From the NCBI GenBank assembly GCA_031286985.1, contig JAITTL010000021.1, positions 1 through 54,149 of the forward strand: 54,149 bases of DNA, given 5' to 3'. The DNA comes from Endomicrobium sp. Lineage in GTDB: Bacteria > Elusimicrobiota > Endomicrobiia > Endomicrobiales > Endomicrobiaceae. Shown here in pieces: positions 1 to 54,149 of this stretch (its first letter is position 1; each line of letters opens with the position of its first letter). Position numbers and translations under genes: made by a program. The notes under the pieces are model-generated. The model made no database searches and had not been told where the DNA came from. It saw only the letters and a list, made by a program, of their open reading frames with translations.

Positions 1-171
1 ATAGAAGGAGAGATAGAAGGGATAAAGGAAGGCAAGGACAGAATAGCGATAGGAGCAGGAGTGGGGATAGATTTAGGTAAGGATATAGGGATAAATGTAA
101 ACATAAATTATGAAGGAGCCAAGAAGTATAAGGAGATGTATGGGAATATAGGGATAAGCTGGGGATTTTAA
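1..171 (+). CDS. Outer-membrane beta-barrel (autotransporter-like) protein, 3' end only
   Basis: Frame 1 is open from the window edge to TAA at 169-171 and gives 56 residues. The reading alternates polar and hydrophobic residues (IAIGAGVGIDLG, IGINVNINYEG) and ends in GISWGF, an aromatic C-terminal residue typical of barrels inserted by the BAM complex. The start lies outside the window, so passenger domain and function cannot be judged. The coding strand is strikingly purine-rich (GGA, GGG, AAG and ATA codons), unlike the genes that follow. Autotransporter or another large barrel family is an inference from the last strands only. Confidence 0.6.
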   Translation: MEGEIEGIKEGKDRIAIGAGVGIDLGKDIGINVNINYEGAKKYKEMYGNIGISWGF

Positions 172-238
172 TTTATTGAGATGAGAGATGGAATAATATC
201 CATTGAAAAAAATTCACATAGGAATGGTGTATTTGGTC

Positions 239-910
239 ATGATAGATTTACATGCACATACTTTTTTTTCCGATGGAATTTTAAGTCCGTCAGAGCTCGT
301 TTATAGAGCGAAATGTAAGGGTTATGCTGTTGTTGCGCTTACAGATCATGTTGATTATTCCAACATGGAGTTTGTCATTCCTAAAATGGTGAAAGTAGCA
401 AAAATATTAACAGAAAATTATGGTATTATTGTGGTACCAGGTGTAGAACTTACTTATGTTCCTCCAAAGCTTATTGAATCTGCTGCAGGTAGGTGTAGGA
501 AGTTGGGGTCTAAAGTTGTTGTGGTTCACGGGGAAACAGTTGCTGAAAGTGTGCCTCCTGGAACAAATATGAGTGCTGTTGAAGCGGGTGTGGATATACT
601 AGCTCACCCCGGACATTTGTCAGAGGAGGAGGCTAGTATTGCGGCTAAAAATGACGTTAAAATAGAGATAACTACAAGAAGATGGCATAGAGTTACGAAT
701 AAAGAAGTTGCTCAAGTTGCATTCAAGATGAAATCGAAGCTTGTTTTAAACACTGATTCTCATACTCCGGATGATTTTTTAACAATAGATCTCATAGCGC
801 AGGTTTTGATAGATGCGGGTCTTTCAAATGATTATTACGATGTTATGCAAAAAAATTCACAAGAGATAGTTGATAGGGTGCAGTGTAAAAGTACGTGTGA
901 AAGGGGATAA
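239..910 (+). CDS. PHP-domain metal-dependent phosphoesterase
   Basis: A 223-residue protein with the metal-ligand motifs of the PHP superfamily: DLHAHTFFSDG at the N-terminus, ALTDH near residue 36, a VPGVEL segment, VVHGE, AHPGH and NTDSH near the C-terminus. PHP proteins hydrolyse phosphate esters with a trinuclear metal centre; this one has the compact form seen in histidinol-phosphatase-like and uncharacterised members. The frame stays open upstream to TTG at 203 and ATG at 224, but ATG 239 places the first metal-binding His pair where the family expects it. The substrate is unknown; no histidine gene is nearby. It is followed after 6 bases by the TPR gene, so the two are probably co-transcribed. 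Confidence 0.8.
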   Translation: MIDLHAHTFFSDGILSPSELVYRAKCKGYAVVALTDHVDYSNMEFVIPKMVKVAKILTENYGIIVVPGVELTYVPPKLIESAAGRCRKLGSKVVVVHGETVAESVPPGTNMSAVEAGVDILAHPGHLSEEEASIAAKNDVKIEITTRRWHRVTNKEVAQVAFKMKSKLVLNTDSHTPDDFLTIDLIAQVLIDAGLSNDYYDVMQKNSQEIVDRVQCKSTCERG

Positions 911-916
911 ACAAAA

Positions 917-1558
917 ATGCGCTTAACAATTTTAAAAAAATTAGGCAAAAGTAAGAATTTTCAGTCTGTTGAATCAAAGAGCACGAAAAAGCTTTTTATA
1001 GTGATAGGGTCTGTAACAATATCGATTTTTGCATGCATACTCGTTTATTATTTAATATTTTACAAAAGCACCGCTTCTTCTTTTGCGATGGTAGCAAATG
1101 CCCGTGTAGCTTTTGACAATGGAGATCAACGGACAGCTGTTGCCTTTCTGGATGAAACAATATCAAAATTCCCAAAAACCGTAGCGGCATATCAGGCTAG
1201 ATTTTTAAAAGCTGATGTATTGATTAATCTTGATAATTATGATGAAGCTTTAAGTCTTTTGACAAAGATCGTAAATGAGGGGAAGCCTGAGAGTATAAAA
1301 CCGCTTGCTTTTGTAAAAATAATTTTCATCTATGATTTAAAAAAAGATTACGCTAGCATGATCGATTTTTCAAATAAATTTATCCGTGAATATCCTGGTC
1401 ATTTTTTTGTGAGAGATATTTATTTAAATTTAGCTGAATGTTATATTCGTTCTGGTGCTAAAGATGAGGCCATAAACATCTTTAATGAAATATTGATTAG
1501 TTTTCCTAAAACCAAAGAAGCTGAGAGGGCAAAAGACAGACTCAGTCAGATAAAATAG
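917..1558 (+). CDS. Membrane-anchored tetratricopeptide-repeat protein
   Basis: 213 residues. After a basic N-terminus there is one hydrophobic segment at about residues 26-48, then helical repeats with TPR spacing (AFDNGDQRTAVAFLDETISKF, a DNYDEALSLL unit, and a final KDEAINIFNEIL unit ending FPKTKEAERAKDRL). The last repeat resembles the tol-pal YbgF and BamD style of periplasmic TPR. The predicted topology is a short cytoplasmic tail with the repeats outside the inner membrane, so it is likely a scaffold in the envelope. AAGGGG at about 901 is a good ribosome site for ATG 917. The partner protein cannot be named from sequence. Confidence 0.7.
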   Translation: MRLTILKKLGKSKNFQSVESKSTKKLFIVIGSVTISIFACILVYYLIFYKSTASSFAMVANARVAFDNGDQRTAVAFLDETISKFPKTVAAYQARFLKADVLINLDNYDEALSLLTKIVNEGKPESIKPLAFVKIIFIYDLKKDYASMIDFSNKFIREYPGHFFVRDIYLNLAECYIRSGAKDEAINIFNEILISFPKTKEAERAKDRLSQIK

Positions 1559-1575
1559 CAAAGTATATGAATTTA

Positions 1576-1597
1576 AAAATTGTTGAGTAACAATTTT
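1576..1597 (+). terminator. AT-rich hairpin between the TPR gene and gcvH
   Basis: A perfect 9-bp inverted repeat, AAAATTGTT and AACAATTTT, with a GAGT loop, lies 17 bases after the TPR stop codon. It could act as a weak bidirectional terminator or mRNA 3'-end structure separating the PHP-TPR pair from the glycine cleavage genes. The stem has little GC and no long U tract follows, so termination is not certain. Confidence 0.4.
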
Positions 1598-1624
1598 AAT
1601 TTCCCTAGGGGGAGGAGTAATGCG

Positions 1625-2002
1625 ATGAGGCTTCTGCGTGATCTAAAGTACACAAAAACCCATGAGTGGGTTAAAGTAGAAAAAAACAAAGCAAGAGTTG
1701 GTATCACAGATTTTGCTCAGCATGAGATCACGGATATCGTGCATGTTGAACTTCCTGAAATAGGTAAACAGGTAAAAAAAGATCAACCTTCAGCAGTTGT
1801 GGAATCAGTAAAGTCCGCTTTTGATATATATGCCCCTTTGAGTGGGAGAATTGTTGAAGTGAATGATAACGTATTAAACAATCCCGAGCTTGTCAATCAG
1901 TTTCCATATGAAGATGGTTATTTGTTTGCAATTGAAATTTCAGATGAAAAAGAAATTGATAGTTTACTTGATGCAGACACTTATAACATGTTAATTCAAT
2001 AA
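1625..2002 (+). CDS. gcvH: Glycine cleavage system H protein (lipoyl carrier)
   Basis: 125 residues, the usual GcvH length. It carries the aminomethyl intermediate of glycine decarboxylation on a lipoyl-lysine, visible as K63 in VVESVKS. Family landmarks are KYTKTHEWV near residue 9, GITDFAQHEITDIV and the C-terminal LLDADTYNMLI. The frame extends upstream to 1580, but the strong ribosome site GGGGGAGGAG at 1608-1617 sits 7 bases before ATG 1625, which is the start used here. It is followed closely by gcvPA and gcvPB. No gcvT or lpd is in the window. Confidence 0.95.
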   Translation: MRLLRDLKYTKTHEWVKVEKNKARVGITDFAQHEITDIVHVELPEIGKQVKKDQPSAVVESVKSAFDIYAPLSGRIVEVNDNVLNNPELVNQFPYEDGYLFAIEISDEKEIDSLLDADTYNMLIQ

Positions 2003-2013
2003 AAGAAAATATC

Positions 2014-3345
2014 ATGGACTATACACAACAAAACCAGAAAGATAAACAAAAAATGTTAGAAACAATAGGAATTAATGATGTAAGTGAGCTATTTGATACA
2101 ATTCCAGAAAATTTGAAAGTAAGGAGTATAAATGTTTCAGGAGGAAAGACTGAGCAAGAGGTGCTCGATTATTTTTTGAATATTGCCTCAAAAAATAAGG
2201 TGCTCATATCTTTTCGAGGTGCTGGAATTTATGATCATTATGTACCATCTTTGGTTGACGAGATTGTAGGAAGATCTGAATTTTGGACTGCATATACACC
2301 TTATCAGGCAGAAGCAAGTCAGGGCACTCTGCAAGCCATTTTTGAGTATCAGAGTTTAATTTGTGCTTTAACAGGTCTTGATGTGGCAAATGCGTCTCTT
2401 TATGATGGAGCCACTTCAACAGCAGAGGCTGCTTTGCTTGCTTTTAGAGTAAGTGGGAAAAGAAAATTATTGCTGTCGTCTGCTTTGCATCCAGAATACA
2501 TTCAGACTTTGAAAACGTATTTACAAAATTTAAAGATCGAAATTATATTTATTCCTTTATCTGCTGATAGTAGTGTTGAGAAAGGATTTGTTGACTCGTT
2601 CAATAATGATGATGTGGCAGCCGTTATAGTGCAGTCACCGAACTACTTTGGAATTATTGAGGATATGAAATTTATATCTGAGTTTGCAAAAAAGCAAAAA
2701 TCGTTATTTGTTGCAGTCGTAAATCCTTTATCTCTTGGTATTTTTCAGTCTCCTGGGGAATATGATGCTGATATTGCAGTAGGTGAAGGGCAGGTTTTAG
2801 GTTCTTGCATGAGCGTAGGTGGTGCTACGCTCGGGTTTATGGCTGTAAAAAAAGCTTTGGAATGGAAAATGCCAGGAAGGATCGTAGGGCAAACTGTCGA
2901 CAAAGATGGAAAACGTGGTTTTGTGCTCACTTTACAGTCTAGAGAACAACATATAAGAAGAAGTAAAGCTACATCAAACATATGTACAAACGCGTCCTTG
3001 AACGCGTTGGCTGGGTGTGTATTTTTGTCCGGGTGGGGAAATAACGGGTTCAAAAATCTTGCTGTGATTAATATGTCCAAGGCGAGATATGCGTTTAATA
3101 AAATAAGATTCTTGGAAGGGTTTAACACAAAATTTGAAAACCAAACATTTTTTAATGAGTTTGTGATAGAAACCAAAAAAGATGTAAAGAAAATAAATAA
3201 AGTTTTGCTTAAGAATGGTATTCTGGGTCCCTTAGATTTGTCAAATGTAGGTAATAGTTTTAAAAATTGTCTTCTATTTTGTGTGACTGAAAAAAGAACT
3301 AAAATTGAAATTGATAAATTGGTAGAACTTCTCGCTAAAATATAA
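2014..3345 (+). CDS. gcvPA: Glycine dehydrogenase (decarboxylating) subunit 1
   Basis: 443 residues, the length of the N-terminal half (alpha subunit) of split P-protein. The opening (DKQKMLETIGINDVSELFDTIP) and FRGAGIYDHYVPSLVDEIVGRSEF are typical GcvPA. The subunit has the aminotransferase fold but no PLP lysine and forms the alpha2beta2 P-protein with GcvPB. TPYQAEASQGTLQAIFEYQS and LYDGATSTAEAALLA are intact, so the gene looks functional. It starts 11 bases after gcvH, and a 91-base gap separates it from gcvPB. Confidence 0.93.
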   Translation: MDYTQQNQKDKQKMLETIGINDVSELFDTIPENLKVRSINVSGGKTEQEVLDYFLNIASKNKVLISFRGAGIYDHYVPSLVDEIVGRSEFWTAYTPYQAEASQGTLQAIFEYQSLICALTGLDVANASLYDGATSTAEAALLAFRVSGKRKLLLSSALHPEYIQTLKTYLQNLKIEIIFIPLSADSSVEKGFVDSFNNDDVAAVIVQSPNYFGIIEDMKFISEFAKKQKSLFVAVVNPLSLGIFQSPGEYDADIAVGEGQVLGSCMSVGGATLGFMAVKKALEWKMPGRIVGQTVDKDGKRGFVLTLQSREQHIRRSKATSNICTNASLNALAGCVFLSGWGNNGFKNLAVINMSKARYAFNKIRFLEGFNTKFENQTFFNEFVIETKKDVKKINKVLLKNGILGPLDLSNVGNSFKNCLLFCVTEKRTKIEIDKLVELLAKI

Positions 3346-3436
3346 TGTGAATTTTTGTTTAACGTGTGTTAGGACAAAAGTTCGCTTTAATTTGGAGTAG
3401 TTCTAATTAAAACACGATAAAGTGTGGAAATTTTAA

Positions 3437-4867
3437 ATGGAAAAATTGTTAAATGAGTTGTCTTCAGAGTGCGGTTCGGCGTATAACGTTGGATCAGATA
3501 TCGAAATTAATGTGGAAATACCTGAAAATTTAAAAAGGGTTTCTACTTTGGGGCTTCCGTCAGTTGCTGAAAATGATTTGTTTAGACATTTTACCAACCT
3601 CTCAAGAAAAAATTATGCGTTAAGCACTGTTTTTTATCCTCTTGGGTCGTGTACAATGAAATACAATCCTTTGATAAATGAACGTATTGCAAAAATTAAA
3701 GAGTTTATTTCGATACATCCGTATCAACCATCGGAAAGCATTCAAGGTGTTTTGGAAGTGATGTATGATCTTGAAAAAGATTTATGTGAAATTTCAGGTA
3801 TGGATCATTTTTCCCTTCAACCAGCAGCGGGGGCGCACGGTGAATTTACAGGCCTTTTGATAATTGCAAAATATTTTAAATCCATTAAACAAAAAAGAAC
3901 ACAGATAATTGTTCCTGATTCTGCCCATGGGACAAATCCTGCTTCTGCTGCTTTGGCGGGTTTTGAAGTTGTTTCTTTGAAATCAGAATCTGATGGTGGT
4001 ATACTGCCGGAAAAATTGAAAGAAATTTTGACTCCGGAAGTTGCTGCAGTTATGCTTACTGTTCCAAATACCTTAGGAATATTTGAGAAAAATATACTTG
4101 AAATAGCAGATATGGTCCATAAAAATGGTAGTCTTTTATATTATGACGGAGCTAATCTTAATGCTGTCATGGGGATAACAAGGCCTGGAGATATGGGTTT
4201 TGATGTCATGCATATAAATCTTCACAAAACATTTTCGACCCCACATGGTGGTGGTGGTCCGGGAGCTGGCCCTGTTGGTGTAAAGGCATTTTTGGAATAT
4301 TTTTTACCTGTACCAAGAATAGAAAAAAAGAAATCAAAATTTGTTTTAAATTATAAAAAGCATAAAAGTATAGGAAAAATAGAAGCGTTCTTCGGTAATT
4401 TCCAAGTGCTGTTAAGAGCCTATGCGTATATGAAATCTTTGGGTGGGGAAGGGTTAAAAAATGTTTCGCAGCAGGCTGTTTTAAATGCGAATTATATGCT
4501 TTCAAGGTTTAAAGGTAAAATTGATATTCCAGCTGGAAACAGATGTATGCATGAGTTTGTTTTATCTCCTAAATCACTGTTAAAAAACAATTTGAGAACT
4601 TTGGATATTGCCAAAAGGCTTTTAGATTACGGGTATTATGCTCCAACAGTGTATTTCCCTTTAACTGTTGAAGAAGCAATTATGGTTGAACCTACGGAAA
4701 CAGAATCTAAAGAGACTTTAGATGCGTTTATTGATACCGTTATTAAAATTATTTTCGAGGAGATGGTCCAGATCCCACAAAAAGTAAAAGATGCCCCTGT
4801 TAACACGTCTGTAAGAAGATTAAATGAAATTGAAGCTGCAAGGAAACCTATTTTAAAATGGGAATGA
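3437..4867 (+). CDS. gcvPB: Glycine dehydrogenase (decarboxylating) subunit 2
   Basis: 476 residues, the PLP-binding half of P-protein. K264 in NLHKTFSTPHGGGGPG is the expected Schiff-base lysine, followed by the glycine-rich loop. FYPLGSCTMKYNP near the N-terminus and VEPTETESKETLDAFI near the C-terminus are family hallmarks. With GcvPA it decarboxylates glycine and passes the aminomethyl group to GcvH. ATG 3437 has no strong ribosome site. The 91 bases before it hold no gene. Confidence 0.94.
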   Translation: MEKLLNELSSECGSAYNVGSDIEINVEIPENLKRVSTLGLPSVAENDLFRHFTNLSRKNYALSTVFYPLGSCTMKYNPLINERIAKIKEFISIHPYQPSESIQGVLEVMYDLEKDLCEISGMDHFSLQPAAGAHGEFTGLLIIAKYFKSIKQKRTQIIVPDSAHGTNPASAALAGFEVVSLKSESDGGILPEKLKEILTPEVAAVMLTVPNTLGIFEKNILEIADMVHKNGSLLYYDGANLNAVMGITRPGDMGFDVMHINLHKTFSTPHGGGGPGAGPVGVKAFLEYFLPVPRIEKKKSKFVLNYKKHKSIGKIEAFFGNFQVLLRAYAYMKSLGGEGLKNVSQQAVLNANYMLSRFKGKIDIPAGNRCMHEFVLSPKSLLKNNLRTLDIAKRLLDYGYYAPTVYFPLTVEEAIMVEPTETESKETLDAFIDTVIKIIFEEMVQIPQKVKDAPVNTSVRRLNEIEAARKPILKWE

Positions 4868-4888
4868 TGCCCTAAAAAAGGTAAAGGG

Positions 4889-5383
4889 ATGAAAGATTTA
4901 AAAAATTTAAGCAGAGCTTTGACCAGAAAAGAAATGCAGACAGAGGTTAAAAATCTTAAAAAAGCTGGAGAGAAAATAGTTTTTACGAACGGTTGTTTTG
5001 ATTTGCTTCATGTTGGGCATATAGAGCTTCTTACAAAAGCGAAAAATTTGGGAGACGTTTTAATAGTTGCGATAAATTCAGACAAGTCTTTGGGTTGCCT
5101 TAAAGGTCAAAAAAGACCCTTAATTGGCCAAAAAGATAGAGCAAAACTTCTCCTCTCTTTGAAATGCGTGGATTATGTTATTGTGTTTGACGAACAGACG
5201 CCGAAAGAGATTTTAAGCGAACTACTTCCGGACGTTTTAGTAAAAGGAAGCGATTATAAATCATCGGAAATAGTAGGCAAAGAATATGTAAAAAAAATAC
5301 ATAGAGTTCCTTTTGTAAGGGGTCGATCAACAACAAATTTGATAAAGTTAATAGTAAATCGTTATGGTTATAAAAAAGTATAA
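4889..5383 (+). CDS. rfaE2: D-glycero-beta-D-manno-heptose 1-phosphate adenylyltransferase (HldE C-domain type)
   Basis: 164 residues, a standalone nucleotidyltransferase equal to the C-terminal domain of bifunctional HldE. The cytidylyltransferase-like signature is TNGCFDLLHVGHIELL, and GRSTTNLIKLI closes the protein. It adenylylates heptose 1-phosphate to ADP-D-glycero-heptose for the LPS inner core. The kinase half is a separate gene at 29399 next to the epimerase hldD, so the pathway is split over two loci. The ribosome site AAAGG precedes ATG 4889. The 3' end overlaps the next frame by 20 bases. Confidence 0.9.
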   Translation: MKDLKNLSRALTRKEMQTEVKNLKKAGEKIVFTNGCFDLLHVGHIELLTKAKNLGDVLIVAINSDKSLGCLKGQKRPLIGQKDRAKLLLSLKCVDYVIVFDEQTPKEILSELLPDVLVKGSDYKSSEIVGKEYVKKIHRVPFVRGRSTTNLIKLIVNRYGYKKV

Positions 5384-5867
5384 AACGGAAAAACGGAAAA
5401 TACAAAGAGAATTGAACGGTGATGGAAAGGTTTATCCAGTACCGGTTTTTAAACGTTCAAAAATTATTTTAAGAATTGTCGATGCTAATTTAAACCGTTG
5501 TCGTGAAGGATTAAGGGTGGTTGAAGATAGTTTGAGATTTATAGTAAATGATGATGTTCTTTACAAAAAAATTCGCAATATTCGTCACAATATTGATAGG
5601 ATCTTAAGGGATATTTATCCTGAGCTTATAAAAGGAAGAGACCCTTTTGGTGATCCAGGTAGAGAGATGCATGAAGTATTGAAGAAAGATTTACATGTTG
5701 CAGTAATTGCAAATTTTAAACGGGCTCAGGAATCCATGAGAGTTTTAGAGGAGTATTCTAAAATATTTTTGCCGGTGTTGTCTGCTGAGTTTAAAAAATA
5801 TAGATATGAAACGTACATAGCCGAAAAATTAGTTTATCTAAGATATAGAAAATTTTTTGCTTATTAG
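5364..5867 (+). CDS. thiD2: Standalone ThiD2-like protein (thiamine synthesis)
   Basis: 167 residues. The core from about residue 36 (RIVDANLNRCREGLRVVEDS, then RHNIDRIL, RDPFGDPGRE and FKRAQESMRVLEEYSK) matches the alpha-helical domain found at the N-terminus of some ThiE proteins. That domain was described as ThiD2, an alternative hydroxymethylpyrimidine-phosphate kinase. Here it stands alone, directly before thiC, which makes HMP-P the likely substrate. The start is uncertain: ATG 5364 overlaps rfaE2 and has no ribosome site, and the first 30 residues are Lys/Arg-rich and look non-domain. TTG at 5412 would remove most of this tail. Confidence 0.75.
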   Translation: MVIKKYKTEKRKIQRELNGDGKVYPVPVFKRSKIILRIVDANLNRCREGLRVVEDSLRFIVNDDVLYKKIRNIRHNIDRILRDIYPELIKGRDPFGDPGREMHEVLKKDLHVAVIANFKRAQESMRVLEEYSKIFLPVLSAEFKKYRYETYIAEKLVYLRYRKFFAY

Positions 5868-5969
5868 AAGATTTAATATTACGCTTTTGGGTTTATTGCG
5901 TGGTTTTGAGTAAAGTTGAGAATTTCTTGTATAGCACATACCTATAGAATATGATATTGGGGAATAAAA

Positions 5970-7235
5970 ATGACATTAATGGAAACAGCTAAAAATAAGA
6001 AAGTTAACGATTTAATAACAACGATAGCAGAAATTGAAAATTTAAAAGAGGAGTTTATAAGAGCTGGGATTGCAGCTGGAACTATTGTTGTTCCCAAAAA
6101 TATCAATAGATATTTTAAAAAAATTGCGGCAATAGGGTTAGGATTAAAGACAAAAGTTAATGCAAATATTGGGACTTCTCCAGAACATGTTGATTTAGCA
6201 GAAGAACTTTTAAAAGTTGATGCTGCTGTTAAAGCAGGTGCTGATGCGGTTATGGACTTGTCAACTGGTGGAAATTTAACGCAGATAAGGAAAGAAATTT
6301 TGGCAGCTTCGCCAGTGCAAGTGGGAACAGTGCCTATCTATGAAGCTGCTTGTAGGACAGTCGCAAAGGGTAAAAAAATATCTCAAATTGAGGGTGAGCT
6401 TTTATTTGATGTCATAGAGGAACAAGCGCAACAAGGTGTAGATTTTATGACCGTTCATTGTGGCATCAATAAAGCTAATGTTGAAATATTAAATCGCCAA
6501 AACCGCCTTACAGGTATTGTAAGCAGAGGAGGTTCGTTTTTAGTAAAGTACATAAATGCTACAGGAAAAGAAAATCCTCTTTTTGAACAATATGGTAGAC
6601 TTTTACAAATAGCGAAAAAGTACGATGTCACATTAAGTCTTGGTGATGGGTTCAGGCCTGGTTGCATACAAGATGCTTCAGATGGGCCTCAAATTGCAGA
6701 ACTTTCAGTTTTAGGGGACCTTGTTTTAATGGCAAGAGAATCAGGAGTTCAATCTATGATAGAGGGCCCGGGACATATACCTATAAATCAGGTTGAGGCA
6801 AATGTGATTATTGCAAAACGATTAGGGCATGGTGCCCCTCTTTATTTTTTAGGGCCTTTGGTGACGGATATAGCTCCCGGATATGATCACATAACTTCAG
6901 CAATTGGTGGTGCTTTAGCAGCTTCGTATGGAGTTGATTTTATATGTTGTGTAACACCTGCTGAGCATTTAAGATTGCCGGATGTACATGATGTGCATGA
7001 AGGAGTTGTTTCTGCAAAAATAGCAGGGCATGCAGCTGATATTGTAAAGGATGTTAACGGCGCCAAAAAACACGATGATGAGATGTCTAAATATCGCAAA
7101 GATAGGAATTGGGAAAAACAAAAAGAGTTTTGTATAGACCCAATTAAATTTGCAAAAGAAAGAGCAAAGCTACCTTCCCTTCAACAAGATGTGTGCACGA
7201 TGTGTGGTAAATTTTGTTCAATGTTGGATGAATGA
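5970..7235 (+). CDS. thiC: Phosphomethylpyrimidine synthase
   Basis: 421 residues, the shorter ThiC form without the long N-terminal extension. ThiC is a radical SAM enzyme that rearranges AIR into HMP-P. Recognisable blocks include GADAVMDLSTGG, TVPIYEAA, DFMTVHCG, SRGGSF, SLGDGFRPG, MIEGPGHIP and GPLVTDIAPGYDHI. The C-terminal cluster motif is CTMCGKFC (C409, C412, C416), giving CX2CX3C, one residue shorter than the CX2CX4C usually quoted. GGGG at about 5959 lies before ATG 5970. I see no TPP-riboswitch core in the 102-base leader, so a thiamine-sensing leader is not supported. Confidence 0.96.
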   Translation: MTLMETAKNKKVNDLITTIAEIENLKEEFIRAGIAAGTIVVPKNINRYFKKIAAIGLGLKTKVNANIGTSPEHVDLAEELLKVDAAVKAGADAVMDLSTGGNLTQIRKEILAASPVQVGTVPIYEAACRTVAKGKKISQIEGELLFDVIEEQAQQGVDFMTVHCGINKANVEILNRQNRLTGIVSRGGSFLVKYINATGKENPLFEQYGRLLQIAKKYDVTLSLGDGFRPGCIQDASDGPQIAELSVLGDLVLMARESGVQSMIEGPGHIPINQVEANVIIAKRLGHGAPLYFLGPLVTDIAPGYDHITSAIGGALAASYGVDFICCVTPAEHLRLPDVHDVHEGVVSAKIAGHAADIVKDVNGAKKHDDEMSKYRKDRNWEKQKEFCIDPIKFAKERAKLPSLQQDVCTMCGKFCSMLDE

Positions 7236-7238
7236 ATA

Positions 7239-7412
7239 GAATATGAAAATATTGTCAGCTATGTTGAAAGAAAATTATGGAAGAAGTATACAGTTTCGGA
7301 TATGACAAATTGGTTAGAGAATCACGAGTTTTTGTGTATGAAGGCCCAGGTTAATACCAGAAAAAGCAGATCTAAAAAAGTAGAGACAAATTTGTTCAAG
7401 AGTGTCTGATTC
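7239..7412 (+). pseudogene. Stop-free coding-like stretch after thiC, unidentified
   Basis: Immediately after the thiC TGA, in the same frame, a run of 57 codons is open to TGA at 7410-7412. It reads like protein (EYENIVSYVERKLWKKY, then DMTNWLENHEFLCMKA and a basic tail) but has no ATG near its start; the first Met codon is at 7302. It may be the end of a decayed gene or chance. I do not recognise the family, and the stretch is only moderately longer than expected by chance in AT-rich DNA. Confidence 0.25.
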
Positions 7413-7427
7413 TAACAAATTGTACAA

Positions 7428-8309
7428 ATGGTTAATTTTGAAAATAATATAAAAAAACTTTACTCAATGATGGATAAATGTACAATATGTCCTAGAAAAT
7501 GTGGTGTAAACAGAAATTATGGACAAAGAGGGTTTTGCAAAGTTTCGGACAAAATATTTGTTGCAAGCTGTAATACTCATTTTGGTGAAGAGCCTCCGAT
7601 AAGCTCAAAGAAAGGCTCTGGGACAATTTTTTTTTCAGGTTGTACTTTGGGGTGTGTTTTTTGCCAAAATTACCCAATAAGCCAGTTTTGTAATGGAAAA
7701 GAAACAAATGTTGAAAATTTAGTTAAAATGATGCTTGATCTTCAAAACAGATCTGCTCACAATATAAATTTTGTTACTCCTACTCACTACAGTGCTCAAA
7801 TCGTGAAATCCGTATACATTGCTCGAAAGAAAGGTTTAATGTTACCGATATTATACAATTGCAGTGGATATGAAGATATTGAAACTTTGAAACTCCTTGA
7901 AGGAACTGTTGATATATATCTGCCAGATATAAAATATTCTAATAATGAAATAGCTTTTAAATATTCCGGAATTAAGAATTATGTTGAAATAAATCAAGTT
8001 GCTTTAAAAGAAATGAAAAAACAGGTTGGAGATTTAATAGTTGATGCAAATGGTGTGGCGCAAAGAGGACTGATCGTAAGGCATTTAGTTTTACCTGGTA
8101 ATATTGAAAACAGTAAAAAAGCTTTAGATTTTGTTATCAAAGAATTGTCGAAAGATACTTTTGTGAGCTTAATGGCTCAGTACCACACAGCACATAAATC
8201 AAATAAGTTTAGGGAGTTGTCGCGTTCATTAAAGAAGGAAGAGTATGAAGATGTGACAAATTATCTTAAGGATTTAAATTTGGAAAATGGTTGGGTACAG
8301 GATTTATGA
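7428..8309 (+). CDS. PflX-type radical SAM protein
   Basis: 293 residues of the COG1313 group, often labelled pyruvate formate-lyase activating enzyme-like. The radical SAM motif is C72-x3-C76-x2-C79 (GCTLGCVFCQN). An N-terminal CTICPRKCGVNR segment plus GFCKV supplies four more cysteines, typical of the group. GEEPPISSKKGSGTIFFSG is a family signature. The reaction is unknown; no glycyl-radical enzyme lies in the window, so the activating-enzyme label is only by similarity. The gene follows thiC by 192 bases. ATG 7428 lacks a clear ribosome site, and a second Met pair at 7467 is a possible start. Confidence 0.85.
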   Translation: MVNFENNIKKLYSMMDKCTICPRKCGVNRNYGQRGFCKVSDKIFVASCNTHFGEEPPISSKKGSGTIFFSGCTLGCVFCQNYPISQFCNGKETNVENLVKMMLDLQNRSAHNINFVTPTHYSAQIVKSVYIARKKGLMLPILYNCSGYEDIETLKLLEGTVDIYLPDIKYSNNEIAFKYSGIKNYVEINQVALKEMKKQVGDLIVDANGVAQRGLIVRHLVLPGNIENSKKALDFVIKELSKDTFVSLMAQYHTAHKSNKFRELSRSLKKEEYEDVTNYLKDLNLENGWVQDL

Positions 8310-8350
8310 TGAAGATTTCTTGTGAATTATTGTATTTGGAGGTGGTGTGA

Positions 8351-9592
8351 GTGAAAATTATGAAATATAAGAACGGGCTCACGTCTGTTTTAATAGACAA
8401 TAAATACAGTCTTACTGGATGTGTAGCTGTTTTTGTGCAAGTAGGTTCAGTTGATGAAAAGCCACATCAAGCAGGGTTGTCCCACTTTTTAGAACACTTG
8501 ATGTTTAATGGTAGTAAAAATTATAGAGATGGTTGTCTAGGTTTATTATGTAACAATATTGAAAATATTGGTGGATATATAAATGCCTGTACTTCAAAAG
8601 AATATACAATGTACTACATAACCATTCAAAGAAATGGTATAGAAAGTTCTATCGAAATGCTTGCAGATACTGTACAAAATCCACTTTTTCCACAAAATGA
8701 AATTGATATGGAAAGAAAGGTTGTGATAGAAGAAATACAACGAAATTTTGACGATCCTGTGTCTGTTCTTTATGAAAAATTCTATGAGATAATTTATAAT
8801 GGAAAAGCATTAAAAAATGCAATTTTAGGAACATCGCAAGTCATTGAAAGTGTTTCCCGTGATGAAATGCTTGATTATCATAAAATGCACTATGTTCCTG
8901 AAAAAATGATTGTTGTGGTGTCTGGGGATTTTGATATGATTAGTGTGGATAGGCTTATCAGGAAAACGTTTGGGAAATTTAAAAGAGAAACAGTATTAGA
9001 AGATCCATTGTTTGTTGAAAAAGTCTGCGAAGGAAAAGATATTGTTACATATGGTAAAGTTGAAATAGGATATATGTTTACCGGTTTTTTGGGGCCTGGC
9101 ACGAATGAAGAAGATATTTATTTAGCAAATTTAGCTGTGAAAATTTTAGGTGGAAAGAGTTCAAAGTTGTATAGGGTTCTCTGTGATGAAAAACATCTGG
9201 TGTATTCAATGGATTCTTGTTTTATAACAGAAAAAGGTGGAGGCAATATATGCATTATGTCAACTTTTGATCCAAAATATTTTGAAGAAATAAAAAATGA
9301 AATTACAAAACAGATAGAGAATATTATTAATGGTGGTGTTACAGAAAATGAACTAAACAGGGCAAAACTTTTAATAAAAACAGATTGGAATTTTTCTCTC
9401 GAAACGCCATATGATATTGCCTCAATTAATGGATATTGGCATTTAATGGGCAATCCTGAATTTGTAACAAAATATATTAAAAAGGTGGAGAGTTTTAATG
9501 TCAGTGATATTTTCGGTTTTTTTAAAAAATACTATTCGCCTTTGACAATTTCCAATGTAGCATTATTGCCGAAAGTAGATAATGGTATGTGA
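8351..9592 (+). CDS. M16 family zinc peptidase, catalytic member
   Basis: 413 residues. The inverted zinc motif HFLEH is at residues 45-49, and the downstream Glu ligand is in VIEEIQRNF (E127/E128). M16B proteins of this length form two-subunit chambers that degrade peptides. The C-terminal domain has the LYRVLCDEKHLVYS region typical of the fold. The ribosome site GGAGGTGG immediately precedes GTG 8351. The next gene encodes a second M16 protein lacking the zinc motif, so a heterodimer is likely. I see no signal peptide, so it is probably cytoplasmic. Confidence 0.9.
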   Translation: MKIMKYKNGLTSVLIDNKYSLTGCVAVFVQVGSVDEKPHQAGLSHFLEHLMFNGSKNYRDGCLGLLCNNIENIGGYINACTSKEYTMYYITIQRNGIESSIEMLADTVQNPLFPQNEIDMERKVVIEEIQRNFDDPVSVLYEKFYEIIYNGKALKNAILGTSQVIESVSRDEMLDYHKMHYVPEKMIVVVSGDFDMISVDRLIRKTFGKFKRETVLEDPLFVEKVCEGKDIVTYGKVEIGYMFTGFLGPGTNEEDIYLANLAVKILGGKSSKLYRVLCDEKHLVYSMDSCFITEKGGGNICIMSTFDPKYFEEIKNEITKQIENIINGGVTENELNRAKLLIKTDWNFSLETPYDIASINGYWHLMGNPEFVTKYIKKVESFNVSDIFGFFKKYYSPLTISNVALLPKVDNGM

Positions 9593-9617
9593 ATGAAAGA
9601 TATATTTGGAGATGAAA

Positions 9618-10844
9618 ATGGAAAGCTTTACGCTTAAAAATGGTGTTAAAGTTATATTAAAAAAAACTAATGGAATTGATGTCGTTTCAATGAGAATTTT
9701 TACATCGGTTTCAGTTATAAGTGAAACTTTAGATAAAGTTGGAATTTCGTATCTTACTTCAAAACTTATGACGAAATCTACAAAGAATCGTTCAAGAGAA
9801 ATTTTTGCAAGTGATGTAGAAAATACCGGAGCTGAGTTGTTTGGCTATGCGGAATATGAAACAGCTGGATTTAGCACAACGTTTCTTTCAATGCATTTTG
9901 ATGAGGTGGCAGAAATTTTAGCGGATGTTGTTTTAAATCCTGCGTTTAACGGAAAAGAAATAGATTCCGAAAAAAAGGATATTATAGCATCGATTCACTC
10001 CCGAAAGGATAGCATAAAAAGCACGGTGTTTGATGAGTTTGCTAAATTGTTTTATCGTAATACACCTTATGCAACGTCTGTTTTAGGTACAGAAAAAACT
10101 GTCTTAAATATTACAAAAAGTGACTTAATTGGATGGCATAAGTATTCCTACAATGCTTCAAATATCTTGTTTTCAGTAGTAGGAAATATTGACAAAGAGA
10201 TTGTAAAAAAATCTTTGGAAAAACATTTTTCCTCAATTCCTAGTGGCATAAAATTTGAAAAGCCTATTTTCAATATAATAAACAATGAATTAATAAAAAA
10301 AGAAATTAAAGGTAAATTTAATCAAGCATACATATTGGTTGGATTTCCAGCTCCAAATGTTTATGATGAACATTTTGTTTCAATTAAAGTAATAAATGCC
10401 ATTTTAGGCGAAAGGATGACAAGCAGATTGTTTACCCAGTTAAGAATAAAGTTAGGACTTGCTTACGAAGTAAACGCTGTTTATCCATCAAGAAGAGAAG
10501 AAAGTTATTTTGCAATTTATATAGGGCTTGATGAAAAAAATATTGACTTAGCATTAAAACAAATTGATCAAATCTTAAAAAACATTTGTATTACAAGTGT
10601 TGAACCTCATGAACTAAAAAATACAAAGGCATACATAAAAGGGCTTTATGTCATGGGTAGACAAACTGTAAGTAACCAGTCTTACTGCTACGGGTGGCGT
10701 GAAATTGTTGGCCAGGGTTATGAATATGATGATAAATATCTTGAAGATGTGGAAAAGATTACAACGCAAAATATACTTGATGCTGCAAATAAAATATTTT
10801 CAAACTGTTCACTAACTGTGATTATTAGCCCTGGCAAAAAATAA
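9618..10844 (+). CDS. M16 family peptidase-like protein, non-catalytic partner
   Basis: 408 residues with the same fold as the preceding gene, but the position of the zinc motif reads YLTSKLM, with no HxxEH. The C-terminal region keeps the substrate-binding Arg/Tyr feature (SRLFTQLRIKLGLAYEV). This is the usual arrangement of M16B pairs, where an inactive subunit completes the chamber. GGAG at about 9608 is 6 bases before ATG 9618; TTG 9606 and ATG 9612 are in frame but less well placed. The 25-base gap suggests co-transcription with the catalytic gene. Confidence 0.87.
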   Translation: MESFTLKNGVKVILKKTNGIDVVSMRIFTSVSVISETLDKVGISYLTSKLMTKSTKNRSREIFASDVENTGAELFGYAEYETAGFSTTFLSMHFDEVAEILADVVLNPAFNGKEIDSEKKDIIASIHSRKDSIKSTVFDEFAKLFYRNTPYATSVLGTEKTVLNITKSDLIGWHKYSYNASNILFSVVGNIDKEIVKKSLEKHFSSIPSGIKFEKPIFNIINNELIKKEIKGKFNQAYILVGFPAPNVYDEHFVSIKVINAILGERMTSRLFTQLRIKLGLAYEVNAVYPSRREESYFAIYIGLDEKNIDLALKQIDQILKNICITSVEPHELKNTKAYIKGLYVMGRQTVSNQSYCYGWREIVGQGYEYDDKYLEDVEKITTQNILDAANKIFSNCSLTVIISPGKK

Positions 10845-10900
10845 GGTATAGACAAGTAAATTGAATAGATGGATTGATAAACCATATATGATAAGTGTGT

Positions 10901-11024
10901 TGTGTTTTAATTAAAAAAATGGTGAAATAGCCACATAGAGAGCTTTTTAACAGAAACGGAAGGAAGAAAGCTATTATTAGACACTAGGCGCAAGTACGTT
11001 CCACAAAAATAAAATCAGTAAAAG
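10901..11024 (+). repeat. Degenerate dispersed element, copy A
   Basis: First of three related intergenic stretches; the others are at 41384 and 45507. Shared landmarks in order are TTTTAATTAAAAAAATGGTGAA, AGCTTTTTAACAG, GGAAGAAAGCT, GCAAGTACGT and a terminal GTAAAAG. All copies are on the + strand in front of a + strand gene. Copy A can be read as SFLTETEGRKLLLDTRR in one frame but is broken by stops elsewhere. It occupies most of the 188-base gap between the M16 pair and the CCA-adding enzyme. Confidence 0.55.
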
Positions 11025-11032
11025 TGTGAAGT

Positions 11033-12478
11033 ATGAATATGAGAAATATAATAAAAAAAATAAATAGTTTGTCTCAAGGTTTTGATGTTTATGCAGTAGG
11101 TGGTTTTGCTAGAGATTTGCTAATGGAACGCAAACATAAGGACATTGATTTAGTTGTAAATAAAAATGCGTTAAAATATTCTAAACAAATCGCAAATGCG
11201 TTTAACTCAAAACTTGTTGTTTTGGATGATGAAAGTAAAAGTTATAGAATAATACTCAAAGATAAAGTCATTCCAAATATAGACATTTCTCTATTTAGAG
11301 GTAAAACTATAGAACAAGATTTACAAGATAGAGATTTTACTATCAATGCGATGGCTTTCAGTCTAAAAAGCTTTGAAAATTTTAGACAAAACATTATTCT
11401 TTCCCAAAAAGATACTGTAAAAGATTTAAAATCAAAAATTATAAATACAATTTCTCCAAAATCATTTAAAACAGATCCTTTAAGAATGCTAAGAGCTTTT
11501 CGTTTTGCAGCAGAATTAAATTTTAAACTTTCTAAAAAAACATTATTGCAAATTAAACAAAATGTAAAACTTATAAGCGGTATTGCTGTTGAAAGAATAA
11601 AGAACGAAATTTTTGCTGTATTATCTGCTAAAAATTCAGTGAATTTAGTTGATGAAATGGATAAATGTGGACTGTTATCAAAGATTTTTCCTTTGATAAA
11701 AGAAATGAAAAAGTCACGTAAGAAATATTATTACCATCCAGGAGGGTTATTTCAACATTCTTTTGAAACCATGGAGGCAATCGAGAATATTTTAAATAAT
11801 TTACAAAAATTTTTTCCTATAAATTGCATTGAGTTGCAAGAACATTTTAATGATAGTAATGCTTTTTCAGAAAATGTTACGAAGATGGGGTTATTGAAAT
11901 TTGCGGCATTATTTCACGATAATGCAAAACCTGAGACTGCAAAATTTGAAAATGGCAAGATACATTTTTTAGAACACGATAAACTAGGATCTGAAAAAAT
12001 AAGAAAGACCATGCTTTCTCTCAAGCTTGGTAAAAAAGATGTTGACTATGTGACGTTTTTAGTAGAACATCACATGCGTCCGTCAGTTTTGACTAGTGAG
12101 AATATGGTTACAAAAAGAGCATCACTAAAATTTTTTAGGGATATTGGAGATAAAACCCCTGATTTGTTTATTGTTTCAATGGCCGATTGGTACTCCTACA
12201 AAAAATTAAAAATTTCTTCTTCGAAAAGGTTGAAATTTCAAGAAAAATATGTCAAAAACCTCTTGAAATATTATTACGAATTAAAAAACACAAAGCCGTT
12301 GCCAAAGATTATAGATGGAAATATGATTATGGAGAAATTTAATTTAAATCCCGGTCCATTGGTAGGGGAACTTTTGAAAATTGCCACTGAAGCTCAACAT
12401 GAAGGAACAGTGACAGATTCGGCTGAAGCGTTGAAATTAATTTCGTCTAAATTGACACAAATGGGTAAAAAAATATAG
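11033..12478 (+). CDS. cca: CCA tRNA nucleotidyltransferase / poly(A) polymerase family, with HD domain
   Basis: 481 residues. The N-terminal nucleotidyltransferase domain shows the class II signature (GGFARDLLMERKHKDIDLVV), followed by RDFTINAMAFSL and the RMLRAFRFAAEL neck motif. From about residue 230 there is an HD-type phosphohydrolase domain (PGGLFQHSFETM, ALFHDNAKP, VEHHMRPS). The enzyme adds or repairs the 3' CCA of tRNAs. Neither tRNA gene in this window encodes CCA, so such an enzyme is required. A poly(A) polymerase role cannot be excluded. It lies directly before a tRNA-Gly gene. Confidence 0.88.
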   Translation: MNMRNIIKKINSLSQGFDVYAVGGFARDLLMERKHKDIDLVVNKNALKYSKQIANAFNSKLVVLDDESKSYRIILKDKVIPNIDISLFRGKTIEQDLQDRDFTINAMAFSLKSFENFRQNIILSQKDTVKDLKSKIINTISPKSFKTDPLRMLRAFRFAAELNFKLSKKTLLQIKQNVKLISGIAVERIKNEIFAVLSAKNSVNLVDEMDKCGLLSKIFPLIKEMKKSRKKYYYHPGGLFQHSFETMEAIENILNNLQKFFPINCIELQEHFNDSNAFSENVTKMGLLKFAALFHDNAKPETAKFENGKIHFLEHDKLGSEKIRKTMLSLKLGKKDVDYVTFLVEHHMRPSVLTSENMVTKRASLKFFRDIGDKTPDLFIVSMADWYSYKKLKISSSKRLKFQEKYVKNLLKYYYELKNTKPLPKIIDGNMIMEKFNLNPGPLVGELLKIATEAQHEGTVTDSAEALKLISSKLTQMGKKI

Positions 12479-12537
12479 AATTCTGCTGTGGTATTAATTT
12501 GAGGATACATGCGTTCGTTCAGCATTCTTTACGTTCT

Positions 12538-12608
12538 GCGGGTGTAGTCTAGTGGTAAAACCCAAGCTTCCCAAGCTTGAGATGTGGGTTCGATTCCCAT
12601 CGCCCGCT
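12538..12608 (+). tRNA. tRNA-Gly(CCC)
   Basis: 71 bases fold into a complete cloverleaf: acceptor GCGGGTG with CGCCCGC (one G-T pair), anticodon stem CAAGC/GCTTG with loop TTCCCAA, and T arm GTGGG-TTCGATT-CCCAT. The anticodon is CCC, reading the rare GGG codon. The D stem has one C-A mismatch. The 3' end is T73 followed by a run of T residues, which may end transcription; no CCA is encoded. Confidence 0.93.
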
Positions 12609-12652
12609 TTTTTTGTAGTGTGACGGCAAAAAAATATAAAGGGAGAATGTCC

Positions 12653-12802
12653 ATGGTGGAAGCGAGATGTATGAAATGTAAAGAGCAGGTTGAGGTAAAG
12701 GATCCACAGGATGTAGTGATGAAAAACGGAATGAAGGCTGTTTCTGGGGTGTGTCCACATTGTTCAACAAAGGTTTTCAAGATTGTTGGCAAAAATAAAT
12801 AA
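12653..12802 (+). CDS. Small zinc-ribbon protein (DUF5679-like)
   Basis: 49 residues. Two cysteine pairs, CMKC near residue 6 and CPHC near residue 36, frame a conserved middle (VMKNGMKAVSGV), the pattern of the DUF5679 family. It most likely folds as one zinc ribbon; the molecular role is unknown. GGGAGA at 12641-12646 is 6 bases before ATG 12653, which is preferred over ATG 12647. The longer open frame back to 12584 overlaps the tRNA gene and is not used. Confidence 0.75.
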   Translation: MVEARCMKCKEQVEVKDPQDVVMKNGMKAVSGVCPHCSTKVFKIVGKNK

Positions 12803-12969
12803 AACAAAAAAATATAAAGATTACGCTTGTATCTTTAATGATAAGGAGCGTAGTCGTTTTTCGTTAAGGTGGTATAGGCTGTTTGTTTTGTGTGGTATTG
12901 TTGTGTATCATGGCTGATGTGCTGGTCTTGGCATTGCGATGGGTTTGTGGACTAATGCGAGGTAAAAAA

Positions 12970-13575
12970 ATGAAAAGAGTAATAACTGTTTTGGCCTTAG
13001 TGTGTAGCATGTTGTTACCTGTGGCGATTGCTGACACAAGACAGACAAAATGCAAATATAAAGATATCTGTACAGAAATTATCCCAATGATTGGAGTTCA
13101 ACCCGATATAACGATGTCTGCCTTTGGTAAAGATTTAAATACAAACGCAGGATTTGCTGTAGGGCTTGAATGTTTCCGATACATCAATGAATATTTTGCA
13201 TTAGGATTTGGAGGGTCTTATTCTTTACCAAGAAAATTTAGAGAAAAGGAAGATTCACCAGGGACCATTTCTTTTATGCCTTTTTATGTGAGTGCAAAAT
13301 TATGTACAACTGTTGGCAAATTTGAAAATACCTATATGTTCTTATCACCAAGAGTTGGATATATTACTCCGATAATGCGAGATTCAAATTTCAAATCCAC
13401 GAAGGGTGGCTTGTGTTATGGTTTGAGTCTTGGAGTTTGCATAGATTATCTGGTGTTTCAAGTTACTTATCTTGTGAGTGAGTTTACATATAAAAAATCT
13501 TCTCTAGATAATGCAGACAGGAGTAAATGTCGTTGCTCAGCGATAGCATTTTCTGTTGGATTTAGGTTTTATTGA
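12970..13575 (+). CDS. Probable outer-membrane beta-barrel protein
   Basis: 201 residues. Residues 1-21 form a signal peptide (MKRVITVLALVCSMLLPVAIA) with a likely signal peptidase I site after VAIA. The mature part alternates hydrophobic and polar residues (EYFALGFGGSYSLP, SFMPFYVSAKLC) and ends in AFSVGFRFY, a terminal aromatic pattern typical of barrels. The size fits an eight-stranded OmpA/OmpW-type barrel. GCGAGGT just upstream supports ATG 12970; the open frame upstream to 12883 lacks one. Function is unknown. Confidence 0.7.
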   Translation: MKRVITVLALVCSMLLPVAIADTRQTKCKYKDICTEIIPMIGVQPDITMSAFGKDLNTNAGFAVGLECFRYINEYFALGFGGSYSLPRKFREKEDSPGTISFMPFYVSAKLCTTVGKFENTYMFLSPRVGYITPIMRDSNFKSTKGGLCYGLSLGVCIDYLVFQVTYLVSEFTYKKSSLDNADRSKCRCSAIAFSVGFRFY

Positions 13576-13671
13576 TCTGTGGATTTTTGTCAGGTAAGAT
13601 GTAAAAAATATTAGGAATCATTAGCGTGTGTTGTTCGTATGTTATGTAAATGATTATATGGTACAATGTGA

Positions 13672-14463
13672 ATGCGTCAGAAGCATGGCCAGAATTTTCT
13701 GATCGATAATAATATAGTAAATAAGATTATCAAAGCCGCTAATTTAAGCAAGCAGGATGATGTTTTAGAGATTGGTCCTGGGAAAGGGATTTTGACAAAA
13801 ATTATACAGCCACAGGTGAGGCATCTTATAGCTGTAGAGATAGATGGGGTTCTGTGCCAGCAGTTGGGTCGGTGTTCTTCGTTTCGTGGCGTTCAAAACT
13901 TTGAACTTATAAATGCAGATTTTTTCAAGTACAATATGCTGGTTGGTACCTTTAAGATTATTTCAAATTTACCTTATAACGTTGGTACAGCGATAATTCA
14001 GAAAATTTTACCTTTAAAAAATTGGACCTCTGCGGTTTTTATGCTTCAGAAAGAGGTTGCGCAGCGTCTTGTGGCCGGATGTGGTAGTAAAAGGTATGGC
14101 TACATGTCCATATTTACATCGTACTATGCGGATTGTGCTATTTTGTTTGATGTTTCGTCGAAATGCTTTGCCCCATCGCCAAAAATTGTTTCTTCTGTTG
14201 TGAAACTTACCAATAAGTTTTCTAGTCAGCCAGAATCAATTTTTTTCGATTTTATAAAGCATTCTTTTAATATGCGCAGAAAGACAGTGTTGAATTGCAT
14301 TAGCTCGTTTCAAAATTTGGAAAAAATCCAAGCTAGACAGGTTGTGGATAATTTGAAATTAAATCCACTTTTAAGGCCAGACAAACTCTCTGTTTTAGAT
14401 TTTCTACGTTTGACAAATGAAATAAAGAATATGCAGTTGGACATGTGCAAGACACTTTGGTGA
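13672..14463 (+). CDS. rsmA: 16S rRNA (adenine1518/1519-N6) dimethyltransferase
   Basis: 263 residues. Starts RQKHGQNFLIDNNIV, then SAM motif I EIGPGKGILT, the catalytic ISNLPYNVGTA and the C-terminal small domain with FNMRRKTVLN. It dimethylates two adenosines at the 3' end of 16S rRNA. No Shine-Dalgarno is visible; TGGTACAAT at 13659-13667, an extended -10-like sequence, lies only a few bases before ATG 13672, so a very short leader is possible. dnaA follows after 47 bases. Confidence 0.94.
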   Translation: MRQKHGQNFLIDNNIVNKIIKAANLSKQDDVLEIGPGKGILTKIIQPQVRHLIAVEIDGVLCQQLGRCSSFRGVQNFELINADFFKYNMLVGTFKIISNLPYNVGTAIIQKILPLKNWTSAVFMLQKEVAQRLVAGCGSKRYGYMSIFTSYYADCAILFDVSSKCFAPSPKIVSSVVKLTNKFSSQPESIFFDFIKHSFNMRRKTVLNCISSFQNLEKIQARQVVDNLKLNPLLRPDKLSVLDFLRLTNEIKNMQLDMCKTLW

Positions 14464-14481
14464 AGTCTTTTTTTTATGCTC

Positions 14482-14510
14482 TTGACAGATGTGGATAATT
14501 TGAGGATTAT
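14482..14510 (+). promoter_or_regulatory. dnaA upstream region with perfect DnaA box
   Basis: TGTGGATAA at 14490-14498 is the exact complement of the DnaA box TTATCCACA. It lies in the 47-base rsmA-dnaA gap, overlapping a -35-like TTGACA (14482-14487) spacer, with GAGG as the dnaA ribosome site before ATG 14511. Binding of DnaA here would repress its own gene, a known mode of autoregulation. A single box does not make an origin. Confidence 0.6.
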
Positions 14511-15872
14511 ATGGACAGTTCTGTTTTTGATTTATGGCAAAAGGTTGTAGATAGCATTAAATTGTCAGTTGCTCCGGAAACTTATAATTTATGGATTTCC
14601 CCTCTTAAACCTTTGATTTTTGAAAATAATGTTTTTACCTTAGAAGTCCCAAATATTTATTTTTCACAGTGGATAATAAATAATCAGCAAAAAAATATTG
14701 AACGAATTTTATCGGATTTTTGTGACAAACAAGTGACTTTAAAGTTAAAGCCAAGCGAAGGCGTATCTTCTATAACGAATAGAACTCAAGAATCCTCTAC
14801 CCATATTGTTTCTCCTGCTCAGGTGCAGACAATGCAAAAAGATCAGTTAAATTCCAAATATATTTTTTCTGGTTTTGTTATTGGGGCTTCCAATAGATTT
14901 GCGCACGGTTGTTCCGAAGCAGTAGCAAAAAGTCCTGGCAAGCAATTTAATCCTCTCTTTCTTTACAGTGGGGTAGGTCTTGGAAAAACACATTTACTGC
15001 ATGCTATAGGTAACTATATAAAACAAATGGCTGTAACTTCAAAAATTCTTTATGTGACATGCGAGAAATTTGTTACTGAGTTTATAGAATCAATCCGCTT
15101 TGACAAAATATCGTCATTTAAAAATAAATACAGAAACTTAGATTGTCTCTTAATTGACGATATACAGTTTTTGATAGGAAAGGAAAGTTCTCAAGAAGAA
15201 TTTTTTCATATGTTTAATAACTTATTTAATTCGAAAAAACAAGTTGTTATTTCTTCAGATAGGCCCCCAAAGGAGCTTGAAGGCGTTGAAGAGAGGCTTA
15301 TTTCGAGATTTGAATGGGGCATTATAGCAGATATTCAGCCTCCGGATTTGGAAACAAGAATAGCCATTTTGCGAAAAAAAGCTGAAGAAGAAGAGCAAAT
15401 ACATGTTCCCGATGATGTTATTTTACATATTGCTACTCATGTTAAGTCGAACATAAGACAACTTGAGGGTTCGCTTTTGAGGATTACCGCATTCTCTTTG
15501 TTTGCAGGAGCTCCTTTGACTGTTGATTCTGTTCAAAAAATACTTAAAGACATTATTAAATCTGATGATTCTGCGCGTATAACTATAGAAAATATTCAAA
15601 AAGCTGTAGCTGAAGACTTCAATATTGATACGAGAGATATGAAATCTAAACGCAGAACAGATGCAATTGCTTTTCCCAGACAAATTGCAATGTATTTAGC
15701 CAGAACGTTGACAGACGAATTTTCAACGAACGCTATTGGTGATGCCTTCGGCGGAAGGGATCATTCGACAGTTATGCATGCATGCAACAAAATAAAAGAA
15801 AAAATGGATACGGATCCCTATTTTAACGCTAAAGTCAACCAAATTATCAAAAAAATACGGGATATTGAATAA
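14511..15872 (+). CDS. dnaA: Chromosomal replication initiator protein DnaA
   Basis: 453 residues with all four domains: the N-terminal LWQKVVDSIKLSVAPETYNLW segment, a short linker, the AAA+ domain with Walker A GVGLGKTH at residues 154-161 and Walker B LLIDDIQFL, and the C-terminal DNA-binding domain with the DHSTVMHACNKI signature. No frame damage is seen. It binds DnaA boxes and opens the origin. It is not next to dnaN or gyrB; neighbours are rsmA and a metallo-beta-lactamase gene. Confidence 0.97.
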   Translation: MDSSVFDLWQKVVDSIKLSVAPETYNLWISPLKPLIFENNVFTLEVPNIYFSQWIINNQQKNIERILSDFCDKQVTLKLKPSEGVSSITNRTQESSTHIVSPAQVQTMQKDQLNSKYIFSGFVIGASNRFAHGCSEAVAKSPGKQFNPLFLYSGVGLGKTHLLHAIGNYIKQMAVTSKILYVTCEKFVTEFIESIRFDKISSFKNKYRNLDCLLIDDIQFLIGKESSQEEFFHMFNNLFNSKKQVVISSDRPPKELEGVEERLISRFEWGIIADIQPPDLETRIAILRKKAEEEEQIHVPDDVILHIATHVKSNIRQLEGSLLRITAFSLFAGAPLTVDSVQKILKDIIKSDDSARITIENIQKAVAEDFNIDTRDMKSKRRTDAIAFPRQIAMYLARTLTDEFSTNAIGDAFGGRDHSTVMHACNKIKEKMDTDPYFNAKVNQIIKKIRDIE

Positions 15873-16146
15873 AAATCAAAAATTAACGAAAATATCGCCA
15901 TACATACTTAAATGAATATACCCGGACAGTGGGCTTGAATGCTGATAAGTCGTTTGACTCATGTTTAAACAAGCAATATATAATCTATTTTACAATTATC
16001 CAAAAAATCCAAACATAAAACAGTAGAGCATAACGTGCAGGAATCCTCTAATATAAAAAATACCATATGTTTTTTTGCATGATGTATTAGAGAAGTTGTT
16101 CAATTAGTAGTACTAAATTAGTAAAAAAAATGGTATATGTTTACCA

Positions 16147-17682
16147 ATGAAAAAAATTGTTTTGGCAATTTTATTAGTTTTTTTATCTGCGATTGTCGGC
16201 TGCACATGGGTGAAAGTGACTCCTTATGGAGCAGCTGGTACGGTTACAGGTAGCTGTTTTCTTTTAGAAATAGAAGGTTTTAAAGTTATCATCGACTGTG
16301 GTTTATTTATGCCAAATGAAATTGAAAATGCAGAGTTGAAAAATTCCAAAATTGAACCAGAGCTTGTTAATGCAGACGTCCTCGTTTTGACACATGCCCA
16401 TTTAGACCATAGTGGGAAGATTCCTCTTTTAATACATAAAGGATTTAAAGGTAAAATTTATTCTACACAACCTACAAAAGAGCTTGTGTTGGCTCTTTTT
16501 AATGATAGAAATGGATATGATTTAATAGAAAGAAAATGGTTTTGGGCTGAAAGAAAAAAAGGGAAAACTCAACGTAATAAATGGGCCATTGTTGCTCATT
16601 GGAGAAATAGATGTAAATGGAATATGAAATCTGTCAGATGTTTATGCAACAAAATCCTATTAAAGGATTTGGAGAAAAAAGAAAATATTAAATTTTTACT
16701 ATGTAAAAATTGTTGCGAAGAAGAAACCGCTACAATGGAGCGGTATTTTGTTACGGTAAATTATAATGAGTATGTTAAATTTTCTGACAATTTTAAAGTG
16801 AAATTTATAAATGCTGGACATATCCCCGGTTCCGCAAGTTTGATTTTTGAAGTTGATAACAAAAAGATTTTATTTTCTGGAGATTTAGGCAATGGCTATT
16901 CCAGATTTACTGGGAAGTTTGACATTCCTGAACCAGTTGATTGTGTCTTTATGGAAGCTACTTGTGGTGGCAAAAAAAATAAGGATATTGAGGAACAATA
17001 TCATGTCTTTAGAAGCGATTTAAAACATGCAATTTCTTCAGGAAAAACAATTTGGATTCCAGCTTTAGCTCTTAATAGAACTCAAAAAGTTTTATATGAA
17101 CTAAAACTTATGCAAGATAATATGGATCTATCAAAAGATATATCGATCTATTCCGTCTCTCCTAGTGCTAATACAATAACAGCTCTATATCAAAAAGAAG
17201 TAAAAACCGGGAGAGGGAACTGGTTTTTAAACGATGTCTATCAAAAAAAATCAGTTTTACCGGAAAATGTAAAATTTGAAATGATAAGAAATTATGATTC
17301 ACAGATGATCATATTTTCCGCAAGCGGTGATATGGATAACGGGAAATCGGTACAACTTATGCCTGAAATGTTAACGAAAAAGAATGTTTTTGTGATGATA
17401 GTCAATTACGTAGATCAGGAGAGCAATGCAGGGCTCATTATTCAAAATAAAAAAACACGTTCTGGCATAAAAAGTGTTGCAAAAATAAAGAAGTATGATG
17501 TTTTTTCGGACCATGCTGATTTTTATGTATTGCAAAACTGGCTTTCAGAACAAAATAAAAATGTCAAAATATGTATAATTCATGCAGGTGAAAAGAATGC
17601 AAATGATATGTTAAAATTGCTGCAAAATGATGGCTGGAAAAATGTGGAAAGTGCAAAAATTGGTATCAAATTTGAACTTTAG
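16147..17682 (+). CDS. Beta-CASP metallo-beta-lactamase (RNase J/CPSF-like) with lipoprotein-like N-terminus
   Basis: 511 residues. Zinc motifs are THAHLDHSG, AGHIPGSA, FSGDLG and a C-terminal FSDHAD. GKTIWIPALALNRTQKVLYEL and MIIFSASGDM are typical of the beta-CASP insertion of nucleases acting on RNA or DNA. Two points are odd. First, residues 1-19 form a hydrophobic leader ending IVGC, a good lipobox with C19. An in-frame GTG at 16210 (residue 22) would instead give the canonical cytoplasmic start of the family. Neither start has a ribosome site. Second, six cysteines (156, 165, 167, 186, 189, 190) lie in an insertion before the third motif and could bind metal. The 274-base region before it holds no gene. 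Confidence 0.8.
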   Translation: MKKIVLAILLVFLSAIVGCTWVKVTPYGAAGTVTGSCFLLEIEGFKVIIDCGLFMPNEIENAELKNSKIEPELVNADVLVLTHAHLDHSGKIPLLIHKGFKGKIYSTQPTKELVLALFNDRNGYDLIERKWFWAERKKGKTQRNKWAIVAHWRNRCKWNMKSVRCLCNKILLKDLEKKENIKFLLCKNCCEEETATMERYFVTVNYNEYVKFSDNFKVKFINAGHIPGSASLIFEVDNKKILFSGDLGNGYSRFTGKFDIPEPVDCVFMEATCGGKKNKDIEEQYHVFRSDLKHAISSGKTIWIPALALNRTQKVLYELKLMQDNMDLSKDISIYSVSPSANTITALYQKEVKTGRGNWFLNDVYQKKSVLPENVKFEMIRNYDSQMIIFSASGDMDNGKSVQLMPEMLTKKNVFVMIVNYVDQESNAGLIIQNKKTRSGIKSVAKIKKYDVFSDHADFYVLQNWLSEQNKNVKICIIHAGEKNANDMLKLLQNDGWKNVESAKIGIKFEL

Positions 17683-17700
17683 GTTTGAAAAGAGGTCTAT

Positions 17701-18453
17701 TTATTTTTTCGATATTTCGTACATAATTATAGATGCTGCAACTGCAACGTTTAGAGATTGAGAATTCCCCGGCATATGTATTTTGACAAGCAGATCGGAT
17801 AGGCTTTCTATCTTCCTGTTAAGGCCGTGTGCTTCGTTCCCTATTATGAAAGCGCTTTTTTTTGGAATTGTGCAATCGCTTAGGTAGTGAGTTCCATTTA
17901 GCGTAGCAGCAAAAATAGTAATATTTTCTTCTTTCAGCATGGCCAGGGTTTCTTCAGTATCTATATTATTTATTACAGGTAAATGAAAGATTGAACCCAT
18001 TGTTGCTCTTATGGTTTTATCTAAGTACACATCAACACTTCCTTTTGATATAAACACGGCTTTTGCAGCGAATGCGTCAGCAGAACGAATAATCGTACCG
18101 AGATTTCCAGGATCTTGAATACTTTCCAAGACTATAAGCACCCCAGAATTTTTTAGAATTTCTTTAATATCATAATGTTTTTTTTCAACAACAGCCATTA
18201 TCCCTTGAGGGGATTTAGTTGATGCTAACTTCTTAAACAAACGCTCGGAAAATGTTACAACATTTTTAATTCCAGTAACATCGTTTTCGTATTTTTCAGA
18301 TACGAATATTTGCTTTATATTCCAGTCTATTGGAATTTCCTCGATCTGCTTTTTACCTTCAACAAAAAAAAATCTGTTTTTGTCATGAGTTTCACCTTCT
18401 CGCAAACTTAAGATGTTTTTAAATATTTGATCTTGTACACTTTTAATTGTCAT
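17701..18453 (-). CDS. SpoU/TrmH-family RNA 2'-O-methyltransferase
   Basis: 250 residues, one of two complete genes on the - strand in this window. SPOUT motifs are QDPGNLGTIIRSADAF, AFIIGNEAHGLN and HMPGNSQSLNVAVAASIIMYE, with the basic RATMGSIFHLPV segment between them. The N-terminal part resembles the substrate-binding domain of RlmB/TsnR-like enzymes that methylate 23S rRNA ribose. The target nucleotide cannot be decided from sequence. It converges on the beta-CASP gene with an 18-base gap and diverges from pgi across a 356-base region. Confidence 0.87.
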   Translation of the reverse strand: MTIKSVQDQIFKNILSLREGETHDKNRFFFVEGKKQIEEIPIDWNIKQIFVSEKYENDVTGIKNVVTFSERLFKKLASTKSPQGIMAVVEKKHYDIKEILKNSGVLIVLESIQDPGNLGTIIRSADAFAAKAVFISKGSVDVYLDKTIRATMGSIFHLPVINNIDTEETLAMLKEENITIFAATLNGTHYLSDCTIPKKSAFIIGNEAHGLNRKIESLSDLLVKIHMPGNSQSLNVAVAASIIMYEISKK

Positions 18454-18809
18454 TCTCCGATTCTATCATATTGGACGATAAAAGTTGTATAATTCAATAC
18501 AATCAAGATTTACAAAAAAACAACAATAAGGATAAGCATCAATAAAGTAGCACACGCAGAATGTGGAATATGTGTCTGTAAGATCATGAATCGAAACAAA
18601 ATATTAACAAAAGCTATGCTATAAGGTTGAAAATGTGTGTAAACCATACCAAAAAATAGTTAACAAAAAAGTACGATAGCATATAAATAATAGTCTTGGT
18701 TTGCGTTGAAATGGTGTGAGTTCAGTTATGATATATGTAGTCTGTGTATCAGTAAAACAAGGTTCTCAACGAGTATCTATGAGCTATATATGAATAAAGG
18801 GTATAAGTG
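18454..18809. other. Divergent intergenic region between the SpoU methyltransferase and pgi
   Basis: 356 AT-rich bases with no open frame I would call a gene. The only signal I can name is the pgi promoter-like pair at 18706-18734. No tRNA, long inverted repeat or recognisable gene relic was found on either strand. Confidence 0.6.
18706..18734 (+). promoter_or_regulatory. Putative sigma-70 promoter for pgi
   Basis: TTGAAA, 17 bases, then TGATAT. Transcription would begin near 18741, leaving about 70 bases of leader before pgi. The -10 box is imperfect (TATGAT overlaps it with 15-base spacing). Confidence 0.4.
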
Positions 18810-20465
18810 ATGGGTAAGTTGACATTGAGAAGTACGTTACAGTGGAAAAATCTTGAAAAAAACTACAAACAAATCAAAAAACTTACTTTAAGAGAATTGT
18901 TTAAAGATAAAGATAGATATAATAAATTTTCCATACATGACGACAATATACGTATAATTTTTGATTATTCAAAAAACATAATAACTTCGTCTACTTTTAA
19001 GCTATTGATAGATTTCGTAAAATTGTCCAAAGTGAATGAATATGCAAGAAAAATGTTTTCCGGTGAGAAGATAAATTTGACGGAAAAAAGAGCTGTTTTA
19101 CATACGGCACTAAGAAACAGAAGTAATAATCCAGTTTATATTAATGGAAATGATGTAATGTCCCAGATCAACTCAGCTCTTTTGAAAATGAAAAAATTTA
19201 GCAATAACTTAAGAAATGGAAGATGGTTTGGTGCTACAGGAAAAAAAATTGTAGATATTGTAAATATCGGCATAGGTGGTTCTTGTTTAGGGCCAAAAAT
19301 GGTTTGCGAAGCATTAAAATATTATGCAGACGGGCCTAGTATCTATTTTGTTTCAAATGTCGATGGTACTGATATATATGAAGTATTAAAAAAACTAAAT
19401 CCTGAAACCACTCTTTTTATGATTGCATCCAAAACTTTCACAACACTTGAAACAGTTACCAATGCATTAACAGCAAGGAGTTGGCTTACTGGCAAACTTG
19501 GCATTAAAGCTATTGCGAACCACTTTGTAGCACTTTCAACAAATACAAAAAAAGTTTTAGAATTCGGAATTGATAGGCAAAACATATTTGAACTTTGGGA
19601 TTTTGTTAATGGTAGGTGTTCTCTATGGGCATCGATAGGTTTGTCTATTGCATGTTTTGTTGGATTTGATAAATTTGTTGAGCTTTTAGAAGGAGCTCAT
19701 TATATAGATCAACATTTTTTAAATACTCCTTACGAAAAAAATATACCTGTCATCATGGCTGCTTTGGGATTTTGGTACAATAATTTTTTTGGCGCCTCAG
19801 CCCATGCTGTTTTGCCGTACAGTCAATATTTGCATGTATTTTCAGCATATTTGCAGCAAAATGACATGGAAAGTAACGGTAAAGCTATAAATTTTGAAGG
19901 TAAGAGAGTTACTTATGAAACAGGTCCTATAATTTTGGGTGATGTTGGTACGAATTGTCAGCATTCTTTTTATCAGCTTTTCCATCAGGGAACCAAATTG
20001 ATACCTTGTGATTTTATAGGGTTTATTAATCCGCTTAGAGAAATTGGTGATCATCATGAAAAGCTTATGGCGAGTTATTTTGCCCAACCTGAAGCTTTAG
20101 CTTTTGGTTTTACTAGAAACCAAGTTAGTGAAAATCTCAAAGCAGCAGGATTTTCAAGTGCTGATATAAAGGCGCTAACTCCTCACAAAGTATTTGAGGG
20201 CAATAAACCTTCAAATAGCATATTGATCGATAAGCTTACACCTAAAACACTAGGTGCGTTGATTGCATTATACGAGCATAAAATATTTGTTCAGGGGATT
20301 ATGTGGTGCGTTAACAGTTTTGATCAGTTTGGTGTTGAGCTGGGTAAAACCTTAGCAGATGGCATTTTGCCAGAACTCAAAGGGCAAACAGGCAAGGAAC
20401 ATGATAATTCGACAAAAAATCTAATAAAACTTTTTAATTTAAGAAGGAACAATATGATTTTATGA
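18810..20465 (+). CDS. pgi: Glucose-6-phosphate isomerase
   Basis: 551 residues, typical for Pgi. It shows the phosphosugar-binding blocks IVNIGIGGSCLGPKM, ASKTFTTLET and NGRCSLWASIGL, the catalytic GDHHEKLMASYFAQPEAL and the C-terminal FDQFGVELGK signature. It interconverts glucose 6-phosphate and fructose 6-phosphate. AAAGGG lies 8 bases before ATG 18810; a GTG three bases earlier is in frame. The last 4 bases overlap the start of rlmN (ATGA). Confidence 0.96.
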   Translation: MGKLTLRSTLQWKNLEKNYKQIKKLTLRELFKDKDRYNKFSIHDDNIRIIFDYSKNIITSSTFKLLIDFVKLSKVNEYARKMFSGEKINLTEKRAVLHTALRNRSNNPVYINGNDVMSQINSALLKMKKFSNNLRNGRWFGATGKKIVDIVNIGIGGSCLGPKMVCEALKYYADGPSIYFVSNVDGTDIYEVLKKLNPETTLFMIASKTFTTLETVTNALTARSWLTGKLGIKAIANHFVALSTNTKKVLEFGIDRQNIFELWDFVNGRCSLWASIGLSIACFVGFDKFVELLEGAHYIDQHFLNTPYEKNIPVIMAALGFWYNNFFGASAHAVLPYSQYLHVFSAYLQQNDMESNGKAINFEGKRVTYETGPIILGDVGTNCQHSFYQLFHQGTKLIPCDFIGFINPLREIGDHHEKLMASYFAQPEALAFGFTRNQVSENLKAAGFSSADIKALTPHKVFEGNKPSNSILIDKLTPKTLGALIALYEHKIFVQGIMWCVNSFDQFGVELGKTLADGILPELKGQTGKEHDNSTKNLIKLFNLRRNNMIL

Positions 20466-21493
20466 AAAAATATATACTTGACTTAACAACTACACAATTG
20501 AAATCAGCGGTAAAATCCGTAATAGAGCAGGACTACAAAATCGATCAAATTGTTGAATGGATATATGAAAAAAAATCTTCTTCTTTTAAAGAATTTACAA
20601 ATATACCAAAAATATTAAGAGAAGAACTCGATACGAAATTTCTTTTAAGAGTATTAAAAATGGTAAAAAAGGAAACATCTGCAGTTGATAATACGGTCAG
20701 ATATACTTTTCAAACTGTTGATAAAAAATATTTATTTGCTGTTCTTCTCCATTCAAAGAATAAAAACTCTGTATGCATCTCATCCCAAATAGGCTGTCCT
20801 ATGATGTGCTCTTTTTGTTCTTCAGGAACAGTTAAATTTGCAAGAAACTTAAGCAGAGGCGAAATTATAGAACAGATTTTACAGATTGAAAATGATTCCA
20901 AGGAAAAAATTTCTGGTGTTTTATTCATGGGGATGGGTGAGCCTACGCTTAATTTTAATAACATTACTTCGGTTTTAACTTCTCTTTTATCAAATAGGGA
21001 ATTTGGTATAGGTAAAAGACATATAACGCTTTCAAGCGTGGGTGTTGTCCCAGCAATAAAAAAACTTGCAAATATTAATTTTGGCATTCGTCTTGCTATT
21101 TCTTTGCATGCTGTTGATGAGAAACAAAGGAAAAAATTAATTCCCAATAATTTTGGATTTAGAATAGAAGATATACTAAATGCAGGCAAATATTATCTTG
21201 AAAAAACAAGATCTCGCCTTACGATAGAATATATTCTCATAAAGGGGATCAACGATTCAACACGAGATGCGCATAAATTAACAAGATTATTAAATCGTCA
21301 TAAGCTACTTAATCCTGATGTTCAGGTAAACCTTATCCCTTTCAATCATATAAATGGTATCCAACTGCAAACGCCAAATCAAGACCGAATTCAAAAATTT
21401 AAAAATATATTGAAATTTAACAAAATTACTGTAAATATAAGACAAGCCAAAGGAGCAGATATTGGTGCAGCCTGTGGGCAATTAGGATATTGA
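20462..21493 (+). CDS. rlmN: Dual-specificity 23S rRNA/tRNA adenine-C2 methyltransferase
   Basis: 343 residues. The radical SAM motif is CPMMCSFC within CISSQIGCPMMCSFCSSG, followed by GVLFMGMGEPTLN. The catalytic cysteine is probably in the C-terminal KGADIGAACGQL. RlmN methylates A2503 of 23S rRNA and A37 of some tRNAs. It overlaps pgi by 4 bases, so translation is coupled; nusB follows after 66 bases. Confidence 0.95.
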   Translation: MKKYILDLTTTQLKSAVKSVIEQDYKIDQIVEWIYEKKSSSFKEFTNIPKILREELDTKFLLRVLKMVKKETSAVDNTVRYTFQTVDKKYLFAVLLHSKNKNSVCISSQIGCPMMCSFCSSGTVKFARNLSRGEIIEQILQIENDSKEKISGVLFMGMGEPTLNFNNITSVLTSLLSNREFGIGKRHITLSSVGVVPAIKKLANINFGIRLAISLHAVDEKQRKKLIPNNFGFRIEDILNAGKYYLEKTRSRLTIEYILIKGINDSTRDAHKLTRLLNRHKLLNPDVQVNLIPFNHINGIQLQTPNQDRIQKFKNILKFNKITVNIRQAKGADIGAACGQLGY

Positions 21494-21559
21494 ATACATG
21501 TTCGATTTTTTATAGAATCCACAAGCAACGGCAAAAGTCTCAAACGAGGTCTATGATTG

Positions 21560-21979
21560 ATGAGTTCCCGCAGACAAGCAAGAGAATGTTCTTTGCAAAT
21601 GCTTTACGAAGTTGATAATTGCAATATTCCTGTTGATGTTGTATACGCTTCTTTTAACGATAGTTTACCAAAAGCTGAAGTTTACAAACAATTTGCAACA
21701 AGTTTGCTTAGAGGTGTTTGCGATAACAAAGAGGTTATAGATTCCATTATTAAACAGTACGCAAAAAATTGGGATCTCGAAAGAATGGCTGTTATCGATC
21801 GCAACATTATGCGTATTGCGATCTACGAGATTATGGCTACGCCTAATACTCCGGTTAACGTTATAATAGATGAAGCTGTGGAAATTTCCAAAAAATACTC
21901 TACAGAAGATTCAAGTAAGTTTATTAATGGAATTTTAGATAATCTTAAAGGTATAAGAACTCCAAAAAATTCAAAATAA
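21560..21979 (+). CDS. nusB: Transcription antitermination factor NusB
   Basis: 139 residues of all-helical NusB fold: SSRRQARECSLQMLYEVDN at the start, NWDLERMAVIDRNIMRIAIYE in the middle and INGILDNL at the end. NusB with NusE binds boxA RNA to prevent termination in rRNA operons. GAGG at 21546-21549 supports ATG 21560 (TTG 21557 is adjacent). ligA begins 2 bases after the stop, so nusB-ligA are co-transcribed. Confidence 0.94.
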   Translation: MSSRRQARECSLQMLYEVDNCNIPVDVVYASFNDSLPKAEVYKQFATSLLRGVCDNKEVIDSIIKQYAKNWDLERMAVIDRNIMRIAIYEIMATPNTPVNVIIDEAVEISKKYSTEDSSKFINGILDNLKGIRTPKNSK

Positions 21980-21981
21980 CT

Positions 21982-23985
21982 ATGGAAAGTGTACAAAATC
22001 GCATTGATTATCTAATAAAGGAGCTTGCTAGGCACAACAATCTTTATTATGATAAAAATAGCCCTGAAGTATCTGACAGTGAGTATGACAATCTTGTAAA
22101 AGAACTAAGAAAACTAGAAATAGAAAATCCTCTTTTAGTATCGCCCAAATCGCCAACACAAGAAGTATCTGGTTTTGCTTCGCCGATTTTTGAGAATGTA
22201 ACGCATTTGTCACGTATGCTTTCGTTGGACAACACTTATTCGCTGGATGAAACTACAAGATGGTATGAAAGAGTTGAAAAAAACCTCAAAAGCCAAAATA
22301 TAGAGTTCATTGTTGAGCCTAAAGTTGACGGTGTGAGCGCAAGCTTAACATATTTTGATGGTATTTTGGCAGTAGCGGCAACGCGTGGGAATGGTTACAT
22401 AGGTGAAAATATAACTGAAAATATAAAAACGATTAAAAATATTCCTCTTATGCTTAAAATTAAAAATCCTCCCAAATTTTTTGAATTACGTGGGGAGGTA
22501 TATATCAATAAATCAGATTTTGAAAAATTAAATGAAGAAATTCTTGCAGTTGGTGGACTGAAGTTTGCCAATCCAAGAAATGCTGCTTCCGGTTCTTTAA
22601 GACAAAAAAATCCACAGATTACTGCTGCAAGAAAACTTCGTTTCTTTGTTCATTCACTCGGAAGCATTGATGGAATCCATCTTCAAAAACAATCTGATTT
22701 TTTAAAGTATTGCCAAGAATGTAATTTTCAGCTACAGAATGATTTTAAAATATGTAGTTCTTTAAATGAGATAACGGATTTTATAAATGTTATGTTAAAC
22801 AAAAGAGATTTTTTGCAATATGAAATCGATGGACTTGTAATTAAAGTGAATCATGTACAGCTACAAAATGATCTTGGATATACAAGCAAAAGCCCACGGT
22901 GGGCTATAGCGTTTAAATTTCCTGCTAAGCAGACGACTACAGTATTGGAAAAAATCAGCACACAGGTAGGGCGTACTGGAATAATAACACCCTTAGCAAT
23001 TCTAAGACCTGTTGCGCTTGCAGGCGTTACTATATCACGTGCAACGCTCCATAATTTCGAAGAAATACAACGGTTAAATGTAAATGAAGGAGATACTGTT
23101 TTAATAGAACGTTCAGGTGATGTTATTCCAAAAATAGTGAAGGTTGTAAAAAAAGGTACAATGCACCACAATAGTGGTTTTTTTAAGCCTTTGCGCAATT
23201 GTCCATCATGTGGCGGTGAAATTATCAAAGAAAATGAAAATGAGGTTGCATACAGGTGTATTAACCCTGAATGTCCTGCACAATTTAAAAGATATTTAAT
23301 ACACTTTGCAAGCAGAAATGCTATGGACATTGACGGTTTTGGAGAAGCAGTAATAGATCAACTGATTGAAAAGGGAAAAATACGGACCCTTGCAGATATT
23401 TATAGTTTAACATATGATGATTTTGTATCTCTTAATTTGTTTAAGGAAAAGAAAGCAAACAATCTTGTAAAAGCAATTACCGCAAGTAAAAGTCAACCGT
23501 TAAGTAGGCTCTTATTTGCGTTGGGGATTCGTCATGTAGGTGAAAAAGCTTCAGAACTTATTGCAAAAAGATTTAAAAACCTGGAAACCCTGCTTAATAT
23601 AAGCGCTGAGGACTTTACAAAAATTTATGGAATAGGTGAAGTTTTGTCATTATCTTTAAAAGGGTTTTTTGAAAATATGGCTGCACGTCGTGTTGTAAAT
23701 GCCTTGATTGCAGCAGGGTTAAATACAACTGAACCTGAAACGGAACAGGCAAGTACATTCCTTGAGGGAAAAATATTTGTTTTGACAGGAGAACTTGAAA
23801 ATTACACAAGAGAGCAAGTAAGTGCAATTATAAGATCACTTGGAGGAAAAGTAACGTCTGCTATAAGCAAAAAAACCAATTATGTTCTTGCAGGATCAAA
23901 AGCTGGTTCAAAATTTGATAAAGCAAAAAGATTAAACATAAAGATTATCGATGAAAAGGAATTTAGAAAATTAACAGAGATTTGA
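21982..23985 (+). CDS. ligA: NAD-dependent DNA ligase
   Basis: 667 residues, normal for LigA. The order is: NAD-binding Ia domain (YYDKNSPEVSDSEYD), adenylation domain with K114 in EPKVDGVSAS, OB fold (VGRTGIITPLA), a four-Cys zinc finger (CPSC and CINPECPAQ), helix-hairpin-helix repeats and a C-terminal BRCT domain (LTGELENYTREQVSAIIRSL). It seals nicks in replication and repair. No truncation is seen. Confidence 0.97.
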   Translation: MESVQNRIDYLIKELARHNNLYYDKNSPEVSDSEYDNLVKELRKLEIENPLLVSPKSPTQEVSGFASPIFENVTHLSRMLSLDNTYSLDETTRWYERVEKNLKSQNIEFIVEPKVDGVSASLTYFDGILAVAATRGNGYIGENITENIKTIKNIPLMLKIKNPPKFFELRGEVYINKSDFEKLNEEILAVGGLKFANPRNAASGSLRQKNPQITAARKLRFFVHSLGSIDGIHLQKQSDFLKYCQECNFQLQNDFKICSSLNEITDFINVMLNKRDFLQYEIDGLVIKVNHVQLQNDLGYTSKSPRWAIAFKFPAKQTTTVLEKISTQVGRTGIITPLAILRPVALAGVTISRATLHNFEEIQRLNVNEGDTVLIERSGDVIPKIVKVVKKGTMHHNSGFFKPLRNCPSCGGEIIKENENEVAYRCINPECPAQFKRYLIHFASRNAMDIDGFGEAVIDQLIEKGKIRTLADIYSLTYDDFVSLNLFKEKKANNLVKAITASKSQPLSRLLFALGIRHVGEKASELIAKRFKNLETLLNISAEDFTKIYGIGEVLSLSLKGFFENMAARRVVNALIAAGLNTTEPETEQASTFLEGKIFVLTGELENYTREQVSAIIRSLGGKVTSAISKKTNYVLAGSKAGSKFDKAKRLNIKIIDEKEFRKLTEI

Positions 23986-24053
23986 TATTGATATGTAAGA
24001 TTATAAAAAAACTTGTAAAATACACAATGACGGCTTAACTGTAAATATACAAA

Positions 24054-24770
24054 ATGAGACATGAGATAGAAATAATTTTTCAAGATGAAAATATTGTAGT
24101 TGTAAATAAGCCAACTGGAATTCTTGTTATTCCGGATCAGTACACCGATGAAAACAAGACTCTTATTGGAGTACTACAAAAGCAATTGAATCAAAAAATA
24201 TTGGCAGTTCATAAAATCGATTATGACACTACTGGTGTTTTGCTGTTTGCTAAGAGCCAACAGATCTATAAAGATGTAAGCATACAGTTTGAAAATTCCA
24301 AAATTCATAAAAAATATATCGTTTTGCTATCCGGTACTTTAGAAGAAGAAGAGGGAACAATAAATAAACCAATTCTTGTTTCAGGGGGAGATGTGCTTAT
24401 AAATTCAGCAGGTAAAGAATCCATAACGAATTTCAAAATCTTAGAACGATTTAAAAGCTACACCTTAGTGCAAGCTTTTCCACTTACAGCAAGAAAGCAT
24501 CAAATAAGAGTACATTTTTGGAGTATTGGGCATCCTCTTGCAATAGATGGTGAGTATGGCGTTTCTGATCCCATAATTTTATCATCTATTAAACGTAATT
24601 ATAAAGTGAAAAATGAGAAAAGAGAAAAACCTCTTATTTCAAGACTTACGCTTCATGCTGCTTCTTTAACTTTGCAATTAAATGGCAAAGCGATAACTTT
24701 TGAAGCCCCGTTACCAAAAGATTTTGTAATTACTTTAAAACAGTTGAGAAAATACTGTAGGGTTCCATGA
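24054..24770 (+). CDS. RluA-family pseudouridine synthase
   Basis: 238 residues. The catalytic motif reads HKIDYDTTGVLLFAK, with the conserved Asp in place of the usual HRLDxxTSG. ARKHQIRVHFWSIGHPLAIDGEYG is a clear RluA-family block. There is no N-terminal S4 domain, so it is closer to the RluA/RluC catalytic core type. The modified uridine cannot be assigned. ATG 24054 lacks a visible ribosome site. Confidence 0.87.
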   Translation: MRHEIEIIFQDENIVVVNKPTGILVIPDQYTDENKTLIGVLQKQLNQKILAVHKIDYDTTGVLLFAKSQQIYKDVSIQFENSKIHKKYIVLLSGTLEEEEGTINKPILVSGGDVLINSAGKESITNFKILERFKSYTLVQAFPLTARKHQIRVHFWSIGHPLAIDGEYGVSDPIILSSIKRNYKVKNEKREKPLISRLTLHAASLTLQLNGKAITFEAPLPKDFVITLKQLRKYCRVP

Positions 24771-24814
24771 CGTATTTGGTTTTTGACAGGAATAACTTGA
24801 CCCTAACGTAAGTT

Positions 24815-24843
24815 TTGAACCACATTATCTTATATGCTATAAC
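24815..24843 (+). promoter_or_regulatory. Putative sigma-70 promoter for exbB-exbD
   Basis: TTGAAC, 17 bases, TATAAC, a close match to consensus. Transcription would start near 24850, giving a leader of about 150 bases before exbB. I see no recognisable riboswitch or Fur box in the leader. Confidence 0.6.
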
Positions 24844-25000
24844 TAAGCCGGGTTGTTTCAAACAAAAGTCCAATGTATTATGGGAAGTTACATCACATTG
24901 ATATATGGGTAAAAAAATAATAAACTAGGATGGGTGGCTGAGATAAATTTGTGCTGGGTTTTGTTGCTGTGTTGAATTATATTTAGAGAGAGGGGATAAA

Positions 25001-25636
25001 ATGTTTGAAAATAAAAGCTTTGTAGATATATTAAATATGGGTGGATGGGCTCTTTATGTTCTTCTAGGTGCCTCTATAGTTTCAGTATCTGTCATTTGTT
25101 TTAAAGCGATTACATTCTGGACTAAGTCAAAGGTTAAAAGAGTTGATTTTGTGTATGCGTTAACTAGGAAAATAAGAGAAAATAAAATAGATGAGGCTAT
25201 TGACTATTGTGGTACCGTGAATTCCCCAATGGGGCAAGTTTCTAAGGCTGGGCTTGTTGCTTTTAAAGAAAAAGAAAAAAATATCAATGGTGTTATGGAA
25301 AGGGAGATAATGATACAGACAGTTGAACTTGAAAATCTTACCACCATACTAGGAACGTTTGGAAGTATTTCGGTGTATATAGGTTTATTTGGAACAGTTT
25401 TAGGCATTATAGGGGCTTTTCATGATATTTCAAAAGTAGGGTCAGGAGGAATAACAGTTGTTATTGGTGGTGTTTCAGAAGCACTTATTGCAACAGCCGC
25501 TGGTCTTTCCGTTGCGATTCCGGCCACGGTTGCGTACAATTTTTTCTCGAAAATCATAGATAAATTTGTTGTAGATATGGAATATTGTATTTCTGCGGTG
25601 GAAGAGAACTTGAAAAATGTAATGAGTAAGCTATGA
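25001..25636 (+). CDS. exbB: ExbB/TolQ-family proton channel subunit
   Basis: 211 residues with three membrane segments: about residues 16-38 (ALYVLLGASIVSVSVICFKA), 110-135 (LGTFGSISVYIGLFGTVLGI) and 147-175 (GISEALIATAAGLSVAIPAT type). The MotA/TolQ/ExbB signature is in the last two. It forms the stator that uses proton-motive force to drive TonB or TolA. The strong ribosome site GAGAGGGG precedes ATG 25001. It overlaps exbD by 4 bases. A TolQ role is equally possible. Confidence 0.9.
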   Translation: MFENKSFVDILNMGGWALYVLLGASIVSVSVICFKAITFWTKSKVKRVDFVYALTRKIRENKIDEAIDYCGTVNSPMGQVSKAGLVAFKEKEKNINGVMEREIMIQTVELENLTTILGTFGSISVYIGLFGTVLGIIGAFHDISKVGSGGITVVIGGVSEALIATAAGLSVAIPATVAYNFFSKIIDKFVVDMEYCISAVEENLKNVMSKL

Positions 25637-26052
25637 AGTTTTACAGAAAAAAAAATGCTGCTATATCAGAAATCAATATAGCTCCGTTTACCGATGTTAT
25701 ACTTGTACTTCTTGTTATTTTCATGATAACAACACCTGCGCTTATGCAACCTGGTATAAAGGTTAATATTCCAAAAGCTAAAATTGCAGCAGACAGGCAA
25801 GACAATACAAATGTAACAAACATAGATATTTTGATTTCAAAAGAGGGATATGTATACATAGATGGGAAACAAGTAAATATTTTAGATATTGAAAATGTTT
25901 TACGTCGTTTGATATCTTCAAAGCCTGATAAAGTTGCCGTTATAAAGTGTGACGAAGAGGCTAGATATAATTGTTTGGTGCAAACTATGGTAAACGCAAA
26001 AAAAGCAGGGGTTACAAAATTTGCTCTTAGTGTTGACAACACTACAAAATAA
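25633..26052 (+). CDS. exbD: ExbD/TolR-family biopolymer transport protein
   Basis: 139 residues. One N-terminal membrane helix contains the essential Asp (APFTDVILVLLVIFMITT), followed by a periplasmic domain with the GYVYIDGKQV and KVAVIKCDEEARY blocks. It pairs with ExbB to form the proton channel. Translation is coupled to exbB through the ATGA overlap. The next 100 bases hold what looks like a dead tonB/tolA start. Confidence 0.9.
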   Translation: MKFYRKKNAAISEINIAPFTDVILVLLVIFMITTPALMQPGIKVNIPKAKIAADRQDNTNVTNIDILISKEGYVYIDGKQVNILDIENVLRRLISSKPDKVAVIKCDEEARYNCLVQTMVNAKKAGVTKFALSVDNTTK

Positions 26053-26076
26053 TATGCACAACAAAGTTGACAACGT

Positions 26077-26163
26077 ATGAATTAATTGCAAAAACTGAGG
26101 ATATCTCCTAAAGAATTTGTGCTTACAATGATTTTTTGTGGAAGTGTTAAAAACATTGCGTAA
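26077..26163 (+). pseudogene. Probable tonB/tolA 5' relic
   Basis: ATG 26077 opens a frame reading M-N-stop-LQKLRISPKEFVLTMIFCG and ending at TAA 26161. The segment looks like the cytoplasmic tail plus membrane anchor that starts TonB/TolA proteins, and it sits exactly where such a gene follows exbB-exbD. The in-frame stop at codon 3 and the loss of everything after the anchor indicate decay. Identification rests on a short stretch and position only. Confidence 0.35.
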
Positions 26164-26345
26164 AGTTATTTTTTTAATTGGACGTTTTTATCTGAAATAA
26201 TTAAAAATCGTAAATGTTCTCACCCCAATGTGCTCCTTCTTGATTTCTATATTTTTCTCAAAGATCCTTTTTTCGCCAATTAACATTTTTATAACATGGG
26301 ACCGTATATGTAGATCTTGATTGAGAATGTTATAGTAGAAAGATA

Positions 26346-28178
26346 TTATTCCTCTTCGTCATTCTTGGAGGAACGTTTTCGTTGCAGATGGCTTAGAGCC
26401 TTTTTTCTCATGCGGATAGAAATTGGTGTGATCTCCACGAGTTCGTCTGGTGATATGTATTCAACTGCTTGTTCAAGATTCATCAATTTCGGAGGTGTAA
26501 GCATTGGTGCATCGTCTGAGCCTTTACTTCTCATATTGCTTAATTTTTTTAGTTTACACGGATTTACAACCAAATCATTATTTCTAGAATTTTGCCCTAT
26601 TATCATCCCTTCATATACTTCAACACCTGGGCCAATAAAAAGCTGTCCACTCATTTGCAAATTATCAAGTGCGTAAGCTGTAGCTTTACCATATTCTTTC
26701 GCTATAAACACGCCATTTGTTCTTAAATTTGAGACGTTAATTTTTGGCAGGTAATCATAAAAACTGTGATGCATAATGCCCTGTCCGTGAGTATTTGTTA
26801 GGAATTCATTTTTTAAACCTATCAATGCTCTGGATGGAATTATGTATTCGAGACGTACTCTATTTGCGTTTTCGTTTACTATGTTTTCAAGTTTTGCCGA
26901 TCTTTTTCCTATAAGTTCAAAAACAGCTCCCTGATATTGACTTTCTATATCTAAAGTGAGAAATTCAACAGGTTCACAGATTTTACCATCTTTTTCTTTG
27001 TATATTATCTCGGGAGATGAAACTGCAAGTTCAAATCCTTCACGGCGCATAGTTTCAATGAGAATGGTCAAATGTAGCTCACCTCTCCCTGAAACTTTAA
27101 ATCTCCCTTCTTCCTCTAACACTTCAATTTTTAATCCTACATTTATCTGTGCTTCCTTTTCTAATCGTGCTTTTATGTGTCTGCTTGTTAAAAATTTTCC
27201 TTCACGTCCAGCAAAAGGGGAATCATTTACAAGAAAATTCATAGAAATGGTAGGTTCATCTATCGAAAGTTTTGGTAGTGGCAAAATGTTATCAATGTTG
27301 CATACGGTATCACCAATCTCAACATTCTCAAGCCCAGATATTAACACTATATCCCCAGCTTCTGCCTGAGTGATTTCTTGTTTTGTGAGCCCAAAAAATT
27401 TATCTATACGAACTGCTTTTGTGATCTTTGGGGAGTTGACATTATCATTATTTACAAGTGCTATTGGTTGCCCTTTTTTTACAGATCCGTTTAAAATTCT
27501 GCCTATTCCAACATTGCCAAGAAAATTATTGTAATCGAGAATCGTTATTTGCATTTGAAGAGGTTTTTCAATATCTGCATCTGGTGGGGGAATATGAGAC
27601 AAAATTGTTGCAAAAACAGGTTCTATATCTTTACCTTTATCTTCTGCAGTTATGCTTGCCCAACCTTCGCGTCCTGATGCATAAAGTATTGGAAAATCAA
27701 GTTGTTTGTCGGTTGCATTAAGTTTTACAAATAAATCAAAAACACTGTCTACAGTCGTACTTGGGGTTGCATTAGGTCTGTCCATTTTATTAACGATAAC
27801 AATAGGTCTTAACCCAAGGGCAAGGGCTTTTTTTAATACAAAGCGAGTCTGCGGCATAGGGCCCTCATTAGCATCGACCATAAGTATTGCGCCATCGACC
27901 ATTTTTAATACCCTTTCTACCTCACCGCCAAAATCAGCATGTCCAGGGGTATCTACTATGTTTATGGTATTGCCTTTGTAATTTACCGATGTACATTTTG
28001 CAAGAATAGTTATACCTCTTTCTCTTTCAAGAGGGTTAGAGTCCAAAACCATGTCCTGGGCTTCATCAACTTTAGTACTAAATTGTCCTGAAAACTTCAA
28101 CAGAGAATCTACCATAGTTGTTTTTCCATGGTCTACATGGGCTATGATGGCAACATTTCTTACATCAATTCTTTTCAT
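26346..28178 (-). CDS. typA: Translational GTPase TypA/BipA
   Basis: 610 residues. G-domain motifs are AHVDHGKTT (G1), RERGITI (G2), DTPGHADF (G3) and NKMDRPNA (G4). Domain V and the BipA-specific C-terminal part ([31 protein letters not shown]) are complete. It is a ribosome-associated GTPase involved in subunit assembly and stress growth. It reads away from hldD; the 186-base divergent gap holds the hldD promoter and a small hairpin. No clear terminator follows it before the exbD side. Confidence 0.96.
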
Positions 28179-28215
28179 AATTTAGCTAAACCTATACCTT
28201 TCAAGATTAATCTAA

Positions 28216-28235
28216 GTGCTTGTATAAACAAGCAC
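28216..28235. promoter_or_regulatory. 8-bp perfect hairpin in the typA-hldD divergent region
   Basis: GTGCTTGT-ATAA-ACAAGCAC is a perfect inverted repeat about 40 bases upstream of typA. It lies in the likely typA leader and about 40 bases upstream of the hldD -35 box. It could be an operator or an RNA hairpin; no regulator is known. Confidence 0.35.
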
Positions 28236-28271
28236 ATCGTATTTTGTCGTGTCGCAACACAATTTAATTGA

Positions 28272-28300
28272 TTGACAGTGAAAAGTATCTTTTATACAAT
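28272..28300 (+). promoter_or_regulatory. Strong sigma-70 promoter for the hldD-led block
   Basis: TTGACA, exactly 17 bases, TACAAT: nearly consensus. Transcription would begin near 28307 and leave about 58 bases before ATG 28365. It probably drives the heptose/Kdo genes downstream. Confidence 0.75.
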
Positions 28301-28364
28301 ACACCGCTAAGCTGAAGAAGGCACAGTCTACCATATTTGGAACAGGTTTGAAAGTGGGGAGCAT

Positions 28365-29327
28365 ATGATAGTGTTGACCGGAGGAGCAGGGTTCATAGGT
28401 AGCTGTTTTTTGTGGAAACTAAATCATGAAGGTATAAGAGATATTTTGGTTGTTGATCATCTTGATGATAGTGAAAAATGGAAAAATTTGGTAGGTAAAA
28501 GTTATTCTGATTATATGCAAAAAGAAGATTTTTTTAATGTCGTTGTAAGTAGGCAACTCTCGAAACCTGAAGCAATCGTACACCTTGGCGCATGCAGTTA
28601 TACAACTTCTCTTGATGCGAATTATTATGTAAAAAACAATTATGAATATTCTAAAGTTCTCGCCCTGTGGGCTTTTGAAATGGGAATTCCTTTTATATAC
28701 GCGTCATCCGCTGCAACGTATGGAAATGGTGAGTTTGGTTATGATGACGATATATCCAAATTGCGGAAATTTTCCCCTATGAACATGTATGCTTTTTCTA
28801 AACATATGTTTGATTTGTGGCTTCTAAATAACAACTATATAAATAAAGTCACGGGAATAAAGTTTTTTAATGTTTTTGGTCCAAACGAATACCATAAAGG
28901 CGATATGCGAAGTGTAATTTGTAAGAATTATGAAAATATCGTCAATGATTGTTCTATAAAATTATTTAAATCTTACAAAACAGATTGTATGGATGGTCAA
29001 CAGAGCAGGGATTTTGTGTATATAAAGGATGTTGTTGACGTGATGTATTTTCTGTTTAAAAATCCACAAAAAACAGGATTGTTTAACCTTGGGACTGGCA
29101 AGCCAAGAACATGGATTGATGTTGCAAAATCGATGTTTGTGGCTGTGGGGAAAAAAGAGAATATAGAATATGTTGAGATGTCTAGCTCATTACGGTCAAA
29201 ATATCAGTATTTCACTTGTGCAAATATGGATAGTCTAAAAAGCGTAGGGTACACTGGACATTTTATGGAACTAGAAGACTCTGTTAGAGATTACTGTTGC
29301 TATTTAGAAAATAAATCTTATTTATGA
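28365..29327 (+). CDS. hldD: ADP-L-glycero-D-manno-heptose 6-epimerase
   Basis: 320 residues of the short-chain dehydrogenase fold. The nucleotide-binding GGAGFIGS is at the N-terminus, followed by the RfaD-type DHLDDSEKWKNL, IHASS-like HLGACSYTT and the catalytic YAFSKHMFD; FNVFGPNEYHKGDMRSV is typical of HldD. It converts ADP-D-glycero- to ADP-L-glycero-manno-heptose for LPS inner core. It is followed by the heptose kinase, giving a functional pair. Confidence 0.93.
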   Translation: MIVLTGGAGFIGSCFLWKLNHEGIRDILVVDHLDDSEKWKNLVGKSYSDYMQKEDFFNVVVSRQLSKPEAIVHLGACSYTTSLDANYYVKNNYEYSKVLALWAFEMGIPFIYASSAATYGNGEFGYDDDISKLRKFSPMNMYAFSKHMFDLWLLNNNYINKVTGIKFFNVFGPNEYHKGDMRSVICKNYENIVNDCSIKLFKSYKTDCMDGQQSRDFVYIKDVVDVMYFLFKNPQKTGLFNLGTGKPRTWIDVAKSMFVAVGKKENIEYVEMSSSLRSKYQYFTCANMDSLKSVGYTGHFMELEDSVRDYCCYLENKSYL

Positions 29328-29398
29328 CAATGTAAAAAATACAAAAGAATTTTGTGACTAAAAAATTTTTGAGATTGTATGATTTTTAAAGAGAATAT

Positions 29399-30382
29399 AT
29401 GAATTTTTTAGAGCTGATATCTTTGTTTAAAAAACAAGTTGTTTTGGTTGTAGGGGATGTGATGGTTGACAGGTTTATGTGGGGAAAAGTGAAAAGAATT
29501 TCTCCAGAAGCACCTGTTCCAATTGTGGAGATTGAAAGAGAAACTGAAGCACTTGGTGGTGCGGCAAATGTTGCAAATAATATAACGGCCTTGGGCGGTA
29601 AAGCGTTTATCGTTAGCGTAATAGCAGATGATGTTGCAGGAAAATCTTTAGTTGAAATGCTTATAGAGAAAAAAATTAGTCCTGATTATTTGATTTATGA
29701 TTCTTCAAGGCCATCGATTACAAAAACAAGAATCTTAGCATCAAGCCAGCAAGTTGTCAGGGTTGATAAAGAAGTAAGAGGATTTTTTAAACATGGTACC
29801 GAATTTAAAACTATAGCAAATATAGAAAAACTCATACCTAAATCGAATGCTGTAATAATCTCTGATTATGGAAAAGGGGTTGTGAGTCTTAAGGTTTTAA
29901 AGAAAACAATTTCCCTTGCAAACAAGTATAAGATTCCAATTGCAGTTGATCCAAAAATAGAACATTTCAAAAGATATAAAAAAGTCACAATAATTACGCC
30001 GAACGAGAAAGAGGCAATTGACGGTATGGGTGCAAGAAACATAAAAAATAATGAAGATATACTGAATTTAGGTACCAAAATCCTGAAAACGCTAAATTCG
30101 GATTCTGTTCTTATTACACGTGGAGAGAATGGTATGACTCTTATTGAGCCTAATAATAAAATTACAAATATTCCAACAAGAGCTAAAGAAGTTTACGATG
30201 TTACTGGTGCAGGCGATACTGTTATTTCTGCTATGGCGTTGGCGTTGGCGGCTAAATCAGATTTGTTAAATGCTGCCGAAATTGCAAATTTTGCAGCTGG
30301 AATAGTTGTTGGCAAACTTGGTACGGCTATGGTTAGTCACAATGAGCTAAAAAAAGCTATAACAGAGTTTCATAAAAAGTGA
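29399..30382 (+). CDS. rfaE1: D-glycero-beta-D-manno-heptose 7-phosphate kinase (HldE N-domain type)
   Basis: 327 residues of the PfkB/ribokinase fold: VVGDVMVDRFMWGKVKRISPEAPVP at the start, GGAANVANNI for substrate binding, and DVTGAGDTVISAMALAL as the C-terminal anion-hole signature. It phosphorylates heptose 7-phosphate at C1. The adenylyltransferase half is a separate gene at 4889. Its 3' end overlaps kdsB by 4 bases (GTGA). Confidence 0.93.
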   Translation: MNFLELISLFKKQVVLVVGDVMVDRFMWGKVKRISPEAPVPIVEIERETEALGGAANVANNITALGGKAFIVSVIADDVAGKSLVEMLIEKKISPDYLIYDSSRPSITKTRILASSQQVVRVDKEVRGFFKHGTEFKTIANIEKLIPKSNAVIISDYGKGVVSLKVLKKTISLANKYKIPIAVDPKIEHFKRYKKVTIITPNEKEAIDGMGARNIKNNEDILNLGTKILKTLNSDSVLITRGENGMTLIEPNNKITNIPTRAKEVYDVTGAGDTVISAMALALAAKSDLLNAAEIANFAAGIVVGKLGTAMVSHNELKKAITEFHKK

Positions 30383-31101
30383 AAATAGCTGTTATTATCC
30401 CATCAAGGTATGGGGCAAGCCGTTTCCCTGGCAAGCCATTGGTGTTGATAAAGGGCAAACCTCTTGTGCAGCATACAATAGATAGAGTTAGACGTTGTAA
30501 GAAAATCGATTTTGTTGCTGTTGCAACGGATGATAAGCGTGTTTATGATGCTGTAAAAAAGCAAAATTCTCATGTTTTCATGACACCTAAAACGTGTAAA
30601 AGTGGTACGGATAGAGTTGCTTTTATAGCTTCAAATTTTTTAAAAAGCTATAAAATCTTCATCAATGTACAGGGTGATGAGCCTCTGATAGACCCAAATC
30701 TTATAGACAAGCTTGCACTCACGCTTGAGGAGGACAAAAAATTGGAATGCGTGACCGCTGCGTTCAAGATAGATGAGGAAGCTACTATAAAAAGCCCGAA
30801 TGTGGCAAAGGTTGCTATTGGTAGGGATGGGTATGCGGTATATTTTTCCAGATCTGTAATTCCATATAATAGAGATAATGTGAAGATTAAATATTATAAA
30901 CATATTGGTATATACGGATATAGAAGAAAATTTTTATTGGAATTTTCAAAAAAAGAAATGTCGTTGTTGGAAAAGGCTGAATGTCTTGAACAGTTGAGGG
31001 CGTTGGAAAATGGTAAAAAAATAAAAGTTATTGTTGCAAAACATGATTCTATTGGGGTTGATATACCTAGTGACATTTTGAAAGTCGAAAAATATTTGTA
31101 G
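30379..31101 (+). CDS. kdsB: CMP-Kdo synthetase (3-deoxy-manno-octulosonate cytidylyltransferase)
   Basis: 240 residues. IIPSRYGASRFPGKPL is the nucleotide-binding N-terminus; FINVQGDEPLIDP and YFSRSVIPYNR are KdsB hallmarks, and the DIPSDILKVE C-terminus is present. It activates Kdo for transfer to lipid A. It starts with GTG inside the rfaE1 stop, so the genes are translationally coupled. kdsA follows directly. Confidence 0.95.
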   Translation: MKIAVIIPSRYGASRFPGKPLVLIKGKPLVQHTIDRVRRCKKIDFVAVATDDKRVYDAVKKQNSHVFMTPKTCKSGTDRVAFIASNFLKSYKIFINVQGDEPLIDPNLIDKLALTLEEDKKLECVTAAFKIDEEATIKSPNVAKVAIGRDGYAVYFSRSVIPYNRDNVKIKYYKHIGIYGYRRKFLLEFSKKEMSLLEKAECLEQLRALENGKKIKVIVAKHDSIGVDIPSDILKVEKYL

Positions 31102-31133
31102 CTGTTTTTGTGTATCGATATGAGGTAAACAAG

Positions 31134-31955
31134 ATGCATAGACATGTAAGGATTGATGAAAATATTGTTTTAGCTAATGATAATCCTGTGGTTATTATAG
31201 CTGGACCGTGTGTCATTGAGAGCCAACAGCATTCCTTAGAATTAGCCGCCAACTTAAAAAAAATAACGTCTGAATTAAAGATGCCATTCATTTTTAAAGC
31301 TTCATATGATAAAGCCAACCGTTTGTCGTGTTGTTCCTATAGAGGGCCAGGTATAGAAGACGGCCTTGAAATTCTTTCTAAAATTAAAAAAAAGTTAAAA
31401 ATTCCTGTTATTACAGATGTACATACCGAAAATCAAGTGCCAAAAGTTGCACAGGTTGTGGATTTTTTGCAAATACCAGCCCTTTTGTCTAGACAAACAG
31501 ATTTAATAAAGGCATGTGCGCTTACAGGCAAACCTATTAATATCAAAAAAGGACAATTTTTAGCACCTGAAGATATGGATAATATTATAAAAAAAGCTGA
31601 AACTTTTGGTAATAGAAGCTTATCTATTACTGAAAGAGGAGTTTCTTTTGGTTATCGTAACTTAGTTGTAGATTTTAGAAACTTAGAAATAATGAAACAA
31701 ACAAAGTACCCTGTTATTTTTGATGCAACGCACAGTGTTCAAATTCCTGGTGGGCAGGGGGTATGTAGCGGAGGGAATAGAGAGTTTATTTTCCCTCTCT
31801 CAAGGGCGGCCGTGGCAGTAGGTATTGCAGCATTGTTTTTAGAAGTTCACGAAAATCCTGATCAAGCTCTTTCAGATGGAGCAAATAGTTTGAATTTAAA
31901 GCATTTTAAAAAATTGCTTGAATGTATCAAAAATATAGATAAAATTATTAAATAA
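31134..31955 (+). CDS. kdsA: 2-dehydro-3-deoxyphosphooctonate aldolase (Kdo-8-P synthase)
   Basis: 273 residues. IIAGPCVIESQQ, FKASYDKANR, TDVHTENQ, FLQIPALLSRQTDL, NIKKGQFLAPEDM and FDATHSVQIPGG form the complete DAHP/KDOP synthase core; the KANR type of motif favours Kdo-8-P synthase. It condenses arabinose 5-phosphate with PEP. GAGGT at about 31122 supports ATG 31134 over the open GTG at 31110. Confidence 0.95.
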   Translation: MHRHVRIDENIVLANDNPVVIIAGPCVIESQQHSLELAANLKKITSELKMPFIFKASYDKANRLSCCSYRGPGIEDGLEILSKIKKKLKIPVITDVHTENQVPKVAQVVDFLQIPALLSRQTDLIKACALTGKPINIKKGQFLAPEDMDNIIKKAETFGNRSLSITERGVSFGYRNLVVDFRNLEIMKQTKYPVIFDATHSVQIPGGQGVCSGGNREFIFPLSRAAVAVGIAALFLEVHENPDQALSDGANSLNLKHFKKLLECIKNIDKIIK

Positions 31956-32024
31956 ATCCACTAATTGCGAAAAATTTAGATAAATGTTGTTTTAAAAAGT
32001 TAATTAATCACGATAAGCTAGCTA

Positions 32025-32591
32025 ATGTTAAAGTGGCGAGAACAAATGATGAGTGATAAAAGAAATATAATAATGAAAAAGGCAAAAAATATTAAACTTT
32101 TAGCTTGTGACGTTGATGGTGTTTTGACTCGAGGAGAAATAATAATTCTAGATAGAGGTTCTGAGTTAAAAATATGGAATGTTAAAGATGGAATGGGTTA
32201 CAACGAACTTTTAAAAACGGTTCCAAAGATTAAAACAGCATGGATAACTGGAAGACAATCCAATCAGGTCGAGAAACGTGCAAAGGATATGGGGATTGAT
32301 TATCTTATTCAAAATTGTGTCAATAAGAAAAAGGCGTTAGAAAAGATACTAAAAAAAAATAATTTGTCTATGACGGAAACTGCATATATGGGTGATGATG
32401 TAGTAGATCTATCTGTTTTAAAAGCGGTAGGATTTTCGACATGCCCTATCGATGCGTGTGAGGATGTAAAAAAAAATGTTGATTACATTTCATCTTTTGA
32501 AGGTGGAAAAGGTGCCATGAGAGAAATAATAGAGATTGTTATGCGAGCGAAAGGTGAATGGCAAAAGGCTTTGTCAAGATATACATGTTAG
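32025..32591 (+). CDS. kdsC: Kdo-8-phosphate phosphatase (HAD family)
   Basis: 188 residues. HAD motifs: CDVDGVLT (nucleophile Asp), WITGRQS, a lysine in the NCVNKKKALEKIL stretch, and YMGDDVVDLSVL. The short cap-less form and position after kdsA fit KdsC, which releases Kdo. FEGGKGAMREIIE is the usual KdsC end. Starts at 32025, 32046 and 32073 are all possible; none has a strong ribosome site. The gene completes the kdsB-kdsA-kdsC series. Confidence 0.9.
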   Translation: MLKWREQMMSDKRNIIMKKAKNIKLLACDVDGVLTRGEIIILDRGSELKIWNVKDGMGYNELLKTVPKIKTAWITGRQSNQVEKRAKDMGIDYLIQNCVNKKKALEKILKKNNLSMTETAYMGDDVVDLSVLKAVGFSTCPIDACEDVKKNVDYISSFEGGKGAMREIIEIVMRAKGEWQKALSRYTC

Positions 32592-32736
32592 ACTTTACAA
32601 AAATTCGTAGAAAGTTTTACTGTTATGGTGCATTTGTTTTTTTTAAATTATTTTATGTATCCAGTTTAAGAAATTATCCGGAGCGATCAATGCGTTTTCA
32701 TAAAGGATGGAAAACAAGGCTTAAATAAAGGTAAGT

Positions 32737-33783
32737 ATGAATTTTTGGAAAAGGTCTTGCAATATATTTTTTATGTGTATATGGTTTGTTTGTGTATTAG
32801 CCGGGTGTAAAACTGAAAAAGCTCCCGTGGGACGGGTTCGACGTGGTTTTAATCAAATTATAGAAAAATTTACGATAGTGCAGACCAGTAAAGGGAAATT
32901 AAAAATTATATTGGAAGCAGAATCTGCTATCATGGATGGAGATAAAGGTGTTGCTCATGCAAAATTTGTCAAAGCAAAAATTTATGATAATGGTAAATTT
33001 GCCTCAATGTTGACTGCAGAAGTTGCAAACATAGATATGGTTACAAATGATGTTTATTGTGCAGGTAAGTGTGTTTTGGATAGTGCAAATAATGAACATT
33101 TAGAAACTACTGATTTAATGTACAGTGCGGGTAAAGATTTAATTTACAGTAACAATAGTGTAAAGATTACAAGATCTGGAGAGATATTGTATGGCACGAG
33201 TTTTAGATCAAACACAAAACTCGATAAGATTACCGTTGAAAATCAAAAAACGGTGCTTAAAGAGAGGGCTGTGGTAACAGGGGATAAGCTGGAATTAAAA
33301 AGGGAAAATGGTAATATTGCAACTTGTAAAGGTAACTCAAAGATTTTTAATAAAGATGTTACAATTACAGCTGATAAAATAGCTTATAACGAGATGAAAT
33401 CTGATGTTTATGCATCTGGTAATGTTAATTTGTCATCCAAAAATCAAAAAGAAGGAACATTTCAAGCGTATGGTAATTTTGCGCAGTATAGTGTCGTTAG
33501 TCAAAAAGGGGAAATGTGTGAAGATGTTAAGGTAATCAGTGAAGATGAAAAAAGCATCTGTACTATTTATGCGGATAAAATCAACACGAGTAAAAATGGG
33601 CAAACAATAAATGTTGATGCCTGTCAAACAATCGAAAAAAGACCAACTGCAACAATTTTCAGCAGTGTTTTTGATGGAGATTTTATAGCGGACAAAATGA
33701 TGCTATCTTATGATGGGAGTAAAGAGCAAAAAAAAATAAATATGAGTGGAAATGTTTCAGCACATATTAAAATAAAAGATTAG
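32737..33783 (+). CDS. LptC/LptA-like LPS transport lipoprotein (possible fusion)
   Basis: 348 residues. A hydrophobic leader ends in VLAGC with C24, a lipoprotein site. The first half (about 40-175) resembles LptC/YrbK (ESAIMDGDKGVAHAKFVKAKIYDNG, then VYCAGKCVL). The second half (about 175-345) has OstA/LptA repeats: AVVTGDKLELKRENG, ITADKIAYNEMKSDVYASG and ADKMMLSYDGSKEQKKINMSG. LptC and LptA normally form the periplasmic beta-jellyroll bridge that carries LPS from LptB2FG to the outer membrane. Here both parts appear in one lipidated protein, directly before lptB. The assignment is by fold pattern and position. Confidence 0.75.
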   Translation: MNFWKRSCNIFFMCIWFVCVLAGCKTEKAPVGRVRRGFNQIIEKFTIVQTSKGKLKIILEAESAIMDGDKGVAHAKFVKAKIYDNGKFASMLTAEVANIDMVTNDVYCAGKCVLDSANNEHLETTDLMYSAGKDLIYSNNSVKITRSGEILYGTSFRSNTKLDKITVENQKTVLKERAVVTGDKLELKRENGNIATCKGNSKIFNKDVTITADKIAYNEMKSDVYASGNVNLSSKNQKEGTFQAYGNFAQYSVVSQKGEMCEDVKVISEDEKSICTIYADKINTSKNGQTINVDACQTIEKRPTATIFSSVFDGDFIADKMMLSYDGSKEQKKINMSGNVSAHIKIKD

Positions 33784-33788
33784 ATAAA

Positions 33789-34508
33789 ATGATATTGAGA
33801 ACAGAAAAATTATTTAAAAAATATAAATACAGAACAGTTGTGAACGGAGTAAGCATAAATGTAAAGCAGGGTGAAATTGTTGGATTATTAGGTCCTAATG
33901 GGGCAGGTAAGACTACAACTTTTTATATGACAGTTGGTCTTATAAAACCCCATGAAGGGAATGTCTATCTTGATGAAATAGAAATAACTAACAGAGCTAT
34001 GTATCAAAGGGCTAGGTTAGGAATAGGTTATCTTTCTCAAGAACCGTCTATATTTAGAGGACTTAGCGTCGAGGATAATTTGGTATCAATAGCTCAAACG
34101 CTTCCGATCTCAAAATTTGAGCAAAAGAAAAAAGTAAATATGTTGCTTGAAGATTTTGGTCTTACAAAATTGTGTCGGCAATTAAGTGTTACCCTGTCGG
34201 GAGGGGAAAAAAGAAGGCTTGAGATTGCAAGATCACTTATCACGGATCCTAAGTTTTTACTTTTAGATGAGCCATTTGTTGGGATTGATCCTATAACAGT
34301 TGATGATATTCAAAAAATAATTAAGATGTTGAAAGAAAAAGGGCTTGGAATTCTTATAACAGATCACAATGTTAGAGAGACACTTGAAATTATAGATAGA
34401 GCGTATATAATTTATGATGGAGAGATTTTGCTTGATGGAAATGTAGAAGAATTACTTAAAAATTCTAATGCGAGAAGAATATATCTTGGTGATAATTTTA
34501 AAATGTAA
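33789..34508 (+). CDS. lptB: LPS export ABC transporter ATPase
   Basis: 239 residues. Walker A GPNGAGKTT, signature LSGGEKRRLEIARSL, Walker B LLLDEPFVGIDP and switch His in ITDHNVRETLEI. GIGYLSQEPSIFRGLSVEDN is characteristic of LptB. It powers extraction of LPS from the inner membrane with LptF/LptG, which are not in this window. It begins 5 bases after the LptC/A-like gene. In Proteobacteria rpoN often follows; here hpf follows after 50 bases. Confidence 0.95.
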   Translation: MILRTEKLFKKYKYRTVVNGVSINVKQGEIVGLLGPNGAGKTTTFYMTVGLIKPHEGNVYLDEIEITNRAMYQRARLGIGYLSQEPSIFRGLSVEDNLVSIAQTLPISKFEQKKKVNMLLEDFGLTKLCRQLSVTLSGGEKRRLEIARSLITDPKFLLLDEPFVGIDPITVDDIQKIIKMLKEKGLGILITDHNVRETLEIIDRAYIIYDGEILLDGNVEELLKNSNARRIYLGDNFKM

Positions 34509-34558
34509 TTGCTCTCATAGGTATGAATATAAAAAATGGCTTGTATTAGGAGAAAAAA

Positions 34559-35110
34559 ATGCGAATTAATATCACGGCTAGGCATCTAAAACTTACGGAT
34601 TCTATTGATTCTTATGTGCGAAAAAAACTCATAAAATGTGGTAGATTTTGTAGTGAAGATGATATGTGGTCACATGTAATATTATCAGTTGAAAAAAATA
34701 GACAAATTACAGAGGTTGTTTTACATGTTGGGAAATTTTTGTTTAGAGCAAAAGATCAATCTGTAGATTTGTATGCTTCAATAGATTTAGCTATCGATAA
34801 ACTTGAAAAACAACTAAAAAAGCAAAAAGAAACCTCAAAAATTCATAGAAAAAATAATTTAAAACTTTTAAAAAATCAATACCGTAACGAAGAAGTATTT
34901 TCTTATGATATTATGGAGGACTCAAGAACAAAAATCTCAGAGATAAAGCGTTTCGATTTAAAACCTGTAAGTGTAGGAGAAGCTATTATAGAGATGGATA
35001 ATCTTGGATATAGAGTTTATATGTTTAAAGATATATCAAATGATAAGGTAAACGTTCTTTATCGCAATGATAGTGGGTCAGTGGTTCTTTTAGAACCCAA
35101 CGAAATGTAA
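34559..35110 (+). CDS. hpf: Ribosome hibernation promoting factor, long form
   Basis: 183 residues. The N-terminal HPF/RaiA domain (INITARHLKLTDSIDSYVRKKL, then DLYASIDLAIDKLEKQLKKQK) is followed by a linker and the C-terminal dimerisation domain (KRFDLKPVSVGEAIIEMDNL ... LYRNDSGSVVLLEP). Long HPF alone can pair 70S ribosomes into inactive 100S dimers. AGGAG lies before ATG 34559. ptsN follows after 18 bases. Confidence 0.93.
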   Translation: MRINITARHLKLTDSIDSYVRKKLIKCGRFCSEDDMWSHVILSVEKNRQITEVVLHVGKFLFRAKDQSVDLYASIDLAIDKLEKQLKKQKETSKIHRKNNLKLLKNQYRNEEVFSYDIMEDSRTKISEIKRFDLKPVSVGEAIIEMDNLGYRVYMFKDISNDKVNVLYRNDSGSVVLLEPNEM

Positions 35111-35128
35111 ATATAAGAGGAGAAAGAC

Positions 35129-35587
35129 ATGAAGATTATGGATTTTTTAAGTCAAGATGCGATAGTTATTGATTTGAAATCAGAAGATAAGAAATCGGCC
35201 ATTACCGAACTGGTAGATGTTTTGAAGAATACGAAGAAAATAAAGAAAACAGATGAGATTGTCAATGTTGTTTTAGAAAGAGAAAAATTGGGATCTACTG
35301 GAATTGGGCAAGGTGTTGCGATTCCGCATGGAAAAACAGATATTCTTCATGAACAGCTTGGAGTTCTTGGAATTTCGCATAAAGGCATAGAATTTAATTC
35401 TCTTGATGGCGATCTTGTTTATATAATTTTTCTTCTAGCTGGGCCGGTCGAAGTAGCAGGACAACATTTAAAAGCATTGTCTAAGATTTCAAGGTTGTTT
35501 AAGGACAAATTTTTGAGGCAAGCCATAAGAGATGCGACCACGAAAGAGGAGATTGTCAAAATTATACAACAAGAGGATTCTTGTTAA
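35129..35587 (+). CDS. ptsN: PTS EIIA-type phosphotransfer protein (EIIA-Ntr/fructose class)
   Basis: 152 residues of the EIIA-Fru/Ntr fold. The phosphorylated histidine is H67 in GVAIPHGKT. No EIIB or EIIC domain is fused. Its position between hpf and hprK argues for a regulatory EIIA-Ntr rather than a sugar-specific unit. The ribosome site AAGAGGAG precedes ATG 35129. Its TAA overlaps the ATG of hprK by one base. Confidence 0.9.
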   Translation: MKIMDFLSQDAIVIDLKSEDKKSAITELVDVLKNTKKIKKTDEIVNVVLEREKLGSTGIGQGVAIPHGKTDILHEQLGVLGISHKGIEFNSLDGDLVYIIFLLAGPVEVAGQHLKALSKISRLFKDKFLRQAIRDATTKEEIVKIIQQEDSC

Positions 35588-36519
35588 TGTCAATAGATGT
35601 GAATACGCTTCTTAAAGAAAGAAGTGAGGATTTTAAATTTGAACTTTTAACAGGGAGTAAGGGTGTTGATAGAGTAATTACAGTCCCTGACATAAATAGA
35701 CCTGGGCTTGCGCTTGCAGGTTTTTTTGAGCATTTTCCGTACGAACGTATACAGGTTTTAGGTGTGATGGAACACATTTACTTGAATCGTTTAGATCATG
35801 ATACACAGAGAAGGTTGTTAGAAAGGATTTTTTCTAACGAAAAAGCAGTTGGTTGTATTTTGACGAGAAACCTTGAACCTACTACTGCAATGATTAAAGT
35901 ATTCTCTGATTTAGATGTTCCACTTTTGAAAACCGAATTAAGATCTTCTTCATTTATAGGAGATTTGATTTATTATTTAAGGGACAAACTTGCCCCTTCA
36001 ATTAAGGTGCATGGTGTGATGACAAGTGTTTATGGCCTTGGAGTCTTAATTATTGGAAAATCTGCAATAGGTAAATCAGAATGTGCTCTTGAGCTTGTTA
36101 AAAGAGGTCATAAGCTTGTAGTTGATGATATAGTTAACATAAAAAAACGTTCGTGGTGCACCTTGATTGGCAGTAGTTTAGATCTTACAAAGCACCTTAT
36201 GGAGGTAAGAGGTATTGGAGTGATAGATATTAAAGAATTGTTTGGAACAGGTAACATTTTAGATGAGGCTCATATAGAGCTTGTAATCGAACTCGAAGAA
36301 TGGGATCCTACGAAACAATATGAAAGAATGGGAATGGATGAGCATTATACTGACTACTTGAACGTAAAAATTCCGAAAGTGACAATCCCGGTTGGGCCTG
36401 GAAGGAATCTTGCTGTTCTTGTTGAGACAGCAAGTTTAAATCAGAGAGTTAAAAATAACGGATATTTTGCAGCAAAAAATTTAAGCGATAAACTACAAAA
36501 AGAGATTAATAAAAATTAA
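35587..36519 (+). CDS. hprK: HPr kinase/phosphorylase
   Basis: 310 residues. N-terminal domain with GLALAGFFEHFPYERIQVLG; C-terminal catalytic domain with P-loop IIGKSAIGKSECALELVKRG, VVDDIV and the HprK signature around MEVRGIGVIDIKELFG. It phosphorylates and dephosphorylates Ser46 of HPr. The start is ATG 35587 inside the ptsN stop (TAATG); TTG 35581 is in frame but less likely. The target HPr, with Ser46 intact, is encoded 1 kb downstream. Confidence 0.95.
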   Translation: MSIDVNTLLKERSEDFKFELLTGSKGVDRVITVPDINRPGLALAGFFEHFPYERIQVLGVMEHIYLNRLDHDTQRRLLERIFSNEKAVGCILTRNLEPTTAMIKVFSDLDVPLLKTELRSSSFIGDLIYYLRDKLAPSIKVHGVMTSVYGLGVLIIGKSAIGKSECALELVKRGHKLVVDDIVNIKKRSWCTLIGSSLDLTKHLMEVRGIGVIDIKELFGTGNILDEAHIELVIELEEWDPTKQYERMGMDEHYTDYLNVKIPKVTIPVGPGRNLAVLVETASLNQRVKNNGYFAAKNLSDKLQKEINKN

Positions 36520-36523
36520 ATCC

Positions 36524-37384
36524 ATGATTAAGCTATATATAATTTCTGGTATGTCTGGTGCTGGCAAAAGTCAGGCTTTAAAAATATTTGAAAATTTTGG
36601 GTTTGTCTGTGTTGACAATATGCCTGTTCAGATGTTTTTCGATTTTGTCAGTATTTGTCTTAAAAATCAGGATAAGTATAAAAATGTTGCGATAAGTGTT
36701 GATTCTCGTGCTGGGGAGTCACTATCGCATCTTGGCGATATGCTTGTTGTTTTAAAAAGTAAAAAAATCAATTATAAGATTATTTTTTTTAATGCTTCTG
36801 ATTCAGTATTGCTAAGACGTTATTCTGAAACGCGTTGTCGACATCCTTTGGGTAAAACTGTATCTGAGGGAATAAATCTTGAAAGAAAAATTGTAAATGA
36901 CGTTTTTTGTACAGCGGATGAAGTCGTTGATACCTCAAATCTTACGATTGGAGAATTGAGAAAAACTATTTCAGTGTTTGCAGGGGTTCATCAACTTGAA
37001 AAACAATTTTTAAATATTTCTGTCGTTTCTTTTGGTTATAAATATGGATTACCAAGTGATGCTGATATAGTTTATGATGTGCGTTTTTTACCAAATCCCA
37101 ATTATGTACATGGGCTAAAATTTAAAACAGGTAAGGATAAAGCTGTTAAAAAGTATATAGAAAAACAAAAAGAATTTAAACTTTTTTTCGGGAGATTTTC
37201 TGAACTTATAGAGATCAATTTGTTGGGTTATATTAAGGAAGGTAAGAGTTATCTTACAATAGCAATTGGGTGTACAGGTGGGCGCCATAGATCGGTTTTT
37301 ATTGTGGAAAAATTTGCTGAGTTTTTAAAAAGTAAAAAATATAAAGTGAAACTTAATCATAGAGATATTTTGCGAAGTAGATAG
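36524..37384 (+). CDS. rapZ: RapZ/YvcJ-family nucleotide-binding protein
   Basis: 286 residues. P-loop GMSGAGKSQALK at the N-terminus, VDNMP, the RYSETRCRHPL block, and the C-terminal IAIGCTGGRHRSVFIVEKFAEF domain. In E. coli RapZ is an RNase E adapter that tunes GlmS through small RNAs; in other phyla the role is unclear. Position within the ptsN-hprK-ptsH run matches many bacteria. It begins 4 bases after hprK. Confidence 0.92.
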   Translation: MIKLYIISGMSGAGKSQALKIFENFGFVCVDNMPVQMFFDFVSICLKNQDKYKNVAISVDSRAGESLSHLGDMLVVLKSKKINYKIIFFNASDSVLLRRYSETRCRHPLGKTVSEGINLERKIVNDVFCTADEVVDTSNLTIGELRKTISVFAGVHQLEKQFLNISVVSFGYKYGLPSDADIVYDVRFLPNPNYVHGLKFKTGKDKAVKKYIEKQKEFKLFFGRFSELIEINLLGYIKEGKSYLTIAIGCTGGRHRSVFIVEKFAEFLKSKKYKVKLNHRDILRSR

Positions 37385-37404
37385 GTGAATTAATGTATAG
37401 TATT

Positions 37405-37433
37405 TTGACACAAAAAAATGTTGTATCTAGTGT
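37405..37433 (+). promoter_or_regulatory. Possible internal promoter before ptsH
   Basis: A perfect -35 TTGACA with 17-base spacing to TAGTGT, a weak -10. It lies in the 105-base gap between rapZ and ptsH and could give separate transcription of ptsH-ptsI. Confidence 0.3.
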
Positions 37434-37489
37434 GGTTGTTGTTTTTTTGTTTTACAGATGGATACTAACATATTGGGATGTGTGAAACA

Positions 37490-37753
37490 ATGAAGGAAAA
37501 AATTATTGTTGTTCCAAATAAAATGGGGTTGCATGCAAGACCTGCTATGATGCTTGTCCAGATTACAAATAAATATCAGGCTACGATTAAAATTATAAAA
37601 GACGATTTTGAAGTTAATGCAAAGAGCATTATGGGAATTATGACTTTGGCGGCTGCACAAGGAACTGAGTTAAAATTCGTTGCTGAAGGTTTTGATGAAA
37701 TTGATGTGTTAGCTGCTGTAGAAAGATTGTTTAATTCTAATTTTGGTGAATAG
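37490..37753 (+). CDS. ptsH: Phosphocarrier protein HPr
   Basis: 87 residues. With ATG 37490, the PEP-dependent phosphorylation site in GLHARPA falls at His15 and the HprK site in NAKSIMGIM at Ser46, exactly the canonical numbering. That decides this start over ATG 37478. Both sites intact means HPr can be used by EI and by HprK. ptsI follows after 12 bases. Confidence 0.95.
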   Translation: MKEKIIVVPNKMGLHARPAMMLVQITNKYQATIKIIKDDFEVNAKSIMGIMTLAAAQGTELKFVAEGFDEIDVLAAVERLFNSNFGE

Positions 37754-37765
37754 GGGCGTACGCGA

Positions 37766-39523
37766 ATGTCCAACGAGAAGAATGTCATTCTAAGAGGTGT
37801 TGCGGCATCATCTGGTATTGCTATAGGCAAAGTGTTTTTGCTTACTGATGACGATTTTAGTTTGGTCTACAAAGAAGTTCCTAAGAGTGAAAGATGCTTT
37901 GAAAAAAAACGTTTGGATGACGCTATAGAGAAAACAAAAACAGAATTTAAACTGATTTGTGATAAAATCAACAAAGTTCTTGTTGGAAATTATGCTCATA
38001 TAGCAGATGTTCATCTTTTAATTTTAGATGACCCTATGCTGAAAAAAGATGTTTGTAAATTTATAGATGATGGAGTTAATGCGGAGTGTGCGATTTTAAA
38101 TGTCATAAATAAAATAATTCGTTCTTTTGAAGCTATTGAAGACGGCTATTTTAAGGAAAGAAAAACGGATATACAATATGTAGGTAAAAAAATTATTGAT
38201 AATCTCCTGGGTAGACAAAAAAAAACTTTTGCAAACTTAAGTAAAGATTCAATAGTAATAGCACATAACTTGACTCCGGCGGATGCAGTTGTTATAAGAG
38301 AAAATTTAGTTAAAGGATTTGCTACAGATATTGGTGGAAAAACTTCGCACACAGCAATCGTTGCACAAGGACTTGCGATTCCTGCGGTTGTAGGTTTAAG
38401 GACAATATCTTTGCAGGTGAGAACTGGTGACGAAATAATTGTGGATGGGAATAGAGGAGAAATTATTCTAAACCCTGAGCCTAGGACTATAGCAAAATAT
38501 ATAAAAGAGCATGATGTGCAAGTTGTAAAAATAAAAGAACTTGAAAAATTAAGGGATTTACCGGCTGAGACAATCGATAACCATAAAGTTTCAATTTTTG
38601 CAAATATTGAAAACCCTGATGATGTGGCGTCCATTTTGAACCATGGGGCAACAGGTATAGGTCTTTATAGAACTGAATTTATGTATTTTAATAGAAATTC
38701 TATACCGTCAGAACAAGAGCATTTTGACAAATATTCTAAAATTGTTAAGGAAATGACTCCGTATGAAACTACCATAAGAACTGTTGATTTGGGTGGTGAT
38801 AGGCTTACAAAATTAGGTCTTTTAAATATCGGACATGAGAAAAATCCATTTTTAGGATTAAGAGCCATGAGGTTATGTCTTAAACACCCTGATATTTTTG
38901 TTGATCAACTGAGAGGAATTTTGAAAGCGTCGGCTTATGGAAAAGTTAGGTTGATGTATCCAATGATAACGAGTATTGAAGAACTTCGCGGAGCTAACAG
39001 AATTCTTGAAAAAGTAAAACACGATTTGAGAGAAAAGCATATAAAATTTGATGAAAAAATAAAAATAGGTGTGATGATTGAAGTCCCGTCAGCAGCAATG
39101 ATAATAGATATTATTGCTAGGGAGGTTGATTTTGTTTCAATAGGCACTAATGATTTAATACAATACACTCTTGCAATTGACAGGGTAAATGAAAATGTAT
39201 CAAATCTTTATGATCCTTTACATCCTGCTATTTTAAGGTTTATTAAGCAGATTGTAGATGGGTGCCATAAGGCCGGAATAAGTGTGGGTATGTGTGGAGA
39301 GATGGCAGGGGATCAGCAGTATACATCTATTCTCTTGGGTTTAGGTCTTGACGAATTCAGCGTACCATCGGCACATGTTCCAAAAATTAAGAAGGTTGTA
39401 AGGAATACATTTTTTTCTAATGTTCAAAAAAATGCCGATGAAATTTTAAAATGCGGGAGCAGGGATTCAGTTCTGCAGACAATGAAAATGCTATCAAAGT
39501 ACGATAAAAATATGTTTATTTGA
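37766..39523 (+). CDS. ptsI: PTS enzyme I (PEP-protein phosphotransferase)
   Basis: 585 residues, standard EI length without the GAF domain of EI-Ntr. The active histidine is H195 in GGKTSHTAIVAQGL. GTGIGLYRTEFMYFNR, RTVDLGGDR, FLGLRAMRLC and FVSIGTNDLIQYTLA are the PEP-binding barrel motifs, and GMCGEMAGD holds the C-terminal catalytic Cys. It passes phosphate from PEP to HPr. No sugar EIIBC gene is in the window. GGGGCG precedes ATG 37766. Confidence 0.96.
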   Translation: MSNEKNVILRGVAASSGIAIGKVFLLTDDDFSLVYKEVPKSERCFEKKRLDDAIEKTKTEFKLICDKINKVLVGNYAHIADVHLLILDDPMLKKDVCKFIDDGVNAECAILNVINKIIRSFEAIEDGYFKERKTDIQYVGKKIIDNLLGRQKKTFANLSKDSIVIAHNLTPADAVVIRENLVKGFATDIGGKTSHTAIVAQGLAIPAVVGLRTISLQVRTGDEIIVDGNRGEIILNPEPRTIAKYIKEHDVQVVKIKELEKLRDLPAETIDNHKVSIFANIENPDDVASILNHGATGIGLYRTEFMYFNRNSIPSEQEHFDKYSKIVKEMTPYETTIRTVDLGGDRLTKLGLLNIGHEKNPFLGLRAMRLCLKHPDIFVDQLRGILKASAYGKVRLMYPMITSIEELRGANRILEKVKHDLREKHIKFDEKIKIGVMIEVPSAAMIIDIIAREVDFVSIGTNDLIQYTLAIDRVNENVSNLYDPLHPAILRFIKQIVDGCHKAGISVGMCGEMAGDQQYTSILLGLGLDEFSVPSAHVPKIKKVVRNTFFSNVQKNADEILKCGSRDSVLQTMKMLSKYDKNMFI

Positions 39524-39543
39524 GGTGTAAGGGAAAGGATATA

Positions 39544-41331
39544 GTGTCCAATATAAGAAATTTTTGCATCATAGCTCACATAGATCATGGGAAAAGTACT
39601 CTTGCTGATAGACTGCTTGAGTATACCGGAACTGTTTCACATAGAGAGATGAAAGAGCAAATTTTAGATGATATGGAATTGGAAAGAGAGAGAGGGATAA
39701 CCATAAAGGCCAAAGCTGTAAGAATGGACTATATGGATAAAAATGGCCAAAACTATATTCTTAATCTGATTGATACTCCGGGGCATGTTGATTTTACTTA
39801 TGAAGTGTCAAGAGCTCTTGCTGCATGTGAGGGTGCAATTTTAGTAGTGGATGCTACTCAAGGAGTTGAGGCACAAACGCTTGCAAATACTATGCTTGCG
39901 CAAAAAGCAAATCTTAAAATAATTCCAGTAATAAATAAAATAGATTTACCTACTGCTGATGTAAACGGTACATACGAACAGATGAAAGAAGGTCTTAGTA
40001 TTGATTTTGAACCTATTCTTGCAAGTGCAAAAGACGGAGTTGGTATATGTAAGATAATTGACTCTATAATAGAAAATATCCCTTCAGCAAAAATTGAAAA
40101 AGAAGGGCCATTATCAGCTTTAATTTTTGATTCATTTTATGATTCATATCGTGGAGTAATAGTTATTATAAGGGTTTTTAATGGCAAAATTTATAAAGGG
40201 ATGAAAATTAAATTTGTATCGTCTTGTGCTGAACATGAGGTGCTCGAAGTTGGATATATGAGAATAAAAATGATAGAGTCCAAGGAGCTTGTTTCTGGCG
40301 AAGTTGGGTATGTTATTGCTGGAATAAAGGACATACATGAAATAAAGATTGGGGATACAATCACCGGTCTTACAAATCCGACGCAGCAGCCACATGAAGG
40401 CTATAGAGAAATAAAACCTTTTGTTTTTGCGGGGCTTTATCCAAATAGTACATCTGAATATGATGGCCTGAAAGTGGCACTAGAAAAATTAAGGCTTTCT
40501 GATTCATCGCTTGTTTATGTACCTGAAACTTCAGCAGCTTTGGGTTTTGGATTTAGATGTGGGTTTCTTGGGTCTTTGCACTTAGAAATAGTTAAAGAAA
40601 GGCTTGAGAGGGAATTTGGTTTGAGTATTTTAATTACGGCTCCAAACGTTATCTACAAGGTAAAGATTGGTAATAAGTTTACCTCCATAGACAATCCTGC
40701 TAAATTTCCAGATAATGCCGATATTGAAGAAATATGGGAACCTTATGTTGAAGCTTCTATAATTTGTCCGGTAGATTATTTAGGTGCTATTTTTGAATTG
40801 TGTCAAAAGAAAAGAGGCAAGCAGATATCTATCAAATATACCAGTGTCAAAATAACTGTGTTGAAGTACCATATGCCTCTTGCTGAAATCATTGTAGGTT
40901 TTTATGATACTTTAAAGTCAGTTTCAAAGGGATATGCCTCTTTTGATTATGAACATATAGATGCTCGCCTTGGTGATTTGGTAAAACTTGAAATTATGGT
41001 AAATGCGCAAGTTATAGATGCTTTTACCGTGGTTACGCATAAAGATAAAGCTCAGGTTATGTCTCATTATCTTACTGAAAAATTAAAAAATGTTATTCCA
41101 AAACATATGTTTGAAGTTCCTATACAAGCAAAAGTAAACAACAAGATCGTTGCTAGGGAAACCATATCTGCTATGCGTAAAGATGTCCTTGCGAAATGTT
41201 ATGGTGGTGATATAACAAGAAAGCGTAAACTGATTGAAAAACAAAAAGAAGGTAAACGTAAAATGAGGCAATTTGGTAGAGTTGAAGTTCCGCCAGAAGC
41301 GTTTGAGGCTGTTTTAAAAATAGAAGAATAA
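39544..41331 (+). CDS. lepA: Elongation factor 4 (LepA)
   Basis: 595 residues. Starts SNIRNFCIIAHIDHGKSTLADRL; G-domain motifs RERGITIK, DTPGHVDF and NKIDLPTAD are intact. LepA-specific C-terminal domain: GGDITRKRKLIEKQKEGK and RMRQFG-like KMRQFGRVEVP. It acts on ribosomes in initiation or back-translocation. AAGGGAAAGGA at 39529-39539 places the start at GTG 39544; an open TTG at 39520 overlaps ptsI. Confidence 0.96.
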   Translation: MSNIRNFCIIAHIDHGKSTLADRLLEYTGTVSHREMKEQILDDMELERERGITIKAKAVRMDYMDKNGQNYILNLIDTPGHVDFTYEVSRALAACEGAILVVDATQGVEAQTLANTMLAQKANLKIIPVINKIDLPTADVNGTYEQMKEGLSIDFEPILASAKDGVGICKIIDSIIENIPSAKIEKEGPLSALIFDSFYDSYRGVIVIIRVFNGKIYKGMKIKFVSSCAEHEVLEVGYMRIKMIESKELVSGEVGYVIAGIKDIHEIKIGDTITGLTNPTQQPHEGYREIKPFVFAGLYPNSTSEYDGLKVALEKLRLSDSSLVYVPETSAALGFGFRCGFLGSLHLEIVKERLEREFGLSILITAPNVIYKVKIGNKFTSIDNPAKFPDNADIEEIWEPYVEASIICPVDYLGAIFELCQKKRGKQISIKYTSVKITVLKYHMPLAEIIVGFYDTLKSVSKGYASFDYEHIDARLGDLVKLEIMVNAQVIDAFTVVTHKDKAQVMSHYLTEKLKNVIPKHMFEVPIQAKVNNKIVARETISAMRKDVLAKCYGGDITRKRKLIEKQKEGKRKMRQFGRVEVPPEAFEAVLKIEE

Positions 41332-41383
41332 ATTTTTTAATAAAATTATGTATCATCTCAGGTCGTCTATGAAAAAAAATAAG

Positions 41384-41574
41384 GGATTGCATTTTAATTA
41401 AAAAAATGATGAAATGGTCGCATGGGGGGGGGATTTTTTAACAAAAGCAGAAGGAAGAGAGCTAGGGTTTTATCGTAGGAGAGAAAAAAATGGTAAGATA
41501 GGGGAAAAAGCGGTGTTGATGTCAGATAGCTGATAGAACGCAAGTAATGCAATTTTGCCCACGGGCATGTAAAG
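41384..41574 (+). repeat. Degenerate dispersed element, copy B (longest)
   Basis: 191 bases sharing ordered landmarks with copies A (10901) and C (45507): GGATTGCATTTTAATTAAAA, AATGGTCGCATG, a TTTTTTAACAAAAGCAGAAG block, GCAAGTAATG and a terminal CATGTAAAG. One frame reads GGDFLTKAEGRELGFYRRRE followed by about 18 more residues before two stops, so this copy keeps the most coding character. It carries a run of 8 G and about 70 bases that are missing or shortened in A and C. It fills most of the lepA-lepB gap (41332-41646); I see no gene in the remainder. Confidence 0.6.
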
Positions 41575-41646
41575 AATTGTGCGAGTGCTTGTACCAAGTT
41601 TTCGAGCTTTATTGGATGTAGTTGGATTAAAATGGAGGGTATCGTT

Positions 41647-42456
41647 GTGATAGTGGAATTTTTGAATAGGATGGGTATTTGGAAGATAGAACCAGTACTT
41701 TTTTTTGCAGGTTGCCTGTTTTTTGTAGTGGCTATGTCGATGTTAGTCATAAAAAAATACTTTAAAATCCAAGTGTCTAAAACGTTTACGGTTGTTTATT
41801 CGTGGGCTGACGTTTTATGGTCATCTTTTCTTATGGGGTTTGTCATCATATCATTTGTTGTACAAATTTTTAAAATTCCATCCTCTAGTATGGAAAATAC
41901 TCTTAAGGTAGGAGATTATCTTTTTGTGAATAAGTTTATTTATGGTGTAGGATCGCCGTTTGTGGATAATGGAAAGCGTTATATGCCTTGGCGGTGTGTC
42001 AAAGCGGGGGATATAGTTGTTTTTCAGTGTCCTCCTGAAGCTTTGAAATCCAACGAAAGAGAAAGAGGTGTAAAAAAGGATTTTGTAAAAAGGTGTGTGG
42101 CTGTTGGTGGAGACAAAGTTGAGATAAAAGATAAAAAGCTTTATGTAAATGATACTTATGTTGAAGAACCTTACGTGATTTTTGAAGATTATAATATTTT
42201 TCATGATTCATTAAATAACGATAACTTCCGTTCTCATTATCAAAAAGCTTGGGAAAATTATAGATTTGTTCACCGTGATTGTGTAAGGGATAATTTCGGC
42301 CCGGTTATTGTTCCTAAAGGACATTATATGATGATGGGTGATAATAGAGATGGGTCTTTTGATTCGCGTTTTTGGGGACCTCTGCCTGATAAATACGTAA
42401 AGGGGAAGGTGTTGTTTTTGTATTGGCCACTCAAACGATGTGGGAAAGTAAAATGA
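41647..42456 (+). CDS. lepB: Signal peptidase I
   Basis: 269 residues with GTG 41647, chosen because GGAGGG at 41634-41639 has ideal spacing; ATG 41632 is in frame but overlaps that site. Two membrane segments lie at about residues 15-35 and 55-75. The catalytic Ser81 is in PSSSMENTL and the general-base K148 in VKRCVAVGGD. The C-terminal GDNRDGSFDSRFWGPL box is complete. It cleaves signal peptides of exported proteins. The stop overlaps the nfeD start. Confidence 0.94.
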   Translation: MIVEFLNRMGIWKIEPVLFFAGCLFFVVAMSMLVIKKYFKIQVSKTFTVVYSWADVLWSSFLMGFVIISFVVQIFKIPSSSMENTLKVGDYLFVNKFIYGVGSPFVDNGKRYMPWRCVKAGDIVVFQCPPEALKSNERERGVKKDFVKRCVAVGGDKVEIKDKKLYVNDTYVEEPYVIFEDYNIFHDSLNNDNFRSHYQKAWENYRFVHRDCVRDNFGPVIVPKGHYMMMGDNRDGSFDSRFWGPLPDKYVKGKVLFLYWPLKRCGKVK

Positions 42457-42875
42457 CGACTTGTTGGATAATTTGGTGTTTGATTGCGGCGTTGCTTACA
42501 ATTTTTGAAATAATGGTGCCAAGTTTGATTTTCTTATGTTTTGCCGTTGGTTCCATTTTTTCGGCGATAGTGTCCTATTTTAGTAGCTCAACCTGGATTG
42601 AGTTTGTTGTTTTTGTAGTTGCTTCCTTGGGATCTATGTGTTTTGTGAGACCTATATTTAAAAAGGTAATTGGCAAATCTGAAACCGTTAATTCAAATGT
42701 AGATGCTCTTATAGGGGAGAAGGCTGTGGTCGTTGAGAAGATAATGCCATTAAAGCCAGGGTTAATAAAAGTTTTAAGTGAAATATGGAGAGCGGAATCT
42801 AATGTTGAAATTGAAGTTGGCGAAATAGTAAATATAAAATATATAAGAGGGACAACCGCCGTAGTTGAGAGGTAA
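42453..42875 (+). CDS. NfeD-like membrane protein
   Basis: 140 residues. Two or three hydrophobic segments up to about residue 70 (TTCWIIWCLIAALLTIFEIM, then FVVFVVASLGSMCFV) are followed by a small OB-like domain (ALIGEKAVVVEKI ... VGEIVNIKYIRGTTAVVER). NfeD proteins pair with SPFH/stomatin proteins, and one follows directly. ATG 42453 overlaps the lepB stop and has GGGAAAG upstream; the frame upstream to 42423 is not used. Confidence 0.85.
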   Translation: MTTCWIIWCLIAALLTIFEIMVPSLIFLCFAVGSIFSAIVSYFSSSTWIEFVVFVVASLGSMCFVRPIFKKVIGKSETVNSNVDALIGEKAVVVEKIMPLKPGLIKVLSEIWRAESNVEIEVGEIVNIKYIRGTTAVVER

Positions 42876-42924
42876 CATTATGTGTTGTTTAAGTTACGAT
42901 TTAAAGTACGAAAGGGGGGATTAA

Positions 42925-43845
42925 ATGGTATCATTTATAGGAGTGGTTGTTATTGTTGTTGTTTTTTTTATAGCGAATTCAATAAAAATAGTGAGACAGC
43001 ATGAAAAAGGTCTTGTAGAAACTTTAGGTAAATATACAGGAACGAAAAATTCAGGAGCAAATATTATCGTTCCATTGTTTCAAAGGATGTTAAGAGTTGA
43101 TATGAGAGAACGTGTTATCGATGTTCCTCCTCAAAGTGTTATTACGAAAGATAACGTTTCTGTAGTTGTCGATGCTATTATTTATTTTCAAATTACAGAT
43201 CCAGTAAAAGTTGTTTATAATATCGAAGATTTTGCACTCGCTGCTTTAAAACTTGCGCAAACCAATCTAAGAAATGTTATTGGTGATATGGAATTGGACA
43301 GTACTCTTACATCAAGGGAGAAAATTAACACGCAATTGAGGATTGTTATGGATGAGGCTACTGACAAGTGGGGTGTAAAGGTTACAAGAGTTGAGATACA
43401 AAAGATAGATCCTCCAAAAGATATCACAGATGCTATGTCAAAGCAAATGAAGGCTGAGAGGGAAAAAAGAGCAAATATTTTGGAAGCTGAAGGTTTAAGG
43501 CAAGCAGCAATTCTTAAAGCTGAAGGTGCAAAACAAGCTGTAATTCTTGATGCAGAAGCTGTAAAAGAAAAGCAGGTTTTGGAAGCCACTGGAGAAGCCG
43601 AGGCGATAAGAAAAGTTGCAGAAGCGGAAAAATATAAAATAGAAGTAGTTTATAATGCTATTCATGAAGGCAAACCAACTAATGATCTTATTGCAATTAA
43701 ATACCTTGAAGCTCTTGGAAGAGTTGCTGATGGTCAAGCGACAAAAATTTTTCTCCCTTTGGAAACAGCTGGAGTTACAGCATCGATTGGTGGTATAGCA
43801 GAACTATTTAAAGATACGTCTAAGTTGCCAAAAGCGTCTAAGTAA
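42925..43845 (+). CDS. SPFH/Band 7 (stomatin-like) membrane protein
   Basis: 306 residues. One N-terminal membrane segment (about residues 2-22), then the SPFH domain (VRQHEKGLVETLGKY, DMRERVIDVPPQSVITKDNV) and a long Ala/Glu-rich coiled coil (about 170-250). This matches slipin/QmcA-type proteins that oligomerise at the membrane. The NfeD gene beside it is the usual partner. The strong ribosome site GAAAGGGGGG precedes ATG 42925. Confidence 0.92.
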   Translation: MVSFIGVVVIVVVFFIANSIKIVRQHEKGLVETLGKYTGTKNSGANIIVPLFQRMLRVDMRERVIDVPPQSVITKDNVSVVVDAIIYFQITDPVKVVYNIEDFALAALKLAQTNLRNVIGDMELDSTLTSREKINTQLRIVMDEATDKWGVKVTRVEIQKIDPPKDITDAMSKQMKAEREKRANILEAEGLRQAAILKAEGAKQAVILDAEAVKEKQVLEATGEAEAIRKVAEAEKYKIEVVYNAIHEGKPTNDLIAIKYLEALGRVADGQATKIFLPLETAGVTASIGGIAELFKDTSKLPKASK

Positions 43846-43865
43846 AAATCATCTTTTAAAAATCT

Positions 43866-43904
43866 AAAGTGAGCCTGTTTTGCGTGGATAAAATGGCTTG
43901 CTTT
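43866..43904 (+). terminator. Possible terminator hairpin after the SPFH gene
   Basis: AAAGTGAGCC and GGCTTGCTTT form a 10-bp stem with two G-U pairs and a 19-base loop, 20 bases after the stop. It lacks a U tract, so its strength is doubtful. Confidence 0.35.
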
Positions 43905-44008
43905 GGGTTGTAGATGGTTGCTCTTTTAGTGCCGTAGCACACCGTCCTCGTTCCTCTTTTTATGATAAATCACAAGTTAATGTACTTATATTATGGCCCG
44001 ATGCTTTT

Positions 44009-44037
44009 TTGACAACGTAGAGAGGTTTTGATAAAAT
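44009..44037 (+). promoter_or_regulatory. Sigma-70 promoter for the DUF1015-serine genes
   Basis: TTGACA, 17 bases, TAAAAT: near consensus. Transcription would start near 44044, about 60 bases before ATG 44104. Confidence 0.7.
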
Positions 44038-44103
44038 CCTACTTGTTTTTTGGCATTTTCGTTGTATCGAAAAATAATTCTTTAATGAGGGTTTCTTTAT
44101 AAT

Positions 44104-45324
44104 ATGGCTAAAATAAAGCCTTTTCAGGCGATAAGGTATTCAGGAAAAAATATCACTGATTTTATTTGTCCTCCATACGATGTTATACTGTCTCAAGAAA
44201 AAGAGCGATTCAAGAAACTCTCTCCCTTTAATGTAATTAGTATAGAACTTCCTGAACCTGTGAATAAAAATAGCAAGTATAAAAATGCTGCCAAACTTCT
44301 GAATCTATGGCAGGAAGAGGGTATCCTTGTACGTGATGACAATCCATCTTTTTATTTTTATGAGCAGCTATTTGATGATCATGGAACAAAGATGACGAGA
44401 ACAGGTTTTTTTGCAGCACTGAAGCTTGAGGATACGCGTTCGAAAAATAGCGCAATAAAACCTCATGAAAAAACTCTTGCAAAACCAAAGACTGATAGGC
44501 TAAATCTTTTGAAAGCGACAAAAGCCAACATAAGTCCTATTTTTGGGTTATTTGAGGATGAGAATCGCATTGTTAGAAACCTTTGTAAAAAAATTGCCAG
44601 AAGAAATCCTTCTTGTACAGCTAGAGACAGTGATGACGTTTTTCACAAACTGTGGATCGTTGACGATGAAGATATTATAAAAACCTTGATAAATCATTTG
44701 TCGAATAAGAAAATATTTATAGCTGATGGCCATCACAGGTATGAGACTGCTTGGAATTATAGCATAGAGAGAAAAGAAAAAGATAAACATTATTCTAAGG
44801 ACTGTGCCTGTAACTATGTTATGACATACTTGTGTCCAATGGAGGATACAGGTGTTTCTATTTTACCTACACATAGGGTTGTAAGCACTCCAGATTATCT
44901 TGAAGATAATGTAGAGAAGTATTTTGACATTCATTTGATGAAAGATCTTCAAAAACTTTCAAAGAAAGAGATTCAACCGATGATTGTTTTTAAAGACAAT
45001 AAGTATAGAGTCTTAACGATAAAAAATGAAAATATCCTTAAAAAAGCTATGCCTGGCAAGAGCATGGCGTATAGAAATTTAGCCGTGAGCATACTGCATT
45101 ATATCCTTATGCCTAGGATAGAACCTTCAGAATTTACGTATGTAAAAGACGATAAAAAAGCTATTTTGCTTGCTAGGAAAACAGGAAAAATGGCGATTAT
45201 AGTTCCCTCCACACCGATACAGTCTTTGAAAGCCATTAGTTTAAGCAATGAAGCTATGCCGCAAAAATCCACTTATTTTTATCCAAAGCTTGCCAGTGGT
45301 ATTGTGATCGCAAGCATTAAATAA
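44104..45324 (+). CDS. DUF1015 family protein
   Basis: 406 residues covering the whole family: KIKPFQAIRYSGKNITDFICPPYDVI at the start, FFAALKLED, KPHEKTLAKPKTDR, and the conserved IADGHHRYETAWNY. The family has no proven biochemical function. Its position before an aminotransferase and serA recurs in anaerobes, which suggests a link to serine synthesis or its control. GAGGG lies 14 bases before ATG 44104. No signal peptide or membrane helix is seen. Confidence 0.88.
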   Translation: MAKIKPFQAIRYSGKNITDFICPPYDVILSQEKERFKKLSPFNVISIELPEPVNKNSKYKNAAKLLNLWQEEGILVRDDNPSFYFYEQLFDDHGTKMTRTGFFAALKLEDTRSKNSAIKPHEKTLAKPKTDRLNLLKATKANISPIFGLFEDENRIVRNLCKKIARRNPSCTARDSDDVFHKLWIVDDEDIIKTLINHLSNKKIFIADGHHRYETAWNYSIERKEKDKHYSKDCACNYVMTYLCPMEDTGVSILPTHRVVSTPDYLEDNVEKYFDIHLMKDLQKLSKKEIQPMIVFKDNKYRVLTIKNENILKKAMPGKSMAYRNLAVSILHYILMPRIEPSEFTYVKDDKKAILLARKTGKMAIIVPSTPIQSLKAISLSNEAMPQKSTYFYPKLASGIVIASIK

Positions 45325-45506
45325 GCGCGTGTTATAGGCTAATAAGTAGATTTGATTAGTTAAATGAAATCAAACTGTTATTGGCAAGTAAAGATCTATA
45401 GAAGTCTCTTGCAATCATAATTGTTTAAGTCAATTATCTATCTCAAACACCATTTAGTTGCACCTAGTACTTCTTCTATACTAGATAAATTATTGATGAA
45501 AAACGA
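45325..45506. other. Intergenic region before dispersed-element copy C
   Basis: Together with copy C and the bases to 45736 this is a gap of 412 bases without a gene. A 7-bp inverted repeat TTTGATT/AATCAAA lies at 45351-45374. I see no tRNA, strong promoter or other coding relic. Confidence 0.5.
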
Positions 45507-45626
45507 GGAGTTGCATTTTAATTTTAAAAATGGCAGAATGGTAGTGTAAGGAGCTTTTTAGCAGGAACATATCTAAAAGGATTGAAGTTTCATCATATAA
45601 TTGCATGTACGTCCGAATATGTAAAG
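45507..45626 (+). repeat. Degenerate dispersed element, copy C
   Basis: 120 bases sharing GGAGTTGCATTTTAATT, AAAAATGGCAGAATGG, GGAGCTTTTTAGCAGGAAC, GCATGTACGT and ATGTAAAG with copies A and B in the same order and orientation. It is the most decayed in its middle part. It lies 110 bases before the serine aminotransferase gene. Confidence 0.5.
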
Positions 45627-45736
45627 TGGTTTTTGTTTTTCATAAATGTGAAATTGCAGTGGTGGCTCATGAAAAATCCAGCTGTTGACTGTTGAAAAAA
45701 TGGTATCGAAAAAATAGAATGGAGAAACATAGGAAA

Positions 45737-46870
45737 ATGAAAAAACACTATCTCTTAACTCCTGGCCCTACTCCAGTACCACCGGGAGTTGCTCTTAGGG
45801 AAGCTTTACCTGTACTTCATCATAGGACAAGTGAATTTAGCGCTATTTATAAAGATGTTGTAGAGGGGCTAAAATACGTTTTCCAAACAAAAAATGAGGT
45901 TTATGTTGTTGCCTCTTCTGGGACAGGAGCGATGGAAATGGCAGTTGTAAATCTATTGAGTCCCGGTGATGAAGTGATAGTAGCAAGCTGTGGGAATTTT
46001 GGTGACAGGTGGATAAAGATAGCTGAGGGATATGGTGTGAAAGTTATTTCTGTCTCGGTGGAATGGGGAAAAGTAGTTAAACCTGTAGCGATAGAAGAGG
46101 CTTTAAAATCAAATCCCAACGTCAAAGCTGTTTACACGACATTTACGGAAACTTCAACGGGGGTTGTAAACGATGTTAAGGCTATTGGTGAGATAGTTTC
46201 AAAAACTAATGCTGTTTTGGTGGTGGACGCAATTTCAGGGCTTTGTGGTCAAGAGTTTAGAACCGATGATTGGAAAGTGGATGTCGTTGTCGCTGGATCC
46301 CAGAAGGGTTTGATGCTTGCACCTGGTCTTGCCTTTATTACGTTGAGCGATAAAGCTTGGAAAGCTGTAGATGTATCGAAAATATCAAAATTTTATTTTG
46401 ATATAAAAAAGTATAAAAAATCTTACGCAACTAACGAAACGCCTTTTACACCTCCTGTAACACTTATTGTAGCTCTTCAAGAATCAATAAGACTCATCAA
46501 AGGAAGAGGTTTGGAAAGTATGTGGCACGATTATAAGCTGCTTGCTAAAGCTGCAAGAGCTGGCATGCAAGCTTTAGGATTAAAGTTGTTTGGCGAAGTT
46601 CCTTGTGATGTGGTAACAAGCGCTTGCGTTCCTTTGGAAATAGGTGGTAAAATAGTCAAAACTTTAAGGGAAAAATATGGAGTATCAATAGCTGGGGGGC
46701 AGGGCGTTTTGAAAGGTAAGATTATAAGATTTGCTCATATGGGCTACATAGGTAAGGCAGACTTGTTGGTTGGATTTGCTTGCCTTGAGATGGTTTTATG
46801 CGAACTTGCCGTAAAAATTGAAAAAGGCAAAGCTGTGGCCGCCGCAGAAGAAGAACTGTTAAAAGATTAA
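45737..46870 (+). CDS. Class V aminotransferase, probable phosphoserine/serine-type
   Basis: 377 residues. HYLLTPGPTPVPPGV at the start and HHRTSEFSAIYKDV are typical of the alanine-glyoxylate/serine-pyruvate group; the PLP lysine is K190 in GSQKGLMLAPG. Because serA follows at once and no classical serC is seen, it most likely transaminates 3-phosphohydroxypyruvate to phosphoserine, as proposed for similar enzymes in thermophiles and anaerobes. AGGA just before ATG 45737 supports this start over the open TTG at 45692. Serine-glyoxylate activity remains possible. Confidence 0.85.
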   Translation: MKKHYLLTPGPTPVPPGVALREALPVLHHRTSEFSAIYKDVVEGLKYVFQTKNEVYVVASSGTGAMEMAVVNLLSPGDEVIVASCGNFGDRWIKIAEGYGVKVISVSVEWGKVVKPVAIEEALKSNPNVKAVYTTFTETSTGVVNDVKAIGEIVSKTNAVLVVDAISGLCGQEFRTDDWKVDVVVAGSQKGLMLAPGLAFITLSDKAWKAVDVSKISKFYFDIKKYKKSYATNETPFTPPVTLIVALQESIRLIKGRGLESMWHDYKLLAKAARAGMQALGLKLFGEVPCDVVTSACVPLEIGGKIVKTLREKYGVSIAGGQGVLKGKIIRFAHMGYIGKADLLVGFACLEMVLCELAVKIEKGKAVAAAEEELLKD

Positions 46871-46904
46871 TGTTTGAAACTGCGAATACTAAAAGGGATG
46901 AGAA

Positions 46905-47843
46905 ATGTATAAAATTCTAATGACGTATGATAACACCCAGGGACTTGACGCGTTGATTTCAAATAAAGAGTTTGAGGTAGAAGTGCATAACAAACCTTCT
47001 CAAGAAGAATTAAGGGAACTGATCAAAGATTACGATGGCATTCTCATTCGGTCAGAAGTAAAGATTACCTCAGAAATTATAGAAGCAGCTCAGAAACTCA
47101 AATTTATCGGTAGAGCTGGAACTGGAGTAGATAATGTTGATAAAGATGCTGCGTCAAGTAAGGGTATAATAGTTGCTAATGTCCCTGGTGGCAATACGAT
47201 ATCTGCTGCTGAACATACAATAGGTCTTATGTTATCGCTTGCAAGGCATATCCCAGAATCTTACAAATCTTTAAAAAGTAAAAAATGGGATCGCAAAAAT
47301 TTTGTAGGTACTGAGCTTTTTGGTAAAACTTTAGGATTGATAGGTCTTGGTAGAATAGGGACTGAAGTTGCTAAAAGGCTTAAAGTGTTTGACATGAAGA
47401 TTATAGCTTATGATCCATTTGCAGGTCAAGATATTGCAAAAGAAAGCGGTGTGGAATTAAAGAGTTTAGATGATATTTTTGCTCAATCCGATTACATATC
47501 AATTCATTCCCCGCTTAACGATTCTACAAGAGGCATGATAAATGCCGCTGCTATAAAGAAGATGAAAGACGGTGTTAGAATTGTTAATTGTGCCAGAGGT
47601 CCTGTTATAAACGAGCAAGACTTATCTGAAGCAGTTAAATCCGGGAAAGTGGCCGGAGCTGCGATAGATGTGTTTGCAAAAGAACCTCCGCAAGATTGGA
47701 CGCTTGTAGAGACTGATCGTGTACTTGTAACTCCCCATCTTGCTGCATCAACCGATGAAGCTCAAGTTAGAATAGCAAAAGAAATTGGGGAAGTTCTTAT
47801 TGATTTCTTCATAAAAGGAATCAAAAGAAATGTTGTTAGATAA
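46905..47843 (+). CDS. serA: D-3-phosphoglycerate dehydrogenase, short form
   Basis: 312 residues. NAD-binding motif GLIGLGRIGTEVAKRL; catalytic Arg in NCARGPVINEQDL and Glu/His in the FAKEPP and TPHLAASTDEAQ blocks. It oxidises 3-phosphoglycerate, the first step of serine synthesis. The C-terminal ACT domain is absent, so allosteric serine inhibition through that domain is not expected. AAAAGGGATGAG precedes ATG 46905. Confidence 0.93.
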   Translation: MYKILMTYDNTQGLDALISNKEFEVEVHNKPSQEELRELIKDYDGILIRSEVKITSEIIEAAQKLKFIGRAGTGVDNVDKDAASSKGIIVANVPGGNTISAAEHTIGLMLSLARHIPESYKSLKSKKWDRKNFVGTELFGKTLGLIGLGRIGTEVAKRLKVFDMKIIAYDPFAGQDIAKESGVELKSLDDIFAQSDYISIHSPLNDSTRGMINAAAIKKMKDGVRIVNCARGPVINEQDLSEAVKSGKVAGAAIDVFAKEPPQDWTLVETDRVLVTPHLAASTDEAQVRIAKEIGEVLIDFFIKGIKRNVVR

Positions 47844-48076
47844 AGTATTTGATATTTGGTTTACAGCCTAAGAGAAATGTAAGAGATTTGTGGGTGAGTA
47901 AAAGTATTTTCAGAGAAGTATCCAAAAATGTAACGATTTTTTCAATAGTTTCGCTACGCTGTTACTTTATACTGCAACTGGTTCGAGTTATTTTCTTTAA
48001 AATACAATGTGTTTCGAATAATTTTTTGCCAAATATTATGGCGTTTTGTAGAATGGTCTGAACAAATTTATGAATT

Positions 48077-48148
48077 GCGCTCGTGGCTTAATGGATAGAG
48101 CACTGGCCTCCGGAGCCGGTTGTTCCGGTTCAAGTCCGGACGGGCGCG
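48077..48148 (+). tRNA. tRNA-Arg(CCG)
   Basis: 72 bases with a full cloverleaf: acceptor GCGCTCG/CGGGCGC, D stem GCTT/GAGC, anticodon stem CTGGC/GCCGG with loop CTCCGGA, T arm TCCGG-TTCAAGT-CCGGA. The anticodon CCG reads the rare codon CGG. G73 is followed by GG, so CCA is not encoded. Confidence 0.93.
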
Positions 48149-48550
48149 GGTTTTGGTTATTTTTGTGGTTTTATACTTATTCTTAAGCTGCATACTCAAA
48201 TCAAATCTATGCGGGAGTTCAGAATTGTGGTGGTTATGTAGTTTTAGTAAAACATATAGAAAAAAGATTGCTCAATTGTGTAGGAACCTAATCTGATATT
48301 AAATTTAAAGCCCCTTTTGAAGATAATGCAACAAAATAATAAAACGTTTCAATTTATCTAGAGGCGATGTAGTCGATTGCAAAAATTTCCAAAAAATGAA
48401 ACAATACTCTGTGTTGGGCAGTGTTATATTTTTTACCGTTAAAATATTTTTGCAAAAATAGATAATAGGTTTGGAAAGTCAATAGTGCGTAGAATTTCCT
48501 TAGATTTTGTTTATGCATGTGAAAATAATTGGCTATTGGAGGGTTGTGGT
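48149..48550. other. Intergenic region between tRNA-Arg and the YccA-like gene
   Basis: 402 bases without a gene I can support. The only clear structure is the 16-bp palindrome at 48445-48460. The open frame from 48485 is merely the upstream extension of the next gene. Confidence 0.55.
48445..48460. promoter_or_regulatory. Perfect 16-bp palindrome upstream of the YccA-like gene
   Basis: TATTTTTGCAAAAATA is fully self-complementary and lies 90 bases before ATG 48551. It could be an operator for a dimeric repressor; in AT-rich DNA, chance is also possible. Confidence 0.3.
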
Positions 48551-49261
48551 ATGAGTAATCCATTATTAAAGGATGATGTCTTTCGATCAGTTGTAAGAAG
48601 TGATGGGGTTATGACTGTACCAGGGGTAATCAACAAAAGTATGGTTCTATTGGTATTGCTTGCGATAAGTGCTTTTTATTCGTGGACGCATTGCAATATA
48701 GTAACACCGTTGGTAATTCCTATAACGATGGTGGCGTTTGTTTTAGCGATGATTGCAATATTTAAAAAAGCATCGTCGCCATTTGTGGCTCCGTGTTATG
48801 CTATGTGCGAAGGGTTTATTTTAGGTTCATTTTCTTTATACTTTGAAAAGCTGTATCCGGGAATCGCAGTAAATGCAATCCTCTTAACAATGTGTGTTTC
48901 GTTTAGTATGCTTGCGGCTTATAAAACAGGGTTGCTCAAAGTTACCCCGAAATTTCAAAAAATTGTGATATTTTCGACATTTGCAATAGCTTTTGTATAC
49001 ATGATTCAATTTTTTTTAAATATTTTTGGCGTTGGAGATTTTTCATATATCCATAATTCGTCTGGGCTAGGTTTGGTAATAAGTTTTGTGATAGTTGCAG
49101 TTGCAGCTCTAAATCTTGTCATCGATTTTGATTTAATTGAGTATAACGCAAGAGCAAATGTTCCTAAATATATGGAATGGTATTGTGCATTTTCTTTGAT
49201 GATAACGCTTGTGTGGCTTTATTTTGAAATCTTGAGGCTTTTGTCGAAATTAAGAAAATGA
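48551..49261 (+). CDS. Bax inhibitor-1/YccA-family membrane protein
   Basis: 236 residues with about seven hydrophobic segments beginning near residue 32 (SMVLLVLLAISAFYSW). SNPLLKDDVFR and GVMTVPGVINKS at the N-terminus and DFDLIEYNARANVPKYMEWY near the end match the bacterial YccA-like branch. Related proteins affect FtsH or act as calcium leaks; this one is uncharacterised. GGAGGG at about 48538 supports ATG 48551, not the open frame from 48485. It overlaps engB by 4 bases. Confidence 0.87.
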   Translation: MSNPLLKDDVFRSVVRSDGVMTVPGVINKSMVLLVLLAISAFYSWTHCNIVTPLVIPITMVAFVLAMIAIFKKASSPFVAPCYAMCEGFILGSFSLYFEKLYPGIAVNAILLTMCVSFSMLAAYKTGLLKVTPKFQKIVIFSTFAIAFVYMIQFFLNIFGVGDFSYIHNSSGLGLVISFVIVAVAALNLVIDFDLIEYNARANVPKYMEWYCAFSLMITLVWLYFEILRLLSKLRK

Positions 49262-49860
49262 CGAGCATGTTAGAAAAAACAGTTTTTTTTAGAGCAACGT
49301 CAGAAGTGTGTTCTTTGCCAAAAAGTACTGCTGAGGTTATTTTCTCTGGGAGGTCAAATGTAGGCAAAAGCAGTGTTATAAATGCTTTGTGTTCGCAGAA
49401 AGGTTTGGCCAGAATATCAAAAACACCTGGAAGAACAAGAAGTATAAATGTTTATAGTGTTGCTATGAAGAAATGGATAATAGATTTGCCTGGGTATGGA
49501 TTTGCAAAGGTAAGTCCCAAAGTAAGAGAGCTTTGGAAAAAAATGATGGAAGAATGTATAATAGAGAGGGAAAGCAAAAAGGTAGTCTGTATAATCATTG
49601 ACGCTTTTGTGGGCCCTACCGAGTTGGATTTCGATATGGCGCATTGGTTGAGTAAGTATGGAATTCCTTTTAAAATCGTCGCAAATAAATGTGATAAAGT
49701 GTTTAAAGATGTGGCTGAAAGTGATATAAAAAATAAAATTGTGGAATGCTTTGGTATAGATAAATCAAATGTATTTGTGGTGAGTGCAAAAAAAAGAAGG
49801 GGATTTGGAAAACTTCAAATAGATGTTGTTGATTTTCTTATGTCCTCTGTCGATGAATGA
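49258..49860 (+). CDS. engB: Ribosome biogenesis GTPase EngB/YsxC
   Basis: 200 residues. P-loop FSGRSNVGKSSVINAL, KTPGRTRSINVY (switch I), DLPGYGFAKV (G3), NKCDK (G4) and VSAKKRRGF (G5). YsxC/YihA proteins help assemble the large ribosomal subunit. ATG 49258 overlaps the stop of the YccA-like gene. Confidence 0.95.
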   Translation: MTSMLEKTVFFRATSEVCSLPKSTAEVIFSGRSNVGKSSVINALCSQKGLARISKTPGRTRSINVYSVAMKKWIIDLPGYGFAKVSPKVRELWKKMMEECIIERESKKVVCIIIDAFVGPTELDFDMAHWLSKYGIPFKIVANKCDKVFKDVAESDIKNKIVECFGIDKSNVFVVSAKKRRGFGKLQIDVVDFLMSSVDE

Positions 49861-49884
49861 CTGTAAAATCATTCTTTACGTTTG

Positions 49885-49914
49885 TACATTTTTTTAAAAT
49901 GTATGTCTTTTTTT
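49885..49914 (+). terminator. Terminator-like hairpin after engB
   Basis: TACATTTT-TTT-AAAATGTA forms an 8-bp stem followed by TGTCTTTTTTT. The stem is AT-rich but a proper U tract follows. It lies 24 bases after the engB stop. Confidence 0.55.
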
Positions 49915-49979
49915 AAGCTTAAAGTTCAAACGGACGAATCGAGAAGAATGAACAAAAGTATATGAAATTTTGCGATTTG

Positions 49980-50008
49980 TTGACTAAAAGTCAGGAATTT
50001 TGCACAAT
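49980..50008 (+). promoter_or_regulatory. Putative sigma-70 promoter for rpmE
   Basis: TTGACT, 17 bases, CACAAT. Transcription would begin near 50015, with AAAGGGG as ribosome site before ATG 50052. Confidence 0.5.
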
Positions 50009-50051
50009 GTTGGACGGTCTGTTGGGATAAATATAAAAGGGGATACTAGAC

Positions 50052-50390
50052 ATGAAAGATGCAATACATCCAAAATATGAAAACAGTACTGTTTCATGTG
50101 CGTGTGGCTACACTTTTCAAACTCGTTCGACAATGCCTTCAATTAGATTGGAAATATGTTCTAATTGTCATCCTTTTTTTACTGGGAAACAAAAATTCGT
50201 AGATACGGCTGGAAGAGTTGAAAAGTTTCAGAAACGTTTTGCCAAAACTGAAGGAAAGACTATAGTAAAAAAGAAAACAGAAAAGAGAGCTGTAGCTCCG
50301 AAAAAATCCAAAATTAAAATACTTACAGCGTTACCGAAGAAATCAAAAATTTCACTTAAAAAAAGCAAAAAAGAGGTTAAAGATAAGTAA
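50052..50390 (+). CDS. rpmE: 50S ribosomal protein L31 with long basic C-terminal tail
   Basis: 112 residues. The first 66 are a complete zinc-type L31 ([44 protein letters not shown]) with its Cys ligands. Residues from about 67 on form a Lys-rich, low-complexity tail ([16 protein letters not shown] and [17 protein letters not shown]) that roughly doubles the usual 70-residue length. The tail may bind rRNA. A good terminator follows the gene. Confidence 0.92.
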
Positions 50391-50408
50391 GTTTTAAAAA
50401 ATATCAGT

Positions 50409-50459
50409 ATGGAGGAGTCTTTGTTTGATGTTTTAACGGAGATTCTTCCATGTTTTTTT
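50409..50459 (+). terminator. Rho-independent terminator after rpmE
   Basis: ATGGAGGAGTCT pairs with AGATTCTTCCAT (12 bp including two G-U pairs) around a 19-base loop, and is followed by GTTTTTTT. Stem and U tract make this the best terminator in the window. Confidence 0.75.
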
Positions 50460-50518
50460 GTTTAAAATTTAAATTGCATTTTTGCTTAATAACGCAATGA
50501 TGACAAGAGGCATATGTT

Positions 50519-51592
50519 GTGTTTTTAGAAAAATTAAAATCGTTAGATAGTCGACTTAAAGAAGTTGAAAAGGAAATCAACAGCTTATCTGTTGCGGATA
50601 ATAAGGAAAGATATAAAGAGCTCACAAAACAGTATTCTTATTTACGCCCGCTTTCAATGAAATATATTCAATATTCAAAACTTTTAGATGATATAAAAGA
50701 TATTGAAGATTTAAAGAAGGCAGAAGATAATGAAATAAAGGAAATGGCTTTTTGTGAATATGAAGATCTTGTTAAGAAAAAGTTGAAAATTGAAGCTGAG
50801 ATAAAAATTTTACTTTTACCATCAGATCCTTATGAAGATAAAAACATTATTGTAGAAATTCGGGCAGGGACAGGTGGAGATGAAGCTGCTTTATTTGTGA
50901 GCGATTTGTATAGAATGTATGTCAGATTTGCTGAACGTAATGGGTGGAAATATGAATTTTTGGATTCAAATTCGACAGGTCTTGGTGGCTATAGAGAAAT
51001 TGTATTTGAAGTAAATGGAGATAGGGTGTGGCGTTATTTCAAGTTCGAAAGAGGTGCTCATAGAGTTCAGCGCGTTCCTGAAACTGAAGCATCAGGAAGG
51101 GTTCATACATCTGCAGTGACCGTAGCTGTTTTACCTGAAGCTGAGGAGGTTGATGTTGAGATAAAACCCGAAGATTTAAAAATTGATACCTATAGAGCTT
51201 CTGGTGCTGGTGGCCAACATGTTAACAAGACGGATTCGGCGATAAGAATTACGCATTTACCAACAGGTCTTGTTGTTGCGTGCCAAGATGAACGGAGTCA
51301 GATGAAAAATAGAGCAAAGGCGTTTAAAGTTTTGAGAGCAAAACTTTATGAACAAAAAGTTTTAGAGTATGAAAAACGAATTTCAGATGAACGAAAACAG
51401 CAGATTGGTTCAGGAGACAGATCGGGGAAAATAAGAACATATAATTTTCCACAAAACAGAATTACAGATCATAGAATAGGATATAGTGTTTATAACGTTG
51501 CGGAAGTTATGGATGGGGACTTGTCAGAACTTGTCAACAAATTAATAGAAGCTGATATGGAATCCAGACTTAAAGTAGATTATAATATTTGA
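50519..51592 (+). CDS. prfA: Peptide chain release factor 1
   Basis: 357 residues. The hydrolysis motif GGQ is at 231-233 in GAGGQHVNKTDSAIR. The N-terminal helical domain, EIRAGTGGDEAALF and the RF1-type HRVQRVPETEASGRVHTS are complete. It recognises UAA and UAG. GTG 50519 has AGAGG about 10 bases upstream. prmC follows with no gap and modifies the GGQ glutamine, a standard pairing. Confidence 0.95.
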   Translation: MFLEKLKSLDSRLKEVEKEINSLSVADNKERYKELTKQYSYLRPLSMKYIQYSKLLDDIKDIEDLKKAEDNEIKEMAFCEYEDLVKKKLKIEAEIKILLLPSDPYEDKNIIVEIRAGTGGDEAALFVSDLYRMYVRFAERNGWKYEFLDSNSTGLGGYREIVFEVNGDRVWRYFKFERGAHRVQRVPETEASGRVHTSAVTVAVLPEAEEVDVEIKPEDLKIDTYRASGAGGQHVNKTDSAIRITHLPTGLVVACQDERSQMKNRAKAFKVLRAKLYEQKVLEYEKRISDERKQQIGSGDRSGKIRTYNFPQNRITDHRIGYSVYNVAEVMDGDLSELVNKLIEADMESRLKVDYNI

Positions 51593-52444
51593 ATGATTAA
51601 CGGTGAGAATGTTTACACTTTATTAAAGTCAGCTGAAATATTTTTAAAATCAAAAGGATTTGTTGAAGCTAAAGTCGATAGTGAAGTTCTGTTGAGCTTT
51701 GTGTTGCAGGTGAAACGCTCTCAACTTTGGATCATAAGTGGCCAAAGGCCAACAGATGAACAAATATCACAATATAGGAAATACCTTTTAAGGCGGGTGC
51801 AAAGAGAACCAGTTGCGTATATAGTGGGTTTTTCTGGTTTTATGGGTTTTGAGTTCAAAATAAGTAAAAAAGTTTTAATACCAAGGCCTGAGACTGAACT
51901 TTTGGTTGAAGTCGTGTCAAAGCTTGCCAAAGAAGAAAATAAAAATTCAGTGTTGGATTTGGGTACAGGATCTGGTTGTATAGCCATCAGTTTAGCAAAA
52001 CTTGGTGCATTTAAAAGTATTGCGGCTTTAGATATAAGTATAGGTGCTTTGGGTATTGCTAAAGAAAATGCAACTAGAAACAACGTGTCTTGCATAGATT
52101 TTATAGAGAGTGATGTTTTTCACAATATCAGTAGTAATAGTAAATTTGACATCATAGTATCAAATCCACCTTATGTTTCACAGCAAGAATACAGGTTTTT
52201 AGAACCAGAACTTAAATATGAACCAAAAATTGCTTTAGTGGCGCAAGATGACGGATTGTTTTTTTATAAAGAAATATGTAGAAATGCATCTGTTTACTTA
52301 AACAATGGAGGATTTGTTGTAGTTGAGCTAAACGCAAATAAAGCTGATGCAATAAAACGTATGTTTTTAGATACTGGTTATAAAAATATTGAAATAATGA
52401 ACGATTATTCTGAGTTGCCTAGAATATTAAGGGCAAATATTTAG
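51593..52444 (+). CDS. prmC: Release factor glutamine methyltransferase
   Basis: 283 residues. SAM motif I VLDLGTGSGCIAISLA; catalytic NPPY at residues 191-194 in VSNPPYVS; IPRPETELLVE marks the PrmC/HemK branch. It methylates the GGQ glutamine of RF1 and RF2. ATG 51593 directly abuts the prfA stop, so the two are coupled. Confidence 0.95.
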   Translation: MINGENVYTLLKSAEIFLKSKGFVEAKVDSEVLLSFVLQVKRSQLWIISGQRPTDEQISQYRKYLLRRVQREPVAYIVGFSGFMGFEFKISKKVLIPRPETELLVEVVSKLAKEENKNSVLDLGTGSGCIAISLAKLGAFKSIAALDISIGALGIAKENATRNNVSCIDFIESDVFHNISSNSKFDIIVSNPPYVSQQEYRFLEPELKYEPKIALVAQDDGLFFYKEICRNASVYLNNGGFVVVELNANKADAIKRMFLDTGYKNIEIMNDYSELPRILRANI

Positions 52445-52567
52445 TTTTGTGCATTGTGAACTTATACATAGTACGATTAAGACGTGATTTGAAAATTGTT
52501 TGAATGATGTGTTGAAGATGCAAAAAGTAATAAAACTAAATTATTTTCGGTGATTTTGTGTATAAAA

Positions 52568-53824
52568 ATGGATAAAATAATAATAAATGGTGGTAAGAAG
52601 TTAAAAGGAGAAGTTGTTATTTCAGGTGCTAAAAATTCTGCTTTACCTATTTTATTTGCAACTTTGCTCACTGATGAACCAACAGAAATAACGAATGTTC
52701 CACTTCTTGCTGATACGGAAACAACAATAACGTTTTTAAATTTCATAGGAAAAAAAACGGTTAGAAGTGGGAATATTGTAAGAACTTGTTTGTCTGATAA
52801 ATATAAGCATATAGCGCCGTACGATTTAGTAAGGAGAATGCGGGCGAGTGTGTTAATAATGGGACCGTTACTTGCAAAACTGAAACAAGTTGAGGTATCT
52901 TTGCCAGGAGGTTGCACTATAGGAGCAAGGCCTATAGACATACATTTAGATGCGTTTAAAATGATGGGGGCCAAGATTTGTATAGAAAAAGGGTACTTGA
53001 AAATTTTTGTTGAGAAAGAACTTCAAGGTGCGATGATAAATTTTAGATTTCCTAGTGTAGGTGCTACGGAAAATGTGTTGCTTAGCGCTGTTTTAGCAAA
53101 AGGGACTTCTACAATTCTTAATGCTGCTTGTGAGCCAGAAATAGAAGATTTGGCGAAAGTCTTAAATAAAATGGGTGCAAAAGTTTCTGGAGCTGGAACG
53201 AAGAAAATAGTGATAGAGGGTGTGGACAAGCTTCATGGTTTTGCACATGAGGTAATTCCAGATAGAATAGAAGCTGCTACGTACATGATTGCAGCAGCAA
53301 TCACCAGAGGAGAGATTACACTAAAAAAGGTTAATCCACAGCATTTAAAGTCGGTAAATGATAAATTAAAAAGAAGTGGATTATACATTAAAGAGGTAAA
53401 GGATACGATTTTGGTAAAGTGGGTTAAAAATTTAAAACCTCAAAATATCAAAACAGAAATTTATCCTAAATTTCCAACAGATGTTCAGGCTCAGTGGATG
53501 GTGTTGATGAGCCTATTAAATGGAAAAACGAAGATAGAAGAAAATGTTTTTGAAAACAGATTTATGCATGTTGCTGAACTTCGGAGATTTGGGGCTAACA
53601 TAAGAATAAATGGTAGAGTGGCAAAAATAAAAGGTGTTAGTAGATTTTCAGGGGCTCCTGTAATGGTATCAGACATAAGAGCAGGAGCAGCTCTTGTTTT
53701 GGCTGGGCTCGCTGCTGAGGGAAAAACCACTATTTCTAGAGTTTATCATTTAGATAGGGGATATGAGATGCTTGAAAAAAAATTAAAAAACTTGGGAGCC
53801 GATATAAAAAGGATTAAAACGTAG
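52568..53824 (+). CDS. murA: UDP-N-acetylglucosamine 1-carboxyvinyltransferase
   Basis: 418 residues. GGKKLKGEVVISGAKNSALPI at the start; the catalytic Cys116 (position 115 in E. coli) is in LPGGCTIGARPIDIHL; GYEMLEKKLKNLGADIKR ends the protein. It carries out the first committed step of peptidoglycan synthesis and is the fosfomycin target; the Cys predicts sensitivity. The frame upstream to 52550 is open, but ATG 52568 matches family length. Confidence 0.95.
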   Translation: MDKIIINGGKKLKGEVVISGAKNSALPILFATLLTDEPTEITNVPLLADTETTITFLNFIGKKTVRSGNIVRTCLSDKYKHIAPYDLVRRMRASVLIMGPLLAKLKQVEVSLPGGCTIGARPIDIHLDAFKMMGAKICIEKGYLKIFVEKELQGAMINFRFPSVGATENVLLSAVLAKGTSTILNAACEPEIEDLAKVLNKMGAKVSGAGTKKIVIEGVDKLHGFAHEVIPDRIEAATYMIAAAITRGEITLKKVNPQHLKSVNDKLKRSGLYIKEVKDTILVKWVKNLKPQNIKTEIYPKFPTDVQAQWMVLMSLLNGKTKIEENVFENRFMHVAELRRFGANIRINGRVAKIKGVSRFSGAPVMVSDIRAGAALVLAGLAAEGKTTISRVYHLDRGYEMLEKKLKNLGADIKRIKT

Positions 53825-53944
53825 TTAAAACCACCCTACAAGAACAAAGTTGTCAGCTCTTCCGTGGATAATAATTTCCCCAAATACCAATCTGCGATAA
53901 GCGGTTGCTTCTTTGTAAGCTTCGTTTATCAAGTCTTTAGCTTC
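53825..53944 (-). pseudogene. C-terminal coding relic abutting murA, unidentified
   Basis: On the - strand a frame ending at TAA (53825-53827) encodes about 39 residues: KDLINEAYKEATAYRRLVF, then GEIIIHGRADNFVLVGWF. The composition is clearly protein-like, but an in-frame stop near 53945 cuts it and no start is present. It appears to be the 3' end of a lost gene. I do not recognise the family. The stop touches the murA stop tail to tail. Confidence 0.45.
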
Positions 53945-53983
53945 TTAAAAATCGTCTTACTTTTGAAACTGTTTTTACATACA

Positions 53984-54016
53984 AACGGAGCCCATACATT
54001 TCGCATAGGCCCCGTT
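53984..54016 (-). terminator. Terminator hairpin for the - strand beta-barrel gene
   Basis: Read on the - strand, AACGGGGCCTATGC and GTATGGGCTCCGTT form a continuous 14-bp stem (three G-U pairs) with a 5-base GAAAT loop. It lies 52 bases after the stop of the gene at 54069. On the + strand the pairing has A-C mismatches, which points to - strand use. The U tract is short. Confidence 0.65.
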
Positions 54017-54068
54017 CTACTTCTCATTATACATCATACTTAACTCTTCTGCTCTTTTCTACTTCCCT

Positions 54069-54149
54069 TTAAAATCTATAATTTATTCCTAATAACGCTC
54101 TACCATAATCTCCCTTCTTTATTATCTTCTTTTCATCTTCATCATAACT
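54069..54149 (-). CDS. Probable outer-membrane beta-barrel protein, 3' end only
   Basis: Open from the window edge to TAA (54069-54071) on the - strand, 26 residues ending YGRALLGINYRF. Alternating residues and the terminal Phe suit the last strand of an outer-membrane barrel. Too little is present to assign a family. A hairpin terminator follows. Confidence 0.5.
   Translation of the reverse strand, partial: SYDEDEKKIIKKGDYGRALLGINYRF

Follow-up and report, generated by a model that had tools for sequence, protein, structure and literature searches.

The stretch of DNA analysed here, referred to as the window, comprises 54,149 nucleotides from an Endomicrobium sp. (contig JAITTL010000021.1 of assembly GCA_031286985.1), whose genome of 984 kb is 95% complete and distributed over 34 contigs. 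At positions 16,147 to 17,682 of the forward strand, flanked by dnaA on one side and by a gene for a SpoU methylase on the other, it carries an open reading frame for a protein of 511 residues, which is predicted to be an exported nuclease of the metallo-beta-lactamase (MBL)/beta-CASP type. Its features are listed below; counts out of 36 refer to an alignment of orthologues.

16147..17682, forward strand: coding sequence of the MBL/beta-CASP nuclease-like protein, 511 residues, predicted to be exported (ATG start; orthologue alignment)
16147..16200, forward strand: predicted signal sequence, residues 1–18, with an n-region KK and a hydrophobic core (hydrophobic N-terminus in 36/36)
16201..16203, forward strand: C19, putative lipobox cysteine (IVGC; lipobox in 1/36 rows, the window copy only)
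16210..16212, forward strand: GTG codon 22, proposed alternative start (GTG in this column in 4/36; not conserved)
16393..16410, forward strand: MBL motif 2, HAHLDH, residues 83–88 (H83, H85, D87 and H88 in 36/36)
16507..16746, forward strand: inserted cysteine- and tryptophan-rich segment, residues about 121–200 (spacing, alignment and model)
16597..16614, forward strand: H151-W152-x3-C156, first half of a proposed zinc site (H151 in 36/36; C156 in 35/36, with one His)
16702..16713, forward strand: C186-x2-C189, second half of the proposed zinc site (36/36 each)
16819..16821, forward strand: MBL motif 3, H225 (36/36)
16882..16884, forward strand: MBL motif 4, D246 (35/36; Asn in L015)
16954..16956, forward strand: beta-CASP motif A, E270 (36/36)
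17080..17427, forward strand: Beta-CASP domain (PF10996), residues 312–427 (44.3 bits, Pfam cut-off 27.7)
17512..17514, forward strand: beta-CASP motif B, H456 (36/36)
17581..17583, forward strand: beta-CASP motif C, H479, the RNA-type residue (35/36; Asp in L015)

The protein belongs to the TTHA0252/CPSF-73-like MBL/beta-CASP class and comes from an Endomicrobium-type genome. The initial annotation of the frame as beta-CASP nuclease-like agrees with the domain matches: Lactamase_B (46.7 bits) and Beta-CASP both exceed their Pfam cut-offs, and RMMBL falls slightly under its own. Elsewhere in the window, positions 32,737–33,783 of the forward strand encode a second predicted lipoprotein with a VLAGC lipobox, and lipoprotein processing is therefore plausible in this organism; we take the remainder of that product to resemble an LptC/LptA-type protein.

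Our searches covered 99 relatives first and then, with a profile, 340 genomes of the phylum; the search of genome_contigs used one protein as its query and so returned close relatives only. The genus has full-length orthologues, as do most of the family's other genera; of the 35 family genomes from these other genera, 29 match strongly, and two of the 29 matches are truncated at contig ends. Outside the family, the best match of the profile search has an E-value of 6e-47, and the matches listed are split into segments between which the middle region is not aligned; relatives there score far lower, and those inspected have no signal sequence. The orthologue alignment consists of 36 intact sequences that span the family of the window's genome. 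It leaves out L001 (the window itself), L031 (a duplicate of the gene in L002), L038 (truncated at a contig end), the decayed copies L039–L042, the non-exported homologues L043–L046, the partial copies of G054 and G025:C33, and the family orthologues from the later profile search. The partial copy G025:C33:1-1092, which lies beside a TPR gene and is 61% identical to the query, is a second one in its genome and may represent a paralogue or a second strain in the bin. A further genome of the genus, G033, encodes a different beta-CASP protein (L043, 1947–3602) without a comparable hydrophobic N-terminus.

The N-terminus of the 511-residue protein reads MKKIVLAILLVFLSAIVGC. Its best 12-residue Kyte–Doolittle mean is at least 2.34 in every one of the 36 aligned orthologues, as against 1.92 at most among 19 comparators. 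The latter comprise 15 relatives from viral_contigs, with some duplicate rows, and four non-exported homologues; none of the 19 reaches the orthologue minimum. Since all orthologues have this hydrophobic N-terminus and none of the 19 comparators does, it is, as judged from the sequences, not due to chance. The export signal that had been proposed to precede the domain is thus borne out, and in the comparison of orthologue N-termini that the initial annotation had suggested, none begins at residue 22; in all 36, the residues ahead of this position are conserved as a signal sequence. An ATG lies ahead of it in 35 orthologues, a count that, as we picked the start codons ourselves, records where an ATG is available; the remaining orthologue begins with ATA. 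That translation starts instead at the GTG at 16,210, yielding an ordinary cytoplasmic RNase, is extremely improbable: this codon lies in frame immediately ahead of the fold, and on inspection by eye no ribosome-binding site is clearly visible before the ATG, but GTG occurs in its column in only four of the 36 orthologues, and the hydrophobic stretch is present in all of them.

With regard to processing, a loose signal-peptidase-I pattern matches 22 of the 36 orthologues; in a few of them it matches away from the likely site, and it misses other sites such as LFAD. The window copy, whose signal sequence ends in I-V-G-C, fits the lipobox pattern and is probably a lipoprotein, as originally annotated; this reading applies to the window copy, the lipobox being absent from the other 35. 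Altogether, the sequences support export of the nuclease. It would leave the cytoplasm by the Sec route and act outside it; in much of the family, signal peptidase I probably releases it into the periplasm, and the window copy is probably tethered as a lipoprotein.

The gene has recurrent neighbours. Among 21 loci, a membrane-anchored TPR gene is found in 12 and adjoins the nuclease gene in 11, sometimes with an overlap of a few bases; argS (12 loci), a small membrane protein (11 loci) and a DEDDh exonuclease cluster (12 loci) are likewise frequent. In four loci of other genera (L158–L161), the nuclease gene directly follows or overlaps a gene for a 716-residue membrane protein with a spermine-synthase domain. 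Annotation of eight recurrent neighbour proteins revealed no competence genes. This arrangement would fit an ancestral operon of argS, nuclease, TPR protein, small membrane protein and DEDDh exonuclease that acts on tRNA or mRNA at the membrane, a reading to which the frequent and direct adjacency of the TPR gene and the recurrence of the exonuclease lend some weight. We nevertheless find it quite improbable. Many genomes of the genus keep an intact nuclease gene while the TPR gene is decayed or undetected (e.g. G000, G007, G010, G020, G024, G032, G035 and G038), which argues that the nuclease is independent of the TPR gene and weakens the case for the TPR protein as its functional partner. 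Moreover, the signal sequence would place the nuclease across the membrane from the exonuclease.

The catalytic part of the protein is well conserved. Besides the motif residues listed above, D50 is kept in all 36 orthologues, and the ten catalytic residues are all intact in 35 of them, the exception being L015 from genome G007 with the exchanges D246N and H479D. An AlphaFold2 model built on the alignment has a mean pLDDT of 90.6 and a pTM of 0.90. Across nine close pairs, dN/dS ranges from 0.11 to 0.32, pointing to purifying selection, and from 0.08 to 0.48 within the insertion, with the most distant pair near saturation. Sequence and model together support a beta-CASP fold with a complete di-metal active site, and nuclease activity is predicted. 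Overall, we consider it likely that the protein is an exported and active beta-CASP nuclease. A histidine at motif C is taken as a mark of RNA enzymes according to PMC3095777, but it is a weak predictor of RNA as the substrate, because a Val-to-His exchange in SNM1A is described as leaving substrate choice unchanged (PMC7458816).

The distance between H83 and H225 is 132–144 residues in the orthologues and 100–101 in the four non-exported homologues, which corresponds to a net insertion of about 31–44 residues. The initial annotation had pointed to six extra cysteines in this region, and the window copy indeed has six between residues 156 and 190 (C156, C165, C167, C186, C189 and C190), of which C156, C186 and C189 are conserved. 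The others do not share this conservation: C190 occurs in 25 of the 36 orthologues and C165 in three, and at the position of C167, cysteine does not rank among the five most frequent residues. The conserved set can be written as HWx2-3C...Cx2C, L009 having one residue fewer between the positions of H151 and C156, and the further cysteines are lineage-specific. We infer that the insertion provides a second zinc site, structural in nature and formed by H151, C156, C186 and C189. A zinc site is preferred over disulfides because one relative has a histidine in place of C156, and exchanges of cysteine for histidine are typical of metal ligands. Disulfides, formed in an oxidising periplasm with no zinc bound, would suit an exported protein whose window copy has 11 cysteines after residue 22; they appear unlikely, however, given that the conserved set comprises one histidine along with three cysteines and that the genus Endomicrobium inhabits anoxic guts. 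When the insert was folded alone (pLDDT 84.5), Foldseek found no match in the PDB better than an E-value of 1.4, and a Pfam search of the 36 inserts gave no family that matches more than two of them; this absence of matches is not evidence of a new fold.

As regards the cellular process in which such a nuclease might act, its distribution appears to follow that of DNA-uptake genes within the genus. Across 41 genomes, the nuclease gene is intact in 23; four others (G012, G018, G027 and G037) have a decayed copy with stops inside the frame, and the remaining 14 have no match, a weak match that was counted as lacking the gene (G008 and G017) or only another homologue (G033). ComEC is intact in 22 of the 41 genomes, as is DprA. 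The nuclease and ComEC are both present in 21 genomes and both absent from 17, with the nuclease alone in two (G036 and G040) and ComEC alone in one; the counts against DprA are identical, and phi is 0.85 in each case. Among the exceptions, G034 has ComEC and DprA without the nuclease gene, and G007 and G023 have the nuclease without DprA. G007, which keeps ComEC, is the genome whose nuclease is the sole copy with two catalytic changes; in G023, the active site of the nuclease is intact. In G018 (1.1 Mb), the nuclease gene, comEC and dprA all contain stops, and M16, LpxC and UvrB are intact.

The three families used as controls give lower values, namely phi 0.48 for M16 peptidase (any paralogue; kept in 10 of the 18 genomes without the nuclease gene), 0.40 for UvrB (9 of 18) and 0.30 for LpxC (11 of 18). 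In many genomes M16 is represented by several paralogues; of the controls, M16 and LpxC were placed on the tree described below. In these counts, the decayed LpxC of G007 was scored as absent, and the fragmentary LpxC of G038 and the UvrB of G000, which has one TGA, as present. This UvrB match (G000:C25:397-522), which belongs to the window's own genome but lies outside the window, has its TGA in frame, possibly as a sign of a decaying repair gene or of an assembly error. The LpxC of G038 (G038:C1:882867-883329) consists of two short fragments in a 99%-complete genome, and loss of lipid A synthesis is possible there.

On a LigA tree of 39 of the 41 genomes (G008 and G022 having no LigA match), the nuclease gene changes state at least seven times. 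Supported branches provide four independent pairs, in which ComEC and DprA change along with the gene in 2.6 cases on average and against it in none, as compared with 0.2 concordant cases for M16, and 0.7 concordant and 1.0 opposite cases for LpxC. The sign test for ComEC and DprA has a median p of 0.25, a value to be read in light of the fact that four pairs cannot reach significance. In the 35 other genomes of the family, the fit of the nuclease to ComEC is looser than in the genus: nuclease and ComEC are both present in 26, the nuclease alone in three (G041, G331 and G339), ComEC alone in three (G051, G055 and G337), and neither in three. In this termite-gut family, the exported nuclease tends to be lost together with DNA-uptake genes, and the phyletic evidence suggests a link between the two. 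A live alternative is that the co-loss may only mirror general genome decay. Competence genes are reported to be conserved and expressed in Endomicrobium (PMC8809381), in an article whose main text does not contain the word ‘nuclease’, and according to PMC11257099, competence functions do not differ notably between lineages that are free-living and those that are endosymbiotic, a statement that does not fit easily with the losses in small genomes seen here.

A link to DNA uptake raises the matter of the nuclease domain of ComEC itself. Within the family, 52 genomes have a ComEC match, and 48 of the proteins were examined, i.e. all except those of G018 (decayed), G035, G051 and G053 (partial). 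None of these 48, four of which are cut at their 5' end, matches Pfam Lactamase_B, as compared with 14 of 22 ComEC proteins from elsewhere in the phylum (one of the 22, L094, being cut by the end of its locus). The domain is not fully retained outside the family either. In the same order, two of six ComEC proteins have no Lactamase_B match and a third lies just below the cut-off, and in other families (L083–L104), motif 2 is degenerate, with L084 reading THPHFPHYSG as an example, and no ComEC sequence examined matches the pattern [STA]Hx[HD]xDH. Judging from these motifs, the loss of MBL motif 2 across the phylum is an erosion of the ComEC nuclease. Because ComEC proteins of other families and of the same order are also degenerate or lacking in this respect, the loss is not tied to the beta-CASP gene alone, and we rejected the idea that the ComEC nuclease was lost exactly when the beta-CASP gene appeared. 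ComEC proteins without this domain are common in general: almost half of them are said to have no C-terminal nuclease domain, with the fate of the other strand given as an open question (PMC8579336), Lactamase_B is reported in 52.3% of ComEC-type proteins (PMC6299819), and the ComEC of Helicobacter pylori is described as likewise devoid of it (PMC5031224).

Replacement by an EndA-type nuclease was considered and rejected. The corresponding Pfam family, PF01223, is matched in two of 76 family genomes (G335 and G337), both without the beta-CASP gene; none of the other 74 genomes, many of them incomplete, has a match. The two matches (L256 and L257) lie on contigs of 3,119 and 4,695 bases among neighbours that look foreign, Bacteroidales-like in style, and are likely contamination. 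If they were genuine, such a swap would favour a role of the beta-CASP protein in uptake.

On these grounds, we propose that the exported nuclease may act in the periplasm to cut nucleic acid, within DNA uptake or alongside it, and that it would supply in trans the activity that the family's ComEC lacks. We put this role forward tentatively, as a possibility suggested by co-occurrence and by the state of ComEC. The more specific scenario, in which the strand-degrading nuclease of transformation moved off ComEC to an exported beta-CASP enzyme with a zinc site in the periplasm, we regard as marginally less likely. Alternatively, in line with the scavenging suggested by the initial annotation, an exported RNase or nuclease might break down nucleic acid, be it RNA or DNA, found in gut fluid or inside the flagellate host cell and so make nucleosides available for uptake, unrelated to transformation. 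Scavenging is at least as likely as the DNA-uptake role, because motif C carries the RNA-type histidine, as it does in 35 of the 36 orthologues; it is also favoured by the closest solved structure, TTHA0252, which is titled an RNA degradation protein, and by the fact that family members with larger and with smaller genomes alike have the gene. We hold it to be quite conceivable, if short of probable, since by itself it does not explain why, within the genus, the gene co-occurs with ComEC and DprA over the three controls. If the proposed link to uptake were true, the nuclease would be one answer to how a ComEC without a nuclease domain copes with the other strand, and a candidate component of the DNA-uptake machinery of endosymbionts in which gene acquisition continues.

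Beta-CASP enzymes are known to process RNA and DNA in the cytoplasm or the nucleus. A literature search on exported beta-CASP proteins and on metallo-beta-lactamases of Endomicrobium returned no report of an exported beta-CASP protein in the texts and excerpts that it covered. What appears to be new here is thus the export of one representative of an enzyme family already known; a signal sequence conserved on a beta-CASP enzyme across an entire bacterial family would represent a new location for this fold.

Among known systems, the closest solved structure is that of TTHA0252 from Thermus (3idz; Z 42.7, rmsd 2.0, 410 residues aligned, 27% identity). Like other bacterial MBL-fold RNases, TTHA0252 has the MBL/beta-CASP architecture and active-site motifs in common with the window nuclease; its residue 1, however, aligns to residue 22 of our model, and it has no signal sequence. 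The extra 31–44 residues with the conserved histidine and cysteines are likewise absent from the four non-exported homologues measured. CPSF-73 and archaeal CPSF/FttA (Z 28.9–38.1) share the motifs, including the histidine of motif C, whereas the window nuclease has no N-terminal KH domains and is, by prediction, exported. In NCBIfam, it scores 150.9 bits against a cut-off of 580.2 for aCPSF1/FttA, 35.5 bits against 400 for RNase J (subfamily model), and 189.7 bits against 800 for Cas14, the nuclease of type VII CRISPR systems, which is its best match among both NCBIfam families and PDB sequences. Because these scores lie far under the cut-offs, the nuclease is, by sequence, not placed in Cas14 or aCPSF1; among the eight neighbour proteins that were annotated (the remaining neighbours were clustered only), none is a Cas protein. 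A role in defence was rejected, the only match being a weak one to LmuA (E-value 2e-4, 18.5 bits). So was a viral origin: the 15 viral_contigs relatives are 22–34% identical over their best segment, and none has a comparable hydrophobic N-terminus.

Under the proposed role in uptake, the systems to compare are the C-terminal MBL domain of ComEC and EndA of Streptococcus pneumoniae, which would fill the same slot, that of a nuclease at the inner membrane, on its outer side. According to PMC5031224, Pfam at that time contained no protein combining a beta-CASP with a Competence domain. The window nuclease differs from the MBL domain of ComEC in being a separate protein and in having a beta-CASP domain.
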